From Globodera rostochiensis (Eukaryota > Nematoda > Chromadorea > Rhabditida > Heteroderidae): a stretch of 64,000 nucleotides of DNA. Position 1 is the stretch's first letter. Every line of letters starts with the position of its first letter. Where the stretch lies: NCBI GenBank assembly GCA_018350325.1, contig JAEVLN010000007.1, forward strand, positions 4,182,124-4,246,123. Direction: 5' to 3'. The notes beneath the pieces were generated by a model. The model was given only the letters and a program-made list of their open reading frames with translations. It had not been told where the DNA came from and ran no database searches. Positions 1 through 64,000 of the stretch are shown here, piece after piece. Made by a program: the position numbers and the translations under genes.

Positions 1-3000
1 TGTCAACATTTTGGCCAATGGCCAACCCATAACTTTTTTGGTTCTTTGTCCAATCGCAACGCTGAACACGTATCGACAGCATCCACATCGAGTGCTTCCG
101 TTTGGCATAAAAAACCAGCAATTCGGACCAGATTGAGGAAGGTTCGCCGCCAAAAGCGTTTACCATATTGGCCATATTCAAAATACATTGGCAGTGTTTT
201 CTATTTTGTATTCATTAGCCGTTATTGTAGACCCTTATAGAATCTAGTCGCTAAAAGATATACTGTTGAAAATTCAATGCAATAATCTCTCGAACTCTCT
301 GGCCTTTCCTAAAAATATTTCAGCATTCTAAGCGTTATTTCTTTATTATACCATATATTTGATCTCTGCAAAGTGCATTCATTCAAGTCTAGTCAGTTAC
401 ACTATCCAAATAGCTGGACCTACTATGTACCGATACATTCTGATGGTTATTTGTTATGTTGAATATTTGCCAATAAGGTTCAATTTAACGAATTCAATCA
501 GCGACTCACCTGAGTAATGCCTGAGTAAATTGTCAACATTTTTGGCCAATGGCCAAAGCCCATAACTTTTTTGTTCTTTGTCCAATCGCAACGCTGAAAC
601 GTATCGACAGCATCTCCACATCGAGTGCTTCCGTTTGGCATAAAAAACCAGCAATTCGGACCAGATTGAAGGAAGTTGTTCGCCGCCAAAGCGTTTACCA
701 TTTCACTGGCCATATTCAAAATACATTGGCAGTGTTTTCTATTTTGTATTCATTAGCCGTTATTGTAGACCCTTATAGAATCTAGTCGCTAAAAGATATA
801 CTGTTGAAAATTCAATGCAATAATCTCTCGAACTCTCTGGCCTTTCCTAAAAATATTTCAGCATTCTAAGCGTTATTTCTTTATTATACCATATATTTGA
901 TCTCTGCAAAGTGCATTCATTCAAGTCTAGTCAGTTACACTATCCAAATAGCTGGACCTACTATGTACCGATACATTCTGATGGTTATTTGTTATGTTGA
1001 ATATTTGCCAATAAGGTTCAATTTAACGAATTCAATCAGCGACTCACCTGAGTAATGCCTGAGTAAATTGTCAACATTTTTGGCCAATGGCCAAAGCCCA
1101 TAACTTTTTTGTTCTTTGTCCAATCGCAACGCTGAAACGTATCGACAGCATCTCCACATCGAGTGCTTCCGTTTGGCATAAAAAACCAGCAATTCGGACC
1201 AGATTGAAGGAAGTTGTTCGCCGCCAAAGCGTTTACCATTTCACTGGCCATATTCAAAATACATTGGCAGTGTTTTCTATTTTGTATTCATTAGCCGTTA
1301 TTGTAGACCCTTATAGAATCTAGTCGCTAAAAGATATACTGTTGAAAATTCAATGCAATAATCTCTCGAACTCTCTGGCCTTTCCTAAAAATATTTCAGC
1401 ATTCTAAGCGTTATTTCTTTATTATACCATATATTTGATCTCTGCAAAGTGCATTCATTCAAGTCTAGTCAGTTACACTATCCAAATAGCTGGACCTACT
1501 ATGTACCGATACATTCTGATGGTTATTTGTTATGTTGAATATTTGCCAATAAGGTTCAATTTAACGAATTCAATCAGCGACTCACCTGAGTAATGCCTGA
1601 GTAAATTGTCAACATTTTTGGCCAATGGCCAAAGCCCATAACTTTTTTGTTCTTTGTCCAATCGCAACGCTGAAACGTATCGACAGCATCTCCACATCGA
1701 GTGCTTCCGTTTGGCATAAAAAACCAGCAATTCGGACCAGATTGAAGGAAGTTGTTCGCCGCCAAAGCGTTTACCATTTCACTGGCCATATTCAAAATAC
1801 ATTGGCAGTGTTTTCTATTTTGTATTCATTAGCCGTTATTGTAGACCCTTATAGAATCTAGTCGCTAAAAGATATACTGTTGAAAATTCAATGCAATAAT
1901 CTCTCGAACTCTCTGGCCTTTCCTAAAAATATTTCAGCATTCTAAGCGTTATTTCTTTATTATACCATATATTTGATCTCTGCAAAGTGCATTCATTCAA
2001 GTCTAGTCAGTTACACTATCCAAATAGCTGGACCTACTATGTACCGATACATTCTGATGGTTATTTGTTATGTTGAATATTTGCCAATAAGGTTCAATTT
2101 AACGAATTCAATCAGCGACTCACCTGAGTAATGCCTGAGTAAATTGTCAACATTTTTGGCCAATGGCCAAAGCCCATAACTTTTTTGTTCTTTGTCCAAT
2201 CGCAACGCTGAAACGTATCGACAGCATCTCCACATCGAGTGCTTCCGTTTGGCATAAAAAACCAGCAATTCGGACCAGATTGAAGGAAGTTGTTCGCCGC
2301 CAAAGCGTTTACCATTTCACTGGCCATATTCAAAATACATTGGCAGTGTTTTCTATTTTGTATTCATTAGCCGTTATTGTAGACCCTTATAGAATCTAGT
2401 CGCTAAAAGATATACTGTTGAAAATTCAATGCAATAATCTCTCGAACTCTCTGGCCTTTCCTAAAAATATTTCAGCATTCTAAGCGTTATTTCTTTATTA
2501 TACCATATATTTGATCTCTGCAAAGTGCATTCATTCAAGTCTAGTCAGTTACACTATCCAAATAGCTGGACCTACTATGTACCGATACATTCTGATGGTT
2601 ATTTGTTATGTTGAATATTTGCCAATAAGGTTCAATTTAACGAATTCAATCAGCGACTCACCTGAGTAATGCCTGAGTAAATTGTCAACATTTTTGGCCA
2701 ATGGCCAAAGCCCATAACTTTTTTGTTCTTTGTCCAATCGCAACGCTGAAACGTATCGACAGCATCTCCACATCGAGTGCTTCCGTTTGGCATAAAAAAC
2801 CAGCAATTCGGACCAGATTGAAGGAAGTTGTTCGCCGCCAAAGCGTTTACCATTTCACTGGCCATATTCAAAATACATTGGCAGTGTTTTCTATTTTGTA
2901 TTCATTAGCCGTTATTGTAGACCCTTATAGAATCTAGTCGCTAAAAGATATACTGTTGAAAATTCAATGCAATAATCTCTCGAACTCTCTGGCCTTTCCT

Positions 3001-5264
3001 AAAAATATTTCAGCATTCTAAGCGTTATTTCTTTATTATACCATATATTTGATCTCTGCAAAGTGCATTCATTCAAGTCTAGTCAGTTACACTATCCAAA
3101 TAGCTGGACCTACTATGTACCGATACATTCTGATGGTTATTTGTTATGTTGAATATTTGCCAATAAGGTTCAATTTAACGAATTCAATCAGCGACTCACC
3201 TGAGTAATGCCTGAGTAAATTGTCAACATTTTTGGCCAATGGCCAAAGCCCATAACTTTTTTGTTCTTTGTCCAATCGCAACGCTGAAACGTATCGACAG
3301 CATCTCCACATCGAGTGCTTCAATTTGGCATAAAAAACCAGCAATTCGGACCAGATTGAAGGAAGTTGTTCGCCGCCAAAGCGTTTACCATTTCACTGGC
3401 CATATTCAAAATACATTGGCAGTGTTTTCTATTTTGTATTCATTAGCCGTTATTGTAGACCCTTATAGAATCTAGTCGCTAAAAGATATACTGTTGAAAA
3501 TTCAATGCAATAATCTTTCGAACTCTCTGGCCTTTCCTAAAAATATTTCAGCATTCTAAGCGTTATTTCTTTATTATACCATATATTTGATCTCTGCAAA
3601 GTGCATTCATTCAAGTCTAGTCAGTTACACTATCCAAATAGCTGGACCTACTATGTACCGATACATTCTGATGGTTATTTGTTATGTTGAATATTTGCCA
3701 ATAAGGTTCAATTTAACGAATTCAATCAGCGACTCACCTGAGTAATGCCTGAATAAATTGTCAACATTTTTGGCCAATGGCCAAAGCCCATAACTTTTTT
3801 GTTCTTTGTCCAATCGCAACGCTGAAACGTATCGACAGCATCTCCACATCGAGTGCTTCAATTTGGCATAAAAAACCAGCAATTCGGACCAGATTGAAGG
3901 AAGTTGTTCGCCGCCAAAGCGTTTACCATTTCACTGGCCATATTCAAAATACATTGGCAGTGTTTTCTATTTTGTATTCATTAGCCGTTATTGTAGACCC
4001 TTATAGAATCTAGTCGCTAAAAGATATACTGTTGAAAATTCAATGCAATAATCTCTCGAACTCTCGGGCCTTTCCTAAAAATATTTCAGCATTCTAAGCG
4101 TTATTTCTTTATTATACCATATATTTGATCTCTGCAAAGTGCATTCATTCAAGTCTAGTCAGTTACACTATCCAAATAGCTGGACCTACTATGTACCGAT
4201 ACATTCTGATGGTTATTTGTTATGTTGAATATTTGCCAATAAGGTTCAATTTAACGAATTCAATCAGCGACTCACCTGAGTAATGCCTGAGTAAATTGTC
4301 AACATTTTTGGCCAATGGCCAAAGCCCATAACTTTTTTGTTCTTTGTCCAATCGCAACGCTGAAACGTATCGACAGCATCTCCACATCGAGTGCTTCCGT
4401 TTGGCATAAAAAACCAGCAATTCGGACCAGATTGAAGGAAATTGTTCGCCGCCAAAGTGTTTACCATTTCATTGGCCATATTCAAAATACATTGGCAGTG
4501 TTTTCTATTTTGTATTCATTAGCCGTTATTGTAGACCCTTATAGAATCTAGTCGCTAAAAGATATACTGTTGAAAATTCAATGCAATAATCTCTCGAACT
4601 CTCTGGCCTTTCCTAAAAATATTTCAGCATTCTAAGCGTTATTTCTTTATTATACCATATATTTGATCTCTGCAAAGTGCATTCATTCAAGTCTAGTCAG
4701 TTACACTATCCAAATAGCTGGACCTACTATGTACCGATACATTCTGATGGTTATTTGTTATGTTGAATATTTGCCAATAAGGTTCAATTTAACGAATTCA
4801 ATCAGCGACTCACCTGAGTAATGCCTGAGTAAATTGTCAACATTTTTGGCCAATGGCCAAAGCCCATAACTTTTTTGTTCTTTGTCCAATCGCAACGCTG
4901 AAACGTATCGACAGCATCTCCACATCGAGTGCTTCAATTTGGCATAAAAAACCAGCAATTCGGACCAGATTGAAGGAAGTTGTTCGCCGCCAAAGCGTTT
5001 ACCATTTCACTGGCCATATTCAAAATACATTGGCAGTGTTTTCTATTTTGTATTCATTAGCCGTTATTGTAGACCCTTATAGAATCTAGTCGCTAAAAGA
5101 TATACTGTTGAAAATTCAATGCAATAATCTTTCGAACTCTCTGGCCTTTCCTAAAAATATTTCAGCATTCTAAGCGTTATTTCTTTATTATACCATATAT
5201 TTGATCTCTGCAAAGTGCATTCATTCAAGTCTAGTCAGTTACACTATCCAAATAGCTGGACCTA
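1..5264. repeat. 538-bp satellite array, about 9.8 copies
   Basis: Head-to-tail copies recur every 538 bp (unit starts near 531, 1069, 1607 and so on). The first copy is degenerate and about 530 bp. The last is cut off at 5264, where unrelated sequence begins. Copies are nearly identical. Copies 6, 7 and 9 read CAATTTGG where the others read CCGTTTGG. Each unit has small open frames of 66-78 codons on both strands, conserved only because the DNA is; there is no splice, signal-peptide or domain evidence that they are genes. The array runs off the left edge of the window. Confidence 0.95.
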
Positions 5265-5376
5265 ATTCGTAAAAGGCAAAAAAAATTCGTAAAAAGTAAT
5301 CCGTAATTCTTAACAGCCAAAACGCCGTAAAAGTAAGTAATTCGTAATTCGTAATTCGTAATTACGAGCACCCCTG
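5265..5376. mobile_element. fragment of a hAT-like miniature element built of ATTCGTA units
   Basis: The segment is reiterated AATTCGTA/AATTACG units and ends in ACGAGCACCCCTG. Read on the minus strand this starts CAGGGGTGCTCG, very like the ends of the hAT-like element at 12507-12727 (TAGGGATGCTCG and CGAGCACCCCTA). Its other end appears to be lost at the satellite boundary. The assignment is by similarity of one terminus only. Confidence 0.35.
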
Positions 5377-5421
5377 TTCCAGATCACAACATTTGAATAT
5401 ACGCGTCAACACGCCACAACA

Positions 5422-7509
5422 GCGCACGATTCGGCGCGCACGATTCGGCGCGGCACGTTTCGGCGCGGCACGATTCGGCGCCCGAATATCAAATTGTTTT
5501 TGTAACTTAGAGATCAAAATTTTTATTTCAACAAAATAACAACAAACAAAGTGAATGAATCACGGGTTCATTCGGTAATTTCGGGAAATTCCTTTCAAAT
5601 ATTCAACAATATGACGGGGATTTTGGTTGTAATTATGATCAATGTTGATGGGGCGGTTGATGAGTACATAACCCTGGACTTTAGCAAGAATTCTGGCATC
5701 AATGTCACGGTACTTCTTTCTTTTAGGAGGCGGCTCGCGTCCGGCAATGAAATGTGAAAAATCAATGTCCATGTCCTTTAAAAACCAAACAAAACTTTGG
5801 TAGAAAGTAAAAATAAAAATGCAACTTTTTGCACACGGCGAAGCACGTCGATGAAGTGCCAAAGGCTGGGATGACGACAATTAAAATGCGTTTGGAATTT
5901 CCGATGTGCGGCCTCTGCGTAGTTGTTGGTACGGTCGTCATTGTTGAGAGTCCTTTCGTAGACGTTCCACATCTCCGGACCAAATCTGGGTTGAGTTCGA
6001 GATCCATCCGCGCGAGGACGTCCGGTATAGTTGTTCATTAGCCTTCAAAAATAAACTTTTTGATAATCACACAAGAAATTACCAATCCAAAATTGGGCCC
6101 ATTTCCGGCGTGTTTTGGAACTCAACGTCCAGAGCATTGACGGCGGCCGTAAGATCGCACACTGGTACGAACGCAATGGATGTCACCATACGCACCGTAT
6201 CAGCAAAATTTGGGTCCGCGTTGTATCGCTAAACCCATGAAACTTTTATAGATAACAACATTAAATAATTACCTGAAGCAGATTTTCTTCGCCGAGTTTC
6301 TTCTTCATGTTTCTGACAAAATGAAAAAAACAGTATCTGATGTCGCAATGACCACCAAAAACATTTTGAACAGCATTGGACACGGCGAATTCAAAATCAA
6401 TGGAAAATGTTGATGGGCGAAATAAAGGCCATTTTTCTTGAATCATGGCGAACATGCGCTCATAAGTGGACTGGCTCTTACAAGTCAGAAGAGCATGACA
6501 AGCCGGGAAAACCCAGCGTCCTCGCCTGATTGTTAAAATTTAAGAAAAAAAAAAAGAAAAACATTTTGCAAACCTGGCCAAAATGGCATAAATCTGGTAA
6601 AAAGTGGAGGGCTGAGGCTGAATGTGCCGTCGCCATAACAGTGCTCCATCAACGCGGACCATTCGCGATTTGATTCCTTCGCAAAAATCAAAATCCTAAA
6701 AAATAAATTGAAAGGATAGAAAATCACGAGTTGCCTTTGTGGGTTCTCATTGCCTCCCTCGTAATAAACTCCAGAGTCGGCCAGTAAAAATTGTTCTTGA
6801 GCACCGTCACTTTTTTGGTAAATGTGATAGGCGGGCGGAATGACCAGTTGTTGTAGATTTGCTGGCATTGCAGGTGGAGCATTGACTGCGTGACGTGCTC
6901 GGATGATCAACTATTAAAAAATTGTTTCATGTTTTTAAGGATTTAAAGTACCTCTTTTGTGGCTTTTTTTGACGGCATTTCACTAAGTGCCGGAGAACAG
7001 ATGTTTTCCACACGTGTGCGCGGATTACCGACGGAGGTTCCATTGTGCAGGCAGCTCTCCGTTTAATCCCAGTCTTCACTTCCTGGGCAACCACACCAGC
7101 TGGATTCTGCTCACAGGTGTGCGGTGTCACCATGCGAATGAAGACATCCCGCAATGTCGTCCAGATTCGGCCTTTACACTTGTCAATGCCCTCGGTTTTG
7201 AACTCGCATCGCCAGAATTTTGTTGTTCCATCAACGCTTTTCTTGTCATAAACGTAGAGATGACCATCATAATGCAATTTTTGTTTGCCCCTTTTAGTAT
7301 CAATTTTAGTATCAAGTTCACTTCCGGGTAACATTTCAGAGCTCTGTAATTTTAAGTTAAAAATTTTTTGTTTTGTTGCAGTTAAAACAACTTAGTTGAA
7401 AAAATGATAAAGCATTGTATGCCTAATTTGATATTCGGGCGCCGAAACGTGCCGCGCCGAATCGTGCCGCGCCGAATCGTGCGCGCCGAATCGTGCGCGC
7501 CGAATCGTG
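5422..7509 (-). mobile_element. Mutator-like (MULE) DNA transposon with tandem-unit terminal inverted repeats
   Basis: A transposase-type coding region (5560-7334) is bracketed by inverted repeats at about 5422-5495 and 7425-7509. Each is several tandem copies of a CACGATTCGGCGCG unit followed by CCCGAATATCAAATT. The coding strand is minus. No 9-bp target duplication was recognised; the outer ends are hard to place because the terminal units are themselves repeated. Confidence 0.75.
5560..7334 (-). CDS. MULE transposase with N-terminal FLYWCH zinc finger, probably inactive
   Basis: This would catalyse cut-and-paste transposition of the surrounding element. The first exon (about 6952-7334) encodes a FLYWCH-type finger: aromatic residues, FWRC, CKGR and a final HTC. 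Later pieces carry MULE transposase signatures: DGTF near 6630, then an acceptor-preceded exon with [15 protein letters not shown] and DFEFAV (about 6260-6530), a C-x-FHF motif, and [11 protein letters not shown] with HPSLWHF (about 5850-6000). Short introns separate the pieces, one apparently GC-AG (after NENPQR, near 6735). Downstream of DGTF the expected [10 protein letters not shown] stretch is in a different frame (around 6610), suggesting a frameshift. The exact exon set is not resolved. Confidence 0.72.
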
Positions 7510-7530
7510 GTGCTCCGGTACGGTACACAT

Positions 7531-7951
7531 CACTTCAGTGCCCACACTTCAGTGCCGGACACTTCAGTGCCAGCACTTAAAATGTCTATAACTTTTTTTA
7601 AACTCAACCAAATCAAACAATCAAGATATCATTTGAAAGCTCTAAATGAGAAGTATCGTTAAAAAAAAGCCAAGCCGGTTCAATTCGTTTTTAAGAAGTT
7701 CAACGTGAAAAACACCCAAAATCAGGGCTTTTCATCAGTTTTATTGCAATAACTTTTTTACGAATTTTCTAATTGATTAGCGTTGGCTTAACAATAGCTT
7801 TTAAAAGCTTAGAGCTTTCTAATGACATCTTGATTGTTTGATTTGGTTGAGTTTAAAAAAAGTTATAGCCTTTCAATTGCTGGCACTGAAGTGTCCGGCA
7901 CTGAAGTGTGGGCACTGAAGTGTGCGGCACTGAAGTGTGGGCACTGAAATG
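7531..7951. repeat. foldback MITE with CACTTCAGTGCC tandem termini
   Basis: The left arm has three to four copies of CACTTCAGTGCC and the right arm has their reverse complements. Inside, a second inverted pair (AACTCAACCAAATCAAACAA near 7601 and its complement near 7840) extends the palindrome. There is no coding potential. The inner arm resembles the core of the MITE at 30486-30811. No target duplication was found. Confidence 0.75.
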
Positions 7952-8574
7952 AACGCCGCCGTGTGTGGTAAAATGTTGTTGGATGTGGTAATTTGTTGCT
8001 ATGAATTATACTCTTGTGGTTTTCATAGCTACAAATAACCACAAGTGCCGGGGTCTATTTGTAGCATTTTTTTCGGCTTCCAACGGTACCATCATTCAGC
8101 AGAATAAAAATGATTTGGGTTCAAAATAACTTCGTCCATTCTCATTTTTGGGTGGGCATATGTCATTGGAATACTTTTAATGGATTAAAGTTTATGCAAC
8201 CCACCGTCTACCTATACTGGCGCTTTATGCGGATCAAGATTTTTACCAATTTTTAAGATTTTTTTGCAACAAAAAAATTGTCCAAAACTTTTCAAAATTG
8301 TGAAATAACTCTGGCGTTCAAATTCTCCTAATTTTTTCTTAAGTGCACTGAGATCACGAATATAGTTATTCTTTTTGGCATCCGACATCATCATTCTGTG
8401 ATTTCACAACCATATAAATTTATTTTTGGTCGGCAATACTAAAATGAACAAGCAGATCACAACAAATTGTAAGTACATATACACATATCATCACAATGAT
8501 CATTACAACAACAATTATTATACATATTTATACGATCACGGTGTTCAAATCAGCCGACTTCTTCCTCCGAGCGA

Positions 8575-9000
8575 TCAGAGGCGCTTGTATTTGCCCACGA
8601 ATCCGTTGCACTGGGAACAGTAATGCTCCATGTCCTTGAATGAATCACAGCAGCAAACACACCAGATGGCGAGAAAGATGCAGCTGAAATTTTACAAATA
8701 AAATTACACAAAGCACCCAAAAATTAATGCCAAAACTTTGGAACGTTCGAAAAAAAATTGAAATGAAAAATCCCCCCGATTAAACATAATTTGGAAAATC
8801 CCCTAAAAATGCAAAACGCACAGCAGCCACGCGAGCAGACCGCACACCGGCCGGACAACAGTTGTCGTTTTCTTGTGACAGTGCGGACAGTCAATCTTAA
8901 ATCAAAGAAAATGCTTTGAATTGTTCAAAAACATCAATCAATTCGATTTACTTACCGGCTGCGGATACTTCCCAAGAGGCGCCATTGGCTGGTCTGACAT
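8575..9000 (-). CDS. LITAF-like membrane-associated zinc protein (copy 1)
   Basis: Exons: 8956-9000, 8822-8895, 8575-8683; 75 codons. LITAF/SIMPLE-domain proteins bind zinc through paired Cys motifs around a membrane-inserting helix and act on endosomal/lysosomal membranes. Here CPHCH lies at about residues 18-22, a hydrophobic Cys-rich stretch follows (residues 35-52, LLAWLLCIFLAIWCVCCC), then HYCSQCNGFVGKYKR near the C-terminus. The N-terminal region is only 15 residues and Pro-rich, short for the family. Introns have GTAAGT and GTGCGT donors. The reading frame is intact and all four copies in the window keep identical exon lengths (45, 74, 109). Confidence 0.85.
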
Positions 9001-9093
9001 GACGAATTATTGCTTGGAGTTTGCGCGCCACTAATATGGATTCGGTCGAATTAGGGAAAAGCTTAAACAGAGTAAAGAATAGGCAAAATGTTA

Positions 9094-9165
9094 GCCCCGG
9101 GTGGGACTCGAACCCACGTCCTCCACCCAATCCGTGGGCAGCTCTTCCAACTGAGCTACCGGGGC
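9094..9165 (-). tRNA. tRNA-like sequence 1 (anticodon arm irregular)
   Basis: On the minus strand the acceptor (GCCCCGG with CCGGGGC), D arm (GCTC/GAGC with AGTTGGAA loop) and T arm (GTGGG TTCGAGT CCCAC) are perfect. The anticodon arm is not: the 22 bases between positions 26 and 49 do not give a 5-bp stem with a 7-base loop having U33. Internal A and B box sequences are intact. It is probably a tRNA-derived repeat or pseudogene, with no assignable anticodon. Confidence 0.5.
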
Positions 9166-9378
9166 GTCCCATTAGCCTTCTTCTTTATGGATGATCTTTT
9201 GCCCCCGCCCTAGGCGTTTTAACCGTTCACTTCCAACCAGCGGAACACACAAATCCTTACAGCTCCATCCTCAACGGGACCGGTCCCTCGGTCCATCGAT
9301 CGATCACACATCGATCGCTTCGCTGGCGACGGTTGGGCAACCATCCGGTGCTACCAGTAAAGAATAGGCAAAATGTTA

Positions 9379-9449
9379 GCCCCGGGTGGGACTCGAACCC
9401 ACGTCCTCACCCAATCCGTGGGCAGCTCTTCCAACTGAGCTACCGGGGC
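9379..9449 (-). tRNA. tRNA-like sequence 2 (one base shorter)
   Basis: Duplicate of the unit at 9094-9165, lacking one C in the region between anticodon stem and variable loop. Acceptor, D and T arms are unchanged. The same doubt about the anticodon loop applies; it lies inside the second half of the A-B-A insertion. Confidence 0.45.
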
Positions 9450-10664
9450 GTCCCATTAGCCTTCTTCTTTATGGATGATCTTTTGCCCCCGCCCTAGGCG
9501 TTTTAACCGTTCACTTCCAACCAGCGGAACACACAAATCCTTACAACAGTAAAAGATGTTAAAGCAAGAAAAGTTAACAAAAAACAGAAACGATTCGCGC
9601 CACGACCAATTCGATGTCTCTTTTTGGTGTGTTAAAAGATTTGAATTACGGACTCTATGACTTTTACACTAATTGAGCGAATTGGTCACTAGCGAATCGC
9701 CGTAACGACAAAATGTACTGGGACTTGTGAATAAAGACAATTACTATTAAAAAAGGGAAAGGTAGCAAATTACAACCTAGTAAGTGGAAGCAAAACATCG
9801 AATTTGAATGGAATGGAATGGAATAAGAATTTTGACTATTTATATGTATAGGTAGATTTTTGATAAAATTAGCTAACTTTATTTTTATTTCTGGCGTTCT
9901 GTTAAAAAAGATCGAACGCAAACGTTTGAAAAAATGTGCATAAATTCTGAATCAAAAATTGACAAAATTCAATTTTCATTTTGTTTTTTTAATGAAATCA
10001 ATTAAGCTGCACTTAATTCTTGGTTATTATTGGTTTGGTTGAGCTTACAAAAAATCTGATGACATTGAAATGCGCTTATGCCTTTTTGAACGGTCTAAAA
10101 CACTGCTAATTTGCTGCTTTTTGTTTAAATAAAATAACTAAAAATTGCTCAAAAGGTGACACAAAACATATAAATAACCGAATTTTCCGAAATTTTGAGC
10201 AACAAGTCGGGAATTTTCGCAAAATGTTGCTTACAATCTTTTCAACTCAATTTCAGAGACGGAAATAAAATCCGTAAAATGGTTGCATTTTTCCAAATAA
10301 AAACGTACTCCTTTAAAGTTTAAACACGCATACTCAGTAAGCAGAAACTCTTTTATGCCCTTATGAATGAATGAGAATATTTAGAGTAAAAAAGATCAAA
10401 TAAATAAACAAACAAAAAAAAAATAACATGGCGCGGTGCGTGGTCTTATATTTGTTGTGTCAAGGATTTATATAAATCCCCATTGTTCCTCTTTCACTTT
10501 TTTTCACGGCATTTGCATCAATTGCTTGTTTAAGAACAGCGGGCAGACTCCGACCAATTCGCTTAAATGGGATTTTTTAAACCAAAAAAGACCAAAAAAA
10601 TGCCCGACTGGATTAAGCCTGATGACTAAAGAGCTTTGGGCCCCAATTTCGAACGATTACTCAC

Positions 10665-11485
10665 CGAACTTTGTGCTTCACGATCAAATAATTGCACGCG
10701 TCGCGCGCATTCTTCGGCACGTTCTGCTGCTGCGTGCACTGGTTGTAGAACAGCTGAGCCTTGGCACGGTCAGACGGAAGTGTAATGGCACACCTGAGAA
10801 TTGACAAAAATCTGTGAAAATTGCGTGATTTTTAAATAAAAATTTTTGGAGCAAATCATGTATGATCAACGTAGGGTAAAATCCTCGGATTCACATAAGT
10901 ACTGCTTGAACTCCCACCCTTCGGCGTCGAAGCACTGAATGGACCGCTTCTTGGCGCAATTGTTCATGCACTTTTGAAAGTTGCGAAAGGTGATAAAGGC
11001 GGCACGCGACTTGCGCAGGAAGGCACTTTTGTGCTGTTGGTCAAAGGCCGTGCTGTTGCCGACCGAAATGGACTCCATCCAACCAGCGTAGTCCGGACCC
11101 GGCACTTTAACGCGTGCCGTCGATGATCTTGTACAGCTAAAAGAATTGGATATTTGATTAATCGAATTTTCCGTCCCCCTAAGGCCTAAAATTTCCTGAA
11201 TTCACCAATTTTTTCATTCCCGAGGGGTGATTTTCAAAAAAAAATCCTAATTGTTGGAACTCATAAAGTGCCACCCTCGCTCAAAAACGCACTAATTGGC
11301 CACACGCTTGCGCATGCACTCGTTCATCGGCATCGCCTCCATCTTCACGTTGCGCCCAAAGCAATGCGCGAGCGCGTGTGCGTCTTTGTTGCCGTGCGGC
11401 GGCACAAATGTGGACAGCCAATGGGCACACTCGCGCTTGCACGCGTTCTCCACCTGCTTGAAGCCGTCTTCCGCGCATTTGGCGC
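10665..11485 (-). CDS. cysteine-rich exons, gene or pseudogene not resolved
   Basis: Three cysteine-rich open stretches lie in order on the minus strand: about 11298-11485 (AKCAEDGF, ENACKREC, NECMRK), about 10866-11136 (FQKCMNNCAKK, FKQYLCE) and 10665-10793 (after a CAG acceptor, with YNQC and DACNYL, ending at a GTGAGT donor). Cys spacing recalls nematode DUF19/T20D4.11-like secreted domains, but only loosely. Intron phases between the pieces do not match in the frames with good content, so either exons are missing or it is decayed. It lies next to LITAF segment copy 1. Confidence 0.35.
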
Positions 11486-11595
11486 CTTTTAAGGGGGGAA
11501 TGGGAAAGTTGTGGAGAAAGAATAATCCGTCAGAGTCCGTTATGAGTTTTATTGGAGACGCCATTCCCAAATGTCAAAGAAATGTCAATTTGAAT

Positions 11596-11645
11596 CACCG
11601 ATTGGGCGTTACGTTAAAATGCCAACGGCAGGCCTAAAACGGTCA
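11596..11645 (-). repeat. 50-bp conserved motif, inverted partner of 25905-25950
   Basis: This stretch (GGGCGTTACGTTAAAATGCC and surroundings) recurs in the opposite orientation at about 25905-25950 with only a couple of mismatches, and a weaker version lies near 31775-31798. In each case it is on the same side of a LITAF segment, so it probably belonged to the ancestral duplicated unit. Confidence 0.6.
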
Positions 11646-11839
11646 GATGCCGACATGGAATTTTGTGGCAACTGCGTCATTCGATTCGGCAAAACGTAAG
11701 TCATACATCCCAAATACCCCAACCCCAAAATCTGAAGAAAAAAATTTATGAGGAGATGGAGGATTTGCAGCTGGAATTGATCACTTTGTGCAACTTCAAA
11801 AAGTGCCTCTTTAATTTCTACTGTAAATGACTTTCGCTT

Positions 11840-12135
11840 CGAAGTGATGATGCTTTATGGGTTAAGAATGTTCAAAAAATGACCCATTAGCCTTGAAATC
11901 ATTAAATTTTTTGCATTTCGTGGGGGGGGGGGGGGGGGGGGAGCAGCCCGGAGTTGTTCATTTGGGCGGCAGTTATAAAAGGAACAGTTCGGCGCACCTA
12001 TCAATAACATTTTGAACAATTTAAATCCAAAAAATGTTTCTGTTGAGTAGGGAATGAATGTACGGAGGCTTGTAAATTTTTGTCATCGTTTAATTCGAAG
12101 TTTAAAAAGCATTTTGATAGTGAAGCTAATGCTAG
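11840..12135. other. non-coding interval with G-tract
   Basis: No gene is recognised. It holds a run of about 19 G at about 11924-11942 (potential G-quadruplex) and a TATA-like TTATAAAAGG near 11975 with no convincing gene behind it. Confidence 0.5.
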
Positions 12136-12188
12136 TAGGGATGTTTGAGAGTCAAGTCTCGAGAAATTTTGAGTCTTGAGCATCCCTA
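12136..12188. mobile_element. 53-bp palindromic hAT-like miniature element
   Basis: It begins TAGGGATG and ends CATCCCTA, with GAGAGTCAAGTCTCGAG and GAGTCTTGAG inside. Imperfect flanking duplications AATGCTAG and AATGCTCAG match a hAT-style 8-bp target duplication with one indel. It is extremely small and shares its ends with 12507-12727. Confidence 0.5.
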
Positions 12189-12506
12189 ATGCTCAGTGGG
12201 CTGTTGAAGAGTGGTACTTTGACCTCAATCGGAGCAGCCCCAGTAGCGCCCACCGCCCCTGGCTACGCCCTTGGGCACGGTGTAAAAACAGTAATTTTAC
12301 AGGGAATGGAATCCTTTCTTTTCCTGCTGTTAAAGTGAGATGGGATCACAATTCGAGTCGGCATTTTGGTTGTGGGAAGTGCGTTCTGGCATTTGTATGC
12401 CCTAATGAAAAAAGTTGGCAATTGTAGCCATTTGTCCTCGTTGAAATTTGGGAATTTTCTGAGACGATTTGACATCAGCAGGTGCGTGCATGGAAGTGGA
12501 AGCCAG

Positions 12507-12727
12507 TAGGGATGCTCGGAAATTGAAATTTACCGAGAATCAAGAACCGAGAAATGACACCGAGACTCAAAAGTCGAGACCGAGAGACACCGAGAGTCGA
12601 GACAGAGAGACACCGAGAGTCGAGACCGAGAGACACCGAGAGGCGAGACTGAGAGTCGAGAGTCGAAACCAAGAGACACCGAGAGTTCGAGACCGAGAAA
12701 TGACACCGAGACTCTCGAGCACCCCTA
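12507..12727. mobile_element. hAT-like non-autonomous element with minisatellite interior
   Basis: Termini TAGGGATGCTCGG and CGAGCACCCCTA are inverted repeats, bordered by a perfect 8-bp target duplication GAAGCCAG (12499-12506 and 12728-12735). The 221-bp interior is a chain of GAGACCGAGAGACACC/GAGAGTCGAGAC units. There is no transposase, so it would have to be moved in trans by a hAT transposase. Confidence 0.8.
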
Positions 12728-12799
12728 GAAGCCAGCCACCAACTTCTCGCCCATTTGGATCCAAATCTGTTCACAGTAACAAATTTCGAATTTGTCATT

Positions 12800-13352
12800 C
12801 ATATTAAAACCTTTTTTGTTTAAAAACTATATTTTAAATATTTAAAACGCTTTTTTTGTTTAAAAACTATAAATTTCCGACCATCGCTTTTTGGTGAATC
12901 ATTTGCATTTCCATTGGCTTCATCTGTCGGACTATTTTCAGTAAAATAAATGTAAAAAAAGTGACGCCAATTTATTTTTTTTTTTGTTTTGTTTTTGGAA
13001 TTCCGTCCATCGCTTTTTGGATGAATAATTATTTTCTGTCATCGTTTCCATTGGCTTCATTCAATCTCCCCACCGGACTTTGCCAATCATTTCATTTTCA
13101 TAAACACTTTTTGGTGGGCAAATATTTCCTTCAATTCATTTCATTTCAAATATTTTACAAATCAAAAAATGATAAACTCTCAAAATTGAGATTTATTTTG
13201 GAAATAATCAGCGCCATTCTTTGAGGGGGGCACAACTTTTGGGAATTTGTAACAACCAAAATTCAAATTGAGGGGAACAAATTTGTACCAATGAAACGGT
13301 TACCGTATTTTTAAGGAAATCGCTCTGAAACCAAAACTCAATTCAACCGCCA
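12800..13352. other. AT-rich non-coding with degenerate repeats
   Basis: Contains two imperfect copies of a TTTTTTTGTTTAAAAACTAT unit (about 12810-12870) and two related CCATCGCTTTTTGG blocks (about 12880 and 13008). No coding evidence. This is the upstream region of the ET-module gene. Confidence 0.5.
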
Positions 13353-15615
13353 ATGGCCCGCCAATCGCTCGTCCTTATGCGTCTGTTCTGCCTCGTCATG
13401 TTGGCGCGTCACTCGGGTAGTGGGAACGAATTGTCATGGGATTGCAAATAGACGATTGTCAATGGATAGTCCATTGACGAATTGTCATGGGGTACTCCAT
13501 TGACGAATTGTCATGGGATACTCCATTGAAGAATTGCATTGACAAATTGTCATGAGATAGTCCATTGACGAATTGTCATGGGATACTCATTGACGATTGA
13601 CGAATTGTCATGGGGTACTCCATTGACGAATTGTCATGGGATACTCCATTGAAGAATTGCATTGACAAATTGTCATGAGATAGTCCATTGACGAATTGTC
13701 ATGGGATACTCATTGACGATTGACGAATTGTCATGGGGTACTCCATTGACGAATTGTCATGGGATACTCCATTGAAGAATTGCATTGACAAATTGTCATG
13801 AGATAGTCCATTGACGAATTGTCATGGGGTACTCATTGACGAATTGTCATGGGATAGTCCATTGACGAATTGTCATGTGAGATTTGTTATTTGATGAATT
13901 GTACTCCGTATCGGTCGGAGCAAAGCATTCAAAAGTGAAAATTCTTTGAAAAAAAAATTGTAGGTACTCATAAATGTTACCACTCGTTGCGTTATCGTGA
14001 CTCCTACGACAGAAATTCCATATACTTCAAATTCAAACAAAAGGATTTGGAGCCTCTAGTGAAGTATTTGCGGGGTGAATGGCGGGTGGACATTACCGAA
14101 GCAAATGCCCAGAAGGAAGAGTGGCCGATTCAATGCGCCAAAGATGTCAGTTGCGAGACTTTCCGATTCAAAAATGGTAGGGAAATGAAGAATTAACTAA
14201 AGAATAAATTACACTCTGTAAAAAAAATATTATTATTTGATTTTTTTGAATGCTTTTTTTAATTTGCCTCAATTCAAATTATTTATTATCAGAAAAGGGA
14301 GACGATATTTTTGCGGTCAATGGATGCGCAAGGACAAAAGTGGATGGCACCGAATGCACCAGCGATGGCCCAAACGACTTGGGCAAATTTTTGGAAAATT
14401 ATCCAGGAGCATTTTCGAGCTGCTCCCATTGCAATTACGACGAATGCAATAAAAACTGGCTCGAGTTGGCAACCCCGTCAGACATGAAAGCGAAGCGTGA
14501 GCAAATCATTTGCTTACTTAATTTGCAATTTAAAGACAAAAAAAAAAACAAAATGAAATTTATAAATGGTTTTGTTGTCTCTTAACATCGCAAAAATGAC
14601 ACCTTTTAAATTTATATTTTGAAAAGAATAATTTAAAGCTTACCATGGAAAAAAGAAAATTTACATGCCGTCGTCTTCTTCAACTGACGAAAATGCTAAG
14701 CGCCGAAAAGAAAAGTTATAAAAAAAACATTTCAGCAAATCACTGCATTCATGCCTTCCGTCACAACCAAAGCTACACACCGGACCAAAAACTTAAGGAT
14801 TTGATGAAGAATTGGCAAATCTTCAATTTAATGCGCGAGTACAACTATGAATGCTTAACAGATTATCCCGGCTGTCAGACCTATCGGTGCAAAGATGGTC
14901 GGTGAAAATAAAATTTGAAATTTACTTTTAACATTTGCAAACTTTGCAAATCGAATATTTTTTATTGGAAAAAATGCAAACTTCCAAAACATTAAATTTA
15001 ATTCAATTTAAAATCATCACCCAGAGTTTGGCAACGACAAATTTGTCGTCAACGGATGTGCAACACAACACAATCGCTTAAAATGCGTTTACGAAGAGTT
15101 GGATCCGTTTTGCAAACCGGAGGACAAAAGGTATGAGCATTGCGATCACTGCTTCGGCAACAGTTGCAATTTGAACAAAATTGAATTGGAAACGCTTTAC
15201 ACGTTCCAACCGCGGGGAACGAAGGCGACGACGCGCTCAACGAAGGCAACGACGACGACGGACGCATTTGACAATGAAACGGACGAACCGGAGAGCACGA
15301 AAGGCCCGAAAAAGGCAAGTGCCAATTATAATAAAAAAAATTTCAATTATTTTCAATATAATTTAAACATTTGAATTATTTCAATTGCATTTTAATTTTG
15401 TTTTAAGCTAAGCTTAACCAAAATTGATTCAGACTGTCCCCTCTACAAAACGGCCCCGGCGGCCGCGGGCGTCGAAGCGGCCGACCACGCCCAAACCCGA
15501 AACATTTACAGATGCTGCTGTTGCACCACACCCATTCGCAGTGCTCGCCGTTCTGCTACCGTTTTGCTGTATATTTAGAAAATTAAGCAATGTTTTTGAC
15601 CGTCCAAAAGATTGA
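13353..15615 (+). CDS. secreted or surface protein with two ET-module (Cys-rich) domains
   Basis: Exons: 13353-13416, 13964-14176, 14293-14496, 14736-14897, 15025-15314, 15433-15615; 371 residues. All phases agree (1,1,1,1,0). Exon 1 is a signal peptide (LFCLVMLARHSG). Exons 2-3 and 4-5 encode two related Cys-rich modules, each opening with KCYHS or HCIHA, carrying VNGCA in the middle and closing with CSHCNYDECN or CDHCFGNSCN, the hallmark end of nematode ET modules and other three-finger-like folds. A Thr-rich linker follows, then a hydrophobic stretch PFAVLAVLLPFCCIF near the C-terminus (membrane or GPI anchor). The last intron is GC-AG (AAG|GCAAGT). Intron 1 contains a minisatellite. ET modules are nematode extracellular domains of unknown ligand. 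Confidence 0.82.
13430..13885. repeat. 26-bp minisatellite inside intron 1 of the ET-module gene
   Basis: Tandem units of GACGAATTGTCATGGGATACTCCATT, with a higher-order repeat of about 120 bp, fill nearly all of the intron directly behind the signal-peptide exon. Confidence 0.9.
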
Positions 15616-15629
15616 AAAATTAAATAGGG

Positions 15630-15835
15630 TTGATTTGGGGGGGGGGGGGTGTCGGGGTCAGGGTCAGGCCCAAAAAATGTCGGGCTCAAAAAGTCGGAGC
15701 TAGGCGCGGGTTGGGTGCGTTCGGGCTCAGAAATGTCGACGCTCGAGAATGAGGCCCGAAAATGACGGGGTTGGGCTTGGGTGTTAGGCCCGAAAATGTC
15801 GGGGGGGGGGGGGCGTCGGGGAGTAGGTAACTCTA
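15630..15835. repeat. GC-rich degenerate repeat with G runs
   Basis: Imperfect GGCCCGAAAATGTCGGG units flanked by runs of 9-11 G. They resemble the self-iterating interiors of the hAT-like elements, but no termini or target duplication were found. Confidence 0.45.
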
Positions 15836-17150
15836 TTTTTTAAAATGCTTTTCAATAAATAACGATTTACTGCTTGCTACATTAAAAATGTTGACTTAAA
15901 TTTAGTGTCGTTGTCCTTCCGCCATGTGACCGTTTACTGACTGAAAGGAACAATTCAATGATCGCTTTGGAAGTCAAATGAATGTGCAAAATTATTCAAA
16001 CATTTTTTATAATTATAATAATGCCATCCATAAACACAACAAATCCAAAACTGGGAACAATCATTTCCAATGGCCCCCTCAATTGTGCCAACTCTTTGTC
16101 CTCGCCTCAGTTCTGGCATCCCTTTTTGGTGGAAAATCAGTGAGCATGAACTACGCGTGTTCTTTGGCCCACCCTAAATCGTCCTCGAGATTCAAATTTA
16201 CGCCGGCTTGGCCCCCGAGACTCAAAAAACGAGAAATTTCTCGAATCGAGACTCTTGAACATTCTACAAGATACTTTCAGGGGACCAAAAACTAGAGATC
16301 GGACCGATCGAAATCTCGATCGACGATTTTTTCTGAGATTTTTCAGTGATCTCGATCGTTTAATTTTCGAGATTCTCGATCAAAATTTAACTCTCCCAAA
16401 GGCATAAAATGGGACACGGACCAAAGAAACATTTGACGATCCGTCGACCGATGGAAAATCGGAAATATTATTGGTTAAATTCGGCGTTTTCGAATTGGTC
16501 AAAGCGGAGGATCGGAATATATTTTCTTTTTTATTGTTAAATATCTCGTAAATAATTTATTCAAAAATGTCCTCTCTCAAAATTCGTTTTTCCGGCCCCA
16601 ATTCTTCGGCACCTTGGATAAGGGGCAACAATTGCTGCGGCCTGAAAATATTTCTCAATTTGAAGGCTCAAAATTTTTTTCTTTTTTCAATGGCATTTCG
16701 ATCATATTTCTGCAACAGTTTGGCATAGGCCATCACTTTTATTGGCTGACTTCGGCGCCTTAATAAATATGTATTGTGAAAAGTTTTGTCTGATTGCCCG
16801 GGTAAAGTTCGATCATTTTTTAACTTAAATTTGTTGAAATTTAATTAAAATACAAAAACCTGGGCACCCACCATGGATTGATTAATTGGTCGTGGATATA
16901 AATGTTTTTTCACGACTCTGGATGTATCCTTGACTTCTTCCATAAACTTTGGTCTTCCAATTATTAAACCAAAAGCACCAAAATATAATGGGAAGCCTAA
17001 AGTGTCTTGTTCTCCAAAGTCTCGAGTCCAGCAATTTCCCCTTTTTAGGGATTTCGGTTTCAATTCAATCGGTACATCAAAGTTTTGACGAACACAAATC
17101 GCCAGTGTGCACGTGCACTCACGCACGGCGTTATATGGCGCGACTTGCCA
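15836..17150. other. non-coding interval with CTCGAGA-type palindromic debris
   Basis: About 16180-16260 and 16290-16390 hold CTCGAGA/GATCGAGATTCTCGAT inverted units like those inside the small hAT-like elements. An open frame on the minus strand at 16845-17155 is continuous with the 15-bp array and has no independent support. No gene is called. Confidence 0.5.
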
Positions 17151-17158
17151 GTTGGATG

Positions 17159-20100
17159 CGCTTCCGGTCTGAATCCCACCCGTCCGAATTTCACTCGTCC
17201 GAATCCCACCCGTCCGAATCCCACTCGTCCGAATCCCACTCGTCCGAATCCCACCCGTCCGAATCCCACTCGTCCGAATCCCCTCGTCCGAATCCCACCC
17301 GTCCGAATCCCACTCGTCCGAATCCCACCCGTCCGAATCCCACTCGTCCGAATCCCCTCGTCCGAATCCCACCCGTCCGAATCCCACTCGTCCGAATCCC
17401 ACCCGTCCGAATCCCACTCGTCCGAATCCCCTCGTCCGAATCCCACCCGTCCGAATCCCACTCGTCCGAATCCCACCCGTCCGAATCCCACTCGTCCGAA
17501 TCCCACCCGTCCGAATCCCACTCGTCCGAATCCCACCCGTCCGAATCCCACTCGTCCGAATCCCACCCGTCCGAATCCCACTCGTCCGAATCCCACCCGT
17601 CCGAATCCCACTCGTCCGAATCCCACCCGTCCGAATTTCACTCGTCCGAATCCCACCCGTCCGAATCCCACCCGTCCGAATCCCACCCGTCCGAATCCCA
17701 CCCGTCCGAATTTCACTCGTCCGAATCCCACCCGTCCGAATCCCACCCGTCCGAATCCCACCCGTCCGAATCCCACTCGTCCGAATCCCACTCGTCCGAA
17801 TCCCACTCGTCCGAATCCCACTCGTCCGAATCCCACTCGTCCGAATCCCACTCGTCCGAATCCCACTCGTCCGAATCCCACTCGTCCGAATCCCACCCGT
17901 CCGAATCCCACCCGTCCGAATCCCACTCGTCCGAATCCCACTCGTCCGAATCCCACCCGTCCGAATCCCACTCGTCCGAATCCCACTCGTCCGAATCCCA
18001 CTCGTCCGAATCCCACTCGTCCGAATCCCACTCGTCCGAATCCCACTCGTCCGAATCCCACTCGTCCGAATACTCGTCCGAATCCCACTCGTCCGAATCC
18101 CACCCGTCCGAATCCCACCCGTCCGAATCCCACCCGTCCGAATCCCACCCGTCCGAATCCCACTCGTCCGAATACTCGTCCGAATCCCACTCGTCCGAAT
18201 CCCACTCGTCCGAATCCCACCCGTCCGAATTTCACTCGTCCGAATCCCACCCGTCCGAATCCCACTCGTCCGAATCCCACCCGTCCGAATTTCACTCGTC
18301 CGAATCCCACCCGTCCGAATCCCACTCGTCCGAATCCCACTCGTCCGAATCCCACCCGTCCGAATTTCACTCGTCCGAATCCCACCCGTCCGAATCCCAC
18401 TCGTCCGAATCCCACCCGTCCGAATTTCACTCGTCCGAATCCCACCCGTCCGAATCCCACCCGTCCGAATCCCACTCGTCCGAATCCCACCCGTCCGAAT
18501 TTCACTCGTCCGAATCCCACCCGTCCGAATCCCACTCGTCCGAATCCCACTCGTCCGAATCCCACTCGTCCGAATACTCGTCCGAATCCCACTCGTCCGA
18601 ATCCCACCCGTCCGAATCCCACCCGTCCGAATCCCACTCGTCCGAATCCCACCCGTCCGAATTTCACTCGTCCGAATCCCACCCGTCCGAATCCCACTCG
18701 TCCGAATCCCACTCGTCCGAATCCCACTCGTCCGAATCCCACCCGTCCGAATCCCACCCGTCCGAATTTCACTCGTCCGAATCCCACCCGTCCGAATCCC
18801 ACTCGTCCGAATCCCACTCGTCCGAATCCCACTCGTCCGAATCCCACCCGTCCGAATCCCACTCGTCCGAATCCCACTCGTCCGAATCCCACCCGTCCGA
18901 ATCCCACTCGTCCGAATCCCACCCGTCCGAATCCCACTCGTCCGAATCCCACTCGTCCGAATCCCACTCGTCCGAATCCCACCCGTCCGAATCCCACTCG
19001 TCCGAATCCCACTCGTCCGAATCCCACCCGTCCGAATCCCACTCGTCCGAATCCCACCCGTCCGAATCCCACCCGTCCGAATTTCACTCGTCCGAATCCC
19101 ACCCGTCCGAATCCCACTCGTCCGAATCCCACTCGTCCGAATCCCACTCGTCCGAATCCCACCCGTCCGAATTTCACTCGTCCGAATCCCACCCGTCCGA
19201 ATCCCACTCGTCCGAATCCCACTCGTCCGAATCCCACCCGTCCGAATTTCACTCGTCCGAATCCCACCCGTCCGAATCCCACTCGTCCGAATCCCACTCG
19301 TCCGAATCCCACCCGTCCGAATTTCACTCGTCCGAATCCCACTCGTCCGAATCCCACCCATCCGAATCCCACTCGTCCGAATCCCACCCGTCCGAATCCC
19401 ACCCGTCCGAATCCCACCCGTCCGAATCCCACTCGTCCGAATCCCACTCGTCCGAATCCCACCCGTCCGAATACTCGTCCGAATCCCACCCGTCCGAATT
19501 TCACTCGTCCGAAATCCCACCCGTCCGAATCCCACTCGTCCGAATCCCACTCGTCCGAATCCCACCCGTCCGAATACTCGTCCGAATCCCACTCGTCCGA
19601 ATCCCACTCGTCCGAATCCCACTCGTCCGAATCCCACCCGTCCGAATACTCGTCCGAATCCCACTCTTCCGAATCCCACTCGTCCGAATCCCACCCGTCC
19701 GAATCCCACTCGTCCGAATTTCACTCGTCCGAATCCCACTCGTCCGAATCCCACTCGTCCGAATCCCACCCGTCCGAATACTCGTCCGAATCCCACTCGT
19801 CCGAATCCCACCCGTCCGAATACTCGTCCGAATCCCACTCGTCCGAATCCCACCCGTCCGAATACTCGTCCGAATCCCACTCGTCCGAATCCCACACGTC
19901 CGAATCCCACTCGTCCGAATCCCACCCGTCCGAATCCCACTCGTCCGAATCCCACTCGTCCGAATCCCACCCGTCCGAATACTCGTCCGAATCCCACCCG
20001 TCCGAATTTCACTCGTCCGAATCCCACCCGTCCGACTCCCACTCGTCGTCCGAATCCCACGTCCGAATCCCACTCGTCCGAATCCCCTCGTCCGAATCCC

Positions 20101-23100
20101 ACCCGTCCGAATCCCACGTCCGAATCCCACCCGTCCGAATCCCACTCGTCCGAATCCCACCCGTCCGAATCCCACGTCCGAATCCCACCCGTCCGAATCC
20201 CACTCGTCCGAATCCCACCCGTCCGAATCCCACCCGAAACTCGTCCGAATCCCACCCGTCCGAATTTCACTCGTCCGAATCCCACCCGTCCATCCCACTC
20301 GTCCGAATCCCACCCGTCCGAATCCCACTCGTCCGATCCCACCCGTCCGTCCCACTCGTCCGAATCCCACTCGTCCCGAATTCCCACCCGTCCGAATACT
20401 CGTCCGACCCACCCGTCCGAATTTCACTCGTCCGAATCCCACCCGTCCGAATCCCACTCGTTCCGTCCCACCCGTCCGAATCCCACTCGTCCGAATCCCC
20501 TCGTCCGAATCCCACCGTCCGAACCTACCCGTCCGAATCCCACCGTCGAATCCACCCGGTCCGAATCCCACCGTCCGAATCACTCGTCCGAATCCCACCG
20601 TCCGAATCCCACTCGTCCGAATCCCACTCGTCCGAATCCTCGTCCGAATCCCACCCGTCCGAATTCACACTCGTCCGAATCCAACCGTCCGAATCCCCCG
20701 TCCGAATACTCGTCCGATCCCACCCGTCCGAATTTCACTCGTCCGAATCCCACCCCCGAATCCCACTCGTCCGAATCCCACCCGTCCGAATCCCACTCGT
20801 CCGAATCCCACCCCCGAATCCCACTCGTCCGAATCCCACTCGTCCGAATCCACCCGTCCGAATTACTCGTCAATCCCACCCGTCCGAATTCACTCGTCCG
20901 AATCCCACCCGTCCGAATCCCACTCGTCCACCACCCGTCCGAATCCCACTCGTCCGAATCCCCTCGTCCGAATCCCACTCGTCCGAATCCCACCCGTCCG
21001 AATACTCGTCCGAATCCCACCCGTCCGAATTTCACTCGTCCGAATCCCACCCGTCCGAATCCCACTCGTCCGAATCCCACTCGTCCGAATCCCACCCGTC
21101 CGAAGAATTCGTCCGAATCCACCCGTCCGAATTTCACTCGTCCGAATCCCACCCGTCCGAATACTCCCGAATCCAACCCGTCCGAATTTCCACTCGTCCG
21201 AATCCCACCCGTCCGAATCCCACTTCCGAATACCACCTCGTCCTCCCACCCGTCCGAATACTCGTCCGAATCCCACCCGTCCGAATTTCACTCGTCCGAA
21301 TCCCACCCGTCCGAATACTCGTCCGAATCCCACCCGTCCGAATTTCACTCGTCCGAATCCCACCCGTCCGAATCCCACTCGTCCGAATCCCACCCGTCCG
21401 AATCCCACTCGTCCGAATCCCACCCGTCCGAATCCCACTCGTCCGAATCCCACTCGTCCGAATCCCACCCGTCCGAATACTCGTCCGAATCCCACCCGTC
21501 CGAATTTCACTCGTCCGAATCCCACCCGTCCGAATCCCACTCGTCCGAATCCCACCCGTCCGAATCCCACCACTCGTCCGAACCACCCGTCCGAATCCAC
21601 CCGTCCGAATACTCGTCCGAATCCCACCCGTCCGAATTTCTCGTCCGAATCCCACCCGTCCGAATCCCACTCGTCCGAATCCACCCGTCCGAATCCCACG
21701 TCCGAATCCCACCCGTCCGAATCCCCGTCCGAATCCCACTCGTCCGAATCCCACCCGTCCGAATACTCGTCCGAATCCCACCCGTCCGAATTTCACTCGT
21801 CCGAATCCCACCCGTCCGAATCCCACTCGTCCGAATCCCACCCGTCCGAATCCCACTCGTCCGAATCCCCCCGTCCGAATCCCACCCGTCCGAATCCCAC
21901 TCGTCCGAATCCCACCCGTCCGAATCCCACCCGTCCGAATCCCACCCGTCCGAATCCCACTCGTCCGAATCCCACTCGTCCGAATCCCACTCGTCCGAAT
22001 CCCACTCGTCCGAATTTCACTCGTCCGAATCCCACCCGTCCGAATCCCACTCGTCCGAATCCCACTCGTCCGAATCCCACCCGTCCGAATACTCGTCCGA
22101 ATCCCACCCGTCCGAATTTCACTCGTCCGAATCCCACCCGTCCGAATCCCACTCGTCCGAATCCCACCCGTCCGAATCCCACTCGTCCGAATCCCCTCGT
22201 CCGAATCCCACCCGTCCGAATCCCACTCGTCCGAATCCCACCCGTCCGAATACTCGTCCGAATCCCACCCGTCCGAATTTCACTCGTCCGAATCCCACCC
22301 GTCCGAATCCCACTCGTCCGAATCCCACCCGTCCGAATCCCACTCGTCCGAATCCCCTCGTCCGAATCCCACCCGTCCGAATCCCACTCGTCCGAATCCC
22401 ACCCGTCCGAATCCCACTCGTCCGAATCCCACCCGTCCGAATCCCACTCGTCCGAATCCCACCCGTCCGAATCCCACTCGTCCGAATCCCACCCGTCCGA
22501 ATTTCACTCGTCCGAATCCCACCCGTCCGAATTTCACTCGTCCGAATCCCCTCGAACCGAATCCCACCCGTCCGAATCCCACTCGTCCGAATCCCACCCG
22601 TCCGAATCCCACTCGTCCGAATCCCACCCGTCCGAATCCCACTCGTCCGAATCCCACTCGTCCGAATCCCACCCGTCCGAATACTCGTCCGAATCCCACC
22701 CGTCCGAATCCCACTCGTCCGAATCCCACCCGTCCGAATCCCACCCGTCCGAATCCCACCCGTCCGAATTTCACTCGTCCGAATCCCACTCGTCCGAATC
22801 CCACCCGTCCGAATCCCACTCGTCCGAATCCCACTCGTCCGAATCCCACCCGTCCGAATCCCACCCGTCCGAATACTCGTCCGAATCCCACCCGTCCGAA
22901 TTTCACTCGTCCGAATCCCACCCGTCCGAATCCCACTCGTCCGAATCCCACCCGTCCGAATCCCACTCGTCCGAATCCCACCCGTCCGAATCCCACTCGT
23001 CCGAATCCCACTCGTCCGAATCCCACCCGTCCGAATACTCGTCCGAATCCCACCCGTCCGAATTTCACTCGTCCGAATCCCACCCGTCCGAATCCCACTC

Positions 23101-24239
23101 GTCCGAATCCCACCCGTCCGAATCCCACCCGTCCGAATCCCACCCGTCCGAATTTCACTCGTCCGAATCCCCTCGTCCGAATCCCACCCGTCCGAATCCC
23201 ACTCGTCCGAATCCCACCCGTCCGAATCCCACTCGTCCGAATCCCACCCGTCCGAATCCCACTCGTCCGAATCCCACTCGTCCGAATCCCACTCGTCCGA
23301 ATCCCACCCGTCCGAATTTCACTCGTCCGAATCCCACCCGTCCGAATTTCACTCGTCCGAATCCCACCCGTCCGAATCCCACTCGTCCGAATCCCACTCG
23401 TCCGAATCCCACCCGTCCGAATCCCACCCGTCCGAATCCCACCCGTCCGAATCCCACTCGTCCGAATCCCACTCAAGCCAAAAGTGTCCCGAATCCCACC
23501 CCAGCAAAAAAAAGTCCGAATCCCACTCGTCCGAATCCCACCAAGTCAAATCCGAATCCCACTACAGCTAAAAGTGTCTCGAATCCCACCTCTACTAAAA
23601 ACAATCAAAAATGCTCATTACTTTACAAAAATGAAAATGATGCTGCTTAAGCTTTTGGCCATCCTTCCGCAAGATCAAAAAATTTGAGTCGAACTTTTTT
23701 CCTACATTATTTTTCTCAAAGCAAACCAAGCAAATATTTATGATATGATTCAAAAGCTTACATTGGGTAGAAACTATCTTCAAGCAAAGGCTAAGCGCTC
23801 TGACAAACTACAAAAGAGTTGTGGCCCGAAAAGCTGGAATTTTTTTAAAATTCGTTGCGACATAGGTAACTTCTTTAGGGGCTTTCCAATCGCTTAGCCT
23901 TTGCTTGTTGATAGCTTTTCCTCATTATAAGCTTTCGAATGGTATCAAAAATGCTGGATTTAGTTCGCTTTGCAAAAAAGTTAGTCGAAGTGGGTCCTGC
24001 GTTCGTCTTCAACAAGCCTTGATTTGAAATTCGAATTAGTGTTATTCTATTCTACTTTGATCGCAAACTCAATACCAAACAAATTATGCCACCAAGTAAA
24101 ATAAAAATTTTTTTTTTAATTTGGTGGGATTCGGGACATTTTTGGGTGTGGTGGGATTCGGAACTTTTTGGCTTGGGTGGGATTCGGACCTTTTTTGGCT
24201 TGGGTGGGATTCGGACGAGTGGGATTCGGACCGGTAGCC
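17159..24239. mobile_element. 7.1-kb foldback-type TIR element filled by a 15-bp minisatellite
   Basis: The left end CGCTTCCGGTCTGAATCC and the reverse complement of the right end, GGCTACCGGTCCGAATCC, match at nearly every position. They sit exactly inside a perfect 8-bp duplication GTTGGATG (17151-17158 and 24240-24247). Left of centre is a 6.3-kb array of TIR-derived 15-mers. Then comes a unique core (about 23600-24115) with inner inverted repeats (CAAGCAAAGGCTAAGCG near 23782 and its complement near 23892). The right arm is short (24117-24239) with the same unit in opposite orientation. There is no transposase. Confidence 0.82.
17170..23560. repeat. 15-bp minisatellite (CCCACYCGTCCGAAT), over 400 copies
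   Basis: Nearly uninterrupted CGTCCGAATCCCACY units, with CCC/CTC and TTTCA variants and occasional 12-bp units. Because 15 is divisible by three and the unit lacks stops, giant open frames (over 2,000 codons) exist on both strands; they are artefacts. Units between about 20030 and 21250 are much more irregular. At the right end units diverge (CCCACTACAGCTAAAAGTGT). Confidence 0.97.
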
Positions 24240-24247
24240 GTTGGATG

Positions 24248-24622
24248 AGCAATTTAAATCTTGCAGCTTGGCGTTGTGTCCAAACAGATTCCAAAATTTT
24301 CAATTCTATTAATTTCGTTAAAATTTGCTATTTTTGCTCGTTGGAATAAACAAAATGTGCCGTGTAAAAGCTAACAAAATTGCTTTTTAGCCAAAATTTA
24401 AAAATTTTAAAATATCTCCCGTCAGCGTATAAACAAAATGTCCACGTTCGGTCCGATACTTCCAAAAATTGTAAAATAAAGTCTTAGATTCGTAAAAAAA
24501 ACTTTCAACTGTTTTCTTAAACCTGCAAAGTTTTCTTACTATAAAAGCACTTCACTTCCTCTCTTCCCCTACATTCTCTTTTATTTCTTCTTCATCTGAT
24601 CAACACAACTTCATTCCGCCTG
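24248..24622. promoter_or_regulatory. upstream region and TATA box of the type I membrane protein gene
   Basis: ACTATAAAAGC at about 24537-24547 lies roughly 80 bp before the ATG at 24623. The segment from the TATA box to the ATG is closely matched upstream of the paralogue at 49551 (shared CTTCTTCATCTGATCAACAC and CCGCCTGATG), so this is very probably the core promoter plus 5' UTR. Confidence 0.65.
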
Positions 24623-25667
24623 ATGACCTCCGCTCTTCAGCGCCAATGTGCGCGCCCATTGTTCATTGTCGTCGCGGCGCTTCTCCTCTGTTGCTGCCGT
24701 TCAGAGGAAGACGACTGGGATTCGAGGAACTTCACCTGTACAAAGACAGGAGACAAGTTGCGTGGTGGCTTGACAATTCCCAGGGACAATCAGATGTGAG
24801 TTTAACATTTTGCAATAATTAATTATCACATAAACATTTGGTTCCCTTTTTTCAGTCACATTGATCCGTCGGAACTTGGCTATTATCAGCAAATCCGTGT
24901 ACTTGTGGTGAACGCCAAGGATGAGGACCTTACAATGACGGTGGTTGGTGCTGAACCGTCGTGTCGACGCTCCTTCAGCAATAGAACAAAATGTCGTTTG
25001 AGCGAAGAAAAGAATGCGGTGAGTGTTATAGTTATGATGGGATATTAAATCACAAAAAGTTCATTTATTTCAGAGTCTGGAACATCAGTCGAAAGAGTGT
25101 ACTGCTCATGCCGGATGCAAGGAGTTCAGTTTCATTTGCAAGAACGAACCTAGCAGATGGTCGACTCGTCATGATCGTATCTTCATAGTCAACATGAACT
25201 TCCTTTTTCGCCAATTTGCTGGCGAACTGTGTAACAAATCGCAAGTGTACATTGTGAGTGTGTTCATTTTTGTTTCAGTTGACTCATTTTTTTCATGCAC
25301 AGGACGATGCTCGTCTGCTGAACAATCGACGTGATCCGCCAGGGGAAAGGTGTCCGGAAAGTACGGATACGACGACTACACAAAGTACGACGACTATGAA
25401 AAATGCAATAACGACTACGAGCAGCTCGACGACGAAGTCTACTGGAAGTACGGTCACGACGGAAAGCACGGGCACAGGCATCACCACTGACTGGACTTTG
25501 ATCATTGTTCTGGCTGTCATTGGAGCGGGGTGAGTGCCTTTATCCTTCCAAATCATTTCGTCCATTTCATTTTTGTTCCATTTTTCAGTCTGCTCATTGC
25601 CGTTGTTGCGGTTGTGGCGCTTGTGTTGTGTCGTCGCAAACGAACTTCATACGATGTCACCGAATAG
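24623..25667 (+). CDS. type I membrane protein with mucin-like stalk (paralogue A)
   Basis: Exons: 24623-24795, 24856-25018, 25074-25253, 25303-25529, 25589-25667; 273 residues, phases 2,0,0,2. A signal peptide (PLFIVVAALLLCCC) is followed by an ectodomain of about 150 residues with spaced Cys (FTCTKTG, SCRRSF, KCRLSEE, KECTAHAGCKEF, FICKNE, ELCNKS). Then come a Thr/Ser-rich stalk (TTTTQSTTT and similar), one transmembrane helix split across the last intron (LIIVLAVIGAG/LLIAVVAVVALVLC), and a short tail RRKRTSYDVTE. I do not recognise the ectodomain family. AATAAA is present near 25787. The paralogue at 48195-49551 has the same exon phases. Confidence 0.85.
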
Positions 25668-25944
25668 AGGAGTTCCTATGTGAGATGATTGATTATAATG
25701 CGATATCAGAAGAATTTTGTGGATATTTTTTATTCGTGTATTGTATTATTCTGTATGCATATATTGTTTGTGATATTGTTCTGTAATGAATAAACGTTCG
25801 TTTGACGTTTGGATCAACTCCATTTCCCTTATAAATTTTTTTCCAGATTTTGGGGGGTATTTGGGCACAAAAATGTATGACACCCGTTTTGTCGAATCGA
25901 TCTGTCCGTTTTAGGCCTGCCGTTGGCATTTTAACGTAACGCCC

Positions 25945-27780
25945 AAACGGTGAGAGTTTTTGCTTACTGAATATGCGTGTTTAAACTTTATAGGAGTACA
26001 TTTTTATTTGGAAAAATGCAACCATTTTACGGATTTTATTTCCGTCTCTGAAATTGAGTTGAAAAGATTGTAAGCAACATTTTGCGAAAATTCCGGCTTG
26101 TTGCTCAAAATTTCAGAAAATTCGGTTATTTATATGTTTTGTGTCATCTTTTGAGCAATTTTTAGTTATTTTTAAAACAAAAATCAGCAAATTAGCGGTG
26201 TTTTAGACCGTTCAAATAGACATAAGCGCATTTCAATGTCATCAGATTTTTTGTAAGCTCAACCAAACCAATAATAACCAAGAATTAAGTGCCGATTAAT
26301 TGATTTCATTAAAAAAACAAAACGAAAATTGAATTTTGTCAATTTTCGATTCAGAATTTATGCACATTTTTTCAAAAGTTTGCGTTCGATCTTTTTTTAA
26401 CAGAACGCCAGAAATAAAAATAAAATTAGCTAATTTTATCAAAAATCTCCCTGACCTATACATATAAATAGTCAAAATTCTTATTCCATTCCATTCCATT
26501 CAAATTCGATGTTTTGCTTCCACTTACTAGGTTGTAATTTGCTACCTTTCCCTTTTTTAATAGTAATTGTCTTTATTCACAAGTCCCAGTACATTTTGTC
26601 GTTACGGCGATTCGCTAGTGACCAATTCGCTCAATTAGTGTAAAAGTCATAGAGTCCGTAATTCAATCTTTTAAAACATAAAAAGAGACATCGAATTGGT
26701 TGTGGCGCGAATCGCTTCTGTTTTTTGATTAACTTTTCTTGCTTTAACATCTTTTACTGTTTAAGCTTTTCCCTAATTCGACCGAATCCATATTAGTGGC
26801 GCGCAAACTCCAAGCAATAATTCGTCATGTCAGACCAGCCAATGGCGCCTCTTGGGAAGTATCCGCAGCCGGTAAGTAAATCGAATTGATTGATGTTTTT
26901 GAACAATTCAAAGCATTTTCTTTGATTTAAGATTGACTGTCCGCACTGTCACAAGAAAACGACAACTTTCGTCCGACCGGTGTGCGGTCTGCTCGCGTGG
27001 CTGCTGTACGTTTTGCATTTTTAGGGAATTTTTTCCAAATTATGTTTAATCGGGGATTTTTCATTTCAATTTTTTTTCGAACGTTCCAAAGTTTTGGCAT
27101 TAATTTTTGGGTGCTTTGTGTAATTTTATTTATAAAATTTCAGCTGCATCTTTCTCGCCATCTGGTGTGTTTGCTGCTGTGATTCATTCAAGGACATGGA
27201 GCATTACTGTTCCCAGTGCAACGGATTCGTGGGCAAATACAAGCGCCTCTGATCGCTCGGAGGAAGAAGTCGGCTGATTTGAACACCGTGATCGTATAAA
27301 TATGTATAATAATTGTTGTTGTAATGATCATTGTGATGATATGTGTATATGTACTTACAATTTGTTGTGATCTGCTTGTTCATTTTAGTATTGCCGACCA
27401 AAAATAAATTTATATGTTGAAATCACAGAATGATGATGTCGGATGCCAAAAAGAATAACTATATTCGTGATCTCAGTGCACTTAAGAAAAAATTAGGAGA
27501 ATTTGAACGCCAGAGTTATTTCGCAATTGAAAAATCTGAAAAGTTGTGGCTAATTTTTTTGTTGCAAAAAATCTTAAAAATTGGTAAAAAGCCTGATCCG
27601 CATAAAGCGCCAGTATAGGTAGACGGTGGGTTGCATAAAATATTTAATCCGTTAAAAGTATTCCAATGACATATGCCCACCCAAAAATGAGAATTGACGA
27701 GGTTATTTTGAACCCAAATCATTTTTATTCTGCTGAATGATGGTACAGTTGGAAGCCGAAAAAAAATGCTACAAATATTA
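25945..27780 (+). repeat. LITAF-gene segmental duplication, copy 2
   Basis: Near-complete counterpart of 8050-10355 in opposite orientation, without the tRNA-like insertion. The match stops at ATGCTACAAATA near 27778, and upstream near 25945, next to the 50-bp motif shared with 11596-11645. Confidence 0.85.
26827..27252 (+). CDS. LITAF-like membrane-associated zinc protein (copy 2)
   Basis: Exons: 26827-26871, 26932-27005, 27144-27252; 75 codons. The sequence is almost that of copy 1 (one Phe/Val difference in the segment after CPHCHKKTTT). Both zinc half-sites (CPHC and HYCSQC) and the central hydrophobic Cys-rich helix are present. Identical splice sites and a full-length frame suggest it is recent and may be expressed. 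Confidence 0.85.
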
Positions 27781-27921
27781 TGAAGACAATTTGTCTGGCT
27801 GAATTCGTTCCATTTTTTTCCAACTAAAAAATAAACACACATATTTATGACTGTCGTTTGGAGGAAAATGTTTAGGGTTAGAAGTCCGGTGGTTAAATGC
27901 AATTGATCAAATTTTCATCAT

Positions 27922-30286
27922 TTATTGTTTTTGTTGTTCAAATAATCTTTGGCACAACGCTTCAAAGTCCTGTGGGAATCGGTAGTGCAGCGTGTTGCCG
28001 GGCCAACCGCGCGGGATGTGCTCGGGCCGGCAGCCTTGCATCAGCACAACGCGAAAGCGGCGATTCTGGTTGCCGTTGAGCAGCACCTGAAAGTCCATTT
28101 GTTTGTTTGTTGATCATTAAAGTATTGGAAAACGATCTGCTGATCGATCATTTCATGGTATTTGATCGGGGAACATCTGATCAGAAATCTTCCAACAAAT
28201 TTCGCCTGCAAACACGCCGACCTCGTTGAATGTCATCTGGTGTAGGTACAGCTTCATCCTGACCCTTTGATCGAACTGTTGCTGATCATGCACCATCATC
28301 TGATCAGTGAGTGACGAAGCGTCTTCGGCTGCACTGATCAGGTCAGCGTAGTCGGGGCTCAGCTCCATCACCACCTGATCAGCCCGATCAAAATGCCTGG
28401 ACACCGAGCCGAGAAGGTCCTGATCACACATGCACTGATCAACATCGACAACCTGAGAGAAATAAAATTTATAACTCGAAATCGGACAAAAGAAAAAAGT
28501 CGTCAACACTTTCGAATTGCGAATTTGTCACAAAAAGAGGCTGATAAATTTTAAAAATAACATTTAAATTGAATTTTTTAGCTATTTTTTCGTTCCACAA
28601 AATTTCTCAACAAACACCCATCACCGGTTTTTAGTTCTTCTATCAACTGACTTTGATGCCCTCCTCCTTGGCGTAAATTTCCAAATTTTTGATTAACAAT
28701 CGATGAAATTTTTTGAGGTCCCGATTTTTGGCATTTTCGTGGTGCAGGATGAGGATGAAGCGTTGTTGTTGGTGAACATCGATCGCGCTGACCGATCGGG
28801 CAAAAGCGGTGGTGGAACTGATCGAATCGGACGCGCTGATCAGTGCCGAGTCCATCCGCGCGGGCCGATGACGGCACTCCGTGGCCATGGGACTTAAAAT
28901 TGCAAATGTTCAAAGCTCCAACCAAACCAAAAAAAAACACCACTGATTATTTTTTCAGAGTCAGTAATTTATAATTTACTAATTAAAATTTGGTGTTTGG
29001 GTTAGCGCCGAAAAATTTCTACAACTTTTTGGGTAGGCAGTCGGCCTAAAATTTATTTGAAAACTTTCTGACTTAGCAGCAAAATGGCGAACACTGAGCA
29101 GCACGTCGATGCGTCCGGCTTCGCCGATCAGCTCCAAAAGTTTGTGCAACGGCTCGTCGCCAAACCGGTGTATCAAAGCGCACATCGGACCTCAAAAATG
29201 GGATAAATCGTTAAAATCCAAATTTTTGTAATTCATTTTTCATTATTATGATTTTAGAGAAAATTTCAAATACAAAAACAGATTCATTTATATAAAGAAA
29301 TGAGGTAAATTGTTTGAGAAAATTTCGGGATTTGCTTTTAATGAAATTCGCAAATTTTTCCGAGAATTTTGAATTAATTAAAAATGATGATAACTTTTTG
29401 TCCTTCTCATTTGGACAATTTCCTCAATGTCGAGGCCCAAATGTGCGGCCACAAACTCCCAATTGCGCATGGAACCACAACTGGGCGGGTTCAACCTCAG
29501 CTCCAGCAATTGTGCCATGTCGGCACGCAAATGCCGAACACGGACGGCACTCATTTCAATGCCATTGCTCCGCCAAACGGAGAGCAAATCGGAGGGCGAT
29601 GGTGGCGAACAAATTGTCAAAAAGTCGACGACCTGTGTGGATTTTGAAAAAATGCATTTGAAAAATGAATCAAAAACTGTAACGTTAAAAACGTTTTTAG
29701 GAATTGTGAAAAAAGGGGGAAAATTGACTTTGTTGCGGATTAAGCCCAATTTTAATTCCGACGGAGCATCTTTTGGTTCGAAATTGGCAACAATTTGGTT
29801 CATTGGCTAGTAGAAATTGGGTGGTTTTTAGCCTCTTGCAGATTTTAATTCAATTTTTGTGTTTCTGGAGAGTAAAAGTTCGAAAGGACCTTTTGCTGGA
29901 CTCCCGGAGTCGGGCCATTTTTTCGCGTCCTAGTGGAGCGGTTCCGTGCCGGAAAATTTGAACAATTTCCACTATTTTGTTTCCGTACCTTTTGCCAAAA
30001 AAAAATCTGTCGAATGGTTTTTCTTCTGACCAAGATTTTGGAGGAGGGAATTCCCCAATTCCCCCCCCCCACCCACCGGTTACGAGCCTGCCGTAAATGG
30101 TAGGTTTTGCGGTTAAACTTGTTTAAAGCTCCTAATTTTCTATTTCTGGTCTTAAGTTCAAACCTTGCCATTCTGTTGTTCTTTACTGATGATCAGCTGC
30201 TCCTGATCATCGCTTTTTTCGTCGCCCGAGGGCAAATCCAAAGCAATTGTCACCGTTCGGCTGTCATCTTGCGCCGCGTCGTCCAT
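27922..30286 (-). CDS. death-domain plus SEFIR-domain adaptor, Act1/ACTL-1-like
   Basis: Exons: 30164-30286, 29395-29632, 29073-29190, 28652-28892, 28222-28452, 27922-28086; 371 residues, phases 0,1,2,0,0. Residues about 45-155 form a death domain (NWEFVAAHLGL, then SPMCALIHRFGDEPLHKLLELIGEAGR with its typical last helices; a splice site falls between the halves). Residues about 190-370 form a SEFIR domain: RFILILHHEN strand, the helix VSRHFDRADQVVMELSP, and the C-terminal NRRFRVVLM, HIPRGWPGNT and YRFPQDFEAL. SEFIR proteins transmit IL-17-receptor-type signals; an adaptor with death domain plus SEFIR fits the nematode ACTL-1 role in the cytosol. The N-terminal start is the first Met of an acidic exon and could lie further upstream. 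Confidence 0.85.
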
Positions 30287-30485
30287 GGCGCATGTGGCGA
30301 CAGTTTTTCGGTGTTTTGGATTGTGTAAATTTGAGATTATTTTTCGTTTGAATTCCGATTCCTGGAAAAAATATTTTAGTCCTAATACTTTGGCGAAATG
30401 TTTAGTTAAAATTAACAATTTTTGAGACGTCTAAGCCCCGGCGTTTTGGGAATAAAAAGCTGCTCATATCAGTGCGCGGTACCCC

Positions 30486-30811
30486 GCAATTGGGCGCTGA
30501 CACGTTTTTCGTTAAAACTTTGTTCAAAGTCAACCAAACCAAACATTCTTGGTATCATTCGAAAGCATGTAATAAGTAGAAGCTTACAAAGGCAAAAGCT
30601 AATTTGTAAGCGATTCGACGTAAACAAAGAAAGTTATGACGTCACCACGAGAAAAATGGCAATTTTCACAGGTTTTAAGCCTATAACCTTCTTGAAAAGA
30701 CGAATCGGTAAACTTTAGCTTGATCAAAAGTTCAGCATACTTAGAGCTTTTGTTTGGTTTGCTTCGGCCGCCAATCGTGCTGGCACCGAACGTGCCGGCG
30801 CCCAATCGTGG
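30486..30811. repeat. foldback MITE with CAATTGGGCGC termini
   Basis: The left arm CAATTGGGCGCTGACACG is answered on the right by GCGCCCAATCGTGG. The inner segment AGTCAACCAAACCAAACATT followed by GTATCATTCGAAAGC matches the core of the MITE at 7531-7951. It sits between the start of the death-domain gene and an exon-like fragment. Confidence 0.6.
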
Positions 30812-30814
30812 TGC

Positions 30815-30976
30815 TCCGGGTAGCCGACGTCCGTCCGCCTGCACATTAAATTGCTCTGATCGTTCGCTCGCGTCTTTTCCATTTTGTGTATTATGGCCAT
30901 CAGCTTATGGCCAAGTGAATTGTTGCCGAACAAAGCATGAAAAATGCGTTGATCGTACTGAGGTCGAATGGGCCTA
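30815..30976 (-). pseudogene. orphan coding exon cut by MITE
   Basis: After a TTTTTTAG acceptor the minus strand reads an open frame containing RPQYDQRIFHALFGNN and LGHKLMAIIHKMEKTR. It looks protein-like but is not recognised. Downstream continuity is lost at the MITE and upstream lies the 31-kb minisatellite. It might be a remnant of an upstream exon of the death-domain gene or of another gene. Confidence 0.3.
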
Positions 30977-31007
30977 AAAAACATATCATCAAGCGGTTAA
31001 ATGAATG

Positions 31008-31676
31008 AATTGGCTCTTTTTTTGCAAATGAATGAATTGTCTCTTTTTTTGCAAATGAATGAATTGGCTCTTTTTTTTTTTGCAAATGCATGAATTGGCT
31101 CTTTTTTTGCAAATGAATGAATTGGCTCTTTTTTTTTTGCAAATGAATGAATTGGCTCTTTTTTTGCAAATGAATGAATTGGCTCTTTTTTTTTTGCAAA
31201 TGAATGAATTGGCTCTTTTTTTGCAAATGAATGAATTGGCTCTTTTTTTTTTGCAAATGAATGAATTGGCTCTCTTTTTTTTTTGCAAATGCATGAATTG
31301 GCTCTTTTTTTTTGCAAATGAATGAATTGGCTCTTTTTTTTTTTTGCAAATGCATGAATTGGCTCTTTTTTTTTTGCAAATGCATGAATTGGCTCTTTTT
31401 TTGCAAATGAATGAATTGGCTCTTTTTTTGCAAATGAATGAATTGGCTCTTTTTTTGCAAATGAATGAATTGGCTCTTTTTTTGCAAATGAATGAATTGG
31501 CTCTTTTTTTGCAAATGAATGAATTGGCTCTTTTTTTGCAAATGAATGAATTGGCTCTTTTTTTGCAAATGAATGAATTGGCTCTTTTTTTTTTGCAAAT
31601 GAATGAATTGGCTCTTTTTTTGCAAATGAATGAATTGGCTCTTTTTTTTTGCAAATGAATGAATTGGCTCTTTTAT
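31008..31676. repeat. 27-31-bp minisatellite (TTTGCAAATGAATGAATTGGCTC)
   Basis: About 24 tandem units differing mainly in the length of the T run (7 to 13). Open frames on both strands (SQFIHLQKK or ALFLQMNEL repeats) are by-products. The array ends at TTATTAGAAAATAA near 31680. Confidence 0.95.
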
Positions 31677-31826
31677 TAGAAAATAATTTTAAAAAATAGA
31701 TGCAATGATCAACTGAGTAAAAGAACTGGGCTTTTATAGGCATTTCAGTGAGGAATTTGTGGAAAATGATAAAACATAACGCCAAACGTCAGAGCCAATA
31801 ACCGCAGTCGGCCCATTTTTCCCGAA

Positions 31827-31925
31827 ACGGGCCACACGGGCCACTAGCGTCTCGCCATTAGCGTCTCGCCATTAGCGTCTGGCCACTAGCGTCTCGCCAT
31901 TAGCGTCTGGCCACTAGCGTCTCAG
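31827..31925. repeat. 15-bp tandem repeat (GCCAYTAGCGTCTSG)
   Basis: Six to seven units alternating GCCATTAGCGTCTCG and GCCACTAGCGTCTGG. No coding evidence. Confidence 0.85.
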
Positions 31926-32089
31926 TACAAAAAGGGCCACTCCCGTCCCAAGCGGAATGCAAGAAAATTTGCAGTAGCAAATGGCTAAACTTTTTACCTT
32001 TTTGACCCCTTCACTTTTTGCTATGAAAAGTGAAACGTTGCACCCCTAGGAATGGCAAGTTGCAATTTTTAGTTCAGATTTCAAAAATT

Positions 32090-33090
32090 TAGTTATTGAG
32101 AATTGAATTAGCTAATTTTTATCAAAAATCTCCCTTTGACTTATATACATATAAATAGTCAAAATACCTTATTCCAGTCCAGTCCATTTTATTCAAATTC
32201 GATGTTTTGCTTCCACTTACTAGGTTGTAATTTGCTACCTTTCCCTTTTTTAATGGTAATTGTCTTTATTCACAAGTCCCAGTACATTTTGTCGTTCCGG
32301 CGATTCGCTAGTGACCAATTCGCTCTAATTAGTTAAGAGCGTGATTCAACTAAAAGAAATGCATCTTTTAACACATAAAAAGAGACATCGAATTGGTTGT
32401 GGCGCGAATCGCTTCTGTTTTTTGATTAACTTTTCTTGCTTTAACATCTTTTACTGTTTAAGCTTTTCCCTAATTCGACCGAATCCATATTAGTGGCGCG
32501 CAAACTCCAAGCAATAATTCGTCATGCATTGTCATTCAATGGTGCCTCTTGGGCAGTATCCGCAGCCGGTAAGTAAATCGAATTGATTGATGTTTTTGAA
32601 CAATTCAAAGCATTTTCTTTGATTTAAGATTGACTGTCCACACTGTCACAAGAAAACGTCAACTTACGTCCGGCCGGTGTGCGGTCTGCTCGCGTGGCTG
32701 CTGTACGTTTTGCATTTTTAGGGAATTTTTTCCAAATTATGTTTAATCGGGGATTTTCATTTCAATTTTTTTTCGAACGTTCCAAAGTTTTGGCATTAAT
32801 TTTTGGGTGCTTTGTGTAATTTTATTTATAAAATTTCAGCTGCATCTTTCTCTCCATCTGGTGTGTTTGCTGCTGTGATTCATTCAAGGACATGGAGCAT
32901 TACTGTTCCCATTGCAACGGATTCGTGGGCACATACAAGCGCCTCTGATCGCTCGGAGGAAGAAGTCGGTCAGAAACTGATTTGATCACCTAATGCTGTA
33001 ATTATGTCTAATAGTTGTTGTTGCAATGATCATTGTGATGATATGTGTATACGTACTTACAATTTGTTGTGATCTGCTTGTTCGTTTGTT
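32090..33090 (+). repeat. LITAF-gene segmental duplication, copy 3 (shorter)
   Basis: Matches copy 2 from about AATTAGCTAATTTTTATC through the gene to the sequence near 33080, with more point differences than the other copies. A weak version of the 50-bp boundary motif lies upstream near 31775. Confidence 0.8.
32524..32948 (+). CDS. LITAF-like membrane-associated zinc protein (copy 3, divergent)
   Basis: Exons: 32524-32568, 32629-32702, 32840-32948; 75 codons. It begins MHCHSMVPLGQYPQP instead of MSDQPMAPLGKYPQP. Other replacements are conservative (KKTSTYVRP, FLSIWC, YCSHCNGFVGTYKR). All zinc-binding Cys residues and the hydrophobic segment are kept, so the change pattern suggests constraint on the protein. 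Confidence 0.82.
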
Positions 33091-33527
33091 TAATAAATTC
33101 GTGAATGACATCTGAAATTTAAAAATAATTTGTATTGTCTGGATAATCGTACGGCCTTAGGGGTCGGCTTTTTCTTAATGGTCTTCTTGGTGGTTGTCGG
33201 CGGCACGTCATAAAAAGATTTTTATTTTCTTTAAAATAGGGGGAGGGGCATGTACGGGGCCGAGATCTGAAAACCCGGGGCCAAGATTTTTCAACCGGGA
33301 CTGATTTATCAAAAATCAGGCCCTTTCAAAACAGAGGATGTGAACAATCCAGTCAGTCAGTCATCGATGACTTCATTTATTTGATTCCACAAAATATGCA
33401 CCCACCATAAATCGCCCGCAGAAATCGCTAATTCTCATAAAAGCAATGGAATTTTTCACTTTGGACACACATTGATTATACTCCAATTTGACGCCATTTT
33501 AATTTCGTCCAATTTGTTCCAATAAAA

Positions 33528-35221
33528 ATGTTCCGCATAGAATGCACCTGTTTTCTCTTTCTGAGCCTTGCTTTCGCTGTGCCATCGTTGGTTCTTGGCA
33601 TTGGCACTCGGCCATCGCTTTGGGCAATATTGACCAGCGGAGGAGGTAAACCCTAAAGGAACAGAAGAGCTACTCATCGCCACTAGGCTGCTCGAGAATT
33701 CTTTTCGAGAACTCTTTTTGTGTCTCGGTGCCAATTCAATCCCGAGTCTCGGCGCCAATTCCCGGGCTCGGTTCTGTCTCGAGTCTCGGCGCCAATTCCC
33801 GGGCTCGGCCGATAGTAGCAAAGAAATTAAAATTGAAATCTACCAGAAACTTCAAATGTATGTGTTTTAATTTGGCCAAGACTGTAAGAAGTTGGCAAGC
33901 GGTTGCGACTGCGGTTGGGGCAGTTGCTTGTCACACAACGGGTACACGGCCGACGCGTGTTGTGGTCATAACCGAGAGTTTGGATGTTGCGAGGTTTGTA
34001 AGCAGCGTTTGCGCAGTTCCATTGTTTTACATTTGGAAGTAGGGCTGGCACCGCTAGCCCAAAAACCCCGACAATTTTGGGTCATTCCCCGTTCCACCCC
34101 CGACAACCTCAGGTCCCCAAACCCCGACAATTTTGGACCCGTCCCCGACTTTTAAATCCCGAGAACCCTCGTCCCCGACTAACTTGTTCACTCCCGACAA
34201 CCCCGGCTCCGTTTTGACTACTTGTTTACCCCCGACTTTTAAATCCCGAGAACCCCCGTCCCCGACTAACTTGTTCACTCCCGACAACCCCGGCTCCGTT
34301 TTGACTACTTGTTTACCCCCGACTTTTCAACCCCGTCCCCGATCTTGTTTACCCCCGACTTTTAAATCCCGAGAACCCCCGTCCCCGACTAACTTGTTCA
34401 CTCCCGACAACCCCGGCTCCGTTTTGACTACTTGTTTACCCCCGACTTTTCAACCCCGTCCCCGATCTTGTTTACCCCCGACTTTTAAATCCCGAGAACC
34501 CCCGTCCCCGACTAACTTGTTCACTCCCGACAACCCCGGCTCCGTTTGACTACTTGTTTACCCCCGACTTTTCAACCCAGTCCCCGATCTTGTTTACCCC
34601 CGACTTTTAAATCCCGAGAACCCCCGTCCCCGACTAACTTGTTCACTCCCGACAACCCCGGCTCCGTTTTGACTACTTGTTTACCCCCGACTTTTCAACC
34701 CCGTCCCCGATCTTGTTTACCCCCGACTTTTAAATCCCGAGAACCCCCGTCCCCGACTAACTTGTTCACTCCCGACAACCCCGGCTCCGTTTTGACTACT
34801 TGTTTACCCCCGACTTTTCAACCCCGTCCCCGATCTTGTTTACCCCCGACTTTTAAATCCCGAGAACCCCCGTCCCCGACTAACTTGTTCACTCCCGACA
34901 ACCCCGGCTCCGTTTGACTACTTGTTTACCCCCGACTTTTCAACCCAGTCCCCGATCTTGTTTACCCCCGACTTTTAAATCCCGAGAACCCCCGTCCCCG
35001 ACTAACTTGTTCACTCCCGACAACCCCGGCTCCGTTTTGACTACTTGTTTACCCCCGACTTTTCAACCCCGTCCCCGATCTTGTTTACCCCCGACTTGTT
35101 AAAATAAAATATATTCATACTTTAAAAGATCAAAAAATTTAGGCGGAGGCGGGACAACCAATTTACAGTAACGCCTCGATTGGATCGTCTGAATTTGTTT
35201 GGCCCAAAAAATGTATCATCG
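33528..35221 (+). CDS. small secreted cysteine-rich protein A (CGWG-CC family), 3' end open
   Basis: Exons: 33528-33645, 33881-33993, 35143-35221 (phases 1,0, leaving 1); the last exon is not identified. Exon 1 is a signal peptide (CFLFLSLAFAVPSLVLG). Exon 2 carries the family motif: DCKK, CDCGWGSC, DACCGHN, GCCE. Exon 3 ends with FVWPKKCII. A CATAAAAG sequence lies about 90 bp upstream of the ATG. Paralogues B and C follow on the same strand with the same exon phases. I do not know this domain. A secreted, Cys-rich, locally duplicated family in a plant parasite is compatible with an effector, but that is inference. Intron 2 is filled by a 1-kb minisatellite. Confidence 0.68.
33650..33815. 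repeat. CTCGAG/GGCGCCAATTC iterated block in intron 1 of gene A
   Basis: Two to three imperfect copies of GAGTCTCGGCGCCAATTCCCGGGCTCGG plus a CTCGAGAATTC palindrome. They are similar in style to hAT-like element interiors; no clear termini were found. Confidence 0.55.
34085..35096. repeat. 123-bp minisatellite in intron 2 of gene A
   Basis: About eight copies of a unit composed of an 87-bp part (CCCGACTTTTAAATCCCGAG and following) and a 36-bp part (CCCGACTTTTCAACCCCGTC and following). The left flank TAGGGCTGGCACCGC resembles a hAT-type end. Continuous open frames across the array are repeat artefacts. Confidence 0.92.
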
Positions 35222-35229
35222 GTATAAAA

Positions 35230-36217
35230 TAAACATATTTTTGTATTTAAATATAATTTTACATTTTAAGCCATTTTGATAATGGCCCATCTGCTTCAGC
35301 GACGGTACATTCAGCTGATGATTTTTGGATGAAAAAGAACGGAGAACGATCACAAAGACCTCATTTTTTGGGGTGCCGTTTTTGGTATTTTATGTTTTTC
35401 CCCAATTTATTTTGGGCGGTGTTTATGTGCCAAAAAATTTTGGTTTTTATCTTTTAATTCGAAAATAGAATTTAAAGAATTATAATAATGAAGAAACATG
35501 CTAATTTATGCTGCGTATATTACTTACAAGATTATGTCAATGTAAAGAAATTTACAATACAAATCATTTAAATTTAATAAATTGCTTAGGTGCTAAATGT
35601 AATTGTTTTAAAATTTATGAATTTAAATAGGCGAACAATTTTTTGACCCTACCGAAACGCGAAAAAACTCGCCGATTCGTTGTAAAAGAGACGAGATTCT
35701 TGAAAAAATCTCGGGTCTTGAAAAATCTCGAAAAATTCATTTTTTATTCGAGCAAGATCTCGAGGTGAGATTTCTCGAGAATCTCGTCGAGATTTTTTGA
35801 GATCTCGTCTCGTTCCGGGCTCTAATTGAAGTGATCGGAAAACCTAAAATTGTCTCAGGGATGATGATCAGAATCCTCTAAGTTTTAATGCTTATTTGAG
35901 TTTCAACAAAATGTTGATTGATCGACGGCACTGAATCGGCCGTTTCTCGATGACGCCGCCAACTTTGGACAGTCTGTAAAATTGTAACATTTCAAAAAAT
36001 AAATATAAAATTGCATTTTGCATGTGCTTCATACACATACAGTACATAATATTTAACTGTTAGCCTTTTTGGCATAAATAAAATAAACTTCCAAAAATAA
36101 TTTGTTTGACCAATCAGAATTAAGGTGTCTGATCATTTGAATAATCCCAACGTTTTGATCAGATCAGGATCGGACAGATCGTTTTGATAATTTCTGGTGG
36201 ACCGTGCAAACGAACAC
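35230..36217. other. non-coding interval with palindromic CTCGAGA block
   Basis: About 35660-35825 is an inverted, iterated GAGATTCTCGAGAAATCTC block ending CGTTCCGGGCTCTA, similar to the ends of 56607-56714. The rest is AT-rich with no gene evidence. Confidence 0.5.
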
Positions 36218-36225
36218 CTACTTAG

Positions 36226-36531
36226 TAGTGCTGCACGAGACCCAAAATTTCTCGATACTCGAGACTCGAGCCCGAGGCCGATACTTTACCTCGAGACTCG
36301 AGCCCGAGCCCGATACTTTACCTCGAGACTCGAGCCCGAGCCCGATACTTTACCTCGAGACTCGAGCCCGAGCCCGATACTTTACCTCGAGACTCGAGCC
36401 CGAGCCCGATACTTTACCTCGAGACTCGAGCCCGAGCCCGATACTTTACCTCGAGACTCGAGCCCGAGCCCCAAAAAACCCGAGAATTTTCTCGAGTTGA
36501 TACTCGATATCGAGACTCTCGTGCAGCACTA
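36226..36531. mobile_element. hAT-like non-autonomous element with 33-bp tandem interior
   Basis: Perfect 15-bp inverted ends TAGTGCTGCACGAGA and TCTCGTGCAGCACTA lie within an exact 8-bp target duplication CTACTTAG (36218-36225 and 36532-36539), which fits the hAT nTnnnnAn preference. The interior (about 36250-36470) is seven tandem copies of CTCGAGACTCGAGCCCGAGC followed by CCGATACTTTAC. Confidence 0.88.
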
Positions 36532-37115
36532 CTACTTAGTGCAGAATTTTTGGCTCATATACTGCCATAGCTCAGCAAGGGAAAGCAGCGGCAGCCCTTG
36601 CGAAACATTTTAAAACCCTCGGATTGTTAAATATTATTCTTTAAATTAAAATTTATTGATTTTGCCCCATCAAAACGGAACGCCAAAGAAAAAAACGTCA
36701 CTTTCCAATTGGACATCACCAAAAATGATGGCCGCGGGGTACAATCATCATCACTCGTCCATCTGAACACTGATGGGCGGCCTGTGAATGCACATTTATC
36801 ACAAAACAACGATGGATGTGTAACCGTAAAATCGTCCATCCCATCCATTTGAAGTCAATACTTAATTAGCGCTAATAATGCCCTCGGGGCTTTAGTTTTA
36901 CTCATTTTTGGAAGTTGGGTTTCAAAGGATGTGGCTTTAGTGGGTTTCAAAGGGTGTGGAGTTTAGGGCAAATTTGGGGACGCATGGCGCAGTGGAAAAT
37001 TTTTGAAAAGAAAGTTTTTAATGTTCCACCTGCTACCAAAAAAAAATTAGAAAAACTTTTTAGCTTTATTAGGTGCCAAAACGAAATGCCGTCTAAAATT
37101 ATCACTGAACACCTT

Positions 37116-38298
37116 TATGCCTGCCGGGTTTCTTTTAAATATGCCTGCCGGGTTTCTTTTAAATATGCCTGCCGGGTTTCTTTTAAAATATGCCTGCCGG
37201 GTTTCTTTTAAAATATGCCTGCCGGGCAGGGATGTGCTCTGTTCTGTTCTGATTTTCTGATTTACCAGAATTTCTGGTGATTTTGGGCACCAGAATTCTG
37301 ATTTCTGGTTTCTGGTTTTTTTTTTGCAACCAGAATTCTGATTTCTGGTTTCTGGTTTTTTAGAGAAAAAACCAGAAAAAACCAGAAATTCTAAGTTAAA
37401 TTTTTATTTACAACACCATTTACAAATAGCCATTTTTGCAAAATTATTCATTCTTGGGCCAATTTTCTTAACAAATTGTCATTAAAAATAAAAAAAAATT
37501 TTCCGGCGGCGCCTATCGGCACCGCCGACCCCCTCCTATTTCTAAAAAGCATTAAAAAACGTGCCGATTTTTTTAAGTTTTGGTTGAAAATCTGTTAACA
37601 AATCAAGTCAAAATTTTCTCGGCGGCGCCTATCGGCACCGCCGCCCCCCCGCGCCCCCAAAAGAAGCAGAATTCGCAAAAAATTTGCATTTTTGAAAATT
37701 TAAAAATCGACAAAATTTTCGAAATTTTTCTACCAAAATGTTAAAAATTCTAAAAAATTTGCTGGAAATTGAACTTTTTTGGAAAATTTGATAAGAAAAA
37801 TGCAATAAAAAACCCAAAAAACACCCCTAAAATCGAAATTTTTGGAGGAAAAATTGCTTAAGAAAAATGCGGGAATGATTAAAAAATTTCTGTTCTGGTT
37901 TTCTGATTTACCAGAATTTCTGGTCGTTTTGGGCACCAGAATTCTGTTTTCTGATTTCTGATTTTTAAAAGGGGCACCAGAATTCTGATTTCTGGTTTCT
38001 GATTTTTTTTTTATGCAACCAGAATTCTGATTTCTGGTTTCTGGTTTTTAAAAAGGCGACCAGAGCACATCCCTGCTGCCGGGTTTCTTTTAAAATATGC
38101 CTGCCGGGTTTCTTTTAAAATATGCCTGCCGGGTTTTTTTAAAAATATGTCTGCCGGGTTTCTTTTAAAATATGCCTGCCGGGTTTCTTTTAAAATATGC
38201 CTGCCGGGTTTCTTTTAAAATATGCCTGCCGGGTTTCTTTTAAATATGCCTGCCGGGTTTCTTTTAAAATATGCCTGCCGGGTTTCTTTTAAAAAGGC
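37116..38298. repeat. 25-bp minisatellite split by a transposon
   Basis: Units TATGCCTGCCGGGTTTCTTTTAAA occur four to five times before 37227 and about nine times after 38075. The two blocks were one array before insertion of the element at 37227-38075. Confidence 0.92.
37227..38075. mobile_element. 849-bp hAT-like non-autonomous element inserted in the minisatellite
   Basis: Perfect 15-bp terminal inverted repeats CAGGGATGTGCTCTG and CAGAGCACATCCCTG, with an exact 8-bp target duplication CTGCCGGG (37219-37226 and 38076-38083). The subterminal parts are iterated CCAGAATTCTGATTTCTGGTT units in inverted orientation. The centre has two GGCGGCGCCTATCGGCACCG blocks. No coding capacity. Confidence 0.92.
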
Positions 38299-38368
38299 TT
38301 TAGGACCAAAAAGCGTTATTTCTTTCACGTCTTAAGCCATAAAATAAATTGTCGAACAAATTCATAAA

Positions 38369-38851
38369 ATGTTCCAATTGCTTCGTTTTCACTTGCCGCT
38401 GCAGGGCATTGCTTGTGCCGTAATGATGGCGCCGATGTTGGCAAATGCCAACAACGACAACGCCAGTGCAAGCGCAGCGTTTGTGGAGAAATCGAACTTT
38501 TTTAGCAGATTGTTTGCAGAAATAAGTGCGCAATATTTAGTAAGCTGCTCGAAATCGTTCTGTTCAATTTTTTGCATTTTGAGTCCCGGCCTCGGCACTG
38601 AAACGCATTTTGGATCCCACCGGCATTTCAAGTCTCGCGCAACTCGGCCTAGGAATGCTTTGGGCCAAAAATGCCGAGTTGGGGTTCGGGGTTAACCCTA
38701 TTTGCTTCAGACCTTCCTGCATTGGAAGGTCGGGTGGGGGCGACGACAAATTCGGGAGCCGGGGTCAAACTAAAGTCGGGATTGATTCTGAACAATCACA
38801 TTTGGGCTTTTTGTCTTACAAATTCAAATAAATCTCATTTTGATCATTAAC

Positions 38852-38914
<63 letters not shown>

Positions 38915-39724
38915 CAGAATGCGACACGTTTGAAGCGGAGAAGTGCACGTGCGGTCGGCATAAATGCCGTCCAACGCAAGCGTTTAGTGCGGGCACTTGT
39001 TGCATTGCCGGCTATGTGTCGGAATGTTGCGACCAATTGGTCAGTTTGTGTGTGCCGTTGTCATTCGTCCGTCCGCCGTGTTTAAAATATGCCTAAACAC
39101 GCAAATGGCAAAATCGGCGCGATGTCGGGCGGACCTGCTGCCCTCGACTCGCATGCAAAAAATTCCGATAATTTATTTTAAAATTAACGGTTTTTCGTTT
39201 CAAAAAGGTTTTTCACATTATGAAATATTTCTCAACTTTATCATTAATAAAGAATAATAACGAAATAAATAATAAATATATTTGCATATTTTACACATTT
39301 TTTTCATAGTTCTTTCCCCGTGCCTGCACATCGGCGGCCAACGATTGCCTTGGGGCACGTGCGTTTTGAACACGGGACAAGCGGGCGACGATTGTTGCAA
39401 CGCTCACCATTCGTGGGCAATGTTGCGACGGAGTGGAGGTTTCCGGACATTTCCGTGCCGTTGCGACGAAATGGTGCCGTTGCCGTTAGTTTAAACATTA
39501 AAGTTAGGGACAACGGCACGGCACTGAACATTCTCGGGCACTTTAAATTTCTTCGCTTCGCTTACCAAATCCACCGAAAATTTGTCCAAAAAAACCGTCG
39601 TTATTTATTTGTTGCGGAAGTTATTCATATGCCATTCCAATTTTTCAGGCCCAGGATAGCATGTTTAGGGTTTATGGCTCGGCAGTGTCTCAAGAGCTCG
39701 GCTGGGCCAAGAAATGCATCATTG
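38369..39724 (+). CDS. small secreted cysteine-rich protein B (CGWG-CC family), partly decayed
   Basis: Recognisable pieces: a signal-peptide exon from 38369 (GIACAVMMAPMLANA), an exon at 38918-39039 with CDTF, CTCGRHKC, GTCCIAG and ECCDQL, and an exon at 39649-39724 with LGWAKKCII. The first exon's obvious donor (38540, GTAAGC) gives phase 0 whereas exon 2 needs phase 1, so the model is incomplete. Between them, 39311-39440 looks like a second copy of the Cys domain (WGTCVLNTGQAGDDCC) broken by at least two frameshifts. A TTA microsatellite lies just before exon 2. The gene may be degenerating or mis-sequenced. Confidence 0.55.
38849..38912. repeat. TTA/ATT trinucleotide microsatellite
   Basis: About 21 uninterrupted ATT units directly upstream of the acceptor of exon 2 of cysteine-rich gene B. 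Confidence 0.97.
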
Positions 39725-41091
39725 GTACCAATTTAAGCATAAATCGATCTGTCCTTTTTTCAACAAATCAAATCACTCGGAATTATGGCGGCATTTTTAG
39801 AAAAAAAATTCAAAACTTTAGTCAAGTTTTCGTGCACTTTTTTTAGCATTTGTGGTGCTGTTCGATTTGCTTATGCAACGCAACATAATCTTCTGACCAT
39901 TTTTGGGATAATGTGGAATAATATAAATGGTGATCAGTGTTTTTGCGGCGAATCTTTTGAAACGTTTTTAATTTGTGATCTGATCAAGCGCCTTTTCCAA
40001 TAAACCAACAATTGAATGTAAAAAATTATTTTTTAAATGTAATAAATGTTCGATTTTTCGCATATTCCACTGCCCCCTCCCACCATCCAACACTTTTTCA
40101 GTCAAATTAGCTCAACAGATCATTCATTCTCTGAGTGATCACCGAATTGGATTCAAATTCTGATTCGGTTTGGACAACTGAAACGGATCAGCAGATCGAA
40201 CATTTGGATTAACTAACCAACAGCCGAAATATTAAGTCCCAACTTTAATTTAAAATATAAATTATCGATTGGTTGTACATAATCATGCAAGAAGCTAACT
40301 AACCTAAGAGCCTTTTTAGGCAGAATTTTTGCAGAAATTTTTTTTGTCCAGCTTAGATTAACACAAACAAATTCATGGTGTTTGTGTGAAACATTTTTTT
40401 TCAACAGTGTAATAAAAGACTTTTGAAAAAATAATGCCAAAAAGTAGAGACAGACCACTGGACGGCATTGGAATCCCGTCGTGGATTTTCTCGGGATCCC
40501 GAATGAATTGAATTTGTGATCCCGACGAATCCCAACCGAGCCGAGCCTTTTTTTAATTGATCGGAATTGCAATTTGGCAGGGATCTCGACCATTCTTCAA
40601 TCCCGGGACTGAAAAACGATTTCCTGAGCGATTTGCTGGATGATTCCAATGGGAATTGACGCTGATTGTGGATGACTGCTGTCTGTCTCTATGTCGGTTT
40701 TTTGGGGGCAAAAAAAAAAACTGTTTTTGCATATTGAGCGATGTTCGGTTGGCGAAGCGATGAGTGTTCATGGGACGGTTTATCTCTTGGCCCATCGGTG
40801 GACTTTACACCCAACTGACTTTGAATTTGCTTTAAAAAATCGATAGAAACGTAAACCATCGTCAATTTTTAGACAAAATGTCCACTAGTCCAAAAGTCGG
40901 ACAAAATGTCCACTAGTCAAAAGTCGGACAAAATGTCCGCTAGTCGAAAATCGGACAAATTGTCTACTTTCTCCAGATAAACAAAATTTCGGAACATGCT
41001 AATGGCTTTTTTTAAAGCTCTAATGGAGATGTTTTAGTATACATCGCTTTCTTCCATTTGTAATTGCTGCGCAATTAAATCATCCGACAAA
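39725..41091. other. non-coding interval
   Basis: AT-rich. 40440-40640 holds an iterated GGGATCCCGA/AATCCCGTCG block with inverted parts. 40870-40975 has four copies of a 27-bp unit containing GTCGGACAAAATGTCCACTAG. No gene is recognised. Confidence 0.5.
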
Positions 41092-42562
41092 ATGTTGCGC
41101 ATGGACTGCGTTCTCTTTTTGAACATCACATGCGCTTTTGTGCTTCCAATACTGGTCACGGCAACCAGCGATGACCCCGACAACGACAAAAGTGAAAGCT
41201 TACAGAAACTGGGCCGAGACGGGGCTTGCCGGGACGGTAGTGGCGGGACGGGGTGGCCCGGGACGGGACGGGGGTGGCCCGGGACGGGACGGGGGTGGCC
41301 CGGGACGGGACGGGGTGGCCCGGGACGGGACGGAAGTGGCGGGACAGGACTGACCGGGACGGGACGGAGGTGCGGGACGGGACGGGGTGGCCCGGGACGG
41401 GACGGAAGTGGCGGGACAGGACTGACCGGGACGGGAGTGGCGGGACGGGGTGGCCCGGGACGGGACGGAAGTGGCGGGACAGGACTGACCGGGACGGGAG
41501 TGGCGGGACGGGGTGGGTCCGGGACGGGACGGGGGTGGCCCGGGACGGGACGGAAGTGGCGGGACAGGACTGACCGGGACGGGAGTGGCGCGACGGGGTG
41601 GCCTGGGACGGGAGGGGTGGCCCGGGACGGGAGTGGCGGGACGGGGTGGCCCGGGACGGGACGGGGGTGGCCCGGGACGGAAGTGGCGGGACAGGACTGA
41701 CCGGCGGGACGGGGTGGCCCGGGATGGGACGGAAGTGGCGGGACAGGACTGACCGGGACGGGAGTGGCGGGACGGGGTGGCCCGGGACGGGACGGGGGTG
41801 GCCCGGGATGGGACGGAAGTGGCGGGACAGGACTGACCGGGACGGGGAGTGGCCCGGGATGGAAGTGTCCGGGACTGCCGTGACTGGAATGACTCCTACC
41901 GCCCCAAGTGAGCAAAAGACAAAATGCCCCTCAATAAAAGTTCCCGTAAAATGCCATTTTCCACCTGACAGCATTCCGCTTCCATTACTCCAACCCCGAC
42001 ATTTTTCTGATCTCAATTCATTTCTAATCAACCGTTTACCCCAAGACTGTCCATTGCGTGCAAAAGATTGCCCGTGCGGCTGGGGCGCATGCCATTCCAT
42101 TGCCAAGACATGGTACAAAAAGCCCAAAGAAAAGAGCGACGCGTGTTGCGCAGCTGAGCATGAATGGAGATGTTGTGAATTGGTAATTTAAAACAATTAA
42201 GGCATTGGCCCCCCGGGACCAAAAACAGAACACCCGGACTTTTACCGGTGCTCCGGTCCGTAATGTTCGCGTCATTTTTGTTTTCCCGCTCGGAACCACT
42301 CAATTCCGGAGACTCGGATTTCTGAATTTGAAATTTGTGACTACATTTTGCCAATTTGTTAAAAGGATTATTTAATTTTCCAAAACAAAAAGATGAAAAT
42401 TTTTGTGATTTCTTTTTAATTAAATTTTCCATAAACCTTTTTGAAAATTACTATACTACATATTCCATTAAAAGAAATTAATTTTTTAGGGACCGGACGG
42501 TCAAAAGTTTGTAAAGTCGAAGGGAAGTTGCAGTTTCAGTTGGACTAAAAAATGCATTAACG
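41092..42562 (+). CDS. small secreted cysteine-rich protein C (CGWG-CC family), 3' end open
   Basis: Exons: 41092-41236, 42046-42182, 42490-42562 (phases 1,0, leaving 1). Exon 1 encodes a signal peptide (VLFLNITCAFVLPILVTA) and an acidic stretch. Exon 2 has DCPLRAKDCPCGWGACHS, DACC and RCCEL. Exon 3 has SWTKKCIN. The donor of intron 1 (G|GTAGTG at 41237) opens directly into a GC-rich minisatellite. The same acceptor context (CCAAG|ACTGT) is used in gene A. A long Gly-rich open frame through the array is not accepted as coding. No terminal exon was found before the poly-C tract at 42.9 kb. Confidence 0.66.
41215..41880. repeat. GC-rich minisatellite in intron 1 of gene C
   Basis: Nested units of GGGACGGGGTGGCCC, CGGGACGGAAGTGGC and GGGACAGGACTGACC, about 650 bp. 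Composition differs strongly from the AT-rich surroundings. Arg/Gly/Asp-rich or Pro-rich frames on either strand are artefacts. Confidence 0.92.
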
Positions 42563-42906
42563 GTAAGACGAATAAACACACTACGGAATATTGAAAATCC
42601 GAGCCCGGGTACCCGGATTTCTCAGCTCTATCAGACCCGGACTCCGGGCTCAAAAATCCGATAGTTCGGGTTTATCTAAATTCACCGAGATCAGACTACC
42701 CGACGCCCATCCTGTACGATCTCGAATACACGACGCTATCTTCTTCTATGATTTATATAATTTAAAATAGTATTTTAGCCTTTTTGATGTTGGCGGCCCA
42801 TTTGCTATACAATTTCTGGTGATTGTTGACTGAAAATGGATGTTTATTAATTGTTGACTTGTGTTCATTTCAATATTTCAAATTTGATCCACATTTGCCA
42901 TTGAAA

Positions 42907-42934
42907 CCCCCCCCCCCCCCCCCCCCCCCCCCCC
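42907..42934. repeat. poly-C tract (about 27-28 C)
   Basis: Uninterrupted C run at the edge of LITAF segment copy 4; tract length is uncertain in any assembly. Confidence 0.9.
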
Positions 42935-42959
42935 AAATTCCATTTTAAATCTATTTCTC

Positions 42960-44335
42960 GGGTTTTCAACGGGCGCTGATCACGAATATGGTTATTCTTT
43001 TTGGGGCATCCGACATCATCATTCTGTGATTTCAACCATATAAATTTATTTTTGGTCGGCAATACTAAAATGAACAAGCAGATCACAACAAATTGTAAGT
43101 ACATATACACATATCATCACAATGATCATTACAACAACAATTATTATACATATTTATTCGATCACGGTGTTCAAATCAGCCGACTTCTTCCTCCGAGCGA
43201 TCAGAGGCGCTTGTATTTGCCCACGAATCCGTTGCACTGGGAACAGTAATGCTCCATGTCCTTGAATGAATCACAGCAGCAAACACACCAGATGGCGAGA
43301 AAGATGCAGCTGAAATTTTATAAATAAAATTACACAAAGCACCCAAAATTAATGCCAAAACTTTGGAACGTTCGAAAAAAAAATTGAAATGAAAAATCCC
43401 CGATTAAACATAATTTGGAAAAATTCCCTAAAAATGCAAAACGCACAGCAGCCACGCGAGCAGACCGCACACCGGTCGGACGAAAGTTGTCGTTTTCTTG
43501 TGACAGTGCGGACAGTCAATCTTAAATCAAAGAAAATGCTTTGAATTATTCAAAAACATCAATCAATTCGATTTACTTACCGGCTGCGGATACTTCCCAA
43601 GAGGCGCCATTGGCTGGTCTGACATGACGAATTATTGCTTGGAGTTTGCGCGCCACTAATATGGATTCGGTCGAATTAGGGAAAAGCTTAAACAGTAAAA
43701 GATGTTAAAGCAAGAAAAGTAATCAAAAAACAGAAGCGATTCGCGCCACAACCAATTCGATGTCTCTTTTTATGTGTTAAAAGATGCATTTCTTTTAGTT
43801 GAATCACGCTCTTAACTAATTAGAGCGAATTGGTCACTAGCGAATCGCCGGAACGACAAAATGTACTGGGACTTGTGAATAAAGACAATTACTATTAAAA
43901 AAGGGAAAGGTAGCAAATTACAACCTAGTTAGCGGAAATAAAACATCGAATTTGAATTGAATGGAATGGAATAAGAATTTTAACTATTTATATGTATAGG
44001 TAGATTTTTGATAAAATTAGCTAACTTTATTTTTATTTCTGGCGTTCTGTTAAAAAAAGATCGAACGCAAACTTTTGAAAAAATGTGCATAAATTCTGAA
44101 TCAAAATTGACAAAATTCAATTTTCATTTTGTTTTTTAAATGAAATCAATTAATCGGCACTTAATTCTTGGTTATTATTGGTTTGGTTGAGCTTACAAAA
44201 AATCTGATGACATTGAAATGCGCTTATGCCTTTTTGAACGGTCTAAAACACCGCTAATTTGCTGATTTTTGTTTTAAAAATAACTAAAAATTTGCTCTAA
44301 AAGGTGACACAAAACGTATAAATAACCGAATTACT
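42960..44335 (-). repeat. LITAF-gene segmental duplication, copy 4
   Basis: Same orientation as copy 1. The match ends at AATAACCGAATT (44333), one to two bases before the first PSMD5 codon at 44337; at the other end it fades just after the poly-C tract. Confidence 0.85.
43201..43625 (-). CDS. LITAF-like membrane-associated zinc protein (copy 4)
   Basis: Exons: 43581-43625, 43447-43520, 43201-43309; 75 codons, intact, almost identical to copies 1 and 2. Zinc half-sites CPHCH and HYCSQCN flank the hydrophobic Cys-rich segment. It lies divergently next to the PSMD5 gene. Confidence 0.85.
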
Positions 44336-44336
44336 T

Positions 44337-47264
44337 ATGCAATTGCTGGCTGAAGAGGAAGCGAAACGGGTGGAGACGCGGGCGCAGCTGAAAGACGACA
44401 ATTTTCTTAGGGAAATGCATTCGCGGCTGTTGCCGGGCATTGAAAATTCGGAGGGTCGCTTCGAAGTGCACAAAGTTTGCTTTTTTCCCATTTTTTAATG
44501 ATAATTTTAACTTTTTTTTTTTCGGATAATGTCCAAATTTACAGAGATTTTTGGAGTTTGGTTGAATTTTTGTACACCAGAAAATGGTGTCCTTTTTATG
44601 AATTTTGTTCAATTTTGTCTGTTCAGTTCACTTGTGCCGCGTTGGAATTGCCCGATTTTTCTGATTTTAGTCGTCTCCGATCACTGATCGACGCGCTCAT
44701 CGCGGAGCTGGTACATATTTTTACATTCACTAATTTTGATCAGGTTTGTCACGGTATGATGGGATGGGGGTCAGCCGTGCGCCCGAAATTTTTTGTATGA
44801 AAAAATTCGCCAATTTTTGTTTGATTCTGTTTAGAGTTTGGAAAATCGACTTGGACATGGGCGGTTATTTAGGGCACCCGCCCGACTCGGGTACCCATCG
44901 AACCCTATTCTTTTGGTTAAATATATTTTAATGTTTTTTTTTCTACAAATTAGTATTTTTCGTTTCCACGCTCAGCAATTTTAATTAAAAAAAAATTCGT
45001 TGGTAGCCGTGCGTCCGGAATAAAAAGCATTTTTTGTTGAAAAATTCCGTTATTTTTTGGATTTACTAGTATTGAGCTTCTGATGGGAAATGTATTTATA
45101 CAATACGATCTTTTTATTTAAATTGGAACAGAAATTGGAACAAATTTTATTGTACAAAAATTTTTTAAGGACCCACGTGACTTCCTCGGCTGCACAACGG
45201 CACTCGAAATGCTGGCGGAGACTGCCGCCACGGCGCCAAAATGTGTGGCATTTTTTGGCCAAATTGGCCTCCTCCACACGGTTTACGAGCTGTTCAAGCA
45301 CACCAAGGCGGAGCCGGACATGGGCATCATCCACATCGGTGGCTATTTTAAACTCAAAAAATGGTGTTAAAATTGGATCTTTTTCTACTGAAAAAATTGG
45401 TATTTTTAAATTCAATAAAAATGTTCTCCCAATTTTTTCGCTTGCATTCGATTTTTCGCCTATCTGAGCACTGCGGACGCCGACTCGTTGACCAAATTTC
45501 CCGAATTCACCGCGGATGTTTTCGATTCCGTGTACAGGTTAGAGGAGGCATTCTTTTTTAATTTTGTTTTATTTTTTCGAATTTCTTTGATTTTTTTATA
45601 AATCGTTTTTTTAAAGATTTGACGCTTTTGACGTCACCCGCCGTCAGTTGGCCTTTGAAACGTTGGCAGTGATTAGTTCGAGCAGCGGGGCCAAACAAAT
45701 TCTGTCACAGAACGAAAGTTTGACACTTTTTTTTGAATGTAAAAATTTCAAAGATTTTTTTGGTGTTTTTTTATATCAAAATTGTCATTTGCACACCAAA
45801 AAATTGGAATAATTTACAATTTTTTTTTTTCATTTAAATGCAGGCCTCTTCAGCATGCAGCGGGCAATGAGCCACTTGGCCGTCGCCGTCGCGACCGCTT
45901 CAGAACCGTCGCTGAAGGCGCGACATTTGGAAGCTGTTCGGATGATCTTTGATCAAATCGCTGTCGCAGGCAGTGCTCAGAAGCAAAACGTACCAATTTA
46001 TGGGGTTTTTGAAGAAGTTTAATGACCCCAAATTTCCAAAATTTATTAGAATTTCACCAACCAATTTAGCCTTTTTTGAGGGAGGAGGGCGGTCGGCGGT
46101 GCTCGATTAAACTGCCAAAAAAGAAAGAAGTGAATAAAATTAGCATTTTTTTTACAAGAATACCGATTTTGTTTTAATCAAAAACCGTGAATTGAGAATT
46201 TTGGCTTAAATTTGGGGTGATATAAATTTCAACAATTTTCAGAGTTCCGCTGCGGCACCGGATTGGGAAGAGCAGCTTCTTCACCGATGGTTTCGCTGGT
46301 TGGGCGAGCCGTTCCCCAAACTGTTGCTCCAATGCGTCCGGTGAGGAGGGCTTACTTTAAGCAAAACCAAAAACAATTGGGAGGCGTAGGCCTAACAAAA
46401 AATATTTTTTTTTTCGAAAAAAAATTTAGGGACCCAATTTCGGAAGTGCAAATGGGCGCCCTCCGTGTGCTGATGGCACTGCTGCGCCACCAGTGGGCCT
46501 ACCCGCACTTTTGCGCCGTTAATGGGTAAGGCCGAAAAATTTGAATTTTTTTTTGGTTTGTTTTGGTATGATTTTTGCTGGTAATGGGCCAGGGGGGCTT
46601 CACTTTTCCCTGAAATTTTGGATTAAAAAAACTACATGAGTGGATGGGGGGGGGGCTTTGTTAGAGTATATTTAATGCAATTTTTTTTCAACCACCATTT
46701 TCCCCCTCCGACTTTACAATACAAATGAAACTTCAACGTATTGGGTACATTGATTGATATTTGTTAATCAATGGCTTACCAGGGCTGGTCGGAGTTTTGT
46801 TTTTCAATTGGATTTTGGCTTTCGTTCCCATCAAATTACTGACCATCCCCGATGCTCACTATGCCATGAACAATTTTGGTGCCTGATAAAAGTGGAAATA
46901 TCTCCCCGGTCTCAGTTCGTGTTCCCGGCTGTTTTAGCCCGGATAAAGAATATTTGCCGGCATTCGTGGGCCCGACCGGCCCTTATTTCTAATCCCGATT
47001 ATCGATTTTGCCAATTTTCATTTTGCCGTCTACCCTCCCTCCCCCCTCCCATTTGTCAGTTTCATCGATTTGCTCGTCGACCGTTCCGTCGCCAATTTCG
47101 ACGCCGACGCGTTGCAACTGAAACATGCGCTCGTCTGTCGCGTGGTCGACGCCGCCTCGCCGTCGGTCAATGCGGGCCAAATGGAGTTGCTCCGGGACTA
47201 CCGCGTGAAGGGACCGTTTTGGCTGACACCGCAAATGGAAGTTGCGACCGAAGGGGCCGGATGA
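44337..47264 (+). CDS. 26S proteasome assembly chaperone PSMD5 (S5b-like), N-terminally short
   Basis: Exons: 44337-44474, 44627-44710, 45170-45363, 45469-45537, 45617-45738, 45844-45989, 46243-46340, 46430-46525, 47060-47264; 383 residues with all phases consistent. PSMD5 is a HEAT/ARM-repeat chaperone that binds the RPT1-RPT2 base module during 19S assembly. Family landmarks: TALEMLAE near residue 80, AFETLAVISSSSGAKQIL, RWFRWLGEPFPKLL, ALRVLMALLRHQWAYPHF, IDLLVDRS and the C-terminal GPFWLTPQMEVATEGAG. Human PSMD5 is about 500 residues; roughly the first 120-150 are absent here. The first codon lies against the end of LITAF segment copy 4 and there is no upstream AG, so the gene is probably 5'-truncated or re-started. 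Confidence 0.83.
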
Positions 47265-48194
47265 GTGTGGGGGCCGGTGGCAGAATATGCGCGACAATCG
47301 ATTGATCATTTATCATTTATGAACAAAAAAATATTTGAATTGTTTTTGTTATATTATTGGATAATGCGTGCCGTTTTACATAAAACAACATTTTGATCAT
47401 TCTATTGTTAGCCACAAATATCAGTGCTTCAATAAACAGAAGTTTCCATCGCCAAACAAAAAAAAGCCTACCCCCCCCCCAACAAAGATGTATCGTACTT
47501 ATTCTCTCGCATCAAAATTTTTTTGGTGACTTTTTGTGCCTATTTCGACATTTTTTCAAAAAAATCTTGAGAAAGATAACAACCCCCTCCCTAAAAAAAT
47601 CGCTTTTTTCAATTTCCATAAAATTTTCTCCTAAAAAATCCATTTTTTTCTTAGAAAAATGCCCTCATCTGAAATTCGATTTTTTCCTGGACCAAAAATC
47701 ACTTTTTGATAAAATTGCATTTAATATTTGGTGCGCAACTGCGAATGAGTATTTGATCATCATCGTTAGGATTGCATGATAATGGAAAATGCGCTTTTTT
47801 TGATCAGAGCTGACATTTGTGACACAATTCTCTTTTGTTCGGGATTTTTCTGATTTTGAGGGTCAATATTTGCAAATTCGAATTCCTAACCCACCGAACA
47901 GTTGTCGGCCAAAATTTGATCAGTCTTATGCTTTAACCAAAATTAAGAAAAATACTATAATTGAAATGCCCCCCCCCCCTAATATCGATTTTTTCAATTT
48001 CCAAAATTGATTTTTTCTCAGAGTACAAATTTCCGTTCATTCCCGAATTACCCAACAAAGATGAAAATCGCTATTCAACATTTATTAACTCAACAACACA
48101 ATATATATACATACAAAACAATACAATACAATACACAAAATATATCGGGGACATAATCATCTCAGACAATCAATCAATTACAGGGCCATACATA
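47265..48194. other. intergenic DNA with C runs
   Basis: Non-coding. It contains CCCCCCCCCC runs near 47472 and 47970, and TAAAAAATC-rich stretches. It separates convergent genes (PSMD5 plus, type I protein minus). No repeat family was recognised. Confidence 0.5.
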
Positions 48195-49551
48195 TTACAC
48201 AACTGATGCGCCCTCGTCTTCGTCGTCTGGAGATGCTTTCGAATATAAGCTGGACGGCACTTCAACTCCATCTACCGCCGAGCTCGGTGTCTTCTTCGGT
48301 GTGTTTGCGCTCGATGCTTCATCCTCCCCTTCCGCTTCGGAGGCGTCTTCTGGAGTTTGTCCCTTTTTCGATGATTTTGCGCTCGACTCAGCCTTCGGGC
48401 TCGATGCCTTCTCATCCTCCTCGGTGCCATCTGCTGAAGTCCGTTGTTTGCGACGCCACAACACAAGCACCACAGCCGAAGCAACAGAACTGAACATGCT
48501 GAAAATGGGAACGAATGAAATGGACGAAATGATTTGGAAGGATAAAGCACTTACATCGCTCCAACGACAGACACAACAATGATCAAAGTCCAGCCACTCG
48601 TGATGTTTGCGTCCGTGCTTCCCATCGTGTCCGTACTTTCGGTAGTCATCGCGTCCGTGCTGTTCGTAGCCGTCGTGTTCGCGTTGCTCGTTGTCGTCGC
48701 TTCCGTACTTCCTCCCGTAGTCGTCTCTATTGCCTTTTGCGTCGTAGTCGTGCCTGTACTTCCAGTAGTCGTCTTTTTGGGATCATCAGTCATCTTTTCC
48801 GGACATTTCTCCCCGTAGGGCTTCCGCCCGAACACCAGCTGACGAGCATCGTCCTGTAAATAAAATGTAAAAGTCAAACTGAAACAAAAATGAGAAAAGA
48901 CTCACAATGTACGCTCTCCATTTGCACCTTCTGTCAACCAATGCGCGGAAGAAATTCATCTCGACTTTGACGACATGAGTATCAGCAGGTAGATGCACAA
49001 AGTCGTCATCTTTGAAAGGGCAGGTGAGCGTGAAGGCCTTGCAAACGCCGGCATCCTTGCATGGCTCCTCCGGCTGATGTTTCAAACCCTGAAATAAAGA
49101 ATTTTTGTGATTTAATATCCCCCAGAAAAACTGACCACTTTAGTTGCTTTGCCCAGAACACATTTTTGACCGTCGACCTTGGCCCTGCTGAAGATGTTTG
49201 AACATGATGCTCCAGCGCCCACCATCGTCAGTTTAAGCTTCTTGTCCTTGGTGTTCATCAGTAGACCAAGTATCGCCGTTGTGTCTCCGTCCAGTTGCCA
49301 CGAGTTAATGCGACTGAAACAAAAGGGAAATGTTTTTATGGCATTAAATTATTGAAATGAAGTAAAACTTACGTCTGATTGTCCTTGGGAAACTCGCGTG
49401 AGTTGATTTGAACTCCCGTCCTTGCACAGCTGAAGCGATTGAAATCCCACGGCTCCTCCTGGGCTTCCACTGGACGGCAGCAACAGAGGAGAAGCGCCGC
49501 GACGACGACGAGCAATGGGCGCGCACATTGGAGCAGAAGAGCGGCGGTCAT
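48195..49551 (-). CDS. type I membrane protein with mucin-like stalk (paralogue B)
   Basis: Exons: 49373-49551, 49139-49313, 48906-49088, 48555-48853, 48195-48498; 379 residues, phases 2,0,0,2 as in paralogue A at 24623-25667. It has a signal peptide (LLVVVAALLLCCCRPVEA), an ectodomain with matching Cys positions (FSCARTG, SCSNIF, KCVLGK, PCKDAGVCKAF, LTCPF), a Thr-rich stalk, and a transmembrane helix (LIIVVSVVGAM/FSSVASAVVLVLW). Unlike A it has an about 80-residue acidic, Ser-rich cytoplasmic tail (SSPKAESSAKSSKKG, SPDDEDEGASVV). Function unknown. Confidence 0.85.
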
Positions 49552-49640
49552 CAGGCGGAAGGGAGTTGTGTTGATCAGATGAAGAAGAATAAAAGAGAAT
49601 GGATGGGGGATGAGATGAAGCGCTTTTATAGTGCCGACAA
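49552..49640 (-). promoter_or_regulatory. core promoter and 5' UTR of paralogue B
   Basis: On the minus strand ACTATAAAAGC (about 49623-49633) lies about 75 bp before the ATG. TATA-to-ATG sequence is highly similar to that of paralogue A, with conserved blocks around CTTCTTCATCTGATCAACAC. Confidence 0.6.
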
Positions 49641-50205
49641 TGGAATAAAAGAAGTTTTCTTTTTAGGAGCAGACAAAAATAAACGATGCGCCAAAATTAA
49701 TGCAATTTAAATTAATTCAAAAAAATAGCCATGCGGCAGACAGCGCATGGTTAGACATTATATCCCCCACCATTGAATTTCCTTTCGGGTTTTGAAAGCT
49801 TGTAACACAGGCTAACACGTATATTTTCGTGACCAAATTTTGCAGACGTGCCTCTAGTGCTCCCTTCTTACCCCTGCCAAAATTTGGTGGAGTTTGGATA
49901 ATTTTGAAAAAAATTTGGTTTGAAAAATTTAAACGTTTTTTGACTATAACTCATGAATTGAACGATTATAATTAATAAAAAAGCGATTAATAAATTCCTT
50001 ATTTTGTTTTCTATGGACGGTGAAAGTTTGAGAAGGATCGGCCAGAGGGAAAAAAAGTTTTCCAGCGCAAAGTGCGGGGATGGTCAAAATATTATTAAAA
50101 AAAGTGAGAGAGAACGCCAAAGGAAGAGAGCATGTTAGAGATAAAAAGGAAAAGCGAGATAGTACAGGGCGTTTTCTCTGCTGCTGTGCTTGATCCATAG
50201 CCATA
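49641..50205. other. intergenic DNA between divergent genes
   Basis: Mixed-composition non-coding DNA; no repeat family or gene evidence recognised. Confidence 0.4.
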
Positions 50206-50338
50206 GTGCAAGAGTATAAAAGCATTTTTCCCTCCTTCCCACAAATACCCAATTATTATTCATTTCAACAAAAATATTATTCGCCAACAATTGACTTCAT
50301 TCATCCAATCAATCGACGACCCGAAGCGCTCAACACCG
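50206..50338 (+). promoter_or_regulatory. TATA box and 5' UTR of the SH2 gene
   Basis: GTATAAAAGC at about 50213-50222 lies roughly 120 bp upstream of the ATG at 50339, followed by a pyrimidine/A-rich leader. Confidence 0.45.
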
Positions 50339-52124
50339 ATGACAGAAAGCAGCAGCAGCAGCACACTGGAATCAGAGCTGGAGATGTGGCAATTGCCATA
50401 CTATCACGGACTGCTGGTTCGTTTTATGGTACATCAAATTTTCTGATTTAATTTCACCCCTTTTTTTGTTTAGCTGAACGCGGACTTTCGACAACTGTTG
50501 ACGAGCGATGGCGACTTTCTCGTCCGCCGGGGCCATGGAACTTCTGGGCAAGGGCGAATCCTGGTGCTGTCAATGAATGTCTGCAGCCGGCTGCGCCATG
50601 TCATCTTCCGCCAGCGACGAGGGCTCATCGCCGTGGACTTCAGACGTGAAAGCGGCTTCGACACGATACAGAGCTTTGTGGATGCGCATCTGGGGCAAGC
50701 AGATTCAATCAGCGATGTAAGTAGCACATAATTAGACTGGTATACATTCTGAACTTCTTTCAGCAGGAATTGGTTGTGCTCATAAGGGCAATCAACAGGA
50801 AGAAATGGACGCTGCCCTCAGTTTTGGACATTTCTGAACAACAACCGCTGCTGATGGACAAACTGTGAGCTTAAAAATTATTCTGCTCAATCAGTCCCAT
50901 AAAAATCAAATTTCAGCGACGTCTCCGACAGCGATTGGATGGACATTTTGGTGTGGATTGGACGTGTCGAAGTCGCAACAAAATTTGCACTGATCAATGC
51001 GAAGTTCAACAATTGGGTGGACATTCAGCTGACGGAGAGGAAATGGGCATTTGGGGAGCTCAGCATTTGTCGAGCGAAGGACGGCACTGGCGCCGAGTTG
51101 CTGTGTTCAAACAACGGGTCCAACCGCAAAATGTTGTCAATGCCGAACACACCGCTGCCGGGCAGCATAATTGGCTTCCAATCAATCACCATCAGGTCGT
51201 TTCAACACATCAAATTTACCTTTTCTCACAGAAACCCCTTTTTTTTGTTGCAGGTACATTGACCAATCTGTCGTCACTTTTCTGCACAACATTCGACGCC
51301 TCTTCACCTTGGACATTTGCCTGGAGCTTTCCATTCTGTACACAGAAGATCAAAGCTGGCGAATTATGGCACAAGAAATTTGGCCTCTGCTGAAGGACGG
51401 CGTCTGCACACTGGTGAACATGAAGAAGAACCATTTTTCGATGATGCGCAAATACATCTCGCCGACCGTCCTCTTCGATTGTGCCAATCTCCGAAGGATC
51501 TATTCGCATATGTTCCCTCAGTGTCCGACGGACAACGACAGCGCCGATACATTGCCTGCGGCCCGCGATCTGTACGCGTGGCTTCACATGACTCGTTCGG
51601 ATGACTTCCCGGCGGTGTTGTCGCTGTACAGGTGGAAACCCAAATGGCAACCGATGTTGGACAGCTTGACAAAGGTGGTGTAATTGTCAAGAATTATTAA
51701 TTGCTCATTCAATTCAATCAGCAAATTTTTTTTAGACTTTCCGCGAGGCCTACATTGGCGTCAACTTCATCATCTTCTGTACGTTCCCGTTCGTTTATGA
51801 CGCATACTTCTGTCTGGTGAATGAACTAACCCACGAGCAAATGGCATTGGCAACTCGCAGTGTAAACGGCACAAACGCAGTGGTGGTGCGATCTCGAAGT
51901 GGACGAGAAGTGGCGGTGGGTTGGGCGGCGTATGCAAATAAGCCACTGACTAATTATGTGCACATTGACTTTGGAGATGCGAACATTGGGTGGGTGGATT
52001 GATTTATTTACATTTTTATTGTTTTAATAGTAAAGTTTTAATTGCTTTCAGGCCGTTGCCGTCCTCGAGCCATCCGATGAAAGCTGCTGATGGGAATCGA
52101 CCAGAAGGCGAAGTCAAAATATAA
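50339..52124 (+). CDS. SH2-domain protein with F-box-like C-terminal region
   Basis: Exons: 50339-50416, 50474-50716, 50764-50864, 50917-51195, 51254-51674, 51736-51989, 52052-52124; 482 residues, phases 0,0,2,2,0,2. Residues about 18-105 are an SH2 domain: YYHGLL, LLTSDGDFLVR (phosphotyrosine-binding Arg in FLVR), ILVLSM and RHVIF, then GFDTIQSFVDAHL. No kinase domain follows. From residue about 142, SDWMDILVWIGRVEVATKFALINAKFNNWVD has the shape of an F-box, followed by the FLHNIRRLF and PTVLFDCANLR region typical of the large cyst-nematode F-box-associated family (family recalled, not searched). It may link phosphotyrosine recognition to ubiquitin ligase adaptors (inference). Confidence 0.8.
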
Positions 52125-53896
52125 ACGAGAATGGAATGGCCTACGCATAAAACGATTTTATTCCACAAAATGTTTGTTGTGAATCGCGACATTTAATTTT
52201 TTTGTTAAATGTGAATATTGTATAAAATAATATTTTGAATTAAGAAAGCAAGTCGGCTAATGCGCGACAGGGGGAAAGCGAAGACATTGCGGTCAATGTC
52301 TCCTAAAAAGTATCCATTCACCCCCAAAATTCACTTTTTTCCTATCAAAAATAGTGCTGAAATCGATTCAAAAAATTTGCATAAAGCAACAAATGTTTTA
52401 AATCCAAAATTGTTCCTTCCGGCACCGAAAAGGTCAGCCAAATTAACCCGTGCCGATAATTATTGAGAATCGCCGCTATATTCATTCGATCGGTTTATCA
52501 TTTATTCTCTCTCTCAACTCATTTAATTGATTTGATCGTGCAATTTGTCGACCTTTCGATTACGGGCGAAGATGTGCAAACATTGCTCAACATTAAGTCA
52601 AATATTGATACCTATTGCCTTTTTTAAAAAAACTAAAAAGCTTGTTAATTTTACGAGACAATCAAAAAATTCCCGAAGCAAAAATGACTTTTGTCCTTTT
52701 TGAAATTAATATTTTTTATCTTATTCATTTGCTAAATGCATTTGTTCAATACAATTTACAAGAACACTAATGCCTATTTAAAATTAATTAAAAAGGCCTA
52801 AAAAAAGATAAATGTTACCCCTTGAAAACCATGCCAGAAATTTACATGTTTTAATATGAATTTTATTTTAAAAAATCAAAATTCAATTTTCTTTTGTGAA
52901 TGGCTTTATGCGTCATAGTTTTGCCATTAATAAAAAATGGTTTTGTCATTAAAAGCGGCGTTCTTCGGCTGTTGGTTGAGGTGACACGGAATAAAATGTG
53001 CTGGCAAATACATAAGCATCCCCTTTTTTTTTTTGTAGAAAATGGTTGGGAAGGAAAGCACTTTTTTGTTGCCATCGCTTTGTAATATGTATAAACACTG
53101 GCGGGAATTGAATTCATTGGGCACAAAGATCGATCAGCTTCGGAGTTTTTTTTTTCGACGAAAACGGCTGAAGATTAAATGTTTCGAGCGCTTTTCGCTG
53201 CCATAACAATGCCAACTGCTGGAAATAGGAATTAATATTTTGTTTAATTTTATTTATTTTTTAAAATTTTTTTTATCAAAAAACCTTTGAGGGCGTTGTG
53301 ATTTTGCTTCTTATTCATAAGTTTTGACTTGAGCTGTTGCTCCATTCAGTGTTTGATAGTCAGTCAACGCCCGCCTGGGACACAGCCATAACAATATTTT
53401 TTTGTTTGAATTAAAAATATTAAAATTAAACATCATTTATGATTTTTATTATTTTAATTTAACAAGCTTAGCAATGGGGTACGCTGCTTCGTTCCCAAAC
53501 TTTTTCATATTTAGACAGTCTTTTTTCAACTTTCAGTGCCCATTATAAATGCGACATTTTGCAAAGATTTTTAAAAATAGGGGGGGGGAGGTGGGGGTAA
53601 GGAGCCGCTAGCTGAGGCTTATGCCTATTAAAGTTGAAGCGTTGAATTAATTACCCATTTATGCTGTACACTTTGAGTAAAATCACCTAATTTGCTAGCA
53701 AATATTTTTTAGCAAAAAAAAAATCTGGCACAGAAATAACACATTTATAATGGGCACTGAAATGATGTGTACAGTATACCGGAGTTCTGTTGACAAATTT
53801 ATTTGAAACATAATGATGCCATCATAGGCGTTAATTCAAATTAAGTCTTTCCCTGCTCGCACGGGCAAATTGCTTGTTCTTTAACCAAATCCCAAC
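52125..53896. other. long AT-rich intergenic region
   Basis: No gene recognised in 1.8 kb. There is a G run with GAGGTGGGGG near 53581-53596. Short open frames lack splice or domain support. Confidence 0.5.
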
Positions 53897-54252
53897 ATGG
53901 CGGGGGAGCCGGATGCGCTGCCGCCAAATGTACATCAAATTTTACAATTGGATACTGTACAAACGGAGGTGGTAAGTACCCGTCAATCTGACACAAAATT
54001 GCACACTTTTTTTTGAATCTGATTGTTATGTAAGAATTTAAGTGTTTGACAAATATTTGCTAATTTAATCTTTGTTAATTTGCCCCGAATAATTTCTATT
54101 TATATTTTTTACACCTCTAACAAAATTTATCAACCACTTACAAATTAAGGAAACTTGGTTTCCGCGTCCAGACATGGAAGAGAAGAAATATCTTAATCCA
54201 TTTTTTGTTCCTACAAAAAACGCGTTTTCAAAATCAATTGGGTATCAAGCAG
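53897..54252 (+). CDS. 5' end of an unrecognised gene (two exons)
   Basis: Exons 53897-53971 (MAGEPDALPPNVHQILQLDT... ending at GTG|GTAAGT) and 54150-54252 (ETWFPRPDMEEKKYLNPFF... ending at G|GTACAT) join in frame to give 59 residues. There are no further exons before SINE-rich DNA starts near 54.4 kb, so either the remaining exons lie beyond the repeats and were missed, or the gene is truncated. No domain is recognised. Confidence 0.45.
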
Positions 54253-54409
54253 GTACATATAGTATATGTCATAAATAGGGTCAGGATTTTCTGTTGCTAA
54301 AAAACTGTTATTATTAAAATAGTTTATTAAAAATGCCGAAATAGTAGTTAAAAACTAATTGATGCTTAAATACCTACGATAAATGTCATTAATTGCTCTT
54401 AGGGCAGTC

Positions 54410-54900
54410 TGTTTCAAACCGAACCGAGACCGAAAACCGGGCATTTCTTCGGTTCGGTTAAATTTGTAAAACTGTGATCAAAAATCAAAAAATCTTGGGG
54501 CTACTCATAAATATATTTAAAAAATTTAATATTTTGATAAATTTGCAGATAAACTCATTAAGGTGCTCTCCAAAGCCTATTGGTTTTCTTTTTTTAGCTA
54601 AATTTTGTCTCTGAAAAAACAGGAGTCTCGATATACCACCTGGACATTGCGAAATCAGTTGGAGATGAAGTCGATGAATTAGCGAACGGAAAAACTGATT
54701 GTTCATAAATATATTGTAATTTTAGAAGTTAATTTGTTGCCTTTTATCTTGCGATATTTACTACATCTTAGAATTTAACTACACAAATACATACATACTA
54801 GGTATCTCGGAAGTCGACAATTCGGAAATTAAATTTTCTAATTTAAAATAATGCATATGTGCATGAGTAGAATAGGACGGAACCCGGAATTTTCGGAAAA
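54410..54900. other. non-coding, with CCGAAAACCGG-type iterated block
   Basis: Near 54413-54465 a short inverted block (AACCGAACCGAGACCGAAAA, CGGTTCGGTT) resembles the one at 56404-56565. The rest is AT-rich. Confidence 0.4.
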
Positions 54901-54926
54901 ACCAGGACCGGGACACACTTTCCGGA

Positions 54927-55050
54927 ACTCTTAAAAATTAAATAAAAATAAAGGTAGCTGAAGTTAGTGAGATTTCGTGGCGCGTGGAATTGAACTCGCA
55001 ACCTGTCGGATTCAAAATCAACTCCAAACCCAACTACGCCACGCCACCAC
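54927..55050 (-). mobile_element. tRNA-derived SINE (minus-strand copy)
   Basis: On the minus strand it begins GTGGTGGCGTGGCGTAGTTG (A-box-like), has the B box GAGTTCAATTCC, and continues AAATCTCACTAACTTCAGC into an A/T tail. It shares head and tail with the plus-strand copy 90 bp away. Confidence 0.65.
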
Positions 55051-55136
55051 AAAAAATAAAGCTGTGAGAGAGCAAATAGAATAGAGAATATTCTCTTTCA
55101 CTTCTCTTTTCACCAATTCTCGCTGCGTTCTCCCTT

Positions 55137-55255
55137 GTGGTGGCGTGGCGCAGTGGTTGTGGAGTTGGATTGGAACCCGAAAGGTTACGGTTCAATTCCA
55201 CTCGTCACAAAATCTCACTAACATCAACCCACCGTTATTTTTATTTAATTTTCAA
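55137..55255 (+). mobile_element. tRNA-derived SINE (plus-strand copy)
   Basis: GTGGTGGCGTGGCGCAGTGG (A box region), B box GGTTCAATTCC (about 55189-55199), then AAATCTCACTAACATCAACCC and a TTTATTTAATTTT tail. It is head-to-head with the copy at 54927-55050. Confidence 0.65.
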
Positions 55256-55412
55256 AAAGTTATTTTATTAAATTTTTTTATTGAAATATATTTTCAAGGC
55301 AAAATTAGTTTAAATATCCAAAATAGTAAAAAAACATTTAAAATGTCGCCACCCTCTCAACTCTGCATTATATCACTTGGAATGCAAAGCAACATCGGTG
55401 GCTTTTTTTTTA

Positions 55413-55516
55413 GCCGGCATGACGACAAAATCCCCTATCAATTCGACAGGGAACTGAACCAGAGAGTGCAATGATCAAAGACAGAGCACTAACCAGTGAG
55501 CCATGCCGGCACGAGT
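55413..55516 (-). mobile_element. second tRNA-derived SINE type
   Basis: On the minus strand GTGCCGGCATGGCTCACTGG and TTAGTGCTCTGTC form an A-box region, and GGTTCAGTTCCCTGTCG is a B-box region. It is followed by a T run on the plus strand (position about 55402). Confidence 0.5.
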
Positions 55517-55625
55517 GGGAGGATTTTTTTCTTTGTTCCTGTGATAACATTTCCTTATTATGTTTTAGGTATTTCATTTCCAGTGAATGATTCCAATGTG
55601 TCTTGACCAAGATGATGATGATGAC

Positions 55626-55876
55626 GTAATTCTCATATTTACATATTTAAGTTTTTTGGTAAAATTGTTCCTGGCAATTCTTTGTGACTCAGCCCGACAC
55701 CGAGCTGTACGTAATTCTCATATTTACATATTTGTTTTTTTGTAAAATTGTTCCTGGCAATTCTTTGTGACTCAGCCAGACCCGAGCTGTACGTAATTCT
55801 CATATTTCCATATTTAAGTTTTTTGGTAAAATTGTTCCTGGCAATTCTTTGTGACTCAGCCCGACACCGAGCTTCT
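55626..55876. repeat. about 84-bp tandem repeat, three copies
   Basis: Units begin GTAATTCTCATATTTACAT and contain GTTCCTGGCAATTCTTTGTG followed by ACTCAGCC. The middle copy has small deletions. Confidence 0.9.
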
Positions 55877-56299
55877 GAGGCAGGGGGCGAGTCAGAAAAT
55901 TTTAAATTTTTGACTCGATTTGTTAAGAGATTTGCAACCAAAATTTTAAAAATACGACAATTTTTGTAAGCTTTTTAGGGAGGGATGGCAGGGGCTCAGC
56001 GGCGGCGAAAGGCTCTGTCGGCCAACAAATTAGCAATTTTACAAAGAAAAAATTTAAACAATATTTGTTTCCTCCATCATAGATGCTCGCCGAAAGTGAT
56101 AAAAAATAAATTACTCAGTCTGGGGTGGGGTCACTCACCTTTGAACAAAGTTATTCATTTTTTTAAATTCAGTGGATTCGTCCCAGCAAAAAATGAAATG
56201 AAAACTTGTGAATTGTATCTATTTTAAAAACATGTAAAAAAAACTTTTGGAATTGTTTACACACCGTAAAGTTAAGAGAAAGTTTGAAAAAAACAATCA

Positions 56300-56375
56300 A
56301 CCCACCCGTGATCTGAACTCCTACTCACAACAGTTCAAATTACCCCACCACTCACCACTACACCAGAACCTTCAT
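56300..56375 (-). mobile_element. tRNA-like SINE head
   Basis: On the minus strand GGTTCTGGTGTAGTGGTGAG (A-box-like) and GGAGTTCAGATCACGGGTGG (B-box-like) are spaced as in a tRNA promoter. The folded tRNA is not convincing. Confidence 0.4.
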
Positions 56376-56403
56376 CAACGACCCCCCATAAAATCCCATC
56401 ATT

Positions 56404-56565
56404 AGGGGTGTATTTTTTTGTTTTTACAACCAAAACCGGAAAACCGGTCCCCCGGTTTTCGGTTAGGCCGGTTTTACGACCCCCGGTTTTCGGTTTCGGT
56501 TTTTGGGCCAAAAAAGCCGGTTTTCGGTTTCGGTTCGGTTAACCGACCGTGAACAACCCTAATTA
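56404..56565. repeat. iterated CCGGTTTTCGG block with hAT-like ends
   Basis: Starts TTAGGGGTGTA and ends AACAACCCTAA; the interior is repeated CCGGTTTTCGGTT in both orientations. No target duplication was found, so assignment to the hAT-like group is tentative. Confidence 0.4.
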
Positions 56566-56606
56566 AAAGTCTAGAAAATGTTGTTTTTTAAAATGAGCGT
56601 TTGAAA

Positions 56607-56714
56607 TAGAACCCGGACTTGAGGGCCGATGAAGATTTCGATCGAGAATTTCGGAAAAAACACGATCAAAAAATACCGGGATTTTGATTGAGAATCTCAA
56701 TGGTCTGGGCTCTA
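56607..56714. mobile_element. 108-bp hAT-like miniature element
   Basis: Ends TAGAACCCGGAC and GTCTGGGCTCTA are imperfect inverted repeats. TTTGAAA flanks both sides (56600-56606 and 56715-56721). Inside are GATCGAGAATTTCGG and ATTGAGAATCTCAAT palindromic units. Confidence 0.5.
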
Positions 56715-56911
56715 TTTGAAATTTAACCCTTCAAATTTGAATATTCAAATTTTTAAACTCAACAAATTAATGCGTCAGATGTGTGACGGACTCGTCACTT
56801 TTGGCCCCGTTGACTTACACCGGCCAACGTAACTCCTCCTCCACGCCAATAAAATTATAACATTTTTATTTTAAAAAACATTAAAATTTTTGTTTTTGTT
56901 TATTATTTTAG

Positions 56912-57002
56912 TACCTTTAAATATGCCGACCAAATGATTGTGTATTTCGGATGCCAAATCACTTTGTGTGACAAGCGCGAGAACGGATGTGAGGGCATCA
57001 CT
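56912..57002 (+). pseudogene. orphan ZP-domain exon
   Basis: After a TATTATTTTAG acceptor the frame TFKYADQMIVYFGCQITLCD followed by KRENGCEGIT matches the C-terminal half of nematode cuticlin-type ZP domains (VYF-C-x3-LC, C-x-GI). It ends at a possible donor (ACT|GTTCGT). No other ZP exons are seen upstream, and downstream lies retroelement sequence, so this is probably a remnant or a far-split gene. Confidence 0.5.
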
Positions 57003-57362
57003 GTTCGTATGCATCAAAAAATTGCAAAAATCTATCATTAAATTTGGCATAATTATAGTCTAATTAACCAAAATTGCTGCTCATAATTAGTCTTAATTAA
57101 ACCAATCAATTGATTCCAATTAAATATAATGCCAAATCCAACACTTTCCTGCCTCCAATTTGTGAACTGACGCCGCTTCCTTCCGAAGGCGGTCCAGAAA
57201 TGCCCGTTGTTCACGCCTCTCGAGACCATCCAGCATTGGCACCAGTCAGTTGCTGCTTCCCCAAGCGTATGATTCTTATAACAAAACATTTACTGACTGA
57301 CTGATCAGATGGATTCGAATCACCATTCTGATTAGACCATGCACGAATATCAACGCCCGGCC

Positions 57363-58835
57363 CTACCTGAACACAACCGCGATTTTTGTATTTGTGTGAT
57401 TATGAGACCCTCCCCCCCAGCGTTCATGCATGCAGCACGCATTTGCATGCCCGCCTGCTATAAAAGCGAGTTGTATAATCAGATGCCCACAATCATTGAC
57501 AGCCGATTGGTAATGCCGCTCTTTTGCTCCATGGACGTTGTCGGCTGGCAACTTACCTGCCAAGCTCCTTCGGATGGGATCCATGAGTCCCAATTTTTCC
57601 ATCATCTCAATTCCGAGCAAGTTCTTTGATCCTTTCTTGGATACAAAGAAGCGTCCAGTTTGTGTCCGTCCTCCAATCGAGAATGTCGCCAGACCTTTAC
57701 CAAGAAAGGTGCGAGTGGATCCGTCAGGGTATTTGGCTCGTTCATTGCAACGGCTCACCCGCGGAGATCCGATTCGTCGATGTGCTTCCTCGCAGAGCAC
57801 TGTACTTTCAGTGCCCGAATCGATCACAAAATCCACGTTCTTCCCATTCATTTCAATCGGGATCTCGATCAGACGGTGTTTCTGGTTGACCGAATTGACC
57901 AGAAAAACTCCTCCCAGCCTAACTGAGTTGGCTGCCTTCTCTTCCCTTATCCCATTTCCATTCTTCTTCAGCCAGGCCTGATGTGGCGCACACATTCTTT
58001 CCACGTGCCCTGTCGTTTTGCATTTACGGCAAACCGTTTTGATGTGACGGCACCGCCTGCATGAATGTTCACTGCCGCAGCGCCAACAATTGTTTTGCGA
58101 TCGGCTCCACTGGCTTTTCCTCGATGAGTTGCTTCCACTGGAAGAATTCTCCGTGTTCTTCCGCTTTCTCTGCGGTTTCGATTTGACCGCTAACACGTTT
58201 CGCACAACGGACGGCTGTTCGATGGCCTTGGCTTCGGCGATGGTTGACAAATACATCTTGAGGTCATCAACAATGCCCTCGTATTTGACCTTGTCGCCAT
58301 CCGCTGCCAACTTAGCCAGAATTCGCGATCGAAGAGCGGCGTCACTCGGTGATTTCAACGCTATCAACAGCATCAAGCTATTGAATTGCTCCTCCTCCAA
58401 CTTCTTAAAAGTGCTAAAGTCCTCGTCGTCCTGCTTCCTTGCGCGGAGGCACTCATATCGGTCAATCCAAACAGACTGAGGTTTGCCAAACAAACCGTTG
58501 AGCTGCTCCATTGTCTGCGCAAAAGTGAATTCCGTGACCTTCTTCGGCAGGCAGGACTTGCTGTATTCCGCATACGCGTCCTCGCCCAACTTGGTCATCA
58601 GCAACTTGACTTTCAGCTCGTCTGAAAGGTTCGGTGCAGAACAGTCCACTGCAAAGTTGAATCGGTCGAGCCAATCCTCAACTTTCCTTCCCCGCTGCTC
58701 GCTGAGCTCAAAACATTCAATGTTTGGTAGCGACGGCAGCGGAGGTGTGATGAGTGCAGGATTTTGCTGTTGGTTTGTCAACAGTTGTTGAAGGACTTGC
58801 GTCAGTTGCTGGATAACTGCTTCTGTCATCTCCAA
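57363..58835 (-). mobile_element. retrotransposon gag-aspartic protease ORF, lacking reverse transcriptase
   Basis: 490 codons. Gln-rich N-terminus, a gag-like helical region (residues about 40-210, WLDRFNFAV, LLMTKLGEDAYAEY), a basic linker, Cys/His zinc knuckles at about 250-282 (CWRCGSEHSCRRC, CRKCKTTGHVERMC) and a retropepsin-type protease with DSGTESTV at about 339-346 and LLGIEMM further on. Frame content becomes doubtful after about position 57555, where LAG is followed by a perfect GTAAGT donor on the minus strand. No reverse transcriptase, integrase or paired LTRs are visible, so it is a truncated LTR element or a captured gag-pro gene. Confidence 0.75.
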
Positions 58836-59430
58836 TTTGTCGAATATAAAACCACACCAAGTGGACTTTCTTCCCCCCTGGGGAGTACTCGTTTTATATG
58901 TCGTTCACCACTTTTTGTTAGCAGCACCTAGCTTACTAACTAGTGGGTTGCGCGTGGATGAACTGTTTTGTGTCGCCTGGACAGCAAAGCAGTAGCGCGA
59001 TGATTTCCTTTGCAAGTGCTTCAAGCTGCTTGCTAAGAACGGACAATAGTGGTAGCGCCAAGATTTCCACCAATTTCACAAAATCCGAAGTTGTGCGGTT
59101 GTGCTGTTGTTCTCTTCCTGGAACAACCAAAACGATTGGACACAACCCACAATTTGATTTGCAGTTCGTATGCAGCACGGGCGTCGCCAATTGTTACGAC
59201 CCCAAGTCCGAAGTAAATAGAGAATATTTATTCGGAGAGAAATGGAGGGGTCAAACAAGGATGGGAATCAAATATATTGATTGGGTCAAGTGGGAATGCA
59301 ACGAAATGTGGGGAATGATAGGAAGTGAATGAGGAAGGGTCAAGGGCGGGTATTTATGGACGTAAATGGGTGTGACAATCAATAGGGACCAATTGGGGAT
59401 TGGGTCATCTGAGTACCGACCGAACATTTA
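58836..59430. other. leader or LTR-like region upstream of the gag-pro ORF
   Basis: Non-coding. The stretch from TGTTACGACCCCAAG (about 59193) to about 59425 could be a solo 5' LTR remnant, but no second copy exists in the window. Confidence 0.35.
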
Positions 59431-60835
59431 GTATTTTCAGAAAATTAATGGAGGCAATGGAAAATAAGTCGACATATTTTTTGTTTGCTAATAAAATTGA
59501 ATATTTGACATAATTGTAAAAAAATCACGATTACAATGCAAATTTTGTGTTGAAATTTCACAGTTTTTTAATATTTTCAGAAAATTAATGGAGGCAATGG
59601 GAAATAAGTCGACATATTTTTTGTTTGCTAATAAAATTGAATATTTGACATAATTGTAAAAAAATCACGATTACAATGCAAATTTTGTGTTGAAATTTCA
59701 CAGTTTTTTAGTATTTTCAGAAAATTAATGGAGGCAATGGGAAATAAGTCGACATATTTTTTGTTTGCTAATAAAATTGAATATTTGACATAATTGTAAA
59801 AAAATCACGATTACAATGCAAATTTTGTGTTGAAATTTTACAGTTTTTTAGTATTTTCAGAAAATTAATGGAGGCAATGGGAAATAAGTCGACATATTTT
59901 TTGTTTGCTAATAAAATTGAATATTTGACATAATTGTAAAAAAATCACGATTACAATGCAAATTTTGTGTTGAAATTTTACAGTTTTTAGTATTTTCAGA
60001 AAATTAATGGAGGCAATGGGAAATAAGCCGACATATTTTTTGTTTGCTAATAAAATTGAATATTTGACATAATTGTAAAAAAATCACGATTACAATGCAA
60101 ATTTTGTGTTGAAATTTTACAGTTTTTTAGTATTTTCAGAAAATTAATGGAGGCAATGGGAAATAAGTCGACATATTTTTTGTTTGCTAATAAAATTGAA
60201 TATTTGACATAATTGTAAAAAAATCACGATTACAATGCAAATTTTGTGTTGAAATTTCACAGTTATTTAGTATTTTCAGAAAATTAATGGAGGCAATGGG
60301 AAATAAGTCGACATATTTTTTGTTTGCTAATAAAATTGAATATTTGACATAATTGTAAAAAAATCACGATTACAATGCAAATTTTGTGTTGAAATTTCAC
60401 AGTTTTTTAATATTTTCAGAAAATTAATGGAGGCAATGGGAAATAAGTCGACATATTTTTGTTTGCTAATAAAATTGAATATTTGACATAATTGTAAAAA
60501 AATCACGATTACAATGCAAATTTTGTGTTGAAATTTTACAGTTTTTTAGTATTTTCAGAAAATTAATGGAGGCAATGGGAAATAAGTCGACATATTTTTT
60601 GTTTGCTAATAAAATTGAATATTTGACATAATTGTAAAAAAATCACGATTACAATGCAAATTTTGTGTTGAAATTTTACAGTTTTTTAGTATTTTCAGAA
60701 AATTAATGGAGGCAATGGGAAATAAGTCGACATATTTTTTGTTTGCTAATAAAATTGAATATTTGACATAATTGTAAAAAAATCACGATTACAATGCAAA
60801 TTTTGTGTTGAAATTTCACAGTTATTTAGTATTTT
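59431..60835. repeat. 140-bp satellite, left block, about 10 copies
   Basis: The unit begins GTATTTTCAGAAAATTAATG and contains GGAGGCAATGGGAAATAAGT; period 140 (some 139). It is AT-rich and nearly invariant. The block stops inside a unit after TTTAGTATTTT, where the bacterial sequence begins. Confidence 0.96.
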
Positions 60836-61099
60836 GCCTAGCTCAAAACCGAAATTATTTAAAGCAAACTCAAAATAAGTACTACCACAAAATTGTGGCT
60901 TACCAAAGAAATTGCCCTTTTGCACCTTCCCTTGAAGGTTAAATTCTTCTAAAGACTTCCAAGGATTCCGAAAAGAGGCACTACTTACCCCAAGTTTTAC
61001 ACCAAGCCTAGACCTAAAGTCATCTTTTTCTGCATAAGCTGTATGCATAGTGCATATCAAAATACGCATTAATAATCCTTTGTTTATTTTAAACCGCAT
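60836..61099 (-). pseudogene. truncated outer-membrane beta-barrel protein gene
   Basis: 88 codons from the start MRFKINKGLLMRILICTMHT are collinear with the N-terminus of the complete gene at 61433-62242 (same signal peptide, LGVSSASF, KSLEEFNLQG, FFGKPQFCGSTYFE). At 60836 the coding sequence stops and satellite DNA continues; the open frame reading on to 60746 is chimeric. About 180 C-terminal residues are missing. The upstream region is also duplicated between the two genes. Confidence 0.85.
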
Positions 61100-61432
61100 T
61101 ATTTTTCAGTTGTTTAATTTATATAATAATCTACTTATGGGCTAGTTAATAGCTGGACAGACCTAACAATAGCTGATTAGCGACTTGGACCTAAGTGAAA
61201 CAGCATCGTACCTAAAAAAATTACTCCCTGCGTATGCCTAGGTCATGGTTGCCTGCTTATTAGGTTACTGTGGCCTTGTTTGTGTTTTTAATTTAATACA
61301 ACAATATATAAAAATAGTTATGAGATTGTATGATTGCTATAAAATACGTGCTGTAATTGGTTATAAGGAAAGGTCTTGTAGAAATGTGGGTTAGGTAGCG
61401 CATGTTATAGACCTATGCTGCTATTGCCCCAC

Positions 61433-62242
61433 CTAATAACCCCACCTAAAACTGTAACCTATGGTAAGCGTAAAATAGTAGTTTTTCATAAGGCTATCAT
61501 CACACTTATCACTGTTAAGTTCCTGATAGGCACTGAGTGTATCCATTATAGAACCAATTGAGGTATTCATTATAGAACCAATTGAGGAAGCTCTGCTAAA
61601 AGTTTGACGTAATATACCATTGATGCCGATTCCCCCCCTTGCATCTAGCGACAATCCACAAGCCCATTCATAGCCTGTACCTAGGAAAATCCCCCCATTT
61701 CCTCCCTGCAAAAGCCTTTTTATAGGATTAGGACAATCTATTTTCTTTTCCGAAGTACCATACCCTTTGACCATCCAACTCGTTTTAGGTATTATATCTA
61801 TAGAGATACCAATAGCTATTTTCCATATACCTTGATCCACTTTCCAACCCAATGGATAGATACAGAGCCCTAATGGCATTGATATCGTATGCTGTATGAT
61901 TTTTAAATAAGCGGATTGCGTGCCTGACTGCTTGGTTACCTTTAAAATATCTCCCTGAGTCAAATAACCTATGCCTATCTCACAACCGAAATATTTATTA
62001 TAATTAGCCTCAAAATAAGTGCTACCACAAAATTTTGGCTTACCAAAGAAATCGCCCTTTTGCACCTCCCCTTGAAGGTTGAATTCTTCTAAAGACTTCC
62101 GAGGATTCCAAAAAGAGGCGCTACTTACGCCAAGTTTTGCACCAAGCCTACACATCATACCGCCATCTTTTTCTGCATAAGCTGTATGCATAGTGCATAC
62201 CAAAATATGCATTAATAATCCTTTGTTTATTTTAAACCGCAT
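61433..62242 (-). CDS. outer-membrane beta-barrel protein, Bacteroidetes type
   Basis: 269 residues. Signal peptide MRFKINKGLLMHILVCTMHT with cleavage probably after AYA. The mature part has alternating-residue beta strands (AKLGVSSASFW, FGCEIGIGYLT, WKIAIGISIDII, CGLSLDARGGIGI) and ends YYFTLTIGYSFRWGY, an aromatic C-terminus typical of barrels recognised by the BAM machinery. It resembles small porin/PorT-like barrels of endosymbionts. No Shine-Dalgarno site is seen, usual in Bacteroidetes. The frame is intact, but it is unlikely to be expressed inside a nematode satellite. Confidence 0.72.
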   Translation of the reverse strand: MRFKINKGLLMHILVCTMHTAYAEKDGGMMCRLGAKLGVSSASFWNPRKSLEEFNLQGEVQKGDFFGKPKFCGSTYFEANYNKYFGCEIGIGYLTQGDILKVTKQSGTQSAYLKIIQHTISMPLGLCIYPLGWKVDQGIWKIAIGISIDIIPKTSWMVKGYGTSEKKIDCPNPIKRLLQGGNGGIFLGTGYEWACGLSLDARGGIGINGILRQTFSRASSIGSIMNTSIGSIMDTLSAYQELNSDKCDDSLMKNYYFTLTIGYSFRWGY

Positions 62243-62571
62243 TATTTTTCAGTTGTTTAAGTTATATAGTAATCTCTACTATGGGCTACTTATAATAGAG
62301 GAATAAGCGCACAAATAACATTAGTAGTTTGGGTCTAATATATGATATAATCGTATATAAAAATATTACTTTTTGCTTAGTTCTAGGTCACTGCTGCGTT
62401 CTTTGCACACGATTGATTAATATGCATGAAGGCTGTGTAGGCATGTTACAGATAACTTTTAAGATAAAAGTAACGATTTGGTCAAGGTAATCCTGTTATT
62501 GGCTTATTCAATGTTACCAGTGATACGATTTCTAAAATACTGCAGAAAACGCACCACGATAAAGAATTAAA

Positions 62572-62658
62572 ACAATTCTGTTTAAAGCAAATAAGGAAAT
62601 AGTTCCTTAGAGCCCCCGAAGGGGATGACTTCTATTTCCGCGCTTTAAACAGAAATTT
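62572..62658. other. long imperfect stem-loop in the bacterial insert
   Basis: AATTCTGTTTAAAGC near 62572 pairs with GCTTTAAACAGAAATT near 62641, with inner pairing GGAAATAG/CTATTTCC and CCCCCGAAGGGG at the tip. It could be a terminator, a small structured RNA or an insertion-sequence end. Confidence 0.55.
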
Positions 62659-62699
62659 TGAAGTTTTTTTTGCTGTATTGCTTGATTTTTTGGCTAAAA

Positions 62700-62996
62700 A
62701 AAATTCTTTATCCTTGAAAGATCTAAAAAAACGCATCTTTTCAACCTTCCAATTGAATAACAAAACTCGGCATGGCTTTCTGGATCTGTGCAGCTGTGGG
62801 TAAGTTGGGTTAATGTATTTGCTAATGTCTTATACTGGTTGTGGAAGGGTTCCGCATTACCCGTTAATACCAGGGCTGAATGGATACCAATTTGAGGCGC
62901 CTAGAATGTCTGTGTGAAACGTCTCTAAGAGTGATGTAATGGATTTATATTTTCAAGGAAGCATTTCCCTCATTGTCATTTAGCGATGATAAAACG
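62700..62996. other. bacterial intergenic or decayed DNA
   Basis: No intact ORF. It contains AAAATTCTTTATCCTTG, partly complementary to CACGATAAAGAATT at 62557, extending the inverted structure. Possibly a decayed insertion sequence. Confidence 0.35.
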
Positions 62997-63479
62997 TTAG
63001 TCAGGGCTATGTTCTATATAATGGAGCATGGTTGCGCCACCGGAAAGTAGATCTAGTCGGTATGCTTCCACCCAATTGACCCATATATAGGCGGTATGTT
63101 CCTTATTTAAGGTAATAGCGCCATCGATTAATGCATCGGGAGCTATTTCTGTCTTAAAAAGATGCAAGATTAAGTCTTGCTTTGGAGACCTTCGAACATA
63201 GAAAGTTTTAAGGAAATCTATTTTCTCCTCCTCAATCAAGATTCCCGTTTCTTCTCTAACCTCTCTGATTATAGCTTGCGTAAGTGTCTCTCCCGCTTCC
63301 ACTTTTCCACCAGGCATACTCCATTTGTCGCCTTCAGGAGCTATGGACACTCTTTTTAGTAGTAAAAATTTGTCCTCATAGAAGATATGGCAAACCACTA
63401 CTTCTGAAAATGGGTGGAATTCCTCTATTAGCGTAGGAGAAAATGCAAACATCCCTCCGTCAAAAGGTATTATAGCCAT
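62997..63479 (-). CDS. Nudix hydrolase
   Basis: 160 residues. The Nudix box GGKVEAGETLTQAIIREVREE followed by TGI (residues about 57-79) contains every consensus position GX5EX7REUXEEXGU, including the Glu residues that bind the metal. Preceding strands VVVCHIFYEDKFLLLKR and W-x-MPGG fit the fold. Family members hydrolyse nucleoside diphosphates linked to another moiety (for example oxidised dNTPs); the substrate cannot be predicted. Single exon, intact, on the same strand as the barrel genes. Confidence 0.88.
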   Translation of the reverse strand: MAIIPFDGGMFAFSPTLIEEFHPFSEVVVCHIFYEDKFLLLKRVSIAPEGDKWSMPGGKVEAGETLTQAIIREVREETGILIEEEKIDFLKTFYVRRSPKQDLILHLFKTEIAPDALIDGAITLNKEHTAYIWVNWVEAYRLDLLSGGATMLHYIEHSPD

Positions 63480-63650
63480 CGATGCTTAAAAATTTAACAA
63501 GTGTTAGCGCAAATAGGACCCAATTTTATTTTTAGGGTTGCTGCTACCGTATACCAAGGTAACTACTTTATGCCAAATTAATTAGCAAATTTCTGGATGG
63601 TAAATTTTGTAAAGCGTATTTTTTGTCGTATGGGCATTCAAGGAGGTTGG

Positions 63651-64000
63651 TTTTAATGGAGGCAATGGGAAATAAGTCGACATATTTTTTGTTTGCTAAT
63701 AAAATTGAATATTTGACATAATTGTAAAAAAATCACGATTACAATGCAAATTTTGTGTTGAAATTTTACAGTTTTTTAGTATTTTCAGAAAATTAATGGA
63801 GGCAATGGGAAATAAGTCGACATATTTTTTGTTTGCTAATAAAATTGAATATTTGACATAATTGTAAAAAAATCACGATTACAATGCAAATTTTGTGTTG
63901 AAATTTTACAGTTTTTTAGTATTTTCAGAAAATTAATGGAGGCAATGGGAAATAAGTCGACATATTTTTTGTTTGCTAATAAAATTGAATATTTGACATA
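63651..64000. repeat. 140-bp satellite, right block
   Basis: The same unit and orientation as 59431-60835 resumes mid-unit at TAATGGAGGCAATGGG and continues to the window edge (about 2.5 copies). Confidence 0.95.

What the first reader, a model, noticed from the sequence alone, without database searches (positions are those of the whole stretch)
60836..63650. Endosymbiont DNA embedded inside a nematode satellite
Intact Nudix and outer-membrane barrel genes plus a truncated barrel copy sit between two blocks of the same 140-bp satellite. Seen: single-exon bacterial ORFs, and satellite in the same orientation on both sides. Known: cyst nematodes carry Cardinium. Inference: nuclear transfer of symbiont DNA into heterochromatic satellite.
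Basis: partly seen in the sequence, partly recalled or inferred. Interest (0 to 1): 0.95.

Follow-up and report, generated by a model that had tools for sequence, protein, structure and literature searches.

The report
Cardinium DNA inside a nematode satellite
A 2.8-kb piece of DNA from the bacterial symbiont Cardinium appears to be spliced into a satellite repeat on a nematode chromosome: a known kind of event with a donor rarely documented, still to be confirmed on raw reads because it lies next to a gap in the assembly.

Summary
A 2,817-bp block (60836-63652) interrupts a 140-bp satellite, same strand on both sides, with 7 bp of one monomer missing and no target-site duplication. It carries an open 269-aa barrel-like gene, an 87-codon 5' fragment of a second copy, an open Nudix gene and a long hairpin, and was found once in the 92.6-Mb assembly. 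The barrel's donor group is now identified: a profile of both copies gave one hit (2,210 candidates scored from 5.8 billion proteins), a 'Candidatus Cardinium hertigii' outer-membrane barrel protein, E 5e-58, 43% identity over 98%. The Nudix gene names no donor; its top named loci are Chlamydiae. Satellite relatives lie on four other scaffolds, so it is host DNA. Best reading: a symbiont fragment captured by end-joining repair in a nuclear satellite. Main caveat: the right satellite block is 348 bp and then meets 6,076 N, so a few chimeric reads at a contig end could have made it; no reads could be examined. Symbiont-to-host transfer is well known, and Cardinium loci in ants were reported in 2026; I found no nematode case.

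The parts
59427..60835 (+). Left block of the 140-bp satellite, about 10 monomers, ending inside a monomer
   Evidence: TRF; monomer register; related sequence on scaffolds C56, C11, C2 and C8
60836..63652 (.). Inserted bacterial block, 2,817 bp, found once in the assembly
   Evidence: (GC 0.37 against 0.24 for the left satellite block)
60838..61099 (-). 5' fragment (87 codons) of a second barrel gene, cut off at the left junction
   Evidence: 46% identical to the Cardinium protein P0121 over 89 columns
61433..62242 (-). Outer-membrane-barrel-like gene with an open frame, 269 aa; the start may be Met11 at 62212
   Evidence: only hit of the two-copy profile is a Cardinium hertigii barrel protein, E 5.3e-58; 43% identity; low-confidence model with eight long strands
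62576..62654 (.). Long imperfect inverted repeat (hairpin) between the Nudix and barrel genes; terminator-like or a small repeat element, function inferred only
   Evidence: 62562-62668 folded: z-score -4.15 (minus) and -4.52 (plus), 0 of 200 shuffles as stable on either strand; arms located
62997..63479 (-). Nudix hydrolase gene with an open frame, 160 aa, and a complete Nudix box
   Evidence: PF00293 E 5.5e-20; alignment; the Nudix box consensus itself is recalled
63653..64000 (+). Right block of the same satellite, 2.5 monomers, followed at once by 6,076 N

Best explanation
A fragment of a Cardinium symbiont chromosome was captured into a double-strand break inside a 140-bp satellite monomer of the nematode's nuclear genome and sealed by end joining, losing 7 bp of the monomer. 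Shown: the arrangement in the assembly, the spread of satellite relatives over other scaffolds, and Cardinium kinship of the barrel genes. Inferred: nuclear location in the living animal, the repair mechanism, and the Cardinium origin of the Nudix stretch (by linkage only). The genes have bacterial layout (single frames, a possible bacterial ribosome site before Met11) and most likely do nothing in the host; the open frames point to a young insertion.
For: Barrel origin: single hit P0121 'Candidatus Cardinium hertigii', E 5.3e-58, 98% coverage, 43% identity; the truncated copy 46% over 89 columns. Satellite is host DNA: 42 of 49 listed matches lie on four other scaffolds at 68-76% identity (the tool calls its counts lower bounds). 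Same strand with 7 bp missing: by a simple calculation a random rejoin would come this close in about 5% of cases. No target-site duplication. Left flank is eukaryotic: a gag/aspartyl-protease retroelement ORF at 57363-58835. 3 of 3 inserted frames lack internal stops.
Against: The insert plus right satellite (3,165 bp) ends at a 6,076-base run of N, where assembly support is often thin. On the left, the one other monomer with the variant pair of the interrupted monomer is followed by a monomer with two variants; the first full monomer on the right has neither, so the order of variants is not continued. The Nudix gene has no Cardinium relative in the rows seen: top protein hit 37% over 91% (120 of 177 hits listed, most unnamed), top named loci Rhabdochlamydia 39% and Simkania 35% (80 of at least 446 kept), and 37 of 37 plasmid records with a relative are not Cardinium. 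Whether the assembly holds other symbiont DNA could not be tested.
Confidence: 0.72

Rival explanations
1. Assembly or library artefact: Cardinium DNA from an infected sample was ligated to satellite fragments in chimeric reads, and the assembler extended a contig end with them.
For: The insert and right block lie directly before a 6,076-base run of N. The two full right monomers are identical to the consensus and to each other. Cardinium does infect some G. rostochiensis: 1 of 10 populations in one survey, listed from Bolivia (PMC9918034, passages).
Against: It needs two chimeric joints on one strand, within 7 bp of register, about 5% by chance even if both joints form. The block is flanked on both sides by the same satellite subfamily (98-100%), while the other listed matches in the genome are only 68-76% alike.
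Confidence: 0.18
2. Nuclear insertion of bacterial DNA, but from another Bacteroidota symbiont, or from a Cardinium that itself holds a chlamydial-type Nudix gene acquired from a co-infecting bacterium.
For: The top named loci for the Nudix are Rhabdochlamydia and Simkania, and the Rhabdochlamydia and Simkania genomes rank first and second of the 4 genomes compared. PMC12842512 (abstract, sections 5 and 6 and passages) describes horizontally acquired genes in nematode Cardinium.
Against: The only barrel relative found is Cardinium; nothing seen inside the insert marks a second joint.
Confidence: 0.08
3. The satellite is part of the symbiont genome and the contig is a misplaced bacterial piece.
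For: None found.
Against: Satellite relatives lie on scaffolds C56, C11, C2 and C8 as well, and the left array is continuous with sequence carrying a retroelement ORF.
Confidence: 0.02

Closest known systems
Nuclear Wolbachia insertions in animals (for example Brugia malayi PMC3849323, Glossina PMC3998919; search listing and abstract starts only)
   Same: Symbiont DNA fragment within a host chromosome
   Different: The donor here is Cardinium (Bacteroidota), and the piece is small, found once, and sits inside a satellite monomer
Cardinium-attributed transfers in ants (PMC13320244, passages read: 9 of 497 loci)
   Same: Same donor genus, host genome locus
   Different: Insect host (Temnothorax and close relatives are named); here a nematode
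   Same: 43% identity over 98% of the barrel
   Different: Too distant to be the donor strain itself; its gene neighbourhood could not be inspected

Membership tests
Endosymbiont-to-host lateral transfer | Sequence of symbiont origin | tested here: met
   Barrel genes: single hit to Cardinium hertigii, E 5.3e-58. Nudix gene: not assigned
Endosymbiont-to-host lateral transfer | Host nuclear DNA on both sides in one contig | tested here: met
   Satellite on both sides, related sequence on four other scaffolds; assembly level only
Endosymbiont-to-host lateral transfer | Junctions spanned by single reads and host-level depth | not testable with these tools
   No reads available; 6,076 N start 348 bp right of the insert
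Transposon-mediated insertion | Target-site duplication | tested here: not met
   7 bp missing; no direct repeat of 4-12 bp at the junctions
Cardinium outer-membrane barrel family | Homology to a Cardinium barrel protein over the full length | tested here: met
Cardinium outer-membrane barrel family | Beta-barrel fold | tested here: inconclusive
   Model pLDDT 46.9 with eight strands of 11-22 residues; the leading PDB hits are outer-membrane barrels, but 0 of 225 reach E 0.001; no Pfam hit at E 1, NCBIfam only a chance-level hit
Nudix hydrolase | Nudix domain with complete catalytic box | tested here: met
   PF00293 72.2 bits over a cut-off of 21.1; box read, consensus recalled. None of the 25 NCBIfam models listed passes its cut-off, so no specific function is assigned

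The most novel reading that the evidence does not exclude
The first nuclear insertion of Cardinium DNA in a nematode, and a molecular fossil of infection in a line that may carry no Cardinium today, placed in a satellite where repair capture of symbiont DNA is tolerated; the open Nudix frame may even be expressed by the host.
Probability: 0.35. Interest if true: 0.68.

Novelty: new member of a known kind. Interest (0 to 1): 0.55.

Why it matters
A 2025 review of Cardinium says that transfers between the symbiont and host genomes had not been reported (PMC12342168, passage). A 2023 survey of nematode Cardinium warned that such transfers could mislead PCR screens (PMC9918034, passage). If real, this locus is a concrete nematode case. 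It would give a junction marker for past infection in uninfected lines, a caution for PCR-based diagnosis, and one example of a satellite taking up symbiont DNA.

Tried and rejected
Single-sequence searches of the barrel found no relative: proteins (0 of 287 candidates at E 0.001), genome contigs (0 of 19 stretches), viral contigs (0 of 2), plasmids, phages. Only the two-copy profile reached the Cardinium protein. The insert as DNA against plasmids gave 4 records with short chance-level matches.

Attempts to reach Cardinium among the unnamed prokaryote genomes failed. Barrel in the class of G001: 1 of 391, E 9.5e-4, chance level for so many genomes. Ankyrin scan to spot Cardinium kin: 110 of 392 genomes rang, none evidently Cardinium. 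G719, picked from it, led to a family of 1 genome (barrel, 0 of 1) and an order of 13 (pCher transposase, 0 of 13). Order of G601: 5 of 22 for the transposase, best-scoring 38%. Phylum draw: 3 of 395 at E 1e-60, best-scoring 51%. Order of G426: 16 of 393 for the barrel at E 0.05 or below, best 0.0037, chance level. None of these draws is known to contain Cardinium, so they say nothing against the assignment.

Three Cardinium plasmids were found through the pCher relaxase. The first 50 kb of each (pCher, pcBtQ1, D. farinae plasmid p_B; the last is 125 kb) share no significant DNA or protein with the insert; a 29-bp resemblance beside IS110 copies (E 0.12) was taken as chance. Bacteroidota-type promoters (motif recalled) were not found. 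dN 0.113 and dS 0.105 between the barrel copies over 87 codons show no constraint and were not used as evidence of host function. Rfam gave only two matches in 59000-64000, both below their gathering scores. Papers that looked relevant by their terms but held no Cardinium-to-host case in the passages shown: PMC7050614, PMC5778671, PMC6513877.

Full report
Observation. The satellite unit is 140 bp: about ten copies at 59427-60835 and 2.5 copies at 63653-64000, on the same strand. The insert is 60836-63652, 2,817 bp. At the junction the left satellite stops at monomer offset 127 and the right one resumes at 135, so 7 bp are missing and nothing is duplicated. If satellite ends were rejoined at random, same strand and register within 7 bp would occur in about 5% of cases (simple calculation). 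The block was found once: 1 match in the 92.6-Mb own assembly at DNA level, and only its own two barrel copies at protein level.

What the insert holds. All frames are on the minus strand. Barrel 61433-62242, 269 aa, with a possible bacterial ribosome site before Met11 (own reading of the output). Truncated copy 60838-61099, 87 codons, 79% identical in protein; the two copies and their upstream DNA are 88% identical over 321 columns. Nudix 62997-63479, 160 aa (PF00293), with a complete Nudix box (consensus recalled). A hairpin at 62576-62654 folds far better than shuffles on both strands (0 of 200 each).

Origin. A single-sequence search of the barrel against 5.8 billion proteins scored nothing at E 0.001. 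A profile of both copies gave exactly one hit at E 10 or below among 2,210 candidates: P0121, named 'Candidatus Cardinium hertigii' and 'Outer membrane protein beta-barrel', E 5.3e-58, 43% identity over 98%; the truncated copy is 46% identical to it over 89 columns. Its contig is 1,193,042 bp, which fits the genome of cHgTN10 from Heterodera glycines, listed with one contig and 1193 (kb, as I read the columns) in a table passage of PMC12342168; PMC6025951, read whole, reports a 1.2-Mb contig. That link is an inference from length. P0121 itself has only a weak Pfam barrel match below the cut-off (E 0.023). A structure model of the barrel is of low confidence (pLDDT 46.9) but shows eight long strands, and its leading PDB matches are outer-membrane barrels, none significant (0 of 225 at E 0.001). 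The Nudix gene is not so clear: 177 proteins at E 0.001 or below, of which 120 were listed, the top one 37% identical over 91%; the top named loci are Rhabdochlamydia 39% and Simkania 35% (the best 80 of at least 446 relatives were kept); 37 plasmid records have a relative, none of them Cardinium. It is assigned to the same donor by linkage only.

Host side. The satellite has relatives on scaffolds C56, C11, C2 and C8 (42 of 49 listed matches, 68-76% identity; C2 and C8 one match each), so it is nuclear and not bacterial. To the left stands a retroelement ORF with a gag-type aspartyl protease (57363-58835). The window lies at G000:C67:4182124-4246123. The species was not verified: 92.6 Mb fits the G. 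rostochiensis assemblies of 92-101 Mb in PMC8359618 (passages), but the scaffold count differs (80 contigs here against 173 and 189 scaffolds).

The main weakness. Right after the window comes a run of 6,076 N; the tool says that withheld stretches also read N, and I take this one for an assembly gap. The 15.7 kb of sequence beyond it that I read holds no copy of this satellite. So insert and right satellite form the last 3.2 kb before the gap. The two full right monomers match the consensus exactly and do not continue the one comparable variant order of the left block. A chimeric-read artefact therefore cannot be dismissed; I give it 0.18. The search for bacterial 16S in the assembly was asked seven times and never answered.

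Mechanism (inferred). No target-site duplication, a small deletion and a donor fragment cut in mid-gene at the left end are what end-joining capture of free DNA gives; a transposase is not indicated. The open frames (3 of 3) suggest a young insertion, unless selection keeps them, which nothing here shows. The barrel would have no obvious purpose in an animal cell; the Nudix could be active if expressed, which is speculation.

Known and new. Symbiont-to-host transfer is well established for Wolbachia (search listing and abstract starts). For Cardinium, a 2025 review states that none had been reported (PMC12342168, passage), but a 2026 study of ant genomes attributes 9 of 497 loci to Cardinium (PMC13320244, passages). 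In nematodes the possibility was raised in 2023 (PMC9918034, passages). My searches of open-access papers showed no nematode case in the listings and passages that I saw; most subscription papers and bioRxiv preprints are not covered. I file it as a new member of a known kind.

Noticed in passing
window 64000 onwards (G000:C67:4246124-4252199): Run of 6,076 N directly after the window; no 140-bp satellite found in the 15.7 kb of sequence read beyond it.
   Followed up: partly
window 60836-62420: The two barrel copies share near-identical leader and upstream DNA but diverge in the coding part (dN 0.113, dS 0.105 over 87 codons), as in a duplicated surface-protein family.
   Followed up: partly
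window 62576-62654: Long imperfect palindrome, stable on both strands; not matched in the 50-kb stretches of three Cardinium plasmids compared.
   Followed up: partly
window 57363-58835: Retroelement gag-like ORF (DUF7083, gag-asp_proteas) on the minus strand close to the satellite.
   Followed up: no
window 17167-23474: 6.3-kb array of a 15-bp repeat (430 copies) overlapping ORFs of over 2,000 codons on the plus strand and up to 1,180 on the minus strand.
   Followed up: no
window 9093-9165 and 9378-9449: Two tRNA genes called tRNA-Asn with anticodon att by ARAGORN, 212 bp apart on the minus strand.
   Followed up: no
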